A stretch of DNA of 52,768 nucleotides, taken from NCBI GenBank assembly GCA_016212705.1, contig JACREU010000108.1, forward strand, positions 1 through 52,768, written 5' to 3'. Below, in pieces: positions 1 through 52,768 of the stretch (positions are counted from its first letter, which is position 1; every line of letters begins with the position of its first letter). The DNA comes from Deltaproteobacteria bacterium (GTDB lineage: Bacteria > Desulfobacterota > GWC2-55-46). Made by a program: the position numbers and the translations under genes. Under the pieces are notes generated by a model, which saw only the letters and a program-made list of their open reading frames with translations, was not told the origin of the DNA and did no database searches.

Positions 1-18
1 GCTCCACAAACATACTTT

Positions 19-1572
19 CTACCTGCACCTGAAGGAAACTGAGTTTCGTTTCAATCTCAGATGCGATAACATATATTTGGAACTGTTAAAAATGTTCCGC
101 AAGACCCCTTTATAACCTTGTTTGCTTCCTAAGACCCTATAGAAAAGGTACACCTCATATTCCTTCGATTCTCCTATAAAGCTCTTTTTCTCGTTGACCT
201 TTTTGGGGTCGAATTCCTCCCCCGTAGCCGTGTAGAAGACATACCTTGCAAGGTCGATATAGGACGGGAGCTGTTTGCCTTCCAGAATGCTCTCCATCTC
301 TATCGCGTCGCCAAGCTCAAAGAAGCTGAAAGTCCCTCCAAGTCCATCTTTGAGCTTTTCATCAGCCGCCTTCTTTACGCCCTTGATTACCCTTCTTACC
401 CTTTCGGCGGTTATCTCGTCGGCGTAGTCCTCGCATTCAACCAAAACAAACTTGCGATTGCCCCCGTCCTCTTTATTAAGGTCTAAAACAGCATGGGCGG
501 TTGTACCGGAGCCTGCGAAAGAGTCAAGGACTATAGCATTGGGTGAATCATCTAAAGCAAGATTTAAGGTTCTTTTTATAAGCTTGGTAGGTTTAGGATT
601 TTCAAAAATATCTTTTCCTAAAATTTCATTGAGTTCCTTGCTTCCCTCATCGGTTGTTCCTGAATCGTCATATCTCCATAAATCTGTTGGGACAATGCCG
701 CCCTCAACTTCTGTAAGGAATTTTTTAAGCCTTGGAAAAGTGTTTCCCCCTTTTTCGCCCCAATACAAACTGTTCTCTTTTGCATGCTCTAAATATACCT
801 CATAGCTATACTTCCATGCATTCGTCGGATGCTCAATCATCTCCTTAGAAAAAGGATTTTTGATTTTGTAAGTTAAATTAGGTCTCTGAGCTTTTGTTGC
901 TGGATTTACATATGAAACGCTTGTCCAAAGACCTCTTGGGTCGTTATCGGGATTGGTATAAATTGAATTTGACTTTTCGGACCTGGCTTCTCTAAGTTGT
1001 GAAACAATTGAGCTTTTGCGATAAGTAACGATATAGTCTTTTATTGATGAGAATAGACGAGCATTATTGCTTCTTGTAAATCTTTTTTCCCATGAAATTG
1101 ATGCAAGAAAATTGTCTTCCCCAAAAATTTCATCCATTAAAATTCTTAAATGATGGACTTCATTATCATCAATGTTGATAAAAATAATGCCATCTTCTGC
1201 AAGCAACTCCCTCAAAAGTTTTAGCCTCGGCATCATCATGCAGAGCCATTTTTCGTGCCGGGTCAAGTCCTCCCTGTCCACTACCTTTCCAAGCCATTCC
1301 CTTATCATGGGGGAATTGACCTTGTCGTTATAAACCCATTTTTCGTTCCCTGTGTTGTAAGGCGGGTCTATGTAGATACACTTGACCTTTCCGGCGTAAG
1401 TGGGAAGGAGGGCCTTCAAAGCCTTCAGGTTGTCGCCGTGGATTATGAGGTTGTCGTTAAGGCTCACCTTCCCGGTCAGGCTCTTGTCCTTTTTCGGGAT
1501 AAGCTGGTGGTACTTGACCGCAAGATGATGGTTCTGTACGAATGTCTTGCCTTTGAAATTCAGGACCGCCAT
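19..1572 (-). CDS. Site-specific adenine DNA methyltransferase (beta class, Type III Mod-like); C-terminus probably frameshifted or continues off the window edge
   Basis: ORF with DPPYNTGN (motif IV) preceding FAGSGTTAHA (motif I), the order of beta-class N6-A MTases. Confidence 0.85.
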   Translation of the reverse strand: MAVLNFKGKTFVQNHHLAVKYHQLIPKKDKSLTGKVSLNDNLIIHGDNLKALKALLPTYAGKVKCIYIDPPYNTGNEKWVYNDKVNSPMIREWLGKVVDREDLTRHEKWLCMMMPRLKLLRELLAEDGIIFINIDDNEVHHLRILMDEIFGEDNFLASISWEKRFTRSNNARLFSSIKDYIVTYRKSSIVSQLREARSEKSNSIYTNPDNDPRGLWTSVSYVNPATKAQRPNLTYKIKNPFSKEMIEHPTNAWKYSYEVYLEHAKENSLYWGEKGGNTFPRLKKFLTEVEGGIVPTDLWRYDDSGTTDEGSKELNEILGKDIFENPKPTKLIKRTLNLALDDSPNAIVLDSFAGSGTTAHAVLDLNKEDGGNRKFVLVECEDYADEITAERVRRVIKGVKKAADEKLKDGLGGTFSFFELGDAIEMESILEGKQLPSYIDLARYVFYTATGEEFDPKKVNEKKSFIGESKEYEVYLFYRVLGSKQGYKGVLRNIFNSSKYMLSHLRLKRNSVSFRCR

Positions 1573-2152
1573 CCAGGAATCCTCCGCTGTCTTATGCTTA
1601 CTTTTTCAGGCTGATTGTTTCAGGGGAGTATATCAAGAAACTTTAATGGCTTTCAATCATTCCTTTGGACAAAAAAATCCCCAGGCTTTTATGCCTTGGG
1701 TTGTATAGTTTTTGTATACCAGACAAACTAAAAAGCCCCCAAATGGTGGCAAAAGCCTATCCGTTGAAAAGCCATAAAAGACAAGAGGGAGCAAGAGAAA
1801 GAAGATATGAGCAAACCACAGGGTGTCCTCGGAGGATACCTGAAAATCCTCGTTATCGTTGTTCGTAGGTTTTTTTTGGCCGTAGCGTTTATCTTGTCTG
1901 TGCTACCTCTGGTCTCCGCTCCTTGACAGGCCGAAGACCCTTGTGGTATTTTTTCGGATGGTCCCGGCACTCCGACAGGTAACGGATTCTTTCAGCGGCA
2001 CGTTAATGCCTTGAGGCCCGCCAGCAACCCACCGAAGCCATGCAAGCTTTATATCTACCGTAGGCCGCGTCTTGACGCATGGAAAAGAAGAGTTGCGCAC
2101 TCTGGTCTAACCCTTAAAAGCAGGGCCTGGCAAAGGCCCGGATAAGCCGCTC

Positions 2153-3154
2153 ATGGACCGCAAGAACATTATAATCAAGGTGCTCCTCGTCTTCTTCGGG
2201 GTGCTTTCCACGGGGGTCGCGGGGCTGATGATCATCGAGGGCTGGCCGTTCCTCGACGCCCTCTACATGAGCGTAATAACCGTCTACACCGTCGGATACC
2301 GCGAGCCGCACCCGCTCACCACCGCGGGTCAGATATTCATCATAATCTACATAATATCCGGCGTGGGCGCGTTTCTCTACGCCATATCAGGCACCGCCGA
2401 GTTCATAATCGCAGGCCACCTCGGCGGCGTCCTCGGGAGGAAGACCATGAAGCGGAAGATCAACGAACTGAACGGCCACTACATCATATGCGGCTTCGGC
2501 AGGGTCGGCCAGCAGGTGGCCGTCGAGCTCAAGAGGGACATGGTGGAGTTCGTCGTGATAGACAACGACGCTCAGGCCATAGGGAGATGCGCGGAACAGG
2601 GGTTCATGCACGTGCAGGGCAGCGCATCCGAAGACGAGGCCCTCAAGGCGGCGGGCATAATGAGGGCAAAGGGGCTGGTCTCGGCCATAGATTCCGACGC
2701 CGAGAACGTCTACGTCACCTTGAGCGCGAAGACTCTGCGCCCGGACCTCTGCGTTGTCGCCAGGGCGAGCTCCATGGAGGCGGAGCACAAGCTCCTAAAG
2801 GCCCACGCCGACAGGGTGCTTTCTCCCTACACGCTCGGGGGCAGGCGCCTGGCCAACCTGTTGCTCCGCCCGAACGTCGTAGAGTTCCTCGACGTCGCCA
2901 TGCACGGCGGCAACGGGAATGAGCGGCTTCTGCTGGAAGAGATAGAGGTGCGCGAGATGTCGCCATTTTCCGGCCTCACCATAGGAGAGGCCAAGCAGAG
3001 GTGCACCAGGGGAGCGAACATACTGGCGATAAAACAAAACGGCAACCTCAAGGTAGTGGCTGACCCGCAGAGCAGGGTCACTATCCGGAACGGGGACCTC
3101 CTGATCGCCCTCGGCACAAGCGATCAGCTCTCAGAGCTCGAAAAAATGACATGA
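2153..3154 (+). CDS. Ion channel (two-TM K+ channel pore) with RCK/TrkA-N and TrkA-C domains
   Basis: Pore motif YTVGYREPHPLTTAGQ, then GHYIICGFGRVGQQVA Rossmann motif and RCK_C-like C-terminus. Confidence 0.85.
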   Translation: MDRKNIIIKVLLVFFGVLSTGVAGLMIIEGWPFLDALYMSVITVYTVGYREPHPLTTAGQIFIIIYIISGVGAFLYAISGTAEFIIAGHLGGVLGRKTMKRKINELNGHYIICGFGRVGQQVAVELKRDMVEFVVIDNDAQAIGRCAEQGFMHVQGSASEDEALKAAGIMRAKGLVSAIDSDAENVYVTLSAKTLRPDLCVVARASSMEAEHKLLKAHADRVLSPYTLGGRRLANLLLRPNVVEFLDVAMHGGNGNERLLLEEIEVREMSPFSGLTIGEAKQRCTRGANILAIKQNGNLKVVADPQSRVTIRNGDLLIALGTSDQLSELEKMT

Positions 3155-3182
3155 CCGGACCTTTGTTTATTGCTCAAAAGTG

Positions 3183-3221
3183 AAGGGGAACCAGGCCGTC
3201 GGCCTGGTTCCCCTTTTTATT
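3183..3221. terminator. Intrinsic terminator between convergent genes
   Basis: AAGGGGAACCAGGCC-gtc-GGCCTGGTTCCCCTT then T-tract; 15-bp perfect stem. Confidence 0.9.
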
Positions 3222-3249
3222 CGCGCGCCGCCCGTTGACTTTCCGTCCG

Positions 3250-4167
3250 TTAAGCGGCCTTGCCCCGGCTTGCGATGACCCTGTTACGCCCCGAATTTTT
3301 GGCGGCGTACAGGGCCTCGTCGGCCATCTGGATGAGCGCCGAAGGGGTATCTGCCGCCGCGGCCCCGGCGACCCCGAGGCTGATCGAAATGTTGACCGGG
3401 TTTTCGCCGTGGGTCAGAGCCAGCGCCTCGGCGTTGGCCCTCATGCGTTCCGCGACGATGACGGCGGATGAGCACTCGGTTTCCGGCAATAGACAGCAGA
3501 ACTCCTCGCCTCCGTACCTTGTCAGAAAATCCGTGGTCCTGAGTCCCGACTGCAACATCGAGGCGGTGGACTTCAGAACCGTGTCGCCGAAGCCGTGGCC
3601 GTAGGAATCGTTTACCTTCTTGAAGTGGTCGATGTCTATCATGATGACGCTGAAGGCGCGCCCGTACCTCCTCGCCCTGTCGAGCTCCTCAGTGAGTTTC
3701 GCCTCAAGGAATTTCCGGTTGTAAATGCCGGTAAGCCCGTCCCTTACGTTCATCTCGACGAGCCTCGTCTCGCAAGCCACGGTCTCGGTTACGTCGTTGA
3801 CCGATATGCAAATGTATTTGAGGGCGTTCTCTTCGCCCCTCAGCGGGAACATGGCGCAACACTGTTGCATATGCTCGAATTCCCCGGCAAAGGCGCTTGC
3901 GGGCTTGAACGGGAAGAGATATTTGTTGAGCTTCTGTGAGAGGAAGCAGGAGTTGCCGAACTTGACCGCCATCTTGAAGTTCATGAGGAAGCGGGGGTGG
4001 TTGAGCTCCGGAAAGAAATCAAAGAGGGGGCGTCCGATTATCCTGTGAAACGGGATGGAACTGTGTTGTTCCATCCACCTGTTCCACTGCTGGACGCGGA
4101 TATCCTTGTCCAGTATCACCAGGCCGACGTCTATGGTGTGGAATATCTGGGCGTAATACTCATCCAT
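3250..4167 (-). CDS. PAS-domain diguanylate cyclase (GGDEF)
   Basis: RYGGEEF active site, RTTD I-site spaced upstream, N-terminal PAS-like region. Confidence 0.9.
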   Translation of the reverse strand: MDEYYAQIFHTIDVGLVILDKDIRVQQWNRWMEQHSSIPFHRIIGRPLFDFFPELNHPRFLMNFKMAVKFGNSCFLSQKLNKYLFPFKPASAFAGEFEHMQQCCAMFPLRGEENALKYICISVNDVTETVACETRLVEMNVRDGLTGIYNRKFLEAKLTEELDRARRYGRAFSVIMIDIDHFKKVNDSYGHGFGDTVLKSTASMLQSGLRTTDFLTRYGGEEFCCLLPETECSSAVIVAERMRANAEALALTHGENPVNISISLGVAGAAAADTPSALIQMADEALYAAKNSGRNRVIASRGKAA

Positions 4168-4804
4168 ACTGCTCCATGAACCTCTTTAGCGACGCCTTGA
4201 GCCACGGGATCGACTCGTGGCTCGCCGTCAGTATCAAAAGGCCGGAGACGTCGTGCTGGTCTATTGAGAACGGTATCCTGACCGCCGCAATCCGTCTCAG
4301 CGCCGGGGCGGTTTCCTTGTCGGCGTCGCGTTCGCGTATCTCGGCCGAGCGCGGGGCCGTGTAGGTGATAAGGTCGTCAAGGCAGTCGGCGAGCCTCGCT
4401 ATGCACCCGCCGGCTATGAAGTTGCCTGCCTCAAGGAATATCTCTTTTTCAGCGCATGAGAGGGCGTCCTCCCTGCTGAATTCACCGAAGAGCTTTGCGA
4501 GGCCTTCGCGCGCGCTCGCCGGGAAGAAAAGCACGGTCTTGCCGCTCAACTTTCCCCAGTAGCTCTGCTCTACGATGCTTAAGGCGCCGGGGCCTGTGTC
4601 TTCCCTTATTAAGTCAGGGAGGGCGGACTCATCGAGCATGCGCACCTCCGGCACATTGAGCACGACAAAGGCGTTCAGTATCTCGGCGAGGTCGGCCGAG
4701 GCCTGCCCGAAAGCGATATTCATCACTTCCTGGAATATGTCTATCTCTTCACCGGTCAATATGGCCTCTTGGCCAGTCCCGATATCCATCGAAAACACGC
4801 TCAT
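4160..4804 (-). CDS. CheC/CheX-like chemotaxis phosphatase family protein
   Basis: EVMNIAFGQASADLAEIL and EIFLEAGNFIAGG, CheC-like repeated helices; overlaps neighbours on both sides. Confidence 0.7.
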   Translation of the reverse strand: MSVFSMDIGTGQEAILTGEEIDIFQEVMNIAFGQASADLAEILNAFVVLNVPEVRMLDESALPDLIREDTGPGALSIVEQSYWGKLSGKTVLFFPASAREGLAKLFGEFSREDALSCAEKEIFLEAGNFIAGGCIARLADCLDDLITYTAPRSAEIRERDADKETAPALRRIAAVRIPFSIDQHDVSGLLILTASHESIPWLKASLKRFMEQYG

Positions 4805-5181
4805 CTTTCCGTCTGTAAAGCGCCGTCAGCCTCTTTTAAGACCGCTTTTATGCTGTCCTTCGAAATCGGTTTTTTAAGCACCATGAACGCGCCGAGCTCC
4901 ATGGCCATGAATACGGACTTGATCTGCGTATCGGCCGTCTGGATTATGACAAGGGCGTCCTTGTTCCTTTTCTTGATCTCGCCAAGCGCCTCCATGCCGT
5001 CCATGACCGGCATGGTAAGGTCCATGAAGATGATATCCGGGTTTATCTCTTCGAATTTTTTGAGGCCGTCGAGCCCGTCGGAGGCCTCGAAGATCTCAAA
5101 GCATCCGTCCTCGGGGATGCATTTGCGGAGGATCTTCCTTGCCACCGGAGAATCGTCTACCAGGAGTATTTTTCTTGTCAT
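4801..5181 (-). CDS. CheY-like single-domain response regulator
   Basis: ILLVDDSPVARKIL, DIIFMDLTMPVMDG, K near the C-terminus (LKKP). Confidence 0.92.
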   Translation of the reverse strand: MTRKILLVDDSPVARKILRKCIPEDGCFEIFEASDGLDGLKKFEEINPDIIFMDLTMPVMDGMEALGEIKKRNKDALVIIQTADTQIKSVFMAMELGAFMVLKKPISKDSIKAVLKEADGALQTER

Positions 5182-5492
5182 GCCTGCACCTGCTCCCGGC
5201 CATGGTTTTTTGGATCGTTTAGACCCATCGACGCGTCACTTCGGCTCAAAGGCTCAAAATGCATAGGGTTTTCCTGGATTAATATGTCTTATGATTCCAT
5301 TTCGGTAAGCCTGTCTCAAACCTTTAAGGAAAAAAACCGGCCCTTTTAAGTCAGGGATGGAACTTAAAATAATGATTTACGCATACCGGAGATGAATTCC
5401 CGATGGAAATGGCGCTACTCGTCGTTGTCTTGAAGAAAGAGGATATATGGGTAGGTCGTGCGCGGTGGACCAGTATCTTTATAAAGAGCGGT

Positions 5493-5542
5493 GCAAAATG
5501 CCCCGCATAAGGGGCACGTTATTCCCGATAGAGGCATTTTGC
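5493..5542. repeat. Inverted repeat with a competing internal hairpin
   Basis: GCAAAATGCC (5493-5502) pairs with GGCATTTTGC (5533-5542); TGCCCC (5499-5504) pairs with GGGGCA (5511-5516). Confidence 0.7.
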
Positions 5543-5731
5543 CTCAGTAGTAATTTGTCCTGAGATTAAAATTCAGTTGTATTTCAGGTGGTTCCAAAAA
5601 TATAATTTTTGGCACCATTTTTGCTCTGTAATAGCCCACCCGTTAAAACCAGGCGTGCTTGCAGGCAGGAAGCCCTGGGTCCGTGTATAGGCTTTTACCG
5701 GTTTTTCCGCCTTAGCGCAGAGGAGAAAAAC

Positions 5732-6160
5732 GTGCAGAAATTCTATCTTGTTTCCCCGGGGGGCTCTGCCTCCAATAAGCCCAGGCCCTTCTACTGGTCG
5801 CTCGACACAGGCGAGAAGTGGATAGGGGTCGCGCGGAACATCTACAGGGAGAAGCACGACGACGATATAGTAAAAGAGGCTACGGAGGCCGCGCACCTTA
5901 CGGACCTCGACTGGACAAAGACGCCTTTCTATAACGACGACCTCCCCTCTGGGTGGCTCTCGCGGGACGGCAGGTTCTACGGCTGTCCGCAGGTGAACCA
6001 CGACGTGCTGGCGTACTGCGTTTTAGGACAGAAGGTCGGCGACCTCGAGAAGCTCGGGTGGGTGAGGGTATACGATTCCAAGCGGTATACCTGCGAGCGG
6101 AGAATAAGCGCCGAGCAGTCGAACTGGCTCTCGCAGAACGGGTACACGATATACGATTAG
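5732..6160 (+). CDS. Hypothetical protein (~142 aa)
   Basis: GTG start after AGAGGAG; in-frame subset of ORF 5609..6160; no family recognised. Confidence 0.65.
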   Translation: MQKFYLVSPGGSASNKPRPFYWSLDTGEKWIGVARNIYREKHDDDIVKEATEAAHLTDLDWTKTPFYNDDLPSGWLSRDGRFYGCPQVNHDVLAYCVLGQKVGDLEKLGWVRVYDSKRYTCERRISAEQSNWLSQNGYTIYD

Positions 6161-6319
6161 GTGAGGCCTGTACGAGAGAGCCTTTTAACGCCTGGGCAGG
6201 CCTGTTAACCGCTCGGGCTTATTTATTTAAGGCAGTCTCCGGTCCGGTCGTTGCTTTACCCTTTCAAAAAAGGCATCGCCCCTTCTTACCCATTCCCTTT
6301 CCACCCGAATCCTGCTAAC

Positions 6320-7312
6320 ATGCCTCAAGAAAAAATGCAGGGTCTCCTGATGCCATCCTTTTTTGCAAGGCTCCTCATTATACTGTCATCCGTATTCTTT
6401 GCCTTTTCCGCTCCGGCGCGGGCCGAGCACCCCTCCGCTGAAAAGACCGAAGAGGCCGCGCCCCCTGTTTCAAAAAAGACCGTAAGCTGGGAGAGCGAGG
6501 TCGACGCGTATTACTCGAACGTCGGGCTTTATCTGAGCCTCACCGACGAGCCGATACCGGACGTCGGTGAGAGGGACGAGTTTCTCGTCTATAAGGACCT
6601 CCTCTTCAGCTCCTATATACCGCGCTTCCTCGTCCTTGAGGCCGCGGTATTCCCCATGCCAAACCTCGGCGTCTTCATCAACAGCAACATGGAGGACCTG
6701 TACAGCGGCGGCGAGATAACGGAGAGCCTGAACCTCGTCAAGGCCGTCACCGCCGGCTTCGAGGAGCCCTACGCGATATCTTTATTTCTCGGCAACGTTG
6801 TAAGCTTCACGCGCCAGAATGAGCCGTGGCGGAGCGGCAACTTCGGGTACATGGGATACCTCGTAAGCTACGGCGACTACCACATAAAGGACAACAGGCT
6901 CATCGAGGACGACTGGCTTGAGTTCGAGTGGAAGATAAAGGGGGACAGGAAGTTCTCGACACACGACCTCCACTGGTCGTTCAGGGTCGGCGGCAAGGTA
7001 CATTCGAACCCGGACATAAAGGACGTCGTCTATGTCTCCGTAAGGAGGGGGCGGCTCGACTTCGAGGAGTCTGAATCGATACTTAAGAACAGCGGCTTCG
7101 AGTACACATTCGACATGGACAGCGAGACCCTGAAACCCATACGCCACATATTGACGGTGGACAGGCGCTGGCCCCTGAAGGGGAGCCACGTCGGCTTTAC
7201 TATCGCCGCCGGTTTCATCTGGGAGAGCGAGGACAGGTACTCAGGAGACCTCCAATACCCGCCGGAGCGCGAGAACTTCCAGTTCATAATCCGGCCCAAT
7301 ATAATATTCTGA
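6320..7312 (+). CDS. Hypothetical exported protein, beta-rich, possibly outer-membrane
   Basis: N-terminal signal-like LLIILSSVFFAFSAPARAEH; alternating aromatic strands; ends NFQFIIRPNIIF (terminal aromatic). Confidence 0.65.
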   Translation: MPQEKMQGLLMPSFFARLLIILSSVFFAFSAPARAEHPSAEKTEEAAPPVSKKTVSWESEVDAYYSNVGLYLSLTDEPIPDVGERDEFLVYKDLLFSSYIPRFLVLEAAVFPMPNLGVFINSNMEDLYSGGEITESLNLVKAVTAGFEEPYAISLFLGNVVSFTRQNEPWRSGNFGYMGYLVSYGDYHIKDNRLIEDDWLEFEWKIKGDRKFSTHDLHWSFRVGGKVHSNPDIKDVVYVSVRRGRLDFEESESILKNSGFEYTFDMDSETLKPIRHILTVDRRWPLKGSHVGFTIAAGFIWESEDRYSGDLQYPPERENFQFIIRPNIIF

Positions 7313-7324
7313 CGCGTGGTTCTT

Positions 7325-7371
7325 AAATCCCCCCTCCCCTTGCGGGAGAGGGCAAAGGGCGAGGGGAGTTT
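7325..7371. repeat. ctcccctTgcgggagaggg...aggggag dispersed repeat, copy 1
   Basis: Shares core with 17328-17373; lies between convergent genes and ends in a T-run. Confidence 0.6.
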
Positions 7372-7404
7372 TTTTTGACGATAGGCTTCCCCGGCGGAGA
7401 TTTA

Positions 7405-8706
7405 TCAGTCGCCGAGCGCCTGAATGTTCCTCTGCGCCTTCCCGTATCCGGGGTCGAGGCGGAGCGCCTCCATGTACGCCATTCGCGCCTCCTTCATCCT
7501 CCCCTCGGCGGAGTATGCGAAACCGAGGTTGTTCCAGGCCCTGGGCTTTGCGGGGGAGAGCCTTACGGTCGCCTCCCAGAGCGCGGCCTCGTCCCTGTAA
7601 TCCCTGTTTCTCGCGACGGTCAAGGCGCCGAGTATCAGGAGGAGCGCTACGGCGACGGCTGAGGCGCTTCTCCTCCCGAGCTTATTTCCGAGCCTTGAGA
7701 GCTCGCCTGAAACGGCGAGGAATACCCCGAACCCGCCGATATAAAGGTGGCGCTCGTTCGCTACATCCATCCTCGGTATGACGGAATTCGTCGGCAGGAT
7801 AAAGAGAAAGAGCCAGACTATCCCGAACCCGGCCCAGGGCCTTTTCCTGACGAGCAATAAACCTGAGACAAACAGAGCTGATAGTGAGAGAGCCTTTGCG
7901 ATGAGCGGCGCGTCCCACGCAGTCAATACCGGCAGGTCGGGGTCGATGTTCTGCGCGTGGATGGACGCGAACCTTGACAGGAGATAAGCTACGCCGTTTA
8001 CGTTGCTTAAGACCGTCGATGACAACCCCCTCGGGTCCAGCCTGCTAAAGAAGCGGTTGTAGCCTGCGAGGATGAAAAACACCGCGAGCAGCACAAGCCC
8101 CCAGTGCGTTGCCTGCTTTTTGAGCGACTCCCGTATCCCTCGGCCCAGGGCCCTGTCCCAAAGCAGGAGCGCGAAGGGGAATATCACGGCCGTCTCCTTG
8201 ACGCCCACGGCGAGCAGGAAAAAAAACGGGGAGGCGAGGTATGTGAGCGCAACCCCTCTGCCCCGCCCTTTCTCGTAAAAAAAGAGCGAGGCGAGGAGGA
8301 GGAGCGCCATGAGGGACGACGACCTGCCGGATATGTAGGTAACGGCCTCTGTCTGTACAGGGTGGAGCGCGAAGAGGAGCGCGGTAAAGAGCGCGGCGCC
8401 CTTGCCGACGCCGGACCTTTTCATGAACAGTTCCGATAGCTTTAAAACGAAGACCGCGGAGGCCGCGTGGACAAGGACGTTAAAGAGGTGGAAACCGAAG
8501 GAGGCATCCGACAACGACCAGTTCGCGGCATAGGTGAATTTGAGAAGCGGCCGTATGCCGCCTGGGAGCCCTTCCCGCCACGCATCGATTGAGTGGACCG
8601 AAGGGTTGTTTACGATGACATTGAAGTCGTCGAACTGGAAAGACCCGTACAGGAGCGCGTTAAGGTAGACTGCGAATACAGCGGCGATGACAACCGCCGT
8701 CTTCAT
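7405..8706 (-). CDS. Polytopic membrane protein with C-terminal TPR, TMTC/GT-C-like
   Basis: FDDFNVIVNNPSV near N-terminus, ALHPVQTEAVTYISGRSS, TPR NNLGFAYSAEGRMKEARMAYMEALRLDP. Confidence 0.75.
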   Translation of the reverse strand: MKTAVVIAAVFAVYLNALLYGSFQFDDFNVIVNNPSVHSIDAWREGLPGGIRPLLKFTYAANWSLSDASFGFHLFNVLVHAASAVFVLKLSELFMKRSGVGKGAALFTALLFALHPVQTEAVTYISGRSSSLMALLLLASLFFYEKGRGRGVALTYLASPFFFLLAVGVKETAVIFPFALLLWDRALGRGIRESLKKQATHWGLVLLAVFFILAGYNRFFSRLDPRGLSSTVLSNVNGVAYLLSRFASIHAQNIDPDLPVLTAWDAPLIAKALSLSALFVSGLLLVRKRPWAGFGIVWLFLFILPTNSVIPRMDVANERHLYIGGFGVFLAVSGELSRLGNKLGRRSASAVAVALLLILGALTVARNRDYRDEAALWEATVRLSPAKPRAWNNLGFAYSAEGRMKEARMAYMEALRLDPGYGKAQRNIQALGD

Positions 8707-9527
8707 TTAGAGGCCTTTTTTACAGTCGAGAACCCCGCATCGAGCGCCTCTACCGCGTTCCACCACCTGTCAGGGGCGTTAAGCAGTACGAGGAGGAGCC
8801 TTTTGCCGTCCCGCTCGACGAGCGCCACGACGCACTTGCCGGCCTTGGAGGTAAACCCGGATTTTACGCCTATCGCGCCGGGGTACCTGCCCATGAGCTC
8901 GTTCGTGTTCTCGACCCTGAACCGCCGCTTTCCTCCGGCGGTCGTGATATCGAGCGCGACGAGCGAGACTATGTCGGCAAAGGCCCTGTCCTTGAGCGCC
9001 GCTTCGGCGAGTATGGAAAGGTCGCGCGCCGTCGAGTAATGGCCGTCCTCGTCATGTCCGCAGGCGTTCCTGAAGCGGGTGTCCTTAAGCCCGAGCGCGG
9101 CCGCCTCCCGGTTCATCATCACGACGAACGCCGCCTCAGACCCGCCGACGTGGTCGGCTACGGCGCGGCAGGCGTCGTTCGCGGACTTAAGGAGCGAGGC
9201 GGAGATGAGGAACCCGAGGTACATCTTCTCTCCAGCCTTTAGCCCTAAGCGGGAGCCGGTCTCCTGCGCGGCCGCTGTCGTTACTGTCACGAGTTCGTCG
9301 AGGGCGCCTTTTTTGAGCGCGAGACGGGCGGTCATTATCTTGGTGAGGGACGCCGGAGAGAGCCTTTTATCCGGGTTACGCGACCAGACGACCCTGCCGT
9401 CGGCCTTTACGAGATAGGCCGAAGCCTTGAACGCGAACGGGTCATCGGCCGTGGAAGCAAAAGCGCCGCCCGGGAGGGCGGCGCTGAGGAAAACAAATAG
9501 CATTATAAAAGAGATCGAGTGGCGCAT
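8703..9527 (-). CDS. D-alanyl-D-alanine carboxypeptidase (PBP5-type serine peptidase)
   Basis: SPASLTKIMTA (SxxK), SANDAC (SxN), KSGFT (KTG-like), signal peptide. Confidence 0.92.
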   Translation of the reverse strand: MRHSISFIMLFVFLSAALPGGAFASTADDPFAFKASAYLVKADGRVVWSRNPDKRLSPASLTKIMTARLALKKGALDELVTVTTAAAQETGSRLGLKAGEKMYLGFLISASLLKSANDACRAVADHVGGSEAAFVVMMNREAAALGLKDTRFRNACGHDEDGHYSTARDLSILAEAALKDRAFADIVSLVALDITTAGGKRRFRVENTNELMGRYPGAIGVKSGFTSKAGKCVVALVERDGKRLLLVLLNAPDRWWNAVEALDAGFSTVKKASK

Positions 9528-9538
9528 TGCATGCGGGA

Positions 9539-10402
9539 TTATTTGCCGAAGAGCTTCCAGAGCTTCTTCGCGGTGTCCTTGGCGGCGTCGGTCGAGCTCG
9601 GGGCCGCCCCGGTGGTGGTCGAGGTCTTCTGTCTCGGGGACGATGTGTAGTCGCGCTCGCCGGAGGTATAATCGCGCTCGGAGGCGGTGTAGTCCCTTTC
9701 CTCCTTCGCCTTTTTCCGCGCCGCTTCATCTTTGGCGCGCTTCGCCTCGGCTTCTTTAGCTTTCCTGTCCGCGTCTTCCTGGGCCTTGCGCGCGTCTTCC
9801 TGCGCGCCCCTGAACATGTCCATGACAGAGCCCATGCTGGTATACCCGGCCGGTATCTCGAAGAGCTTCGGGTCCTGTTTGGCTATCTTTACGTTCCTGA
9901 GGTAGTTCTTCATCTTCATTTTCTTGCCGTCGTGCTCGCCCTCGGCCTCGAGCCTGACCATGATGCCGTCTTTCGTCGCCCACATGAGGCCCGTCTGCCG
10001 GTTGCCCTTCTTGTCCGTCATGACGACCTTGTACTTTGTGGTCTTCAAGCCCTCGATGGTGTCGGAGCCTATGACCGTCTGTACGACCTTGTAATCCGAG
10101 AGGTCGTCTGACTTCCTGTCGGCCTTCTCTATCGGGTTCTCCATGTACTTCCTCATATCGGGCATGAGTTGCCAGACGACCTTCTTATCCCGCCTGATGA
10201 TCATTACCATGCCCTCCATGTCCCGCCTTTCCTTCCCGGGCGCGTGGAAGACCGTCGACTTCATCGCCATGCCCTCGGCCTCGAAGTAGGAGTCCGCCGA
10301 GTACTCGACCTTCGGCTCCTCGAACCCCGTTGCTGACGAGGCGTTCGGGAGAAATGAGAGCGCGAGCAGTATGAAAAAAGCGAATGCCTTTTTTAAAGTC
10401 AT
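9539..10402 (-). CDS. Exported DUF4412-like protein with charged coiled region and ERDYT tandem repeats
   Basis: Start reassigned to MTLKKAFAFFILLALSFLPNASS; repeats ERDYTASERDYTSGERDYTSS. Confidence 0.6.
   Translation of the reverse strand: MTLKKAFAFFILLALSFLPNASSATGFEEPKVEYSADSYFEAEGMAMKSTVFHAPGKERRDMEGMVMIIRRDKKVVWQLMPDMRKYMENPIEKADRKSDDLSDYKVVQTVIGSDTIEGLKTTKYKVVMTDKKGNRQTGLMWATKDGIMVRLEAEGEHDGKKMKMKNYLRNVKIAKQDPKLFEIPAGYTSMGSVMDMFRGAQEDARKAQEDADRKAKEAEAKRAKDEAARKKAKEERDYTASERDYTSGERDYTSSPRQKTSTTTGAAPSSTDAAKDTAKKLWKLFGK
9640..9699 (-). repeat. Three ~21-bp coding tandem repeats (ERDYTxx)
   Basis: Directly visible in the translation. Confidence 0.8.
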
Positions 10403-10469
10403 CTTCCCCTCCGTAATCTCAGATGCTGAAGCATGTTTGAGGCGCAATTCACGGCCCCCCTGGCCGTAC

Positions 10470-10922
10470 CTATTCCCTCGGATGCGAGTAGACCCAGAGT
10501 ACCGGACAGGGCGCTTTGTTGGTGACGTTGTAAGAAACGGAATTCCCGAAGAGCTTTTCGACGAGAGAGGCGCGCTCGGTCGCCATTACGATGAGGCTGG
10601 CGTGTTGCTCGAACGCTATCTGGATTATCTCGTAGGCCGTCTCGCCGTCCCGGAGCTCTGTTTTAATGTTCCTGATGCCGCGGGCCCTGAGTTTTTCCGC
10701 CTCCCTGTCAAGGAGTTCCCTGCCATCGTCGAGCCATCGCTGGTGGATCTTCCCCCATTCCTCGGAATCGGTGACGAGTATCGAGGAGTCGTACCATTTG
10801 TGCATGACATAGACGAGTATGAGGCGCGCCCCGGTCAGGCCGCTTAAATACGCGGCCGTCTCCTCGGCCTTGTCCGAGAGGCCCGATTCGTCCAGGGGGC
10901 ATAATATGCACCGGTATTCCAT
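10470..10922 (-). CDS. Universal stress protein (UspA family)
   Basis: MEYRCILCPLDESGLSDKA start; LIVMATERASLVEKLFGNSVSYNVTNKAPCPVLWV tail. Confidence 0.85.
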   Translation of the reverse strand: MEYRCILCPLDESGLSDKAEETAAYLSGLTGARLILVYVMHKWYDSSILVTDSEEWGKIHQRWLDDGRELLDREAEKLRARGIRNIKTELRDGETAYEIIQIAFEQHASLIVMATERASLVEKLFGNSVSYNVTNKAPCPVLWVYSHPRE

Positions 10923-11190
10923 AAGCCGCCTTTTAGGGGCCATCTGAAAATTATTCTTTTTCCTGGACCCTGAAAAGATTTTTCCCGTAGATTATACTCC
11001 AAGGGGGATTTTTTTCCAACCAAATCGGCGCGCCCTCCCGCATACCCGGTCCGGCATCCCGCTATCTGCAAAAAAATAGCCTTTTAAATCATTAGGTTAT
11101 TAAAGACAGGGGCTTTGTTCGAATACCATGAAAAACCACCCCCTGCCTAATAATCCTCTAATCTCCATTGATTATAATGGAAGGCAGGAG

Positions 11191-11226
11191 ATGGACAAAA
11201 AAGCAGATGAGGAGGTAGCGGGATGA
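11191..11226 (+). CDS. Possible 11-aa leader mini-ORF (MDKKADEEVAG)
   Basis: ATG after GGCAGGAG; stop overlaps the start of the next small ORF (ATGA). Confidence 0.35.
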   Translation: MDKKADEEVAG

Positions 11227-11318
11227 GAAGGAGACAGATCACCTTAAGCACGGTTTACGACATTGCGACCATTTCTCTCGCAATAGTGATAGTAGCCGGG
11301 ATGTCGGCCTTGAGCTAA
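11223..11318 (+). CDS. 31-aa small membrane protein MRRRQITLSTVYDIATISLAIVIVAGMSALS
   Basis: RBS AGGAGGTAG, single hydrophobic helix, followed by strong terminator. Confidence 0.65.
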   Translation: MRRRQITLSTVYDIATISLAIVIVAGMSALS

Positions 11319-11343
11319 GAAGGGGACTCGCAGGAGAGTTGAG

Positions 11344-11376
11344 AGGCCGCCGAATCCATTCGGCGGCCTTTTTTTA
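11344..11376 (+). terminator. Intrinsic terminator
   Basis: GGCCGCCGAAT-cc-ATTCGGCGGCC then T-run. Confidence 0.9.
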
Positions 11377-11479
11377 GTGAGGCCCTGTTCGAGGCCTGTT
11401 GGGCGGGGCTTTTAGGCTTATTGCCACGGCAACCGGTTTGTGGTAAAAAGATAGTACTATCCACAAGGAGATACTATAT

Positions 11480-11653
11480 ATGGCGGAGCTCGCAATAGAC
11501 ATAACCTGCCCATCGTGTCAGACTGTCTTCAAGAAAAAGGCGAAGGACCTCAAAAAAGGCGCGGTTGTCAAGTGCCCGAAGTGCGCGGATTCGACGACCA
11601 TTCAGGACGACTACTTTACTGAGATGGTGAAAAATCTGGAGAAGGGCGGGTAG
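11480..11653 (+). CDS. 57-aa zinc-ribbon protein
   Basis: MAELAIDITCPSCQTVFKKKAKDLKKGAVVKCPKCADSTT: two CxxC pairs; RBS AAGGAG. Confidence 0.75.
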   Translation: MAELAIDITCPSCQTVFKKKAKDLKKGAVVKCPKCADSTTIQDDYFTEMVKNLEKGG

Positions 11654-11907
11654 GGCCGGCCCCGTAAGACAGCCCCTTGCCTCGACGGACTTTTTTAGCC
11701 GGAGCCTTTTCCTGCCCCCCGGTCATGTCGAGCGAGTGACTGTCGTCTCAGTCCAGTTCGAAGTGGAGAAGGGATTAGCGTCCCCCTGTTTCATCAAATT
11801 GCTCCAAAAACAGAAAGGCCGCAGAGTGGAGGGGAGTACCCTTCCAAAAAACTCTGAGGCCTTTCTGTTATTACCCTACTCGGCCGGTCTTTCCGGCCCT
11901 TTGTCAG

Positions 11908-12087
11908 CTATTTCTTGTGCTCAGCAGGGGCGGGTGCCGCTGGAGCGGGCGCCGGCGCAACCGCAGGCGCGGTCTCCGCAGGGGCTACTACGGCCGGTGC
12001 CGGTGCCGGTGCTTCCTGCTTCTTGCAGGCGGTAAACGAGGCCAGCACGAACATGGATCCAATTGCGAGCATTGCGATTTTCTTCAT
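11908..12087 (-). CDS. 59-aa Pro/Ala-rich exported (possible lipoprotein)
   Basis: MKKIAMLAIGSMFVLASFTACKKQEAPAPAPAVVAPAETAPAVAPAPAPAAPAPAEHKK; RBS AGGAG upstream; plus-strand ORFs here look spurious. Confidence 0.7.
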   Translation of the reverse strand: MKKIAMLAIGSMFVLASFTACKKQEAPAPAPAVVAPAETAPAVAPAPAPAAPAPAEHKK

Positions 12088-12314
12088 TTCTCACTCCTCC
12101 TATAAGGTAAAATAAAATTTTGAATTGTAATGATAGTCGGCAAAGGCCCCCTTGTCAAACCAAATTTTTGACTTTTTTCGTTTGAGAGGCCGATAAAGGG
12201 CTCTTTGGTAGCCGCCCCGCCACTCTTCCTTTTCAGCCCCTCCAACTAAAAAAGTGTGAAAAAACAATTAGTTATAGTGCAAGAATCGGCCTGAGGCGAG
12301 GGTCGTCCGGCTAC

Positions 12315-12330
12315 TGGCATAAAAATTGCT
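12315..12330 (+). promoter_or_regulatory. Putative sigma-54 (-24/-12) promoter upstream of MCP
   Basis: TGGCATAAAAATTGCT, with GG-N10-GC spacing. Confidence 0.65.
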
Positions 12331-12470
12331 TAATATTTTCTACATTACGCCGAAAATACAATATATCAAGAAAATCCAGCGGGGAAGGGCTTTTGGGGCT
12401 GTTGTTCAAGCGGGCTTTGGGCTCGTCCATTATAGCGGTAAGCTGAAGACTTAAAAACGAGAGGTGGATA

Positions 12471-14522
12471 TTGAAGATCAAACACAAGTTTCTGGCTATC
12501 TTCGTACTCCTCATCCTCCTCGGCTTGAGCGTGAACAGCTACATAAACTTCAAGACCACTGAGACGGCCGTGGTCCAGAACGCGATCAAGTCGATGGAGA
12601 ACGAGCTCGAAGGGGTGTCGCACCGCATAAACGCCTTCCACGAGAAGGCCGGGGGGAACCTCATATTCGCGCTGAACTACCCGGTCTTCAAGGAATACTT
12701 CTCGCTCCCGGAGACAAAGGCCGGGAACAGGTACAACGCCGGGAAGGTCATACAGTTCACACCTGACCAGAGGCGGCTCAAAAAGAAGATAGACGACTGG
12801 ACGCTCTTCGTCCAGTCCAAGTTCCCGGTCGCCGAGACCTGCGTCATAGATTCGACCGGCCAGGAGCACTCGAGGATAACATTCGGAGAGATAGCGCCTG
12901 ACGACGATTTCTCCAGCGAGGAGAACTCCGCCCCGTTCTTCGACCCGACGATGAGGCTCGCCAAAGGCGAGTTCCACGTGGCGTATCCGTATATGTCCGC
13001 CGACGCCCACAAGTGGGTCTTTTCGTACACATCTCCCATAGCCCTCGACGACGGGACGAGGCCGGGGTTCTACCACTTCGAGATACCCATATCCTACTTC
13101 CAGGAGACGGTCGCCGAGAACACCTCCGGGAGGACCTTCGTCATCGACCCAGCGGGCATTATAGTCGCGGACAGCAGGAACAAGATCAGCATAGACCTTA
13201 AGGGCGACGCGGGCGCACAGGACGCGGTCCACAGCCTGAAAGACTATCTGCCTTCGGTCGATACCATATCGAAGGACGCCGCGTTTACGGGGATCCTCGC
13301 CGCCATGAAGTCCGGCAGGGGCGGCCACGGCGCCTTTGATTTGAACGGCGAGACGCACTACCTCGTTTACAGGCAGCTGTCGACCTTCAACTGGTCGGTC
13401 GCGCAGTTGAAGTCGTACTCCGAGCTCCTTGAGGGCAAGTCCTCGCTCGGGAAGATAAAACAGACGATACTCATTACCGTCATTGTGACGCTCGCGATAG
13501 CGATAGCCGTGATCTTCATCGTCTCCGACAGGATAACGAAGCCGCTTCTGCACCTTACGGACGCGGTGAAAGAGATCGCAGGAGGCAACCTCAACGTAAA
13601 GTTGCCCGAGATAAGGTCCAGAGACGAGATAGCGGATTTGAATGCCGCGATGGGCGAGATGGTCGGCAAGCTCAAGGAGATAGTGAGCGACGTCGAGATC
13701 GCCGCCGAAAAGGTCACCGAGGCGAGCGGCGAAATACAGGCCAACTCCGACTCGATGTCCGAGGGGATGTCAAAGCAGGCCGCGAAGGCCACTCAGATAG
13801 CGACCGCCTCGGAGGAGATGTCGCATACGATAATCGAGATAGCCAACAACACCTCTTCCATCGCCTCCACGGTGTCGCGCGCGAGCTCTCTCGCCGAAGA
13901 GGGCGAGAAGATCGTCGAGAGGTCGATAAGCGAAGTCAGGGCGATTTCAGAGATGGTCGGGGTCCTCGCGAGGAACATCGAGTCCCTGGGCGACCGCTCC
14001 CAGCAGATAGGAAAGATAGTCGGCGTCATAAACGATATAGCCGAGCAGACGAACCTCCTGGCTTTAAACGCCGCGATAGAGGCGGCGCGCGCCGGCGAGC
14101 AGGGCAGGGGGTTCGCGGTCGTGGCCGACGAGGTCCGCAACCTCTCGGAGAGGACGGCGAAGTCCACGACGCAGATAAACGCCATGATAAAGACGATACA
14201 GGGCGAGGTGCAGGCCGCGATAACCTCGATGGATGAAGGCGCGAAAAAGGTCGGCGACGGGGTCGAGTACTCGGTCCAGGCAGGCCGGGCCCTCGGGAAC
14301 ATCGTGGACAGCGTTAAGAACCTGAACTCAATGGTCGAGCAGATAGCCACGGCTACGACTCAGCTTACGAGCGTCTCCGAGCAGATAAACATGGATATCG
14401 GGTCGGTAGCCGCTTTCTCCAGCGACATATCTTCCGGCGCCGAGCAGATAAGCGGCGCGACCGGCGCGCTGACGGGCCTTTCAGGCTCGCTCCAGCAGGC
14501 GATAGGGAGGTTCAAGGTTTAA
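12471..14522 (+). CDS. Methyl-accepting chemotaxis protein with periplasmic Cache-type sensor and HAMP
   Basis: TTG start; IVGVINDIAEQTNLLALNAAIEAARAGEQGRGFAVVADEVRNLSERT hairpin signature. Confidence 0.95.
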   Translation: MKIKHKFLAIFVLLILLGLSVNSYINFKTTETAVVQNAIKSMENELEGVSHRINAFHEKAGGNLIFALNYPVFKEYFSLPETKAGNRYNAGKVIQFTPDQRRLKKKIDDWTLFVQSKFPVAETCVIDSTGQEHSRITFGEIAPDDDFSSEENSAPFFDPTMRLAKGEFHVAYPYMSADAHKWVFSYTSPIALDDGTRPGFYHFEIPISYFQETVAENTSGRTFVIDPAGIIVADSRNKISIDLKGDAGAQDAVHSLKDYLPSVDTISKDAAFTGILAAMKSGRGGHGAFDLNGETHYLVYRQLSTFNWSVAQLKSYSELLEGKSSLGKIKQTILITVIVTLAIAIAVIFIVSDRITKPLLHLTDAVKEIAGGNLNVKLPEIRSRDEIADLNAAMGEMVGKLKEIVSDVEIAAEKVTEASGEIQANSDSMSEGMSKQAAKATQIATASEEMSHTIIEIANNTSSIASTVSRASSLAEEGEKIVERSISEVRAISEMVGVLARNIESLGDRSQQIGKIVGVINDIAEQTNLLALNAAIEAARAGEQGRGFAVVADEVRNLSERTAKSTTQINAMIKTIQGEVQAAITSMDEGAKKVGDGVEYSVQAGRALGNIVDSVKNLNSMVEQIATATTQLTSVSEQINMDIGSVAAFSSDISSGAEQISGATGALTGLSGSLQQAIGRFKV

Positions 14523-14543
14523 GGTTTATGAAGGCCGGGACCG

Positions 14544-14578
14544 GCGCGCCCCTCGAAAGAGGGGCGCGCTTTTTTTTG
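14544..14578 (+). terminator. Intrinsic terminator
   Basis: GCGCGCCCCTC-gaaa-GAGGGGCGCGC then T8. Confidence 0.92.
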
Positions 14579-14822
14579 GTGTAATGGCGCGGCAACGCGT
14601 CCTTCTTTCGCCTATGCCGCTCATCTTCCCGTGTCTTTCAGTCCCGCCCTTTCATCTCTCCCGGATGTAACGAGCCATCCTTCTTCAACCGCCTTTGGCG
14701 GCAACTCAAGGATCCAGCCGTCCATTGGCCGGGCCGCCCCCTATGCGGCGCGGCCCTGAAAAAACATTTTGCGGTATAATCAAGGGAAGGGTTTTATCAA
14801 ATCCGGGCGCACAGGGGTTATT

Positions 14823-17036
14823 ATGGCAGACGATTGGAAGGGGCGCAAGTCCGGAGCAGACAGCCCGTGGGACGGACTGCGCCAAAACGGTTCTCCGCTC
14901 CGTATCATCCTCATAACCGCGGCCTCGGTATTCCTCGCCGAGGCGCTCGTAATGGTCGTCATCTACGCGGCCGGGCTCACCTATCCCTTAAACGTCATAT
15001 TCGACCCGGCCCTCCTCGTGATTTTCCTCGTCCCCTCCCTCTACTTTTTTCTCTTCAGGCCTGTCCTGGAGATGGTCAGGATGAGGCGCCGGGCGGAAAG
15101 GGAGCTCAAGGAGGAGCGGGACAATTTTCAGAAGTACCTCGACATAGCCGGCGTCATGGTCCTCGTCCTCGACGGGGCGGGCAGGATAAAGCTCATGAAC
15201 AAGCGCGGGTGCGGCATACTCGGCTACTCAGAGAGGGAACTCATCGGCATGGACTGGTTCCGCTTCGTGCCGGAGAGGATGAGGGGCGAGGTCAGGGCGG
15301 TCTTCAATAATCTCGTTGGAGGGGAGTCCGAACTGGAGGGGTACTTCGAGAACCCGGTGCTGACGAGGGCGGGAGACGAGAGGACGATACTCTGGCACAA
15401 TATAATCTTAAGGGAAGGCGGCGTGATAACCGGGGTATTGAGCTCCGGAGAGGACATAACCGAGAGGAAGAGGACCGAGAGGACCCTTAAGGAGAGCGAG
15501 CGCAGGTACAGGCAGATACACAACACCGCCTTCGACGCGATGATAGTCTCCGACACCGGGGACAGGGTAATCGACTGCAACCCGTCAGCCGAAGCGATAT
15601 TCGGGTATCAGAGGGACGAGCTCATAGGCATGGAGCTTGTAAGTCTCATGCCGGAGAAGTACAGGCAACGCCACAAGGAGGGGGTCAAGTGGTTCCTCGA
15701 TACCGGTGTAAGCACGATACAGGGGACGGTGGTGGAGATGGAGGGGCTTCGCAAGAACCGCGAGGTATTCCCGATTGAGCTTGTCGTCAACAGCTTCACC
15801 ATAGGAGGCCGGATAAACTTCACCGGGACCATAAGGGACATAACCGAGAGGAAGCGCTCTGAGATGGAGAAGGAGAGGCTCCAGGCCCGGATAAACCAGG
15901 CCCAGAAGATGGAGGCGATAGGGAGGTTCGCCGGCGGCATAGCACACGACTTCAACAACGTCCTTACGGCCATAAGGGGGAACGCGGAGCTCGCCCTCGA
16001 GGACGCGCAGAGGTCCGGGCCGCTCTATCAGAGGCTCGACGGCATCATACTCTCGGTGATGCTCGCCTCAAAGCTGACGAAACAGCTCCTGCTCTTCAGC
16101 CGCAACCACCCCTTCGAGCTCGTCCTCCTGGACGTGAACAAGGTCATAGAGGACCTCCTCATAATAATAACGAGGCTCATAGGAGACGAGGTTTCCGTCA
16201 GAACCGAGCTCGAGCCGGGCGTCTGGCCCGTCAACGCGGACGAGGGCAGTCTCGAACAGGTGATTATGAACCTCGCGGTGAACGCCCGCGACGCCATGCC
16301 CGGGGGCGGGGGCCTCTTCATAAAGACCGAGAGTGTTGTCGTCTCTCCCGGTGACGCGATGCTCATGCCCGGCTCAAAACCAGGGGAGATGGTCCGCATT
16401 ACGGTAAGGGACACAGGGGTCGGCATGGAGAAGGAGGTGGCCGAGCGCATATTCGAGCCCTTCTTCACTACTAAGGAGCCCGGCAGGGGCACAGGCTTCG
16501 GGCTCGCCGTCGTATACGGGATAGTGAGACAGCACGGGGGGTGGATATCCGTTGAGAGCGCGCCGGGGAAGGGGACTACGTTCCTTGTCTATATGCCTGC
16601 GTTTATCGGGGAAAGGCGGCTGGAGCCGGACCGCGGGGGTGGCGTCCTCGACGGGAAAGGGGAGCGGGTTTTGCTAGTCGAGGACGATTTTAAGGCGAGA
16701 GACTTTGCCAAAACGGCCCTCCAGGAGCATGGCTACGCTGTTGCAGAGGCGTCGATTGTAAAGGACGCGACAGACATCTTCGAGAACGGCGGCGTCTTCG
16801 ACCTTGTCATCTCCGACATGGCGCTCCCCGACAGGACCGGGTTCGACCTTGCGGAATACGCGGTGGCGAGGAACCCGAAGACGGCAATCGTCCTTATGGG
16901 CGGCTTTATCGACATGAAGACACAGTGGCCGGTATTGGTCGAGAAGGGGTATGCCTTTCTGCAAAAGCCCTATTCCCTCGGCGGCCTCTTAAAGACGGTT
17001 AAGACGGCGCTCGCGCAGAGGAGGGAGGGCAGGTAG
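14823..17036 (+). CDS. Membrane PAS-PAS hybrid histidine kinase with C-terminal receiver
   Basis: ATG 14823 chosen over TTG 14769; [20 protein letters not shown]-box, HATPase N/G boxes, REC-like C-terminus. Confidence 0.92.
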
Positions 17037-17067
17037 AGTTTTGTTACGCAGGTTTTGAACTTTTTCT

Positions 17068-17094
17068 GGTTCAGGTCTGCGACCTGAACCTTTT
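17068..17094. terminator. Intrinsic terminator
   Basis: GGTTCAGGTC-tgc-GACCTGAACC-TTTT. Confidence 0.85.
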
Positions 17095-17327
17095 GATTTG
17101 TGACCCGATATACGCTTGATGGGCAATTCCAAATTTATTTCTGCTAAAAGCCTTTTACGCCCTGCCGGGTTTTTTTCGGCATGGGGATTCGCTCCCGTCG
17201 CCCTCTCCCGCCCACGCACTCGCCACTTGAGCGCTTCGCGTCAATCTCCCTCGGCTCGCGCGTCACTTCCTTCCTTAAGGTCGCTTCACCCTATGTCTGG
17301 GATTTTTGAAAAACAAAAAACCCGCAA

Positions 17328-17373
17328 GAAGTTCCCCCTCTCCCCTTGTGGGAGAGGGCGGGGGTGAGGGGGA
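17328..17373. repeat. ctccccttgtgggagagggcgggggtgaggggg dispersed repeat, copy 2
   Basis: Shares core with 7325-7371. Confidence 0.6.
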
Positions 17374-17460
17374 ACTCGCCGGACTGGCAAAGTTCTTGTC
17401 GAGACGATTAGTTTACCCTAACCTCAATAGCTTCCGAAGAACTCTGGCGCCGCGCCGAGC

Positions 17461-17524
17461 GGATGGGGGAGGAAAAAAGCGCCAGGAGCCCCTGCGCGAA
17501 AAGCGCGCAAAAGGGCCTTGGGCG
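17461..17524 (-). repeat. Dispersed ~70-bp repeat, copy A
   Basis: Reverse complement gcccaaggcccttttgcgcgc...gcaggggctcctggcgcttttttcctcccc aligns with copies at 23254 and 52651. Confidence 0.7.
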
Positions 17525-17592
17525 GAAGCTCCGACCAATCCGTACAAGCGTATATTCGAGTTTATGTGAGAGCTGGTAAAAGACTCTTCCGC

Positions 17593-18327
17593 CTAATTGC
17601 CGGCGATGTGCAAGGGGGTCGGCCCGCCGATTATCCATCCGTTCTCGCGGGCGCTGAAGTGGTTTGATTTGCCGATGATGATGTGGTCGTGGACGATGAT
17701 ATCGACCGCGAGCGCGGCCCTGTCGAGCGTCTTTGTCAGCTGGCGGTCGACGCCTGAAGGGGTCGAGTCCCCGCTCGGGTGGTTGTGGACGAAGATGACG
17801 GCCTTCGCGTTGTGCTTGAACGCCTTTTCTATCGCCTTCCTCGGGTAGACGACCGTCTGGTTTATCGTCCCTTCATGGAGGGTCTCTATGGCGATGAGCT
17901 CGTTTCTTGAATTGAGATAGATGGCCAGGAACTTTTCGACCCGCTCTCCGGAGAGCGTCAGGTTCAGGTAATCGAGGACGTCCCCCGGGTTCCTTATGAG
18001 GTCCTTGCCCGAGAGCCGCTCCCTCAGATACACACCGGCCATGTCCTTTACGAGCCTTATGAGGAGCGCGGCGTTCTCGCCCATGCCGGGTACGTTTTTG
18101 AGGTCTTCCTGCGAGGCGTCAAAGACCGCCCTGAACGATTTGAACCGCGCTATGAGCGCTCCCGCAAGCGCCTTTATGTCTTTTCCGGGGACGGCGTACG
18201 CAAGGAGGAGTTCGAGTATCTCGAGGTTGTGGAAGGAGTCAAGCGAGCCGGCCTTGAAACGCTCCTTGAGCCTCTTCTTGCGCTCTTTGTCCGCCTCTGT
18301 CTTTTCAGCCGTGGATGGTTTTATCAT
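17593..18327 (-). CDS. radC: RadC family (JAMM/MPN+) protein
   Basis: HNHPSGDSTPS, HDHIIIG, N-terminal HhH region. Confidence 0.93.
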   Translation of the reverse strand: MIKPSTAEKTEADKERKKRLKERFKAGSLDSFHNLEILELLLAYAVPGKDIKALAGALIARFKSFRAVFDASQEDLKNVPGMGENAALLIRLVKDMAGVYLRERLSGKDLIRNPGDVLDYLNLTLSGERVEKFLAIYLNSRNELIAIETLHEGTINQTVVYPRKAIEKAFKHNAKAVIFVHNHPSGDSTPSGVDRQLTKTLDRAALAVDIIVHDHIIIGKSNHFSARENGWIIGGPTPLHIAGN

Positions 18328-18402
18328 TGATGGTCTCGCGGCAAGGTCAGGCTTGCGCCTGGTTAATGGGCTGACCTTGCTCTGATGTCAAAGTGTCTGG
18401 AT

Positions 18403-18408
18403 AGTATA
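18403..18408 (-). promoter_or_regulatory. Putative -10 element (TATACT) upstream of radC
   Basis: Reverse complement of AGTATA; ~34 bp from the palindrome centre. Confidence 0.45.
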
Positions 18409-18425
18409 ATAATTTCAAATACCTT

Positions 18426-18453
18426 TTTCGCCTGTACCAAGGTACAGGCGAAA
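18426..18453. promoter_or_regulatory. Perfect 28-bp palindrome, lux-box-like
   Basis: TTTCGCCTGTACC-aa-GGTACAGGCGAAA; core CCTGTACCAAGGTACAGG resembles LuxR-family operators. Confidence 0.7.
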
Positions 18454-18649
18454 TCTTTTATATTACTTAATGGCGGGTTTATCCTCCGGCCCTCATGTCT
18501 CCATAGTAGATTCATGCAGGGCGTTTTATCAAGCGTTGCAGGGGCGCCGCATCGACTATTTCCATGCGTCGTGAATAAGGTTTGAGCAAGGCCCGGGTGA
18601 ACGGCGGAGCGGGCATGGCGGCCGTCCGCCATGCCGGGCCGGGTGAACG

Positions 18650-19384
18650 TCAATTCGAGACCAGCCCCGAGCCAAAGGCGATCGCTATCGCGTGGGCCTT
18701 GTTCACCGCGTTTAGCTTCCTCTCGATGTTCTGGACGTGGAACTTTACCGTCCGCTCGCTTATGCGGAGTATCAAAGATATCTCCCAGTTGGTCTTGCCC
18801 TCTTTCATCCAGACGAGGACCTCTTTTTCCCTTGCCGAAAGCCCTTTGCCGTCCCCCGGAGCGCGCTCAGATGACCGGATGAGCGCCTGGTGAACGTGGG
18901 GGGTGAGCATGTCGAGTATCTCTTTGTGCCTTTCTTCGAACCTGTCCTGCCTGGCCGAGAATGAGAAGATGGAGCCCCTGCAACGCTCGCCGTTGACGCC
19001 GCTTGAGATGCCGTAGTTCAAACCGAAGTCCGTCGCCCTGTTCATGAGGTCGGTCTGGTCCCTGCCGTTGAAGAGATGTAACGCCTCGGACCAGCGGTGC
19101 GTCCTGAAGAACTTGTAATTGAACCTTATGATCGGGTCTTTCGTGTAGAGCCTCTCTCCGATGTATATCCTGCCCCATTCGTCCGGGTAGTCCAGGTTGA
19201 GTATCTTTGAGAGCTTCCCGGTGGAGGCGTCCCCGAGCGCGCAGACGGCGTTGTCGGCGGACAAAAGCCTCTTTATCCTCGCGACGACCCGCATGACGTC
19301 CGCCTCAGACCTGCTCTGTACGCACGCCTGGATTATGTCGAGGAGGTCGGCGAGCTCTTTTTTGGTAAAGTCCCTGTAATCCAT
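18650..19384 (-). CDS. LuxR-family regulator with autoinducer-binding-like N-terminal domain and HTH
   Basis: LSAREKEVLVWMKEGKTNWEISLILRISERTVKFHVQNIERKL HTH; EWGRIYIGERLYTKDPIIRF...HRWSE ligand-domain pattern. Confidence 0.88.
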   Translation of the reverse strand: MDYRDFTKKELADLLDIIQACVQSRSEADVMRVVARIKRLLSADNAVCALGDASTGKLSKILNLDYPDEWGRIYIGERLYTKDPIIRFNYKFFRTHRWSEALHLFNGRDQTDLMNRATDFGLNYGISSGVNGERCRGSIFSFSARQDRFEERHKEILDMLTPHVHQALIRSSERAPGDGKGLSAREKEVLVWMKEGKTNWEISLILRISERTVKFHVQNIERKLNAVNKAHAIAIAFGSGLVSN

Positions 19385-19440
19385 CCCTGGCCCCGCAAGG
19401 TCGGTTAAGGCGGACCCTGTCCGCGTCCGGCCGTCTTTAA

Positions 19441-19467
19441 AATAAAAAGCCCCTTTTTCAAGGGGCT
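19441..19467 (-). terminator. Intrinsic terminator overlapping the cytochrome stop codon
   Basis: Minus strand AGCCCCTT-gaaa-AAGGGGCTTTTTATT. Confidence 0.85.
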
Positions 19468-20036
19468 GTGCTTTTTCCGGTAGTCTGCCTCGGGACCGAG
19501 TGGCATTTGAAGCAGTTCCTGGTAGGGAAGGCCACCCTGTCGTGGCACCTGCCGCAGAACTGCCCTTTCCATATCCCCGTCATGGTGATGGGCGTCGCCC
19601 CCGCCTTTTTTTTGAATATCTTCGGGTGGCAGACGGAGCATTTGAGCCAGACCGTATGCGCCGAATGCGGAAAGAGCACGTCCGGCATGAAGTCGAGCTT
19701 GGATTTTATGACGACGTCAGGGGCGGGCTCGCTGGTTTCAGGAGGCGGTCCCTGGCTGTCGAGGATGGAGTCCCTGGGGTTTATGAGCCCGTCCCTTATG
19801 GACTTGGTCCAATCGACGAACCCGTAGTTGTCCTTGGGGAGGAACTTCAGGGAGACTACGTCGGGCGTGGGGTCTATCATCCCGTTCTGTCTCCTCTTGA
19901 ACTGGCCGGGCTCCCTTTTGTAATCGAAGCTCGGCCAGTCCGCCGGGGCAGGGTCCATGTTGTTGCCTGCGAGCGTATCCGAGGCGAAGAAGAGCACCAG
20001 GGCCGCAAGAGTTATCTTGATGAGCTTACCGATCAT
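19458..20036 (-). CDS. Exported triheme c-type cytochrome (c7/c3-like)
   Basis: CSVCH, CGRCH, CFKCH heme motifs, signal peptide. Confidence 0.88.
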   Translation of the reverse strand: MIGKLIKITLAALVLFFASDTLAGNNMDPAPADWPSFDYKREPGQFKRRQNGMIDPTPDVVSLKFLPKDNYGFVDWTKSIRDGLINPRDSILDSQGPPPETSEPAPDVVIKSKLDFMPDVLFPHSAHTVWLKCSVCHPKIFKKKAGATPITMTGIWKGQFCGRCHDRVAFPTRNCFKCHSVPRQTTGKSTAP

Positions 20037-20169
20037 TTGGACAATCGCGGCCCGAAAGGCGCCGACGGCCGATTTTTTTTGAGGAAGGTAAATATTAGCA
20101 CGAAAAAGGCGGTTCTGGCAAGTTTTCTAAGGCGCGAGGGAGAAGGCCGGACGGGCAGGCGGGTCGTCC

Positions 20170-22038
20170 CTAACGGCCGAAGCGCGCCCCGCAGTACGGG
20201 CAGGCTATCCAGTCCGGCTCCCGGGTCTTTCCGCATGACTCGCAGTTCTTTTTTATGAAGTTCCCGCAGTGGGGGCAGGCCTCCGTGCCGGGGGGGACGG
20301 GTTTCATGCACGAGGCGCAGACCCCGCCGGGGTCCTCCTCCGCCCTGGAGAGGTATATTACGCGCGTGAGCTCGTCGAGGGTCGTTATCCCCGCCGCGAC
20401 CTTTCTAAGGCCGTCGAGGTGCAAAGGCGTCATCCCGGCCTTCGTGGCGGCTGACATGATCTCCTGATCGGGGGCGTCCGACGATATGAGCGCCCGTATG
20501 CCGGCGTTCACCGGCAGGACCTCGAAGACCCCGACCCTCCCTGAGTAGCCGGACCCGTTGCAGGAGGCGCACCCCGCGCCCCGGTAAAGCTTCCTGCCGG
20601 ACCACTTGAGCCCTGAGCGCTTTATCTCCGCGGAGCCCGGCGTGTACTCCTCCTTGCAGTTCTGGCAGATGGTGCGCACAAGCCTCTGCGCCACTATGCC
20701 GTTAAGGGCCGAGGCTATCATGTACGACGGTATCCCCATGTTCCGGAGCCTTATGACGGAAGATATCGCGTCGTTCGTGTGGAGGGTGGAGAAGACGAGG
20801 TGCCCGGTGAGAGAGGCCTGGTGGGCGATTATCGCGGTCTCGGCGTCCCTCATCTCCCCTATGAGTATCACGTCCGGGTCCTGCCTGAGGACGGACCTTA
20901 AGGTGTACGAGAAGGTAAGCCCGGTCTTCTCGTTTACGGCGACCTGGTTCACGTCCTTGAGTTCGTACTCTATCGGGTCCTCGATCGTGATGATGTTTAT
21001 CTGCTCTTTCTTTATGTGGCCTATCATCGCGTAGAGCGTCGAGGTCTTGCCGGAGCCGGTCGGGCCGGTGACGAGCACGACGCCCTGCGGGCGCTCGATA
21101 AGGTCCTTTACGCGGTTGAGGTCGTCCTTCAGGAACCCGACGCTTCCGAGGTCGTGGACCTCGGCCTTCGGGTCGAGGAGCCTCATGACTACGGTCTCCC
21201 CGTACTGGGTAGGCAGCGTCGAGACGCGCATATCGAGGCTCCTGTCGCCGAGCCTGACCTTTATCCGCCCGTCCTGCGAGACCCTGCGCTCGGCGATGTC
21301 CATGCTGGCCATGAGCTTTATGCGGGATGTGACCGGTCCCTGCACCCACTTCGGGAGCTGCATCGTCTCCCTCATGAGGCCGTCGACGCGTATCCGGAGC
21401 CTTACGCCCTTTTCATGCGGTTCTATGTGTATGTCGCTCGCGCGGTTGCCCGCGCCGTGGATGATGATGGAATCCACCATCTTTATGATCGGCGGGGCCG
21501 AGGACTTGCGCACCTGCTCGGAGATGTCGCGGCTAGCGTCGGGCTCGTGTATCACCTCTACGAGCTTGTCCTTCTTAAGGTCGCCTATGAGGTCCTCTAA
21601 CGGCTCGTTCAGGTGGTAGTAGCGCGAGATGGCGCCCGTTACGTCGGAGAGGGCCGCCACGCACGGCCGGATGTCGAGCCCCGTTGAGAACCTTAAATCG
21701 TCTATGGCGTTTAAGTTAAGAGGGTCGGTCATCGCCACGTTCAAGACCTTCCTGTCCTGGTAAAGGGGCACGAGGACGTACTTTTTGGCAAGCTTTTCGG
21801 AGACGAGTTTTATCGCCTCCGGGTCTACGGTGGCCGAACTGATGTCGACGAACGGGATGTTAAGCTGAAAGGAGAGGGTCTGCGCGATATCGACCTCGCT
21901 CGCGAAGCCCTTCTTTACTATGACGGCGCCGAGCCTGAGGCCCGTGCCGGCCCAGGATTCCTTAAGCGCCTCCTCGAGCTGTTCGCCGGAGATGAGGCCT
22001 GATTCGACGAGGAGCTCTCCTATCTTTTTTACCGCCAT
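20170..22038 (-). CDS. GspE/PilB-type secretion/pilus ATPase with C-terminal zinc ribbons
   Basis: GPTGSGKTSTLYAMI Walker A, LRQDPDVILIGEMRDAETA, internal CxxC; C-terminal CASC...CPHC...CESC...CPYC. Confidence 0.93.
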   Translation of the reverse strand: MAVKKIGELLVESGLISGEQLEEALKESWAGTGLRLGAVIVKKGFASEVDIAQTLSFQLNIPFVDISSATVDPEAIKLVSEKLAKKYVLVPLYQDRKVLNVAMTDPLNLNAIDDLRFSTGLDIRPCVAALSDVTGAISRYYHLNEPLEDLIGDLKKDKLVEVIHEPDASRDISEQVRKSSAPPIIKMVDSIIIHGAGNRASDIHIEPHEKGVRLRIRVDGLMRETMQLPKWVQGPVTSRIKLMASMDIAERRVSQDGRIKVRLGDRSLDMRVSTLPTQYGETVVMRLLDPKAEVHDLGSVGFLKDDLNRVKDLIERPQGVVLVTGPTGSGKTSTLYAMIGHIKKEQINIITIEDPIEYELKDVNQVAVNEKTGLTFSYTLRSVLRQDPDVILIGEMRDAETAIIAHQASLTGHLVFSTLHTNDAISSVIRLRNMGIPSYMIASALNGIVAQRLVRTICQNCKEEYTPGSAEIKRSGLKWSGRKLYRGAGCASCNGSGYSGRVGVFEVLPVNAGIRALISSDAPDQEIMSAATKAGMTPLHLDGLRKVAAGITTLDELTRVIYLSRAEEDPGGVCASCMKPVPPGTEACPHCGNFIKKNCESCGKTREPDWIACPYCGARFGR

Positions 22039-22097
22039 TTTAAAACCCCTTTAAAGGCTCGAAGAAACCGCCCTGATGATATCATATTTTTTCGATT

Positions 22098-23135
22098 TCA
22101 TAGAGCCTTCTGCCGAGCCCGAGGGACGCCGCCGCGCTCATGTCCTGCCTTCAGCGCCGAGTCCCTTATACCCTCTTCGGCGTTCACGAGGTCGGCCGAG
22201 GCCTGGTCGATGGCAACGGGGTCGGCTGAGGCGAGTATGCCGATATCCGGCACGATGGGCGCGTCGTTGTGCCCGTAACAGTCGCACGCGGGAGAGACGT
22301 CCGTTACGAAGTTGACGAAGAGGGTCCTGCCTTCCTTGCCGGCGAGCGCCCCTTTCGCGTACTCCGCCATCTTCCCCTGGAGGTTGGAGGCGGTCTCGTC
22401 CCACTGGATGTTTATCGTCCCCTCGGGGCACGCCGCTATGCAGTGGCCGCATCCGATGCAGAGGTTGCCGTTTATGACGGCGGCGTTTCCAATGTCTATG
22501 GCGTTAACCGGGCACGCAAGCGAACATTCGCCGCAGGCGGTGCATCCAGCCGGGTCTACGATCGGCGCGAGGTTCGAGTGCTGGGCGAGCTTGCCCTCTC
22601 TGCTCGCGCACCCCATCCCGATGTTCTTCAACGCCCCTCCGAACCCCGTCATCTCGTGGCACTTGAAGTGGGTGAGCGCAAGGAGCCCGTTTGCCCCCGC
22701 GATCATCGAGGCTATCTTGACGGTCGAGAAGAACCTGCCGTCGACCCTGACGTCGGTTGCGAGCTCGCCGCGGAGGCCGTCGGCGATGACGAGCGGCGCG
22801 CCGACTACCGGATACGCGAAGCCGTTCTCGATGGCTGTCTTAAGGTGCGTGACGGTATTGCCGCGCGTGCCGACGTAGAGGGTGTTCGTATCGGTTAAGA
22901 AGGGGTGCGCCCCGGTCTCCTTTATCGCGTCCACGGCTTTTCTGACGAAGACCGGCCTTATGTAGGAAGAGTTGCCCTTCTCGCCGAAGTGGAGTTTGAC
23001 GGCGACGAGGTGCCCTTTCCTGAAGCGGACCGGCGCGCCGGCAAGGGCGAGGAGCTCGCCTATCTTATCGAAGAGGTTCCGTCTGGAGCCTGCGCGCAGG
23101 TCCGCGAAGAAGACTTTTGGTTTAAGGTTTGACAT
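22098..23135 (-). CDS. DUF362 family 2x[4Fe-4S] ferredoxin-like protein
   Basis: CTACGECSLACP and CIGCGHCIAACP clusters, DUF362-like N-terminus. Confidence 0.88.
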   Translation of the reverse strand: MSNLKPKVFFADLRAGSRRNLFDKIGELLALAGAPVRFRKGHLVAVKLHFGEKGNSSYIRPVFVRKAVDAIKETGAHPFLTDTNTLYVGTRGNTVTHLKTAIENGFAYPVVGAPLVIADGLRGELATDVRVDGRFFSTVKIASMIAGANGLLALTHFKCHEMTGFGGALKNIGMGCASREGKLAQHSNLAPIVDPAGCTACGECSLACPVNAIDIGNAAVINGNLCIGCGHCIAACPEGTINIQWDETASNLQGKMAEYAKGALAGKEGRTLFVNFVTDVSPACDCYGHNDAPIVPDIGILASADPVAIDQASADLVNAEEGIRDSALKAGHERGGVPRARQKAL

Positions 23136-23253
23136 AGAAGGGTCTTTATATGTTTTCGGGAATTTTAAGGACGATTATATCACACTTGCCGACGGCGGGA
23201 ACAGGCTTGTAGCCTGAGCCATATAGCGCCGTGCATCGGCTATTTGAATCTTT

Positions 23254-23334
23254 TGCCCAAGGTCTTTTGCACGCTCCGCGCGCTTATCCGCAGGGGCTCC
23301 TAACGCTTTCTTCCTCCCCGTCCCGCTCGCCTCC
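23254..23334 (+). repeat. Dispersed ~70-bp repeat, copy B
   Basis: gcccaaggtcttttgcacgctccgcgcgcttatccgcaggggctcctaacgctttcttcctccccgtccc. Confidence 0.75.
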
Positions 23335-23448
23335 GCCCTGCGCCTGTGTATTGGTAAAACAGGACGAAAAACCCTGCGGATTCAAGTTGGGATTGAACCG
23401 CCGCGGTACGGCATGTTTATTTTTTAGACGGTTGCCAGATGCAATCTT

Positions 23449-23570
23449 TCGGACGCAAGAAATGGCTTTAGACAAGGCGCGCGACGAGGAAAACCGCAGG
23501 CGTACTTGTCGCGTACGTCGAGGATTTTCCGAGGAGCGCAACGCAGTATAAAGGCATTTATCGCGTCCGA
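23449..23570. repeat. Long interrupted inverted repeat (cruciform-like) immediately 3' of rnj
   Basis: TCGGACGC/GCGTCCGA, AAATG/CATTT, CTTTA/TAAAG outer stems; GGAAAA/TTTTCC and CGTAC/GTACG inner stems. Confidence 0.75.
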
Positions 23571-23572
23571 CA

Positions 23573-25258
23573 CTATATTTCGATTATTATCGGGAGTATG
23601 ACCGGCCTTCTCTCGAGCTTCTTGTTGAAGAACCTCCGGAGCGAGCGCCTTATCTCCTCCTTCACCTCGAGCTGTTCGGTCCTCACTTCGACGTTTGACG
23701 CGTTAAGCGTCTCTATCACTACCGATCTGGCCCCTTCGAGGAGCGCGGCGCTTTCCTCCTCGAATACGAGTCCCTTCGTCATTATCTCGGGGCCGTAGAC
23801 CGTCTCGCCTGTCGTCGAATTCAAGGCGATGATGGCGAGTACGAGCCCGTCCTGAGAAAGGTGCGACCTGTCCTTAAGGACCATCGCGCCGACGTCTCCC
23901 ACCCCTTTGCCGTCGACGAAGACCCTGCCGTGCTCGACCTTGTCCTTTATCGAGAACCCGTTTTCCGTGAACTCGACTACGTCGCCGTCCTCGGCGAGTA
24001 TGATGTTCGCGGGCGGTATGCCGACAGCCGCCGCGAGCCTCGTGTGGAGGACGAGGTGCCTGTACTCGCCGTGTACGGGCATGAAGTGCCGGGGCTTTAC
24101 GATGTTCAGCATGATTTTCAGCTCTTCCTTGGACGCGTGCCCGGAGACGTGAATCTCCGAGACCTTCTCGTAGATGACGTCCGCGCCCCTCCTGTAGAGG
24201 TGGTTCATCATCGACGATATCGCCTTCTCGTGGCCGGGGATGAACTTGGAGGAGAGTATTACGGTGTCGCCCTTCTCGACCTTCAACTGCTTGTGGTTGT
24301 CCATCGCCATGCGCGTCAGCGCGCTCATCGGCTCTCCCTGCGAGCCGGTTGTGAGGAGCACGACCTTGTCGTGCGGGAGGGCGTCTATATCCTTGAGGTC
24401 CACGACGATGCCGTCCGGGGCCGACAGGTACCCGAGCGTGTGCGCGATCCTGTAGTTGGCGGCCATCGATTTTCCGTTCAGGGCGACCTTTTTGCCGTGC
24501 TTGGCCGCGGCGTCTATCACCTGCTGTATCCTGTGGATGTTGGAGGAGAAGGCGGCGACTATTATCCTGCCCTCGCACCTCCTGAATATCTCCTCGAGGT
24601 TGTAGCCTATCTCTTTTTCAGATAAGGTGTAGCCTTCTTTTTCGACGTTCGTGGAATCCGACATGAAGCAGAGGACGCCGGACTCCCCGTACTCGGCGAA
24701 CCGCGCGTAGTCCATGACCTCTCCGTCCACCGGGGTCTGGTCCATCTTGAAGTCCCCGGTGTGGACGACGACGCCGAGCGGCGTCTTTATCGCAAGCCCG
24801 CAGCCGTCGACGATAGAGTGCGAGACCCTGATGAACTCTATGTCGAAGGGGCCGATGGAGACGACGTCGCGGGGCCTGACGGTCTCGAATGTGGTGGACC
24901 CGAGCAGGCCGTGCTCGGAGAGTTTTTCCTCGATGAGCCCGATCGTCAGGGCGGTGGCGTAGATCGGCGCGTTGATCTCCCTGAGGACGAAGGGCAGGGC
25001 CCCGGTGTGGTCTTCGTGGCCGTGGGTTATGACGAACGCCTTTACCTTGTCGCGGTTCCTCCTCAAGTAAGAGATGTCCGGGATGACGAGGTCGATCCCG
25101 AGCATGTAATCCTCCGGGAACATGAGCCCGCAGTCGACGACGACTATCGTGTCGTCGTACTCGACGAGCATCATGTTGAGCCCTATCTCCCCGAGCCCGC
25201 CGAGCGGTATGAGCTTCAAAGACGGATGAGGCGCGCCTGTCGTGATATCAGTCTCCAA
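23573..25258 (-). CDS. rnj: Ribonuclease J
   Basis: THGHEDHTGALPF metallo-beta-lactamase motif, beta-CASP TGSQGEPMSALTRMA, HVSGHAS. Confidence 0.95.
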   Translation of the reverse strand: METDITTGAPHPSLKLIPLGGLGEIGLNMMLVEYDDTIVVVDCGLMFPEDYMLGIDLVIPDISYLRRNRDKVKAFVITHGHEDHTGALPFVLREINAPIYATALTIGLIEEKLSEHGLLGSTTFETVRPRDVVSIGPFDIEFIRVSHSIVDGCGLAIKTPLGVVVHTGDFKMDQTPVDGEVMDYARFAEYGESGVLCFMSDSTNVEKEGYTLSEKEIGYNLEEIFRRCEGRIIVAAFSSNIHRIQQVIDAAAKHGKKVALNGKSMAANYRIAHTLGYLSAPDGIVVDLKDIDALPHDKVVLLTTGSQGEPMSALTRMAMDNHKQLKVEKGDTVILSSKFIPGHEKAISSMMNHLYRRGADVIYEKVSEIHVSGHASKEELKIMLNIVKPRHFMPVHGEYRHLVLHTRLAAAVGIPPANIILAEDGDVVEFTENGFSIKDKVEHGRVFVDGKGVGDVGAMVLKDRSHLSQDGLVLAIIALNSTTGETVYGPEIMTKGLVFEEESAALLEGARSVVIETLNASNVEVRTEQLEVKEEIRRSLRRFFNKKLERRPVILPIIIEI

Positions 25259-25265
25259 TCCCGCG

Positions 25266-25979
25266 TTAAACCCCCTTTATCTTTGTGAAAAGGGCCTCTA
25301 TGGCCTCTTTTGTCCTGTTTCTCAGATACTTGTCCTCCGCGCCGCTGGTCTCAATCGGGCGCCCGAAGCTGACCCTTACCGAGGCGGGCCGGATAGATAA
25401 CCCTCCCCGCGTCATTATGACGTTCGTCCCGCTGACCGCGACGGGGACTATGGGCGCTCCGCTCTTGGCCGCGAGCATGAAGCCGCCCCTCTTGAACGGG
25501 AGCAGTTTTCCGGTATCCGACCTCGTCCCTTCGGGGAAGATGAGGACAGAGGTCCCGTTCCTGATCCGGGAGGCCGCCGCCTCCATGGACTTTAACGCCT
25601 CGGCCGCGTTGTCCCTGTCTATCGCTATGTATCCGGCGAAGCGCATGGACCAGCCGATGAGGGGGACGCTGAAGAGGCTCTTTTTAGCGACCCACCTGAA
25701 CTGTACCGGGATGAAGCCCTGCAGGACAGGTATGTCGAAGGCCCCCTGGTGGTTGGAGAGGAAGACGACGGGAGTGCCCGTGGGGATATTTTCCATGCCC
25801 TCGACCCTGACGCTCACGCCTGAGATGAGGAGTATGAGCCTCGCCCAGAGCGCGACGAGCGAGTGGATCGCGCGCGCGTTCCTGTCAAATACAGATGTGG
25901 CCATTATGACGAGGAAGATAAAGGCGGTTAATGGCAGTCCCAGCGCCCAGAGGGCGAGCGTCCTCAAAAACATAAGCAA
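25266..25979 (-). CDS. plsC: 1-acyl-sn-glycerol-3-phosphate acyltransferase
   Basis: NHQGAFD (NHxxxxD) and FPEGTRS. Confidence 0.92.
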   Translation of the reverse strand: MLMFLRTLALWALGLPLTAFIFLVIMATSVFDRNARAIHSLVALWARLILLISGVSVRVEGMENIPTGTPVVFLSNHQGAFDIPVLQGFIPVQFRWVAKKSLFSVPLIGWSMRFAGYIAIDRDNAAEALKSMEAAASRIRNGTSVLIFPEGTRSDTGKLLPFKRGGFMLAAKSGAPIVPVAVSGTNVIMTRGGLSIRPASVRVSFGRPIETSGAEDKYLRNRTKEAIEALFTKIKGV

Positions 25980-26141
25980 AATTCTATCCTTTTTATGGGC
26001 GCTTAGTCAATGGTTTAACGAGGGGTTGTAAAACGCGCCGCGCCCCCCGTCTTCGGCGCAACGGTAATTTCCTGTTGGAACCCGCCCGTTATTGTGATAG
26101 AGAAGTACCTTCCGGTCACGGAATTAAAGGAGGCCCCAATT

Positions 26142-26435
26142 ATGGAAGTAATCGACGTAAACGGCAGGATCGGTTTCGCCCAGGAGTTCGCGCCGAGGAT
26201 ACTGCGCATAAAGCCCGATTACAAGGTCCCGCTCATCTGCATGGAGCCGGGCCAGGAGATCAAGCCGCACGTCAGCGGCAGGGGCATATTCTATTTTATC
26301 AGCGGCTGTGGCGTGATGACCGTCGATGGCAAGGAGGTCGAGGTCAAGGCCGGGACGATGGTCTTTATCGAGAAGGACGAGACGAGGGGCATAAGGGCTC
26401 TGGAGCGGCTTACGGCGTTCGCGGTCTCGTTTTAG
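26142..26435 (+). CDS. Small cupin-domain protein
   Basis: MEPGQEIKPHVSGRGIFYFISGCGVMTVDGKEVEVKAGTMVFIEKDE; RBS GGAGG before ATG 26142. Confidence 0.8.
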   Translation: MEVIDVNGRIGFAQEFAPRILRIKPDYKVPLICMEPGQEIKPHVSGRGIFYFISGCGVMTVDGKEVEVKAGTMVFIEKDETRGIRALERLTAFAVSF

Positions 26436-26597
26436 CGGGCGCATCCAAAGGCCCGTCTGCCCCCGGGCATCAAGGCCCGCGTCTCCGGGGCTTTAAGCGG
26501 CGTGTCGGCGCGTACCCGGAGATTTTAATTTATTGTAAAAGGGCGGCTGGAGTGCTATTTTATAAGCTGTGGACTCCTGACCAAAGGACCGGCCTGC

Positions 26598-27008
26598 GTG
26601 ACAGCGACATCCAAAAGGATACTACTCGTAGACGACGAACAGCTCGTAAGGGAAGTCTGTTCCGAGCTCCTCTTGAGCGACGGCTACCAGGTAGATACCG
26701 CCTCTGACGGCCTTGCCGCGCTGGCGAGGATGGAAGATGCCGGATACGACCTCATAGTCCTCGACATAAACATGCCCAAGCTCGACGGCATCGATTTTTG
26801 CCGGAAGGCGACCGGCGGGCGGCCGGAGCTCAAAGACAGGTTCCTCTTCATAACCGGCGACCTCTACGGCGAGGGTGAGGCGCTCCATTTTTTCTGCAAG
26901 AACGCCAGTGTCCTTAAAAAGCCGTTCACCAAAAAAGACTTCCTCGATTCCGTCAGGCGGATATTGAGCCTTACGGCCCGGCCCGCCACGCCGCAACAGC
27001 CCCTTTAA
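26598..27008 (+). CDS. Single-domain response regulator
   Basis: GTG start; ILLVDDEQLVREV, DLIVLDINMPKLDG, VLKKPF. Confidence 0.88.
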   Translation: MTATSKRILLVDDEQLVREVCSELLLSDGYQVDTASDGLAALARMEDAGYDLIVLDINMPKLDGIDFCRKATGGRPELKDRFLFITGDLYGEGEALHFFCKNASVLKKPFTKKDFLDSVRRILSLTARPATPQQPL

Positions 27009-27153
27009 ACCTGATAGGAACGTCCCGGACGGACAGGAGGGCAGGTCCCTCCTGTTGATTTTTGTCATGTTCATTTCGGGCGGGATCGCGCAAAATAAAG
27101 GGGTAGGGGATTGTCGACGGATAAACGCATAAAATTTCAGGGAGGGACGCTGA

Positions 27154-27831
27154 ATGCATAAGATACTCGATGTGAGGGAGACGGCCCCGAAGGAGAGGCA
27201 CCCGATGATCTTCAACACCTTCAAGGGACTTAACCCGGGCGAATCGTTCGTGCTTGTGAACGACCACGAGCCGAGGCCCCTCCTATATCAGTTCCAGAAC
27301 GAGCACGCGGGCGAATACGAGTGGTGGCCGCTCGAGCAGGGGCCTGAGAAGTGGAGGGTCGAGATAGCCAGGAGGAAAGAGGCCGACGCGGAGAGGTCCG
27401 TTACCGACTACTTCCAGACAGACCACAGGAGGCTCGACGCCATATACGAGAGGTTCGAGGACGCCTCATCAGGCGCGCAGTGGGACGAGGCATTATCTGA
27501 CTTCCGCGAGTTCAGGCTCGGGCTTACGCGCCACATAAAGGCGGAAGAGGAGATACTCTTCCCGCTCTTCGAGGAGAAGACCGGGATGACGGACGCGGGC
27601 CCGACCTTTGTAATGAAGATGGAGCACAAGGATATAAAGGAACTGCTCGAAAAAATAGAGAGCAACACCGCCTCCAGGAACGCAACCGCGGTAAAAGAGG
27701 CCAGAACTACGCTCATGAACGTACTCGCCGACCACAACATGAAGGAGGAGCACATACTGTATCCGGAGAGCGACTCCTTCATCTCGGACGCCGAGAGGGC
27801 GGACGTTATAAGGAAGACTCAACTGCTGTGA
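27154..27831 (+). CDS. DUF2249 plus hemerythrin-like (HHE) protein
   Basis: MHKILDVRETAPKERHPMIFNTFKGLNPGESFVLVNDHEPRPL; DHRRLDAIYERF; H/E ligands in HIKAEEEILFPLFE and HNMKEEHILYP. Confidence 0.85.
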   Translation: MHKILDVRETAPKERHPMIFNTFKGLNPGESFVLVNDHEPRPLLYQFQNEHAGEYEWWPLEQGPEKWRVEIARRKEADAERSVTDYFQTDHRRLDAIYERFEDASSGAQWDEALSDFREFRLGLTRHIKAEEEILFPLFEEKTGMTDAGPTFVMKMEHKDIKELLEKIESNTASRNATAVKEARTTLMNVLADHNMKEEHILYPESDSFISDAERADVIRKTQLL

Positions 27832-27850
27832 TAACTTTTTGATATGGATG

Positions 27851-27888
27851 AAAAAAAGGCGGCTGATTTTCAGCCGCCTTTTTTTTCG
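27851..27888 (+). terminator. Intrinsic terminator
   Basis: GGCGGCTG-atttt-CAGCCGCC flanked by A- and T-runs. Confidence 0.93.
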
Positions 27889-27934
27889 ATAATCGTTCAA
27901 AAACGGGTTTATTTGTGTTAATAGTGATGGACTC

Positions 27935-29341
27935 ATGATAAAGGCCCATCAGAATAATAAAAGAAATCTTTTTTTACCGCTCATCTTCGCGGTCGTCCTC
28001 TACGCCATAGCGGGCGCGTCAAAGGCGGGGGATATCGCCTTCAATGGCGAGTTCGGAGCAGAGCCCTTAAGGCAGGTCTTTATCCTATCCGCGACCTTAG
28101 GCTCCGTCGCGCTCCTTAAGTGGCTGATAGCCGACGCGCCTTTGAGCCTCTTTCACAGGCACACGGTGACGCCGCTCCTTCGCGCTATCGTCTCGCTTGT
28201 CTTATATTCCGCCGGAGCGATGTTCCTCTTGAACAGGCTCCTTGGCATCAACCTCGTCCCGATCCTTACGACATCCGCCGTGCTTACGGGTATCGTCGCC
28301 CTCTCGCTCCAGGACACCATAAAGAACCTCTTTACCGGGATATGGATAAACATGGAGCGGATAGTGGCAAAGGGCGACTGGGTCCGCGTATCCGATAAGG
28401 AAGGGCAGGTCATGGAGGTCACATGGAGGACGACCCGGCTCCTTACGAGGGAGAACGACTACATTTATCTGCCGAACAGGCTCCTGGCCGACGGCGTCCT
28501 TGAGAACTACACCTACCCGACCCCGCTCCATGTGATAGAAGTGGATATAGGCGCCTCATACGACGACCCGCCAGACAGGGTAAGGGGCGCGTTAAGCGAG
28601 ATAGCCCTATCCACAGCCTCGGTCCTCTCCGACCCCGCGCCTGAGGTCTGGATAACCGGGTACGGGGAGGCGTCCGTAAGATACAGGCTAAGGGCCTGGG
28701 TGGACGACTTCCGGAAGGTCTATGGGGTACGGAGCGATATCTATTCGAAGATATGGTACTCCTTCAGGAGGAGCGGCATAGAGATACCGTATCCGGCGAT
28801 GAACATACTCCGGAAGAAGGAAGACAGGGCGCGCTCTCGAGGCGGCATAAGGGGGGCTCTTAAGGCTGTCGATTTTCTCCGGGCGCTTACCGACGACGAG
28901 CTCGACCGCGTGGAGGCGAGCGCGCGCATAGAGGTCTTCGGAAGGGGCGAGGCGATAGTGACCGAAGGAGAGGCCGGCTCGACCTGTTATTTTCTGAGTA
29001 GCGGCCGCGCCGAGGTATGCTCGAAGGGGCATAACGGCGAGGTCCTCCTCGTTACGACGCTTGAGCCCGGCGGGTTCTTCGGCGAGATGAGCCTGCTGAC
29101 CGGAGAGCCGCGGAGCGCTACGATAAGGGCGACTGAGGAATCCGTCTGCATAGTGATAGACTCCGGCGTCTTCCACTCCATCTTCAGGGAGGACCCGGAA
29201 CTCTCCGGGAGGCTCTCGGAGCTCTTGTCCAGGAGGGCCGGGGAGTTAAAAGAGGCGAGGGAGCGCTCCGCGGAGCCGATACGCCCCTCTGAGCTTCAGG
29301 AGTCCATACTCTCAAGGATAAAACAGTTCTTCAAGGTATAG
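27935..29341 (+). CDS. MscS-family channel with C-terminal cyclic-nucleotide-binding domain
   Basis: ALSLQDTIKNLFTGIWINMERIVAKGDWV MscS core; GGFFGEMSLLTGEPRSATIRA cNMP-binding signature. Confidence 0.9.
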   Translation: MIKAHQNNKRNLFLPLIFAVVLYAIAGASKAGDIAFNGEFGAEPLRQVFILSATLGSVALLKWLIADAPLSLFHRHTVTPLLRAIVSLVLYSAGAMFLLNRLLGINLVPILTTSAVLTGIVALSLQDTIKNLFTGIWINMERIVAKGDWVRVSDKEGQVMEVTWRTTRLLTRENDYIYLPNRLLADGVLENYTYPTPLHVIEVDIGASYDDPPDRVRGALSEIALSTASVLSDPAPEVWITGYGEASVRYRLRAWVDDFRKVYGVRSDIYSKIWYSFRRSGIEIPYPAMNILRKKEDRARSRGGIRGALKAVDFLRALTDDELDRVEASARIEVFGRGEAIVTEGEAGSTCYFLSSGRAEVCSKGHNGEVLLVTTLEPGGFFGEMSLLTGEPRSATIRATEESVCIVIDSGVFHSIFREDPELSGRLSELLSRRAGELKEARERSAEPIRPSELQESILSRIKQFFKV

Positions 29342-29421
29342 ACAAGGATGGCCGCTCAAGGGGAGGGCTTTCCCGGCGGTCCAGGGAGACGTTTCTGAAG
29401 GACAGGGTCCTCTACGTTCAC

Positions 29422-30885
29422 ATGCTCTTCATCGCCGTCGCCGCTCTTTTACGGGTCTATCTTTCTTTTCACCTCGACCTCATAAGCTACCCGGACACCG
29501 AGACATACGAGCTCTTCGCGCTTGAATCCGTTAACGCGCTCGCGCATTCCATGCCTACAAGGCCGCTCGGCTATCCCGTATTCCTTGCCCTCGTCTACCG
29601 GATAATGGGGGCGGCGCGCGAAAACGCGGTCTGGGTCCAGCACGCGCTCGGGGTCTTGAGCTATCCGCTCTTCTACGCGGTCTTAAGGCGCCTTTTCAAA
29701 GGAAGGCTCGCCCCAGCCTTCCTCGCCTTCGCGATAACCGCAAGCTCCGCGATGATTATCTACGAAAGGGCGATACTCTCGGACTTCCTCAACCACTTTT
29801 TCCTCCTAATCTCGCTCTGGCTGGCCGTCAAATACTTTGAGACACGGAGGGCCTCCCTTATGGCGCTTCTCGCCCTCGCGAGCTTCGCGGCGGTCTCCAT
29901 AAGGCCGACGTCCGTCCTTTTCGTGGCGATCGTGCTCGCGTTCCTCTCGGTGATGCTCGTGAAAGCCGCTATCCGGAAAGAGCCGGCGCCGCCCATCCTT
30001 AAAGGGGCGTCTATTTACATCGGGATATATCTGGCCTTAAGCCTCGTGGCCGGGCAGATCGCGTTAAGGGCCACAGGCGGCAAAGGAGAGCCTGTCGGCG
30101 TACTCGGCGTCACCATGCTCATAAGGACCGCGGATTTTATCGATTACGGGAGCCCCGTTCAGAGGGACGTGAAAGAGGGGTTCAGGGAGTATCTCAAGGT
30201 CTACCTCCCGGACTATGTCCCGGAGTACGCCAACTTTGTCGCGGCATACAGGCTGATGACCGGCTTTGAGTGCGCCATGTCCGATGAGACGAAAGAAAGG
30301 TACGCCCTTGTAGCTGAAAATTCCGCCAGGTTCTACGCGCCGAAGCCCATAGGCCCGAATACTTTTACGACGAACGACATCCTGCGCGAGGCCAAGTGCG
30401 GCATGGGGACAGTTGAGGCGGCGTTCCTTGAGGTCGCGCAAGAAGCGGTATTTTCCGACCCCGTTGGGTTTTCCGCCTCGTTAGCGGGGAACATCCAGGG
30501 CTTCATAGAGGTTAAACCCTGGGAGAACGCGGCGTTCGGCAAGCTCCTTGAAGGCAGGCCCGCGCCGTTGGCTCAAGCGTACTTATGGCTTAACACGTCC
30601 ATTAACGATATCCTCGCCAAAAGGGCGGTCTCGGTCGCGTTGACTGTCCTTTTTAGCGCGTCTTTAATCGCATTTTTCTTTACCGGGAGGCGCTCTCCCT
30701 ATTATACGGCGGGGCTTTTCTTAGCCGCGGTCATCGTCCTTAACTACCTCGCGCTCGGCGTCCTCGCCGACCATCCGGCAAACAGGTACAAGCTCCCTTT
30801 CTGGTGGATACAGGGGCCGCTCATGGTATCCTTTCTCATGTCGTTCGCTTCCGCCGTCAAGGGACCTTCGAAGGACGGGCCCTGA
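29422..30885 (+). CDS. Polytopic membrane protein, GT-C/ArnT-like
   Basis: Many TM helices; YPDTETYE N-terminal acidic loop, RPLGYPVFLAL. Confidence 0.6.
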   Translation: MLFIAVAALLRVYLSFHLDLISYPDTETYELFALESVNALAHSMPTRPLGYPVFLALVYRIMGAARENAVWVQHALGVLSYPLFYAVLRRLFKGRLAPAFLAFAITASSAMIIYERAILSDFLNHFFLLISLWLAVKYFETRRASLMALLALASFAAVSIRPTSVLFVAIVLAFLSVMLVKAAIRKEPAPPILKGASIYIGIYLALSLVAGQIALRATGGKGEPVGVLGVTMLIRTADFIDYGSPVQRDVKEGFREYLKVYLPDYVPEYANFVAAYRLMTGFECAMSDETKERYALVAENSARFYAPKPIGPNTFTTNDILREAKCGMGTVEAAFLEVAQEAVFSDPVGFSASLAGNIQGFIEVKPWENAAFGKLLEGRPAPLAQAYLWLNTSINDILAKRAVSVALTVLFSASLIAFFFTGRRSPYYTAGLFLAAVIVLNYLALGVLADHPANRYKLPFWWIQGPLMVSFLMSFASAVKGPSKDGP

Positions 30886-31012
30886 TAAAGGCGAGGCCTT
30901 ATGAATTGAGGAAGGTATTCAAAAAAAGGGCTTTAAGATATACTCGGGATGGTCGATGAGTCAACAAGGCGCTTCTCGCGCCTGAGAATGCCGGCGCGGC
31001 CTTAAGGCCGGA

Positions 31013-31117
31013 GAACCAGTTGATTTACCCTGTTTTTTATCTGTATGGCAGGCTCACTGCCTTTACGCAACATACGCCCCTCGCGGGGAGAATTTCCCCG
31101 GACCGCCCAGCTGGTTC
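31013..31117 (+). ncRNA. Candidate structured leader RNA (three-stem architecture)
   Basis: P1 GAACCAGTTG/CAGCTGGTTC (one G-U), P2 GGCAG/CTGCC, P3 CGGGGA/TCCCCG. Confidence 0.4.
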
Positions 31118-31161
31118 ATTTAGACGGACATAGTCCGGAGTGATAATATATAAAGGGGTTT

Positions 31162-34100
31162 ATGAAATTTTCCGGCGCATCACTGCTTACAAAGGCCCTT
31201 TTGGCCCTCATACTCATAATACTTCCCATACTCATCACATTCGTATTCAGCTACAACAAAAACAAGGAGCACCTGAAAAAGAGCGTCCTCGACGACTTAA
31301 CCATCATCGCGGAGGCCTATGAGGGGCAGGTCTATCAATACCTCGAGATGTCGAAGAGGCGGGCCCAGGACTTTTCTACCGACGGCCATATAAGGGCCGA
31401 GATGAAGAGGTTTGCCTCCGGGGACAAGGGGGCGTCGAAGAGGCTCGGCAGATATATGGCGGGTGAGAAGCTCGTCCTCGACCCATCGCTCGCGCGTATC
31501 GCGGTCGTCTCCCTCGACGGGCGGATAATCGCTTCCACTGACCGGAATTACGCCGGGGCGGATGTCTCAATGGAGCCCTTTTTCATGGCAGGGACAAAGG
31601 GACCGTTTATTACGGAGCATGCCCTCGGAGGCGCGCCCGGAATCATCATCGCCGTGCCTATCCTCGAAAGGGACAAGGGGGACAGACCCATCGGGGTCCT
31701 CGTCAACTTTGTCCGCCTCTCGGGCCTTACAGGGCTTTTGAAGGGAGAGTTAAGCAGGGACTTGGGGGCCATGACCTGGTCAAAGGGCAGGAGGGAGACG
31801 ATGGAGGTCTACATCGTCAACAGGGACAGGCTCAGGATAACAGAACCGGCCTTTGTGAAGGATTCCGTCCTTAATACAAAGGTCAATACACTGCCGGTAG
31901 ACGAGTGCCTCCGGGGGGCGAGGGAGGTCGCCGCATTCTACGGCAATTACAGGGGCGTCGAGGTCGCCGGGGCGTCGATGTGCCTGCCCATGCTCCAGTG
32001 GGCGCTCGTGGCTGAGGCCGACTCAGCCGAGGTCCTCGCGCCCATAGACGAGATGTTCAGGGACGCCCTCGTCGGCGGGTTCGTATCCGCGGCCCTCATA
32101 GGCGCCTTCTTCGTCTTTCTCTACAGGGTGGTCATAAGGCGGCTTGTGACCATCGTCTCGGCCACCTCCAGGATCGCCGAGGGCGGCTACGGCGCTACGG
32201 TCCCCGTAGATACAAGGGACGAGATAGGCGTTCTCTCGGGGTCGTTCAACAGGATGTCGCTGGAGATAAAGGCGCGGGCCGACCTTCTCCGCGAGAGCGA
32301 GGAGAGGCTCCGGGCAGTCATCGACAACTCGACGGCGGTTATATATCTTAAGGACCCGCAAGGCGTCTACGGTCTCGTGAACAGGAGGTACCTGGAGCTC
32401 TTCAAACTCAGCGAGGGCGACATAATAGGCAAGACTGACGCGGACATATTCCCGCCCGATATCGCCGAGGCGTTCAGGTGTAACGACAGGAAGGTGCTGG
32501 AATTCAGGGCCCCCATAGAATTCGACGAGCAGGCCCCGCACGACGACGGACTGCACGACTATCTCTCCATAAAGGTCCCCATATTCGACCAGGCTGGCTC
32601 TCCAATCGGGGTCTGCGGCATCTCAACGGATATAACCGAGAGGAAGAGGATGGTGGAGGCGCTCAGAAAGAGCGAGGAGAAGCACAGGACCCTTATCTCG
32701 AACATACCGGACGTCGTCTGGACGGCCGCCGAGGACGGCCAAGTCGTATTCGCGAGCGCCAATGTGATGGGGATAATGGGCTACACCCCGGAAGAGATAT
32801 ACGCCTCCCCGGAGATATGGTTCTCAAGCGTCCACCCCGATGACCTTGAAATGGTTACAACGGCTTACTCCGGCCTCTTCTCCGCGAACAGGGTCTTTGA
32901 CGAGGAGTACAGGATGCGGACAAAGGACGGGCGATGGATATGGGTGAACGACAGGGCGACGGCGACATATGAAAAGGACGGCGCGAGGTACGCCGACGGG
33001 GTATTCTCGGACATAACGGATAAAAAGCTCGCCGAGGAGAGGATAGAGAGGCTCACCCGGCTCTACGCCGTTCTGAGCGGGATAAACGAGGCGATAGTGC
33101 GCGTCCGCGACACGGAGAAGCTATGCGAGGAGGCGTGCAGGATAGCGGTTGAGGAGGGAGGGTTCCTCTACGCGTGGATAGGGGTTGTGGACGAAGGGAC
33201 AAAAACGCTCAGGCCAGTCGCCTCCAGCGGAGGGCGCGCCGAGTATATCTCGACGATAGGCATAAGCGTGTCGGACGAGCCCGCGGGCCCGGGTCCGATC
33301 GGGACAGCGGTCCGCGAGGGGAGGCACGTGGTCTGCAACGACATAGCGAACGACCCGGCGATGTCCCCCTGGAGGGAGAGGGCGCTTGAGCGCGGGTTAA
33401 GGTCCGTGGCCTCGATCCCGCTCTGGAGGGGTGGCTCTCCCGCCGGCGCGATGAGCTTTTACTCCGGGGACGAGGGCTCTTTCAACGATGAGGACGTCTC
33501 TCTCCTCGAAGCGCTCGCCGCCGACATCTCCTACGCAATGGAATCGATCGAGTCCGATAGGAAGGCGAGGGCGGCTGACGAGGCGAGGCAGGAGCTCGCC
33601 ATCAAGTACGAGGAGCTCGCGAACAACCTGACGGTCGGCATCTTCAGGACGACATGGGGCGCCGCCGCTCATTTCATCGAGGTCAACCGCGCGCTCGAGG
33701 AGATGTTCGAGGCCTCATCAAGAGAGGAGCTCATGGAGATGACGGTGAGTTCCTTTTACTGGGACCCGGTCGGCAGGGGGGAGTTTTTGATGAAGCTCGA
33801 CAGGGACGGTTTCGTCAGGGGAGAGGAGGCGGAGCTTAAGACCCAAAAGGGCAGGAGGTTCTGGGCATCCGTCACCGCCGTCAGGAAGGAGAAGGACAAC
33901 GAGGTATTCATAGACGGCATAGTCGAGGACATAACCGAGAGGAAAAAGCTCGAGGACCAGTTCAGGCAGGCCCAGAAGATGGAGGCCGTGGGCCAGCTCG
34001 CCGGAGGCGTCGCCCATGACTTCAACAACATACTGACCGCCCTCATCGGGTACGGCAACCTCCTTATAATGAAAAAGGGTGACGACGACCTCGTCAGGAG

Positions 34101-35088
34101 CTACGCGGACCACATGCTGACCTTATCCGAAAAGGCGGCAAGCCTTACGCAGGGGCTCCTCGCCTTCAGCAGGAAACAGGTCCTGAACACCCAGCCCACG
34201 GACTTAAACGAGCTCGTAAGGCGCGTAGAGAAGATATTGAAGCGCCTCATAGGGGAGGACATAGAGCTTACCGCCTCGCTTGCCGCGGAGCCGCTCATAG
34301 TCAAGGCCGACTCGACCCAGATAGAGCACGTCCTCATGAACCTCGCGACCAACGCGAGAGACGCGATGCCCGGAGGCGGGAGGCTCTCCATCTCGACCGA
34401 AGCCGCCGTTATCGGGCGCGAGGTCGTGGATTCCCACGGCTACGGCGCCCCGGGCAGATACGCCGTGGTCGTGTTCTCGGACACCGGCGCTGGCATGTCC
34501 GAAGAGGTCCTGAAGAAGGTCTTTGAGCCGTTTTTCACGACCAAGGAGGTAGGCAAGGGCACGGGGCTCGGGCTCTCGATGGTCTATGGCATCGTGAAAC
34601 AGCACAACGGGTTCATCGAACTCTCCAGCAGGCCGGGCGCAGGCACCACCTTCAGGATATACATCCCCATCGCCGAGGAGGGCTTCCGGCGCGCCGAGCC
34701 TGAGAAGTTCCTCGTCCGCGGCGGCTCCGAGACCGTCCTGCTCGCCGAGGACGAGGAGGACGTCCGGAACATCGCAAAGACCATGCTCCAGGAGTTCGGT
34801 TACCGCGTCATCACGGCAATGGACGGGGAGGACGCGTTAACGAAGTTCATGGAGAACAAGGACTCAATCGACCTCCTCATCCTCGACATAGTCATGCCGA
34901 AAAAGGCTGGAAACGAGGTCTTCGACGCGATAAAGTCCGTAAAACCGGATATGAAGGTCATCTTCACCAGCGGGTATCCCTCGGATTTAGTGAGGTCCAA
35001 GGGGCTCGCCGGCTCGCGGGACTTCATCTCCAAGCCAGTCTCGCCGAGCGAGTTCCTCAAAAAAGTCAGGGAGGTATTGGACAGATGA
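31162..35088 (+). CDS. 1308-aa hybrid sensor kinase (periplasmic Cache-like, HAMP, multiple PAS, GAF, HisKA, HATPase, REC)
   Basis: [19 protein letters not shown], HATPase boxes, [17 protein letters not shown]. Confidence 0.93.
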
Positions 35089-36158
35089 ACGAGATTCAGG
35101 AGGGCGCCATACTCGTCGTCGACGACAACGCCTTTGTCCTTGACAGCACTTCTCTCCTCCTTTCAGGGTACGGGTTCTCGGTCTCTCCGTTTATCGACCC
35201 GAATGAGGCGATAAAGCAATTCGCGATCAAGAGGTTCGACGCGGTCCTGACCGACGTCAAGATGCCGGGGATGTCCGGCATAGAATTGCTGGAAAGGATA
35301 CACTCCATAAACAAGGAGGTCCCGGTAATACTCATGACCGCCTACGCGGAGCTCGACATGGCGGTAAACGCCATAAAGCAGGGGGCCTTCGACTTCATTA
35401 TAAAGCCCTATAAGCCGGAGTACCTCCTCCATGCGGTAAAAAAGGCGGTCAACTACGGGAGGCTCCTCCAGATAGAGAAGAACTACAAGTTGAAGCTCGA
35501 GGAGGACGTGAAAAAGAGGACGCACGAGCTCGCCCACGCCCTCGGCATGGTCAGGTCCATGTCCGTAGAGATAGTCCACAGGATGACGGCCGTCGCCGAG
35601 TACAGGGACACCGACACCGGCGCGCACATCAAGAGGATAGGTCTCTACGCAGGCGCTCTCGCCGAGGCGCTCGGCAAGGACGCGGAGTTCGTCGAGAACA
35701 TCTCGTTCGCGTCCCCCATGCACGACATCGGGAAGATCGGCATACCGGACAGCATACTCCTTAAGCCCGGCAGGCTCACCCCAGAGGAGTTCGAGGTGAT
35801 GAAGACGCACACGACCATAGGCAACAAGATGCTCATCGACTCCCCGCACGAGAACATCCAGATAGCGGCGTCCATCGCGCTTACCCACCACGAGAGGTGG
35901 GACGGCACAGGATACCCCAGGGGTCTCAAAGGCGAGGAAACCCCCATTGAAGGCAGGATCGTGATGCTCGTTGACCAGTATGACGCCCTCCGGTCCAGGC
36001 GCCCCTACAAACCGGCCCTCTCACACGAGGAGGTCATGGACATAATACTCAAGGGCGACGGCAGGACGCTGCCGGCCCATTTCGACCCGGAGATATTGAG
36101 CGAGTTCGAGAAGACGTCGGACGAGTTTGACGGGATATACCGCGGGCACAGCGATTGA
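35085..36158 (+). CDS. REC-HD-GYP c-di-GMP phosphodiesterase
   Basis: [47 protein letters not shown]. Confidence 0.94.
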
Positions 36159-36427
36159 CCGGCGCCGTCAAGCCACCGCGTTTTTTTTTGGATGATATCC
36201 CCCCGGCTTAAAAACCGCCATTCCAGTTTAATCTTTCCTTAATCCGGCAAATTCTAAAATCAGATAATGTCGGGCGTGTTTTTATGACAATGGAAAGGAG
36301 GCCTGACAAGAGGTATCTTTTGTTATAGGCGTCCGAGCAATACGTTTGACCCTTTCGCGCAAAGCTGGTAAGATTTTCCGAGTATGGATGGCTCTGTATC
36401 TGACAAACGCGTCCTGAAAGGAACCTG

Positions 36428-37099
36428 ATGGCTGGAGGGGAAGATAAAGAGCGCTTCATGGTCGACGCCTGGGACTGGCAGACCCGCGTTCTCCACTGGA
36501 TAAACGCCCTGCTCGTCATAACGCTTGCGCTCCTCATGCTCGGAAAAGAAGGCATGGAACTGCTCGGGGTGGAAAAGCCGTTAAGGCGCCCGCTCAACTT
36601 CGCGCACGCCTATGTCGGGTTCGCATTCATCGCCACATTCACGCTACGCGTCATCTGGGCCTTTGCGGGGAACAGATACGCGAGGTGGGCGGACATCGTC
36701 CCCGTAAGGCGCGATCAGTGGGAGGGGATAGTCCGGGGCATAAGGTGGTACTTGGGCGGATTTAAAGGGAGGGCCGCTCGCGCGGTGGGACACGACCCGC
36801 TCGCCTCCATATTCTATTGTCTGCTCTTCGTCGCGCTAGCGAGCCAGTGTGTGACGGGGCTCGTCCTCTCAGGGGCCGAGCTCAAGGCAGGGCCGCTCTC
36901 CGGATTATTTTCCGGCATGGGCGAGGAGGCGGTGGAGGCGGCCGCCGGCGCGCTCGAAGAGGTCCACGAGGCGGGCTTCCTGTACATTGTTTTTTTCATC
37001 TTCGCGCACCTCGTCGGCCTCGTCGTACACGAGGTCTCGGAGAAGACAGGGCTCTTTTCATCGATGATACACGGAAAGAAGTACTTCCCGAAGGAATGA
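36428..37099 (+). CDS. Cytochrome b561/Ni-Fe hydrogenase cytochrome b-like protein
   Basis: RVLHWINALLVITLALLML, HAYVGFAF, HEAGFLYIVFFIFAHLVGLVVHE. Confidence 0.85.
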   Translation: MAGGEDKERFMVDAWDWQTRVLHWINALLVITLALLMLGKEGMELLGVEKPLRRPLNFAHAYVGFAFIATFTLRVIWAFAGNRYARWADIVPVRRDQWEGIVRGIRWYLGGFKGRAARAVGHDPLASIFYCLLFVALASQCVTGLVLSGAELKAGPLSGLFSGMGEEAVEAAAGALEEVHEAGFLYIVFFIFAHLVGLVVHEVSEKTGLFSSMIHGKKYFPKE

Positions 37100-37127
37100 C
37101 CTTCACCCGAAAAAAGGAGCGTGAAAA

Positions 37128-37799
<672 letters not shown>

Positions 37800-37807
37800 G
37801 GGCGGAG

Positions 37808-39223
37808 ATGTTCAACTCGATAAAGCTCCGGATAGTAGTCTGGTTCCTCGTCGTCTTCTCGATATTCTTCGCGGGCATAGAGTTCTTCCTCTACTACAAG
37901 CTCGGCGAGGTGACGATCCACCTGGCTGACGAACACCTCCAGGCCGAGGTCGACACGCTCGCGAACCTCATGGCCATTGAAGAGGCCCAGGGACAGCTTG
38001 AGAGCGAACTGCAGGAGCTCGCCGCGGCGGTCACCGGCGTGTATGCCGAGAAGCTCTCCGGTCACTATTACCAGCTGGTCTCCGAGGACGGCAATATCCT
38101 TGTGCGTTCCCCGTCGCTCGCTCTCGCCGAGGAGACGCTCCCGGTCTACACGGGGTCCGAGGAGGGCGACTTCAGGACCATAATCGGGCCAGGCAACGAG
38201 CACATGAGGCTCATAAGCCGGTCGTTCCAGTTCTCGGTCGGAAGGCTCACCTTCCAGGCCGCCGACTCGCTTGAGGACACACAGGAGCTCTTGAGCTCGT
38301 TCAGGAACGTCGTCCTCGCCATCTTCCCGGTGGTCTTTGTCATCTGCGGCATAGGTGTATTCCTCATGACAGGGTGGGCCTTGAAGCCCATACGGGCCTT
38401 TACCCGGAAGATCGGACAGATAACCGAGAAAAACCTCGCCGAGAGGGTCGAGGAGAGGGGGGTCGCAATTGAGTTGAAGCCGCTCGCCGCGTCCTTCAAC
38501 ACCATGCTCGGCAGGCTTGAGGAGTCGTTCTCGCGCCAGAAGCAGTTCTTATCCGACGCCTCGCACGAGCTCCGGACCCCTACCTCCATCATAAAGAGCT
38601 TCTGCGACGTGACGCTTGGGAGAGAGAGGGGACCGGGCGACTACAAGGAGGCTATAAGGAAGATAGGCGATACCGTAAACCGCATGTGCGACATCATAAA
38701 CAGGATACTCGTCATCTCCAGGCTCGATAACAAGACCATCCAGTTCAAGCCCGTTAGGGTGGACCTCATGGACCTCATGAAGGACGTATTGAAGCTCATA
38801 GAGCACTCGGCCGCAAGCAAGGGCATCGGCATAAAGCTAGAGGGGACGAACGTGTTTGTCAGCGGCGATAGGGAGGGGTTGACCGAGGTCTTTACGAATA
38901 TCGTCGAGAACGCGCTTAAGTACAACAGGCCCCAGGGCAGGGTCGAGATAAGCGTCAATGAATCGAATGGGGGCGCGCTTATCTCGGTCTTCGACACGGG
39001 CATAGGCATTCCTGAAGGAGAACAGGAGAAGATTTTCGACAGGTTCTACAGGGTCGACGCGAGCAGGGGCGTTACCGTGGGTAGCGGGCTCGGCCTCTCC
39101 ATCGTAAAGACTATCGTTGAGGCCCACGGCGGAAGGATCGAGGTCAAGAGCCAGTTCGGGAGCGGCACCACGTTCAACGTCTATCTGCCAAAAAACCCGG
39201 AGACCGGGGACGCGGTTGCCTGA
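37808..39223 (+). CDS. Sensor histidine kinase (HAMP, HisKA, HATPase)
   Basis: FLSDASHELRTPTSIIKSF; GSGLGLSIVKTIVEAHGG. Confidence 0.95.
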   Translation: MFNSIKLRIVVWFLVVFSIFFAGIEFFLYYKLGEVTIHLADEHLQAEVDTLANLMAIEEAQGQLESELQELAAAVTGVYAEKLSGHYYQLVSEDGNILVRSPSLALAEETLPVYTGSEEGDFRTIIGPGNEHMRLISRSFQFSVGRLTFQAADSLEDTQELLSSFRNVVLAIFPVVFVICGIGVFLMTGWALKPIRAFTRKIGQITEKNLAERVEERGVAIELKPLAASFNTMLGRLEESFSRQKQFLSDASHELRTPTSIIKSFCDVTLGRERGPGDYKEAIRKIGDTVNRMCDIINRILVISRLDNKTIQFKPVRVDLMDLMKDVLKLIEHSAASKGIGIKLEGTNVFVSGDREGLTEVFTNIVENALKYNRPQGRVEISVNESNGGALISVFDTGIGIPEGEQEKIFDRFYRVDASRGVTVGSGLGLSIVKTIVEAHGGRIEVKSQFGSGTTFNVYLPKNPETGDAVA

Positions 39224-39286
39224 GCCCTGAAAATTTTCACATCTTCTCTTTTAACGGCCCATGCTCCAGCCCATCCCATCAAAAGA

Positions 39287-39319
39287 CAAAAGCCCCGCCC
39301 TGTTGGCGGGGCTTTTGTT
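39287..39319 (+). terminator. Intrinsic terminator
   Basis: AAAAGCCCCGCC-ctgtt-GGCGGGGCTTTT. Confidence 0.9.
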
Positions 39320-39500
39320 ATAATAAATCCAAGCGGTTAGCCATCCGGGGCCCTTGTCGCGGCCTTGCGCCCTGGTCCGTCCCTTGAATCAGTTCGTTCC
39401 CCCGCTATCAGCATAACCTTTTGTATTCACGTCCCTTTTCGCTCTAATCTCTTTTTAATTGGACCTCCCCTATAATCTAAGCTGTGTAAAGGGGGCATTG

Positions 39501-39857
39501 ATGCATATCATCTTCGATTTAAACGGCACGGTCTTTGGCGCGCTCGATATGGCCTTAAGGCCGGGCATAAAAGAGACGATAAGTAGTTTAAGGGCATCAG
39601 GCATAGAAGTAAGCTTCTGGACGAGCGGGCCCGTCGATTATTACAGGGAGGTCTTGAGGCAGACCGGGATAGACGGCGAGGTATACAGGAAGGGCGCCAT
39701 ACCTTTTAAGCCGGACGTATGCGTAGACGACGCGCCGGAGGGCTGGATGCCGGGGAGGGTCTATAAGGTGCCCATGCACACCTCGGGTATGATGCCGGCC
39801 GACCCCATACTGGTCGCGGAACTGATATCTTCAGGCAGGAGCTTTTACTGGGACTGA
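39501..39857 (+). CDS. HAD-like protein with DLNGT motif
   Basis: MHIIFDLNGTVFG; SFWTSGP; KPDVCVDDAPEG. Confidence 0.75.
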   Translation: MHIIFDLNGTVFGALDMALRPGIKETISSLRASGIEVSFWTSGPVDYYREVLRQTGIDGEVYRKGAIPFKPDVCVDDAPEGWMPGRVYKVPMHTSGMMPADPILVAELISSGRSFYWD

Positions 39858-39889
39858 ACGCTTCTCCAACCTTGAAAGGAGGCGTATCA

Positions 39890-40167
39890 TGGAACCGAAA
39901 AACAGGATAGTAATAGATATGGTCGCGGGCGGCTCCGAAGACGGCAAGAAGCCCGGCAAGGAATGCGACTGCGACTGCCAGGTCTGCAAGTGCGGCAAGA
40001 AGGACGGCAAGGGCTATGCCCATGCGGGGCCGGAGCTACGGCTCTTAAGCTACGAGGAGGAGGCCGAAAGGCTCTTCTCGATCGTCGGCAGGATGGACGA
40101 GAGGATACACTCCCTCCAGAGGTCGAGGAGATGGCCTGGGAGCGGGAGAGGTTCGAAGAAGCGCTAA
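39890..40167 (+). CDS. Small Cys-cluster protein; probably frameshifted near its 3' end (alternate frame continues to 40193)
   Basis: MEPKNRIVIDMVAGG...KECDCDCQVCKCGKK; overlapping ORF supplies VEEMAWERERFEEALRALRASLP. Confidence 0.6.
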
Positions 40168-40351
40168 GGGCCTTGAGAGCGTCTCTCCCGTAACCCGTCC
40201 GGTTCAGGTAAGCGCCGGACGCAAAGACCGGGTTGCCGTAGCCGCACCCGTGTAGCGACAGTCATATGTCCGGCCCTTGATCCATCTCCCGCCCTTCCCC
40301 GCGCCTTGAAAATAGTGGACTCAAGCCGAATTATTGGTATAATCTCTTGCT

Positions 40352-41176
40352 ATGGAAAAACCTATTCCGAAGAGAAGGCTTGGAAAGACCGGACTCGAAG
40401 TGACGATACTCGGGCTCGGCGGCGAGGGGATATTAAGGAGCTACGGCCAGGACAAGGCCGCGGTGGAGATGATATCCGAAGCCATAGATTTAGGGATCAA
40501 CTACATGGAATCCGCCCGCGCCTACGGCGGGAGCGAAATCTATTATGGAGAGGCCTTGAAGGGCAAGAGGGATAAGATATATCTGGCCTCCAAATCCCAC
40601 GCGCGGGACAGGAAAGGCGCTCTCGACCATCTCGACGAGACGCTTCGCAACATGAAGACCGACTACCTCGACGTCTGGCAGATACACGACGTCAGGACCG
40701 AGGACGACTTTAACGCCATCTTCGCCCCCAATGGCGCGCTCGAGGCGTTCGTTGAGGCAAAGGCCGCCGGAAAGGTCCGCTTCATAGGCGTTACAGGCCA
40801 CCAGGACCCGCTCATATTAAAGCGCTGTCTCGAGGCGTTCGACTTCGATACCGTCCTCATCCCGGTCAACCCCGCTGAACAGCACTACAAGCCCTTCATC
40901 GAAGAGATAGTCCCGATAGCCGGGGCAAAGGACATAGGTGTCGTCGCCATGAAGACCTACCTTAGAGGCCTCTGGGACGCGCCGAAAAAGCTCCTCTTCA
41001 ACTACGCGCTCACCCAGCCGGTCTCCACCGCCGTAATAGGCTCGGACAACATCGAACAGCTCAAGGAGAACGCCGAGCTCGCCTCGAACTTCTTCTCGCT
41101 CAAGCACAAGGAGATACAGCGCGTCGCCCAGATGATATCCCCGTTCGCGCGGGAACTCCTCTATTATAAGCCTTGA
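40352..41176 (+). CDS. Aldo/keto reductase
   Basis: LGKTGLEVTILGLGG; DLGINYMESARAYGGSE; QIHDV; GSDNIEQLKENAELA. Confidence 0.93.
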   Translation: MEKPIPKRRLGKTGLEVTILGLGGEGILRSYGQDKAAVEMISEAIDLGINYMESARAYGGSEIYYGEALKGKRDKIYLASKSHARDRKGALDHLDETLRNMKTDYLDVWQIHDVRTEDDFNAIFAPNGALEAFVEAKAAGKVRFIGVTGHQDPLILKRCLEAFDFDTVLIPVNPAEQHYKPFIEEIVPIAGAKDIGVVAMKTYLRGLWDAPKKLLFNYALTQPVSTAVIGSDNIEQLKENAELASNFFSLKHKEIQRVAQMISPFARELLYYKP

Positions 41177-41181
41177 AGTAC

Positions 41182-41217
41182 AAAACCCCCTGTGGCAGGG
41201 CCACAGGGGGTTTTTTT
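41182..41217 (+). terminator. Intrinsic terminator
   Basis: CCCCCTGTGGC-agg-GCCACAGGGGG then T7. Confidence 0.93.
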
Positions 41218-41232
41218 GCAATAGTCTTCGCC

Positions 41233-41949
41233 TTACGAGAGGCCGACGTCGATAAGGAGCATCTCCACGTCATTTTCCGCGCGGATGGCGATGTCGGTCT
41301 CATCCGTTATCATCGCGGCGCCGAATTCGTAGACAAGCCTTTCGTTTATCCGCGCCGGACCCCCTTCAAGCATATAGACGTAGGCCCCCCTACCGGGCTC
41401 CATGCGGTAGTCTGTCTCGCGCCCTTTTTCGAGGAATGAAGCGAATACGCGCGCATTGGATTTTATGGGGAGTGCGTCCTTGTGGACGGGCGAAACGATA
41501 GGCAGGAGTCTGTTGAAGCGGTCTTTCCGTTCGAAGTGCTTCTGCTCAACCGAAGGCTTGAGCCCCTCTGCCGACGGATAGAACCACATCTGGATGAAGC
41601 GCATCGGGGCGTCCGGCAGGTTGTTTATCTCAGAGTGCCACATCCCCCGGCCAACGGTCGTATGCTGGACCCCGCCCTTTTTGAGCACCCCGCCCCTGCC
41701 GTTCTCGTCGGCATGCCTGAACTCGCCGCCGGCGCAGTAGGTGACGACCTCTATTTCTCTATGGGGGTGGAGCGGCCAGATTGCTCCGGGGGAGAGTGTG
41801 TCGTCGTTGAATACGCGGAGCGCGCCGAAGCGCGTGTGTTTCCTGTCGCGGTAGTCCCCGAAAGAAAAGTGCCAGCGGCCCTGGAAGGTGCCTTCTTCGA
41901 TTTCGCCTTGGGCCTTGAATATCTCATCAGGGCTTCTGAGCGTAATCAT
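41233..41949 (-). CDS. Pirin family protein
   Basis: MITLRSPDEIFKAQGE start; HPHREIEVVTYCAGGEFRHADENG. Confidence 0.9.
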   Translation of the reverse strand: MITLRSPDEIFKAQGEIEEGTFQGRWHFSFGDYRDRKHTRFGALRVFNDDTLSPGAIWPLHPHREIEVVTYCAGGEFRHADENGRGGVLKKGGVQHTTVGRGMWHSEINNLPDAPMRFIQMWFYPSAEGLKPSVEQKHFERKDRFNRLLPIVSPVHKDALPIKSNARVFASFLEKGRETDYRMEPGRGAYVYMLEGGPARINERLVYEFGAAMITDETDIAIRAENDVEMLLIDVGLS

Positions 41950-42101
41950 CAGGGTTCTCCGTCCGGTAGGCCCAATGCGCACGCGTTGCCGCGCATCTAT
42001 TTAAGGGCTTTAAGGCGCGGCTTAAAAGCCGCGTACTTGAGGCCGCTGGTCTTCGATAAGGCTACCTCTAAAAATTGTTATTTTCAGAGGTAGACGGAAA
42101 T

Positions 42102-42623
42102 TCATCTTCTGGTGAGGAGCCCCTCTGCCGCCTTTAACGCCGCGTCAAAGTCTACCGAAGAGGTGACCTCCCTGACGATCTCGATATGGCGTATTACATC
42201 GTTAGAGTCTATGACGAATATCGAGCGCGTGAGCAACCGGAGCTCCTTTATGAGCACCCCGTAGCCCATCCCGAAAGACGCGTCCCTGTGGTCCGAAAGG
42301 GTCTGCACCTTCTCGATCCCCGCGCTCGAGCAGAACCTGCTTATGGCAAAGGGGAGGTCCATGCTGATATTGATGACCGCCACATCGCCGGGGAGCTTTG
42401 CGGCCTCCTGGTTGAAGCGCCGGGCCTGCGCGTCGCATACAGGGGTGTCGAGCGAGGGCGTTACGCTTATGATCTTCGCCTTGCCAAAAAAGTCCTTTAA
42501 CTGGACCTCTTTCAGGTCCTTGCCTATCGCCTTGAAGTCCGGGGCCTTGTCTCCCTTAGTAAGCTCAGGGCCGAGGAGCGTTAACGGGTTCCCCTTGAAT
42601 GTGACTACGCCTTTTCTCTCCAT
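42102..42623 (-). CDS. tpx: Thiol peroxidase
   Basis: VTPSLDTPVCDAQARRFN peroxidatic Cys; RFCSSAGI resolving Cys. Confidence 0.95.
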   Translation of the reverse strand: MERKGVVTFKGNPLTLLGPELTKGDKAPDFKAIGKDLKEVQLKDFFGKAKIISVTPSLDTPVCDAQARRFNQEAAKLPGDVAVINISMDLPFAISRFCSSAGIEKVQTLSDHRDASFGMGYGVLIKELRLLTRSIFVIDSNDVIRHIEIVREVTSSVDFDAALKAAEGLLTRR

Positions 42624-42949
42624 GCCTTAATCCCTTTCGACCTCTTTTTTGAGCCCATGAGCAGGCTGTTAGCTTAAGCGTATCAGAATCCGAAAAGTTG
42701 TCAAATGGCCCTGCGCCGGGTCCTCGCCGGACGGGCGAAGCTCACATCCAGCGGTGGATGGCAATTGGACGATAAGAGGCCCCGGATACTCCGGCTCGTC
42801 CTTGACAAAGACAGAGGTCAATGCTAAGTAACTGTTGATACCCAAGACTGCGGCGGACCGGACATTTCCTAACCGGCAGAGGCCCGGATAAGCGGCACGA
42901 GTCCGTGGGTCCGCAGGAACACGACCATTAACCCTTTCGGCGGAAGCGA

Positions 42950-43615
42950 ATGATACCTCTCAAGGACGACATCCCCTCGAGCACCTTCCCTTTCGTAACC
43001 ATAGCGATAATAGTAATCAACTCGCTCGTATTCATATACGAGATAATGCTCGGGATGCCGGGAGGGGAGGGGTTCGTCCTTAGGACCGCCGCGATACCCT
43101 ACGAGATAACGCATCTCATCGACGCGGCCCCGAGGTCGTTCGTGCCACCGCCTTTTACGCTCCTTACTGCAATGTTCGTCCACGGGGGGCTTTTTCACAT
43201 AGCAGGCAACATGCTCTTCCTCTGGGTATTCGGCGATAACGTCGAAGACGCGTTCGGACACTTCACGTTTTTTGTCTTCTATCTCGTGACCGGGGTGATT
43301 GCGAGCCTCTCTCACATAATGATGGAACCAACTTCGACGGTCCCCATGATAGGCGCGAGCGGCGCGGTCGCCGGGGTCCTCGGCGCGTACTTCCTTATGT
43401 TCCCGAGGGCTCAGATAAAAACGCTCGTATTTCTCATCTTCTTCGTATCCGTCGCCCGCATACCGGCCGTAGTATTCCTTGGCTTCTGGTTTTTGATGCA
43501 GATATTGAGCTCTGGCGTAGCCTCCGGCGGCATAGCCTGGTACGCACATATAGGAGGGTTTCTCGCGGGCATCCTCGGGGTGCTTCTCATCCGGCCTTTC
43601 AAGAGGAGGGGATAG
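42950..43615 (+). CDS. Rhomboid family intramembrane serine protease
   Basis: MFVHGGLFHIAGNMLFLWVFG; IGASGAVAGVLGAY; HIGGFLAGILG. Confidence 0.95.
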   Translation: MIPLKDDIPSSTFPFVTIAIIVINSLVFIYEIMLGMPGGEGFVLRTAAIPYEITHLIDAAPRSFVPPPFTLLTAMFVHGGLFHIAGNMLFLWVFGDNVEDAFGHFTFFVFYLVTGVIASLSHIMMEPTSTVPMIGASGAVAGVLGAYFLMFPRAQIKTLVFLIFFVSVARIPAVVFLGFWFLMQILSSGVASGGIAWYAHIGGFLAGILGVLLIRPFKRRG

Positions 43616-43627
43616 AAAAGGAGGCTT

Positions 43628-44794
43628 ATGAAACGGACATTCCACGTAGCAAGCGACGAGGACATAAAGGGCGGACGCGTGACCGACGTATACTTCGCGC
43701 GGACCCTCGAAATACTTAAAGAGAAGGGGATAGACAAGAGGGTCAGGGCCGAGTTCTTCGCGAAGAAACTGCCCGCCAACTACGGCTGGGGGGTGCTCGC
43801 GGGGATAGAAGAGGTCGCGCGCCTCATGGAAGGCAAGCCGGTGAACATAAGGTCTTTCAGGGAAGGCGAGGTCTTCTACCCCTGGGAGCCGGTCGTGGAG
43901 ATAGAGGGGAGATACGCTGACTTCTGCGTATTCGAGACGGCGCTTTTGGGCCTCATCTGCGAATCGACAGGGGTGGCGACAAAGTCAGCGAGGATAAGGC
44001 TTGCGGCGGGCGACAGGACGGTCGCGAGCTTCGGGGCGAGAAGGATGCACCCGGCGATAGCGCCTATGATAGAGCGTGCCGCTTTCATAGGCGGGTGCGA
44101 CGGGGTCGCCGTAATCGCGAGCGCGGATCTGCTGGAGGTCGACCCAATGGGCACCATGCCGCACGCGCTCATACTCGTCATCGGCGATACAGTCGAGGCA
44201 ACGCGGGCGTTTGATGAGGTGATAGGCAGGGATGTAAAGAGGGTCGCGCTCATAGATACCTTCAACGACGAGAAGTTCGAGGCATTGCGGGTCGCCGGGG
44301 CGATGAAGGAGAGGCTCTACGGGGTCAGGCTCGATACGCCCGCTTCAAGGAGGGGCGACTTCTACCGGATATTCGAGGAGGTCAGATGGGAGCTCGACCT
44401 CAGGGGTTTTAAGGATGTAAAGCTCTTCGCGAGCGGCGGGCTCGACGAAGACGAGGTGATAAGGCTAAAGCCCATCGTCGACGCCTTCGGCGTCGGCACC
44501 TGCATCAGCAACGCCCCTGTCGTCGACTTTGCGATGGACATAACGGAGATTGAGGGAAAGCCTATCGCGAAACGGGGCAAGTGGTCTGGGGTGAAGGACG
44601 TTATCAAGTGTTCGGCCTGCAATGAAAGAAAGATAATCCCTTTAGGGGCCGCAACGGGTGAGTGCGCCTGCGGCGGCGGGTTTGCAAGCCTCTTCCATCC
44701 GCTTGTAACGGAGGGCAGGATAGTCCGGGAGCTTCCGAAGCCGAAGGAGATAAGGGAGAGGACGCTTAAGGGGATAAAGGGACTTTCTTTGTAA
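43628..44794 (+). CDS. pncB: Nicotinate phosphoribosyltransferase with C-terminal Cys4 knuckle
   Basis: NAPRTase fold motifs (FGARRMHPAIAP, VRLDTPASRRGDF, LFASGGLDE); CSAC...CACGGG tail. Confidence 0.88.
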   Translation: MKRTFHVASDEDIKGGRVTDVYFARTLEILKEKGIDKRVRAEFFAKKLPANYGWGVLAGIEEVARLMEGKPVNIRSFREGEVFYPWEPVVEIEGRYADFCVFETALLGLICESTGVATKSARIRLAAGDRTVASFGARRMHPAIAPMIERAAFIGGCDGVAVIASADLLEVDPMGTMPHALILVIGDTVEATRAFDEVIGRDVKRVALIDTFNDEKFEALRVAGAMKERLYGVRLDTPASRRGDFYRIFEEVRWELDLRGFKDVKLFASGGLDEDEVIRLKPIVDAFGVGTCISNAPVVDFAMDITEIEGKPIAKRGKWSGVKDVIKCSACNERKIIPLGAATGECACGGGFASLFHPLVTEGRIVRELPKPKEIRERTLKGIKGLSL

Positions 44795-44859
44795 TTTACA
44801 GTGAATGGCGGTCCAGGAAAGTTTTCAGGTTCGGAAGGATAGTGAATTTTTGCGGCCTC

Positions 44860-45024
44860 TCAGAAGTGCATCCTGCCGTGGAGCTTGTCCGCCAGGGCCG
44901 CCATGTACTTGAAAATAATCTCCGAGTTGTTCGTAAGGAGATAAACGAGGTTTCCGAGCACCAGGAGCGAGATCAACGCCATTAAAAGGTATTTAGACTT
45001 TTGAGCCGTGGTTTCTTTTATCAT
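44860..45024 (-). CDS. 54-aa single-TM hypothetical protein
   Basis: MIKETTAQKSKYLLMALISLLVLGNLVYLLTNN; RBS AGGAGGGA. Confidence 0.6.
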   Translation of the reverse strand: MIKETTAQKSKYLLMALISLLVLGNLVYLLTNNSEIIFKYMAALADKLHGRMHF

Positions 45025-45323
45025 AAGTCCCTCCTTTTCAAAAATCCTCATATTGTTTATATCGGGTGCGGCATTCAAAAACTTTAGCCCTTTTTTGCCC
45101 TCACGACCGTCCCCCTGGCCTGTCCATGCGCCCATATTAAAACGACCCGCATTAAGGCTTAATGAAATCAGGAAATAAGCCGAAAGACTATGAAGGCTCC
45201 GCGGACCCCGCTGTTCGAGCCATTGTTGATTTTAGGGGCGGAATATGGTAAAAAATTGAGAGTTTTCCGTTGGTTTTGAGGCCCACGGCTGTCTCTCTGG
45301 CCTGGAATACCCATTGGAGCAGG

Positions 45324-46778
45324 ATGAGCAAAGAGCCGAAAGAGACTAACTGGGCGCTTGAACACATCGAGTCGCGAAAATCCCTCATCCGGGCCTCGTA
45401 CGATAGTATCGCCGAGGTCCGCGAAAAGTGGATAATAAAGAACCGCTACTTCTACAAGAAGCTCGGGGCCTCGCTCAAATTTATCGTTGAGCCGGGCAAG
45501 GGTGTCCTCCTCTTCAGGTCCGAGCTCGGCCAGGTCCTCCCGGACCTATCCCCCCAAAAGGCGCTCGGCGTCGATATCTGCCAGAAGATGGTATCGTTCG
45601 CCAGGAAAAAGTACCCGCAATACTCCTTCGAGTGCGCCGACCCCGAGGATGTCGAGCTGAAAGAGAAGTTCGACTACATCGTCTTTTACACCTTAGGCGA
45701 CATCATAGACATCGAGAAGGCATTCTTAAACGCAGGACGCTCCGCCGACGATTCCACGCGCCTCATCGTCATCAACTACAACTACCTCTGGAGGCCGCTC
45801 ATCGTGGCCGCCGAGAAGCTCGGCTGGAAGGTCCCGCAGCCTACGCAGAACTGGCTTAACCTCCCGGTAATCGAGAACATGCTCTATCTCGCCGGATACG
45901 AGGTGGTGAAAAGATACCATCAGGTGCTCTTTCCCGTCAACATCCCGGCCGTCTCGTGGTTCTTTAACGACATACTCGCCAAGGTCCCGGTAATAAAGGG
46001 CCTCTGCTTCCTCCAGATAGCGGTAGCGAAGAAGATAGTGAACAGGCCCGCTGACGGCTATACCGTCTCCGTAATCGTCCCGTGCAGGAACGAGAAGGGG
46101 AACATCGCGGACGCCGTAAAGCGCGTGCCGAAGATGGGCAAAGGGACCGAGCTTATATTCTGCGACGATAAATCCACGGACGGCACCGCGGACGAGGTCA
46201 GGCGCATGATGGCCTTGTATCCTGAAAAGAACATCAGGCTCGTCAATGGCCCCGGCATCTGCAAGGCGAAGAACGTCTGGGCCGGGTTCGACGCGGCAAA
46301 GGGCGACATCCTCATGATACTCGACGCCGACTTGACCGTCATACCCGAGGAGCTCCCGTACTTCTACGACGCCATAGCAACCGGCAGGGGCGAGTTCATA
46401 AACGGCTCCCGCATGATATACCCCATGCAGGAGCAGGCGATGAGGACCCTTAACATCATTGGGAACAAGTTCTTCAGCCTCGCCTTTTCGTACCTCCTCG
46501 GACAGAGGCTCACCGACACCCTCTGCGGCACAAAGGTCATATGGAGAAAGGACTGGCCGAGTGTAAAGGGGCTACTCGGCTCCTGGGGGGTCGAAGACAG
46601 GTGGGGCGACTACGAGCTCATATTCGGCGCGGCGAAGCTCCATCTTAAGATAATCGAGGTGCCTGTCCATTACCTCGAGCGCGTCTACGGGGAAACGAAG
46701 ATGACGAAGCGTTTGCAGAACGGCGTCGTCATGCTCCGGATGTGCATGGCGGCGCTTAAAAAATTCAAGTTCGTTTAA
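45324..46778 (+). CDS. Fusion: N-terminal SAM-methyltransferase-like domain plus C-terminal GT2 (DPM1-like) glycosyltransferase
   Basis: KALGVDICQKMVSFARKKYPQYSFECADPEDVELKEKFDYIVFYTLGDI; VSVIVPCRNEKGNIADAV, ILDADLTV, DTLCGTKVIW. Confidence 0.88.
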   Translation: MSKEPKETNWALEHIESRKSLIRASYDSIAEVREKWIIKNRYFYKKLGASLKFIVEPGKGVLLFRSELGQVLPDLSPQKALGVDICQKMVSFARKKYPQYSFECADPEDVELKEKFDYIVFYTLGDIIDIEKAFLNAGRSADDSTRLIVINYNYLWRPLIVAAEKLGWKVPQPTQNWLNLPVIENMLYLAGYEVVKRYHQVLFPVNIPAVSWFFNDILAKVPVIKGLCFLQIAVAKKIVNRPADGYTVSVIVPCRNEKGNIADAVKRVPKMGKGTELIFCDDKSTDGTADEVRRMMALYPEKNIRLVNGPGICKAKNVWAGFDAAKGDILMILDADLTVIPEELPYFYDAIATGRGEFINGSRMIYPMQEQAMRTLNIIGNKFFSLAFSYLLGQRLTDTLCGTKVIWRKDWPSVKGLLGSWGVEDRWGDYELIFGAAKLHLKIIEVPVHYLERVYGETKMTKRLQNGVVMLRMCMAALKKFKFV

Positions 46779-46807
46779 CAAACCTTCGGGAAGACCGAAC
46801 TGACGGG

Positions 46808-47530
46808 ATGTCCAAAGAGATATTAGACCAGCACAGGGTGTTATGGGAAAAGAAGAAGGTCACCAGGTACCTGTACAATAAATGGTACGGGGATATTCGG
46901 GAAGTCCTTGTCTCAGGCCCAACGGTCGAGCTCGGGGCCGGCACGGGCAACTTCAAGGAGTTCATGCCTTCTGCCGTATCTTCCGATATCGTATTCTGCG
47001 AATGGCTTGACGTGGTAAGCGACGCAATGGCATTGCCTTACAGGGACGGCTCTGTCGGCAATTTCGTCCTTATAGACGCGATACACCACGTAAAGAGGCC
47101 AATAGCGGTCATTGACGAGATGCAGAGGTGTCTTAAAAAGGGCGGGCGGATAGTGATATTGGACGTCTATATTTCCCCGCTATCCTATCTGTACTATAAT
47201 TTCCTGCACAAAGAAGACGTCGACCTTTCGGCCGACGTCTTTGACATGGTGGACGATGCCGTGGAAAAGGCCCCGTTTTCCTCGAACCAGGCGATCGCCA
47301 CGCTCCTTTTTTTCAGGGGCATCGAAAGGTTTATGAAAATGTATCCGCGCCTTAAGGTCATACGGAGGGAGGTAAGGGACTTCATGCTATACCCCTTAAG
47401 CGGCGGGTTCGAGGGCGCTCAGCTTGTGCCGTTTTCAATGACAGGCTTTCTTGAGTCGGTCGACAAATGGGGTTTGAAGATATTGGGCTCAAAAGTAGCC
47501 GCAAGGTGTCTGGTAGTCCTGGAGAAATAA
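46808..47530 (+). CDS. Class I SAM-dependent methyltransferase
   Basis: VELGAGTGNFKEF; LPYRDGSVGNFVLIDAIHHV. Confidence 0.88.
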   Translation: MSKEILDQHRVLWEKKKVTRYLYNKWYGDIREVLVSGPTVELGAGTGNFKEFMPSAVSSDIVFCEWLDVVSDAMALPYRDGSVGNFVLIDAIHHVKRPIAVIDEMQRCLKKGGRIVILDVYISPLSYLYYNFLHKEDVDLSADVFDMVDDAVEKAPFSSNQAIATLLFFRGIERFMKMYPRLKVIRREVRDFMLYPLSGGFEGAQLVPFSMTGFLESVDKWGLKILGSKVAARCLVVLEK

Positions 47531-47605
47531 GCGCCTTTAAATGGAAAAAAGACCGGCGGGCGACGCAGGGCCGACACGGATAAAAATAAGGCATAAGGCC
47601 GGAAG

Positions 47606-49546
47606 ATGGACAAACGGGTCTCCAAAAAAAACGATGCGAATAACGGCAGGAAGGGGCCGGCCGGCAAAACCGCCGCCGGGCCGGTCGTGAACATCCGTGA
47701 CTACATGCCGAAGAGGGATTTTTCCGCGGTATGGGTCCACATCTTCGCTATTGTCGTGCTGACGATAGCCATATACTCAAATGGCATGAACGGCGCTTTT
47801 GTGGGGGACGATGTGAGCTTCATAGAAGACAACATCGCCATACGGAGCCTCGCCAACGTCCCGGAGTTCTTTTTGTCGCCCAAGTCGCTTGCCGCCGGGG
47901 ATACCGAGTGGGGGACGACCATATACAGGCCGCTACGCACCGTCTCTTTCGCCGTCGACTACGCGCTCTTCGGTCTGAAGCCCTATGGATACCACGTCGT
48001 GAACCTCATCCTCCACCTGGGTGCGTCTGTTTCGTTCTACTTCGTGGTCCTCGGCCTCTTCAATATCGCCGGGGTCGCGTTCCTGTCCGCGCTCCTCTTT
48101 GCCGTGCACCCGGTCCACATAGAGGCCGTCACCTGGATAGCATCCAGAGCCGACCTTATCGGCATGGCCCTCTTAAACCTCTCATTCCTCGCGTACATGA
48201 GGCACAAGGAGGGGAGGGGCCGCGCGTGGCTTATAGCCTCGCTCGCGCTCTCGTTCCTCTCGTACATGGGTAAGGAGACGATGGTATTCTTCCCCGGCCT
48301 CATCATCCTTTACGACTACGCCACGAGGAACAGGCGCCCCATGCTCGACACCGTAAAGGCGAACATCTGGAGCTGGGCGCTCTTTGCGGCCGTATGCGCC
48401 GCGTATTTATTCATAAGGATGTCCATTACCGGGAGGATGTCGCAAAACCAGGGGTGGTGGGGAGGGACGGCCTATTCGAACTTCCTCATGATGGCCGAGG
48501 CGACGGCGACGTACATAAGGCTCATGGTCTTGCCGTACGGCTTTACATTCCACTACATCATCGACCCGGTATACAGCGTATTCGCCCCGAAGGTCATCGT
48601 ATCCCTCATCGTCATACTCGCCTCTCTAATCCTCATAGCGTATGCGCACTTCAGGAACAGACTCGTATTCTTCTCTCTCCTCTGGTTCTATCTCGGGCTC
48701 GTGCCGATAGCGAACATCATCCCGATATCGTTTTCCATGATGGCGGAAAGATACATATACGCGGCCTCGGCCGGGCCGGTCATCGCGGCCGGCTACGGGT
48801 TATATCGCCTCTACAGGTACGCGGGAGAGAAATCGCCCGTCTTGCAAAGGCTCGCCGCAGGCGCCATAATCGTCCTCGTCCTCATATTCTCCGCGCAGGT
48901 GGTCATAAGGAACGACGACTATAAGGACGAGTTCGCCTTCTACTCATCCGCCGTCGCGGTCTCCCCGGGGTCCCCTCCATCGAACAAGGGGCTCGCCGAC
49001 CAGTACTACAACAGGAAGGAGTACGCCAAATCAATTGAGTATTACGAGAAGGCGATAGCCCTGGACCCGGGCTACGTCGAGGCGCTCCTTGGCGAGGCGG
49101 TCGCTTACAGGGAGACCGGGGAGCTCACGAAGGCGCTCTCAGCCGCCAGAAAGGCCGCCCTTGTCGAAGAGAAGGTCGCCTCATTAAAGCCCAAGAACCC
49201 GCTCATAAAGTTCAACCTCGGCAACATCTATAAAGAGATGGGCGACCTTGAAGCCGCGCGCGCCGAGTGGGAGGCGGCGGTCTCTCTCAACCCCGATTAC
49301 TCGGAGGCGCTGAACCATCTCGGCATCTACTGGCAGTTGAAGGGGGATAACGCCAAGGCCCTTTCCATGTTCGAGAGGTCGCTTAAGGCGAACCCGTTTA
49401 ACGCGGAGACGCATTACAACGCCGCGCTCCTATGCGAGACCGGAGGCGACTCCGCAAAGGCGCGCGTGCATTTCAAGAGTTTTATGGAGCTCGCCGGCCC
49501 CGAGTACGCCTATGAGGTGGAGGCGCTTAAGGGTAAGGGGTATTGA
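47606..49546 (+). CDS. Large membrane protein with C-terminal TPRs, TMTC/GT-C-like
   Basis: GDDVSFIEDN, YHVVNLILHLGAS, AVHPVHIEAVTWIASRADL, C-terminal TPR units. Confidence 0.82.
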   Translation: MDKRVSKKNDANNGRKGPAGKTAAGPVVNIRDYMPKRDFSAVWVHIFAIVVLTIAIYSNGMNGAFVGDDVSFIEDNIAIRSLANVPEFFLSPKSLAAGDTEWGTTIYRPLRTVSFAVDYALFGLKPYGYHVVNLILHLGASVSFYFVVLGLFNIAGVAFLSALLFAVHPVHIEAVTWIASRADLIGMALLNLSFLAYMRHKEGRGRAWLIASLALSFLSYMGKETMVFFPGLIILYDYATRNRRPMLDTVKANIWSWALFAAVCAAYLFIRMSITGRMSQNQGWWGGTAYSNFLMMAEATATYIRLMVLPYGFTFHYIIDPVYSVFAPKVIVSLIVILASLILIAYAHFRNRLVFFSLLWFYLGLVPIANIIPISFSMMAERYIYAASAGPVIAAGYGLYRLYRYAGEKSPVLQRLAAGAIIVLVLIFSAQVVIRNDDYKDEFAFYSSAVAVSPGSPPSNKGLADQYYNRKEYAKSIEYYEKAIALDPGYVEALLGEAVAYRETGELTKALSAARKAALVEEKVASLKPKNPLIKFNLGNIYKEMGDLEAARAEWEAAVSLNPDYSEALNHLGIYWQLKGDNAKALSMFERSLKANPFNAETHYNAALLCETGGDSAKARVHFKSFMELAGPEYAYEVEALKGKGY

Positions 49547-49734
49547 ACCCTCATGAGGGGCTTTTCCGGCATGTGAAACAAGTCCCTCAGGGACAATCGC
49601 CTTTATCCCCATCGTTAAGACGCTTTTGCGCTTAATCCCGGCTATTGGATAATCGATTGATTTGTGATATCTTCTTCTGAATTTGCGCTGTCCCGCCTCC
49701 CGGCGGGCCGCACGGAAGGTACGCATCAATCGTT

Positions 49735-50343
49735 ATGCCCTCTGGCGACATACTCACATACATACTGCTTATATCAGCCGCGTACCTCCTGGGGAGCGTG
49801 CCGACCGGCATCGTCATCGTAAGGCTCTTCGGCGGCGTGGACCCGAGACACTCCGGGTCAAGGAACATCGGCGCGACTAACGTGTCCAGGACCTCAGGGA
49901 AGCTCCCCGGCATACTCACGCTCGCAGGGGACCTCTTCAAAGGCGCGTTCCCGGTATTCATAGCCTTCAGGCTCGGCCCTGCCCCGCTTGTGAGCCTTAC
50001 CGGGCTCGCCGCCTTTCTCGGCCACCTTTTTCCCGTGTACCTGGGGTTTAAGGGGGGCAAGGGGGTGGCCACAGCCTGCGGGGTAATGCTCATCATCTCG
50101 CCGATAGCGACATTACTCAGCGCCGGGGTGTTTGTTGTCACGGTCGCGATAAAAAGATATGTTTCACTCGGATCGATACTCGCCGCGGCGTCTCTGCCTG
50201 TCTTCCTGTCTTTTCTTACGAGGGGCAAACCCTTCGTGTTGCTCGGCGCCGCAATCAGCGCCCTTGTCATCATCAAGCACCGCGAGAACATAAAACGCCT
50301 TGCCGAGGGGCGGGAGAACAAGATAGGCGGCAAGAAGGAATGA
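49735..50343 (+). CDS. plsY: Acyl-phosphate glycerol-3-phosphate acyltransferase
   Basis: YLLGSVPTGIVI; GSRNIGATNVSRTSGK; FLGHLFPVYLGFKGGKGVATACG. Confidence 0.95.
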   Translation: MPSGDILTYILLISAAYLLGSVPTGIVIVRLFGGVDPRHSGSRNIGATNVSRTSGKLPGILTLAGDLFKGAFPVFIAFRLGPAPLVSLTGLAAFLGHLFPVYLGFKGGKGVATACGVMLIISPIATLLSAGVFVVTVAIKRYVSLGSILAAASLPVFLSFLTRGKPFVLLGAAISALVIIKHRENIKRLAEGRENKIGGKKE

Positions 50344-50460
50344 AGGCCCTGAATAAATATTCCGCAGATGAGCATTTTATGGGCATGGCAGGGTGGGGTT
50401 GCTCAAAATTTAATCGTCCGGAGGGCGGCGGCCTCTGAAAACAGGGTGTTTTTACGCTAA

Positions 50461-50967
<507 letters not shown>

Positions 50968-51074
50968 GGCCTTTGCCAGGTTGCGGGCGCAAGACCGCCC
51001 TTCGATATCGTCTCAAGCCGTTTTTCGGACAGGGCTATCCAGTTTTCCCGAATATAAAAGGAGGGCAGTAAAAA

Positions 51075-52487
51075 ATGACGCCGAAAGAAGTATTGAAGTT
51101 TACTAAAGAGAAGAACGCCAAGATGGTCGATTTCAAGTTCCTCGACTTCATCGGCATCTGGCAGCACTTTTCAGTGCCGGTGAGCGAACTCTCAGAGGAC
51201 CTTTTCGAGGAGGGGCTCGGTTTCGACGGCTCGTCCATACGCGGCTGGCAGCCGATCCACGCAAGCGACATGCTCGTCATCCCTGACCCGACGACCGCTG
51301 TAATGGACCCGTTCTCCGAGACCCCGACGATGTCGCTTATATGCAACATCGTAGACCCGATAACCAAAGAGGCGTACTCGAGGGACCCCCGCAACATCGC
51401 CCAGAAGGCCGAGGCGTACCTTAAGTCCACCGGCATAGGCGACGTAGCCTACTTCGGCCCCGAGCCCGAGTTCTTCATATTCGACGACATCAGGTACTCG
51501 CAGGGCGCCAACCACGGGTTCTACTACATAGACTCAAGCGAGGGTATCTGGAACACCGGCAGGGAAGAGTGCCCGAACCTCGGCTACAAGCCGAGGCACA
51601 AGGAGGGGTACTTCCCTGTCCCCCCGACCGACAGCCAGGAGGACATAAGGTCGGAGATGTGCCTCGTGATGGAGCAGGTGGGCATACAGATAGAGAGACA
51701 GCACCACGAGGTCGCAACCGCCGGACAGGCCGAGATAGACATGCGGTTTGACAGCCTGGTGCGCATGGGCGACAAGCTCATGTGGTTCAAGTACATAGTG
51801 AAGAACGTCGCAAAGAGGTGGAGAAAGACCGCCACCTTCATGCCCAAGCCCATATTCGGCGACAACGGCAGCGGGATGCACGTACACCAGTCCATCTGGA
51901 AGGGCGGAAAGCCCCTCTTCGCCGGCAACAAGTACGGCGGCATGAGCGAGATGGCGCTTTACTACATCGGCGGCATATTGAAGCACGCCAGGGCCCTTAA
52001 CGCGTTCTGCAACCCGGGGACGAACTCCTACAGGAGGCTCGTGCCGGGGTTCGAGGCGCCCATCAACCTCGCGTACTCGTCCCGCAACCGCTCGGCTTCC
52101 ATAAGGATACCGATGTACTCGCCGTCCCCCAAGTCCAAGAGGATCGAGGTCAGGTTCCCGGACCCGTCGGCCAACGGCTACCTCGCCTTCTCGGCGATGC
52201 TCATGGCCGGCCTCGACGGCATACAGAACAAGATAGACCCGGGCGACCCGCTCGACAAGGACATCTACGGCCTTAGCCCGGAGGAGCTCTCCAAGGTGCC
52301 TTCCGCCGCCGGCTCGCTCGAAGAGGCGCTCGACGCGCTCAAGAACGACCACGAGTTCCTGCTTAAGGGGGACGTCTTCACAAAGGACGTCATCGAGACC
52401 TGGATGGAGTACAAGAAGGAGAAGGAAGCGGACCCGGTAAGGATCCGCCCTGTGCCGCACGAGTTCAACCTGTACTTCGACTGCTAA
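51075..52487 (+). CDS. glnA: Glutamine synthetase type I
   Basis: [42 protein letters not shown]; Tyr in [11 protein letters not shown]. Confidence 0.97.
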
Positions 52488-52510
52488 AGGCAGTTTGGCT
52501 TGAAAACGCA

Positions 52511-52547
52511 AAGGCCCCGCCGCGGAAGCGACGGGGCCTTTTTTATT
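52511..52547 (+). terminator. Intrinsic terminator after glnA
   Basis: AAGGCCCCG-c-CGC-ggaa-GCG-a-CGGGGCCTT then T-run. Confidence 0.9.
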
Positions 52548-52586
52548 GTTTTGAAAATGGGCTGATCGTTATTTTGGTCTTGTTGT

Positions 52587-52619
52587 CAGTGCGAGGAGCT
52601 TGAGCGACGAAGCAATCTC
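52587..52619. repeat. gcgaggagc..gagcgacgaagcaatctc dispersed-repeat-like sequence
   Basis: Resembles the tgcgaggagcgaagcgacgaagcaatct intergenic repeat seen in many environmental bacterial genomes (recalled, not searched). Confidence 0.45.
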
Positions 52620-52650
52620 AAGGCGCTGGTCCTTGGAAAGTGGAATCTGC

Positions 52651-52722
52651 TGCCCAAGGGCCTTTTTGCGCGCTCTGCGCGCTTTAGGCGATGGCTCCGA
52701 GCGCTTTCTTCCTCCCCGTCCC
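52651..52722 (+). repeat. Dispersed ~70-bp repeat, copy C
   Basis: tgcccaagggcctttttgcgcgctctgcgcgctttaggcgatggctccgagcgctttcttcctccccgtccc aligns with copies A and B. Confidence 0.75.
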
Positions 52723-52768
52723 ACGGCTCTCAGGTCCCAGCTGTTTGCGCGCCGAGCGCAAGCGTCTA

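Follow-up and report, generated by a model that had tools for sequence, protein, structure and literature searches.

Organization of the luxR–radC locus

The window (the whole stretch of DNA analysed here, 52,768 nucleotides) contains a perfect 28-bp palindrome at 18426–18453, lying between two genes on the minus strand, luxR (18650–19384) and radC (17593–18327), which agrees with the first-pass annotation of both genes beside the palindrome on this strand. The luxR product (244 aa) has an autoinducer-binding domain (PF03472, 1e-18) and a GerE DNA-binding domain (PF00196, 4e-20), both above the curated cut-offs, as in AHL-type LuxR proteins, and it is the single Autoind_bind protein of the assembly. 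Its ligand-pocket residues (W70, Y74, D83, P84, W98, and G125) and DNA-binding residues (E186, L190, and G196) are intact; the set of residues inspected matches that used by others (PMC8553950). The radC gene, the predicted target, codes for a protein of 244 aa with a RadC-like JAB domain (PF04002, NF000642 above cut-off), in which the HxHPxG metal-binding motif of the family can be read in the translation as HNHPSGD. The gap between luxR and the palindrome (18454–18649) corresponds to a region that in relatives holds a convergent luxI and a second dyad, AACTG-N10-CAGTT, both of which are missing here. Upstream of luxR is a cytochrome c7-type gene (19458–20036, minus strand), a conserved neighbour of the luxR module that is a syntenic anchor and is outside the switch itself. 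At 20170–22038, also on the minus strand, there is a gene for a PilB/GspE-type ATPase in which the usual domains are followed by a C-terminal double zinc ribbon (PF12773).

The palindrome and its conserved core

The palindrome reads TTTCGCCTGTACC-AA-GGTACAGGCGAAA, and all 13 arm pairs are complementary around the central AA, just as it had first been described. Within it is an operator-like core of 18 bp, CCTGTACCAAGGTACAGG (18431–18448), which is kept across genera. This can be written as CCTGTACC-AA-GGTACAGG, with half-sites and spacing as in a lux box, i.e. a dyad of ~20 bp with a CTG-N10-CAG core. The outer TTTCG/CGAAA arms, in contrast, have no conserved pair in relatives, and the perfection of the full-length palindrome is partly accidental, the conserved part being a core of ~18–22 bp. 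Perfect arms of 13 bp with a loop of 0–4 occur at 0.0 per random window of equal size (first-order Markov model, 20 replicates). There are four palindromes with such arms in the window, including the one at 18426–18453, and perfection by itself is therefore not decisive. The other three (3185–3213, 27854–27882, and 41184–41212), which have perfect arms of at least 13 bp and short loops, are probably terminator hairpins. The pattern CTGTAC-N4-GTACAG has one match in the window, where 0.57 are expected with two mismatches allowed, and two matches in the whole 1.98-Mb assembly.

Promoter geometry

A predicted −10 hexamer for radC, TATACT, is present on the minus strand at 18403–18408, where the first-pass annotation had placed it, with 31 bases between the dyad centre and its first base. 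This spacing is conserved in relatives, and transcription would be expected to start near 18396. If the hexamer is assumed to occupy −12 to −7, the centre of the dyad falls at about −43.5, within a base of the class II position, and moving the start by one base recovers the −42.5 given in that annotation. When 21 loci are aligned on the box, 20 have a −10 hexamer 31–32 bp from the dyad centre (16 loci at 31 bases, four at 32); it lies on the flank that does not face luxI, and points at radC in those loci where radC is the neighbour. The best −10 in these 21 loci matches TATAAT at a mean of 5.48 of six positions. Shuffled flanks give 3.13 (no mean exceeds 3.67 across 2000 trials), and the flank facing luxI gives 3.10. 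Most loci have a poor −35, generally with one to three matches of six, and that of the window has three. A dyad near −42.5, the presence of a −10, and a poor −35 are the features of a class II LuxR-dependent promoter, and activation of this type is supported by the arrangement of these sequence elements. Because the −10 faces away from luxI, and luxI has a separate dyad (see below), the box is taken to be an operator for the gene on its other side; this is radC in most of the family, and a kinase or helix-turn-helix gene in some loci.

The same geometry bears on the direction of the predicted control. An EsaR-like LuxR would repress radC when without signal, with the signal lifting repression, and the box does overlap the −35 region, so that polymerase could be blocked by a protein bound there; a −35 that functions may also escape recognition in sequence alone. 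Most loci, however, have no good −35 to repress, and the centring of the dyad near −43 is the position of an activator. The geometry favours putative activation over repression of radC by LuxR, and we regard the repressor arrangement as unlikely.

The locus in relatives and its association with luxR

LuxR has orthologues in the family and order to which the metagenome-assembled genome (MAG) that includes the window belongs. The named records carrying one are MAGs of uncultured ‘Deltaproteobacteria’, many of them from groundwater, and, more distantly, Nitrospira. The usual order in relatives is cytochrome c7, a gene with only an Autoind_bind domain, luxR, convergent luxI, the box, and radC, such that in most of them the box sits between divergent luxI and radC. 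All intact luxI loci scanned have a perfect AACTG-N10-CAGTT dyad belonging to luxI, and loci that lack luxI lack this dyad too; it is probably luxI's own lux box, with a sequence unlike that of the radC box. In luxI promoters (e.g. L099, L092, and L095) there is also a conserved TGCTAAAAA ~20 bases beyond this dyad. The Autoind_bind-only gene (PF03472, ~195 aa, lacking a DNA-binding domain; e.g. L092:5406–5990, L084:5384–5974, and L089:5400–5984) is directly upstream of luxR in most related loci and its product keeps the ligand-pocket residues; this LuxR-like protein could be a LuxR antagonist or a signal buffer. One damaged locus, L097, in which luxR and luxI are frameshifted and the box is one base short, was considered as a natural control and was dropped because several single-base indels suggest that these are likely assembly errors. 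Its AACTG-N10-CAGTT dyad is just beyond the scanned stretch and is visible in the sequence.

The presence of the box is associated with that of luxR. With the strict criterion that the box be within 400 bp upstream of radC, it is found in 17 of 22 luxR-bearing genomes versus none of the seven that have a radC orthologue and no luxR (Fisher P=0.0005, which is a guide only because related genomes are non-independent samples). Of the five luxR-bearing genomes that fall short, two have the box just outside this distance (L090 and L094), two have radC apart from luxR, and in the fifth the upstream region is cut by a contig end. A further genome, G030, has the box, luxI and radC on a contig that stops inside luxI, and is not scorable for luxR. 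In G008 the cytochrome gene adjoins radC directly, with neither lux genes nor a box. The box core is kept across genera, either between luxI and radC or simply upstream of radC. The first-pass annotation had raised, against its own reading, the possibility of a repetitive element unrelated to luxR and radC; this was checked by the search for the core and with a promoter model, and was not borne out.

Loss of luxI

Both luxI and the Autoind_bind-only gene are absent at the locus in the window genome and its sisters G001 and G004, and they are also absent in G029 (L091, GWA2_55_10). The LuxR tree requires two separate losses of luxI, with strong support, and the box is kept in both of the lineages concerned. 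When the intergenic regions of the three sisters are aligned, a run of 22 columns spanning the box is invariant and forms their best-conserved block, with much of the rest having diverged. Conservation of the box without luxI is the pattern of selection, and radC is the likely reason for it. These observations also weigh on the idea that the box is a relic of a lost luxI promoter and idle for radC, to which its position between luxI and radC in relatives, and the loss of luxI here, lend some appeal. The idea fails because the intact luxI loci scanned have their own, different dyad upstream of luxI, and because the box is not decaying after two independent losses; the −10, in addition, is on the radC side. 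We consider a relic very improbable, and the second dyad rules out the box as luxI's own operator.

No luxI was found in the assembly (86% complete) or in the two sisters (97% and 90% complete); luxI could fall in the missing part of this MAG, though neither sister has one. The sole LuxI-like match in the assembly is a FeeM-type acyltransferase on contig C39, which was rejected as the cognate synthase: its match to FeeM is better than that to LuxI, it is in an unrelated cluster, and it is kept in a genome without luxR. The window's LuxR is therefore a probable solo as far as this assembly goes, with the qualification that the solo state is derived by loss of luxI, since relatives carry a convergent luxI at the locus. 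The C39 acyltransferase (273 aa) lies beside a B12-type radical-SAM-like protein and a large BTAD-domain regulator (G000:C39, L201:6131–12057), a group conserved in the luxR-less genome G003, and this neighbourhood is perhaps a separate small-molecule cluster. There is a RadC paralogue near this group (L201:12770–13492).

Other potential targets in the genome

We searched for additional targets by pattern matching and with a promoter sequence model built from the box loci, which covers only close variants of the radC-side box. The genome-wide search for the core, proposed at the first pass as a means of defining a regulon, returns two exact cores, one upstream of radC and one upstream of ligA. 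The second CCTGTA-N6-TACAGG is at G000:C11:20761–20778 (L002:1501–1518), between a multihaem cytochrome gene and ligA. It is without a good −10 at class II spacing, and as a second target it is weak, with E=0.015 against the promoter model. It is the next best match in the genome, which has no second promoter comparable to that of radC, and so the direct LuxR regulon may be radC alone. The ligA site is also present in the luxR-less G003, which is uninformative because the region is 91% identical there.

The palindrome could instead be an SOS operator placing radC under DNA-damage control: the core fits CTGT-N8-ACAG, the LexA box of the gamma- and betaproteobacterial type, radC is annotated as a DNA repair gene, and a second exact core is present upstream of ligA. 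This genome does have lexA, and the lexA promoters both here (G000:C106:39664–40263, L215) and in relatives (L205–L216) share a palindrome at the gene start, GGGTAACANNTGTNNCC, that is probably the LexA operator of the lineage, and they have no CTG-N10-CAG. The box is thus not the operator that precedes lexA, GGGTAACANNTGTNNCC is absent near radC, and the box tracks luxR, not radC alone; SOS control through this site is most improbable. That the palindrome is an intrinsic terminator or other RNA hairpin, as the 12 pairs followed by TCTTTTATAT in a plus-strand scan might suggest, is scarcely credible, because relatives conserve the CTGTACC core and the −10 distance but not the outer stem, and because no likely plus-strand gene reads into it.

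A predicted LuxR-dependent promoter for radC

Very probably, the palindrome is a lux box, the operator of a LuxR-type regulator, within a class II promoter that serves radC. This interpretation, put forward in the first-pass annotation from the window sequence, is strengthened by the footprint across genera, by the lack of the box in luxR-less genomes, and by its retention after the losses of luxI. A ligand-bound dimer of LuxR from the adjacent gene, with an AHL as the presumed ligand, would bind the 18–20 bp dyad ~43 bp upstream of the radC start, standing in for the absent −35 contact and bringing RNA polymerase to the conserved −10. Ancestrally, the same LuxR would also have activated the convergent luxI via its separate dyad, and the locus would have formed a normal quorum-sensing loop in which radC was a dedicated output. 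The window's clade would then have lost luxI and the Autoind_bind-only gene, and its LuxR, now a solo, probably continues to drive radC upon a signal from others or from an unrelated synthase. A more extended version, which we offer only tentatively, is that radC is a dedicated quorum-sensing output and that in the window's clade the LuxR solo eavesdrops on the AHLs of other species and controls RadC alone. If true, this would bear on the biological reason for such control, and would point to a community-linked role of RadC, e.g. in DNA uptake or the handling of mobile elements.

RadC proteins are a widespread and poorly understood family named for a role in repair, and a conserved promoter linking radC to a cell-density signal would offer a direct way of learning when the protein is needed. 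We also note that the locus appears to have gone from a quorum-sensing pair to a solo receptor twice with one target kept, so that the origin of LuxR solos can be tested at the base-pair level. With this locus, the known range of AHL-type circuits would come to include uncultured groundwater ‘Deltaproteobacteria’; a limited literature search returned no earlier report of this kind for them.

Comparison with known quorum-sensing systems

The lux box of Vibrio fischeri has the half-sites CCTGTA-N6-TACAGG at a class II position near −42.5, and its target is luxICDABEG. The window core has the same half-sites, spacing and class II position; the systems differ in that luxI is present in V. fischeri, and in that the predicted target here is radC.

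Literature on RadC together with LuxR is mainly a single study of Vibrio cholerae QstR, a LuxR-family protein downstream of quorum sensing, for which ChIP-seq placed a peak at 118 bp upstream of radC (PMC6237807). Expression of radC did not change significantly in that study; in other bacteria radC is reported to be induced during competence, although several species can do without it for transformation (PMC6237807). QstR differs from the LuxR described here in being without a known motif and in acting downstream of other regulators, not via an adjacent lux box.

The closest solved homologue of the window's LuxR is CviR (E=3e-35), whose operator in Chromobacterium is CTGNCCNNNNGGNCAG (PMC12114271). 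The CviR/CviI system is alike in its similar operator and its convergent luxR–luxI pair, although one fixed position in each half-site differs from the core (TAC instead of NCC), a link to radC is unreported there (PMC12114271), and the window is without a synthase gene.

A second informative comparison is with Nitrospira NspR1, for which a reporter and EMSA established that it acts at a CTG-N10-CAG box (PMC8553950); in binding assays this regulator required RNA polymerase. NspR1/NspI are likewise a luxR–luxI pair, and their box, ACCTGGCGGTTCCGCCAGGT, separates luxI from a divergently transcribed gene (PMC8553950). Both LuxR and LuxI of Nitrospira are homologous to those of the lineage, and luxR and luxI are convergent in the Nitrospira records found. 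One box, however, is common to luxI and a GGDEF/EAL gene in that system, whereas relatives of the window have a dyad reserved for luxI and a box for radC as the other predicted target, and the window's clade has lost luxI altogether. The mechanism is known; the lineage and the predicted target are new.
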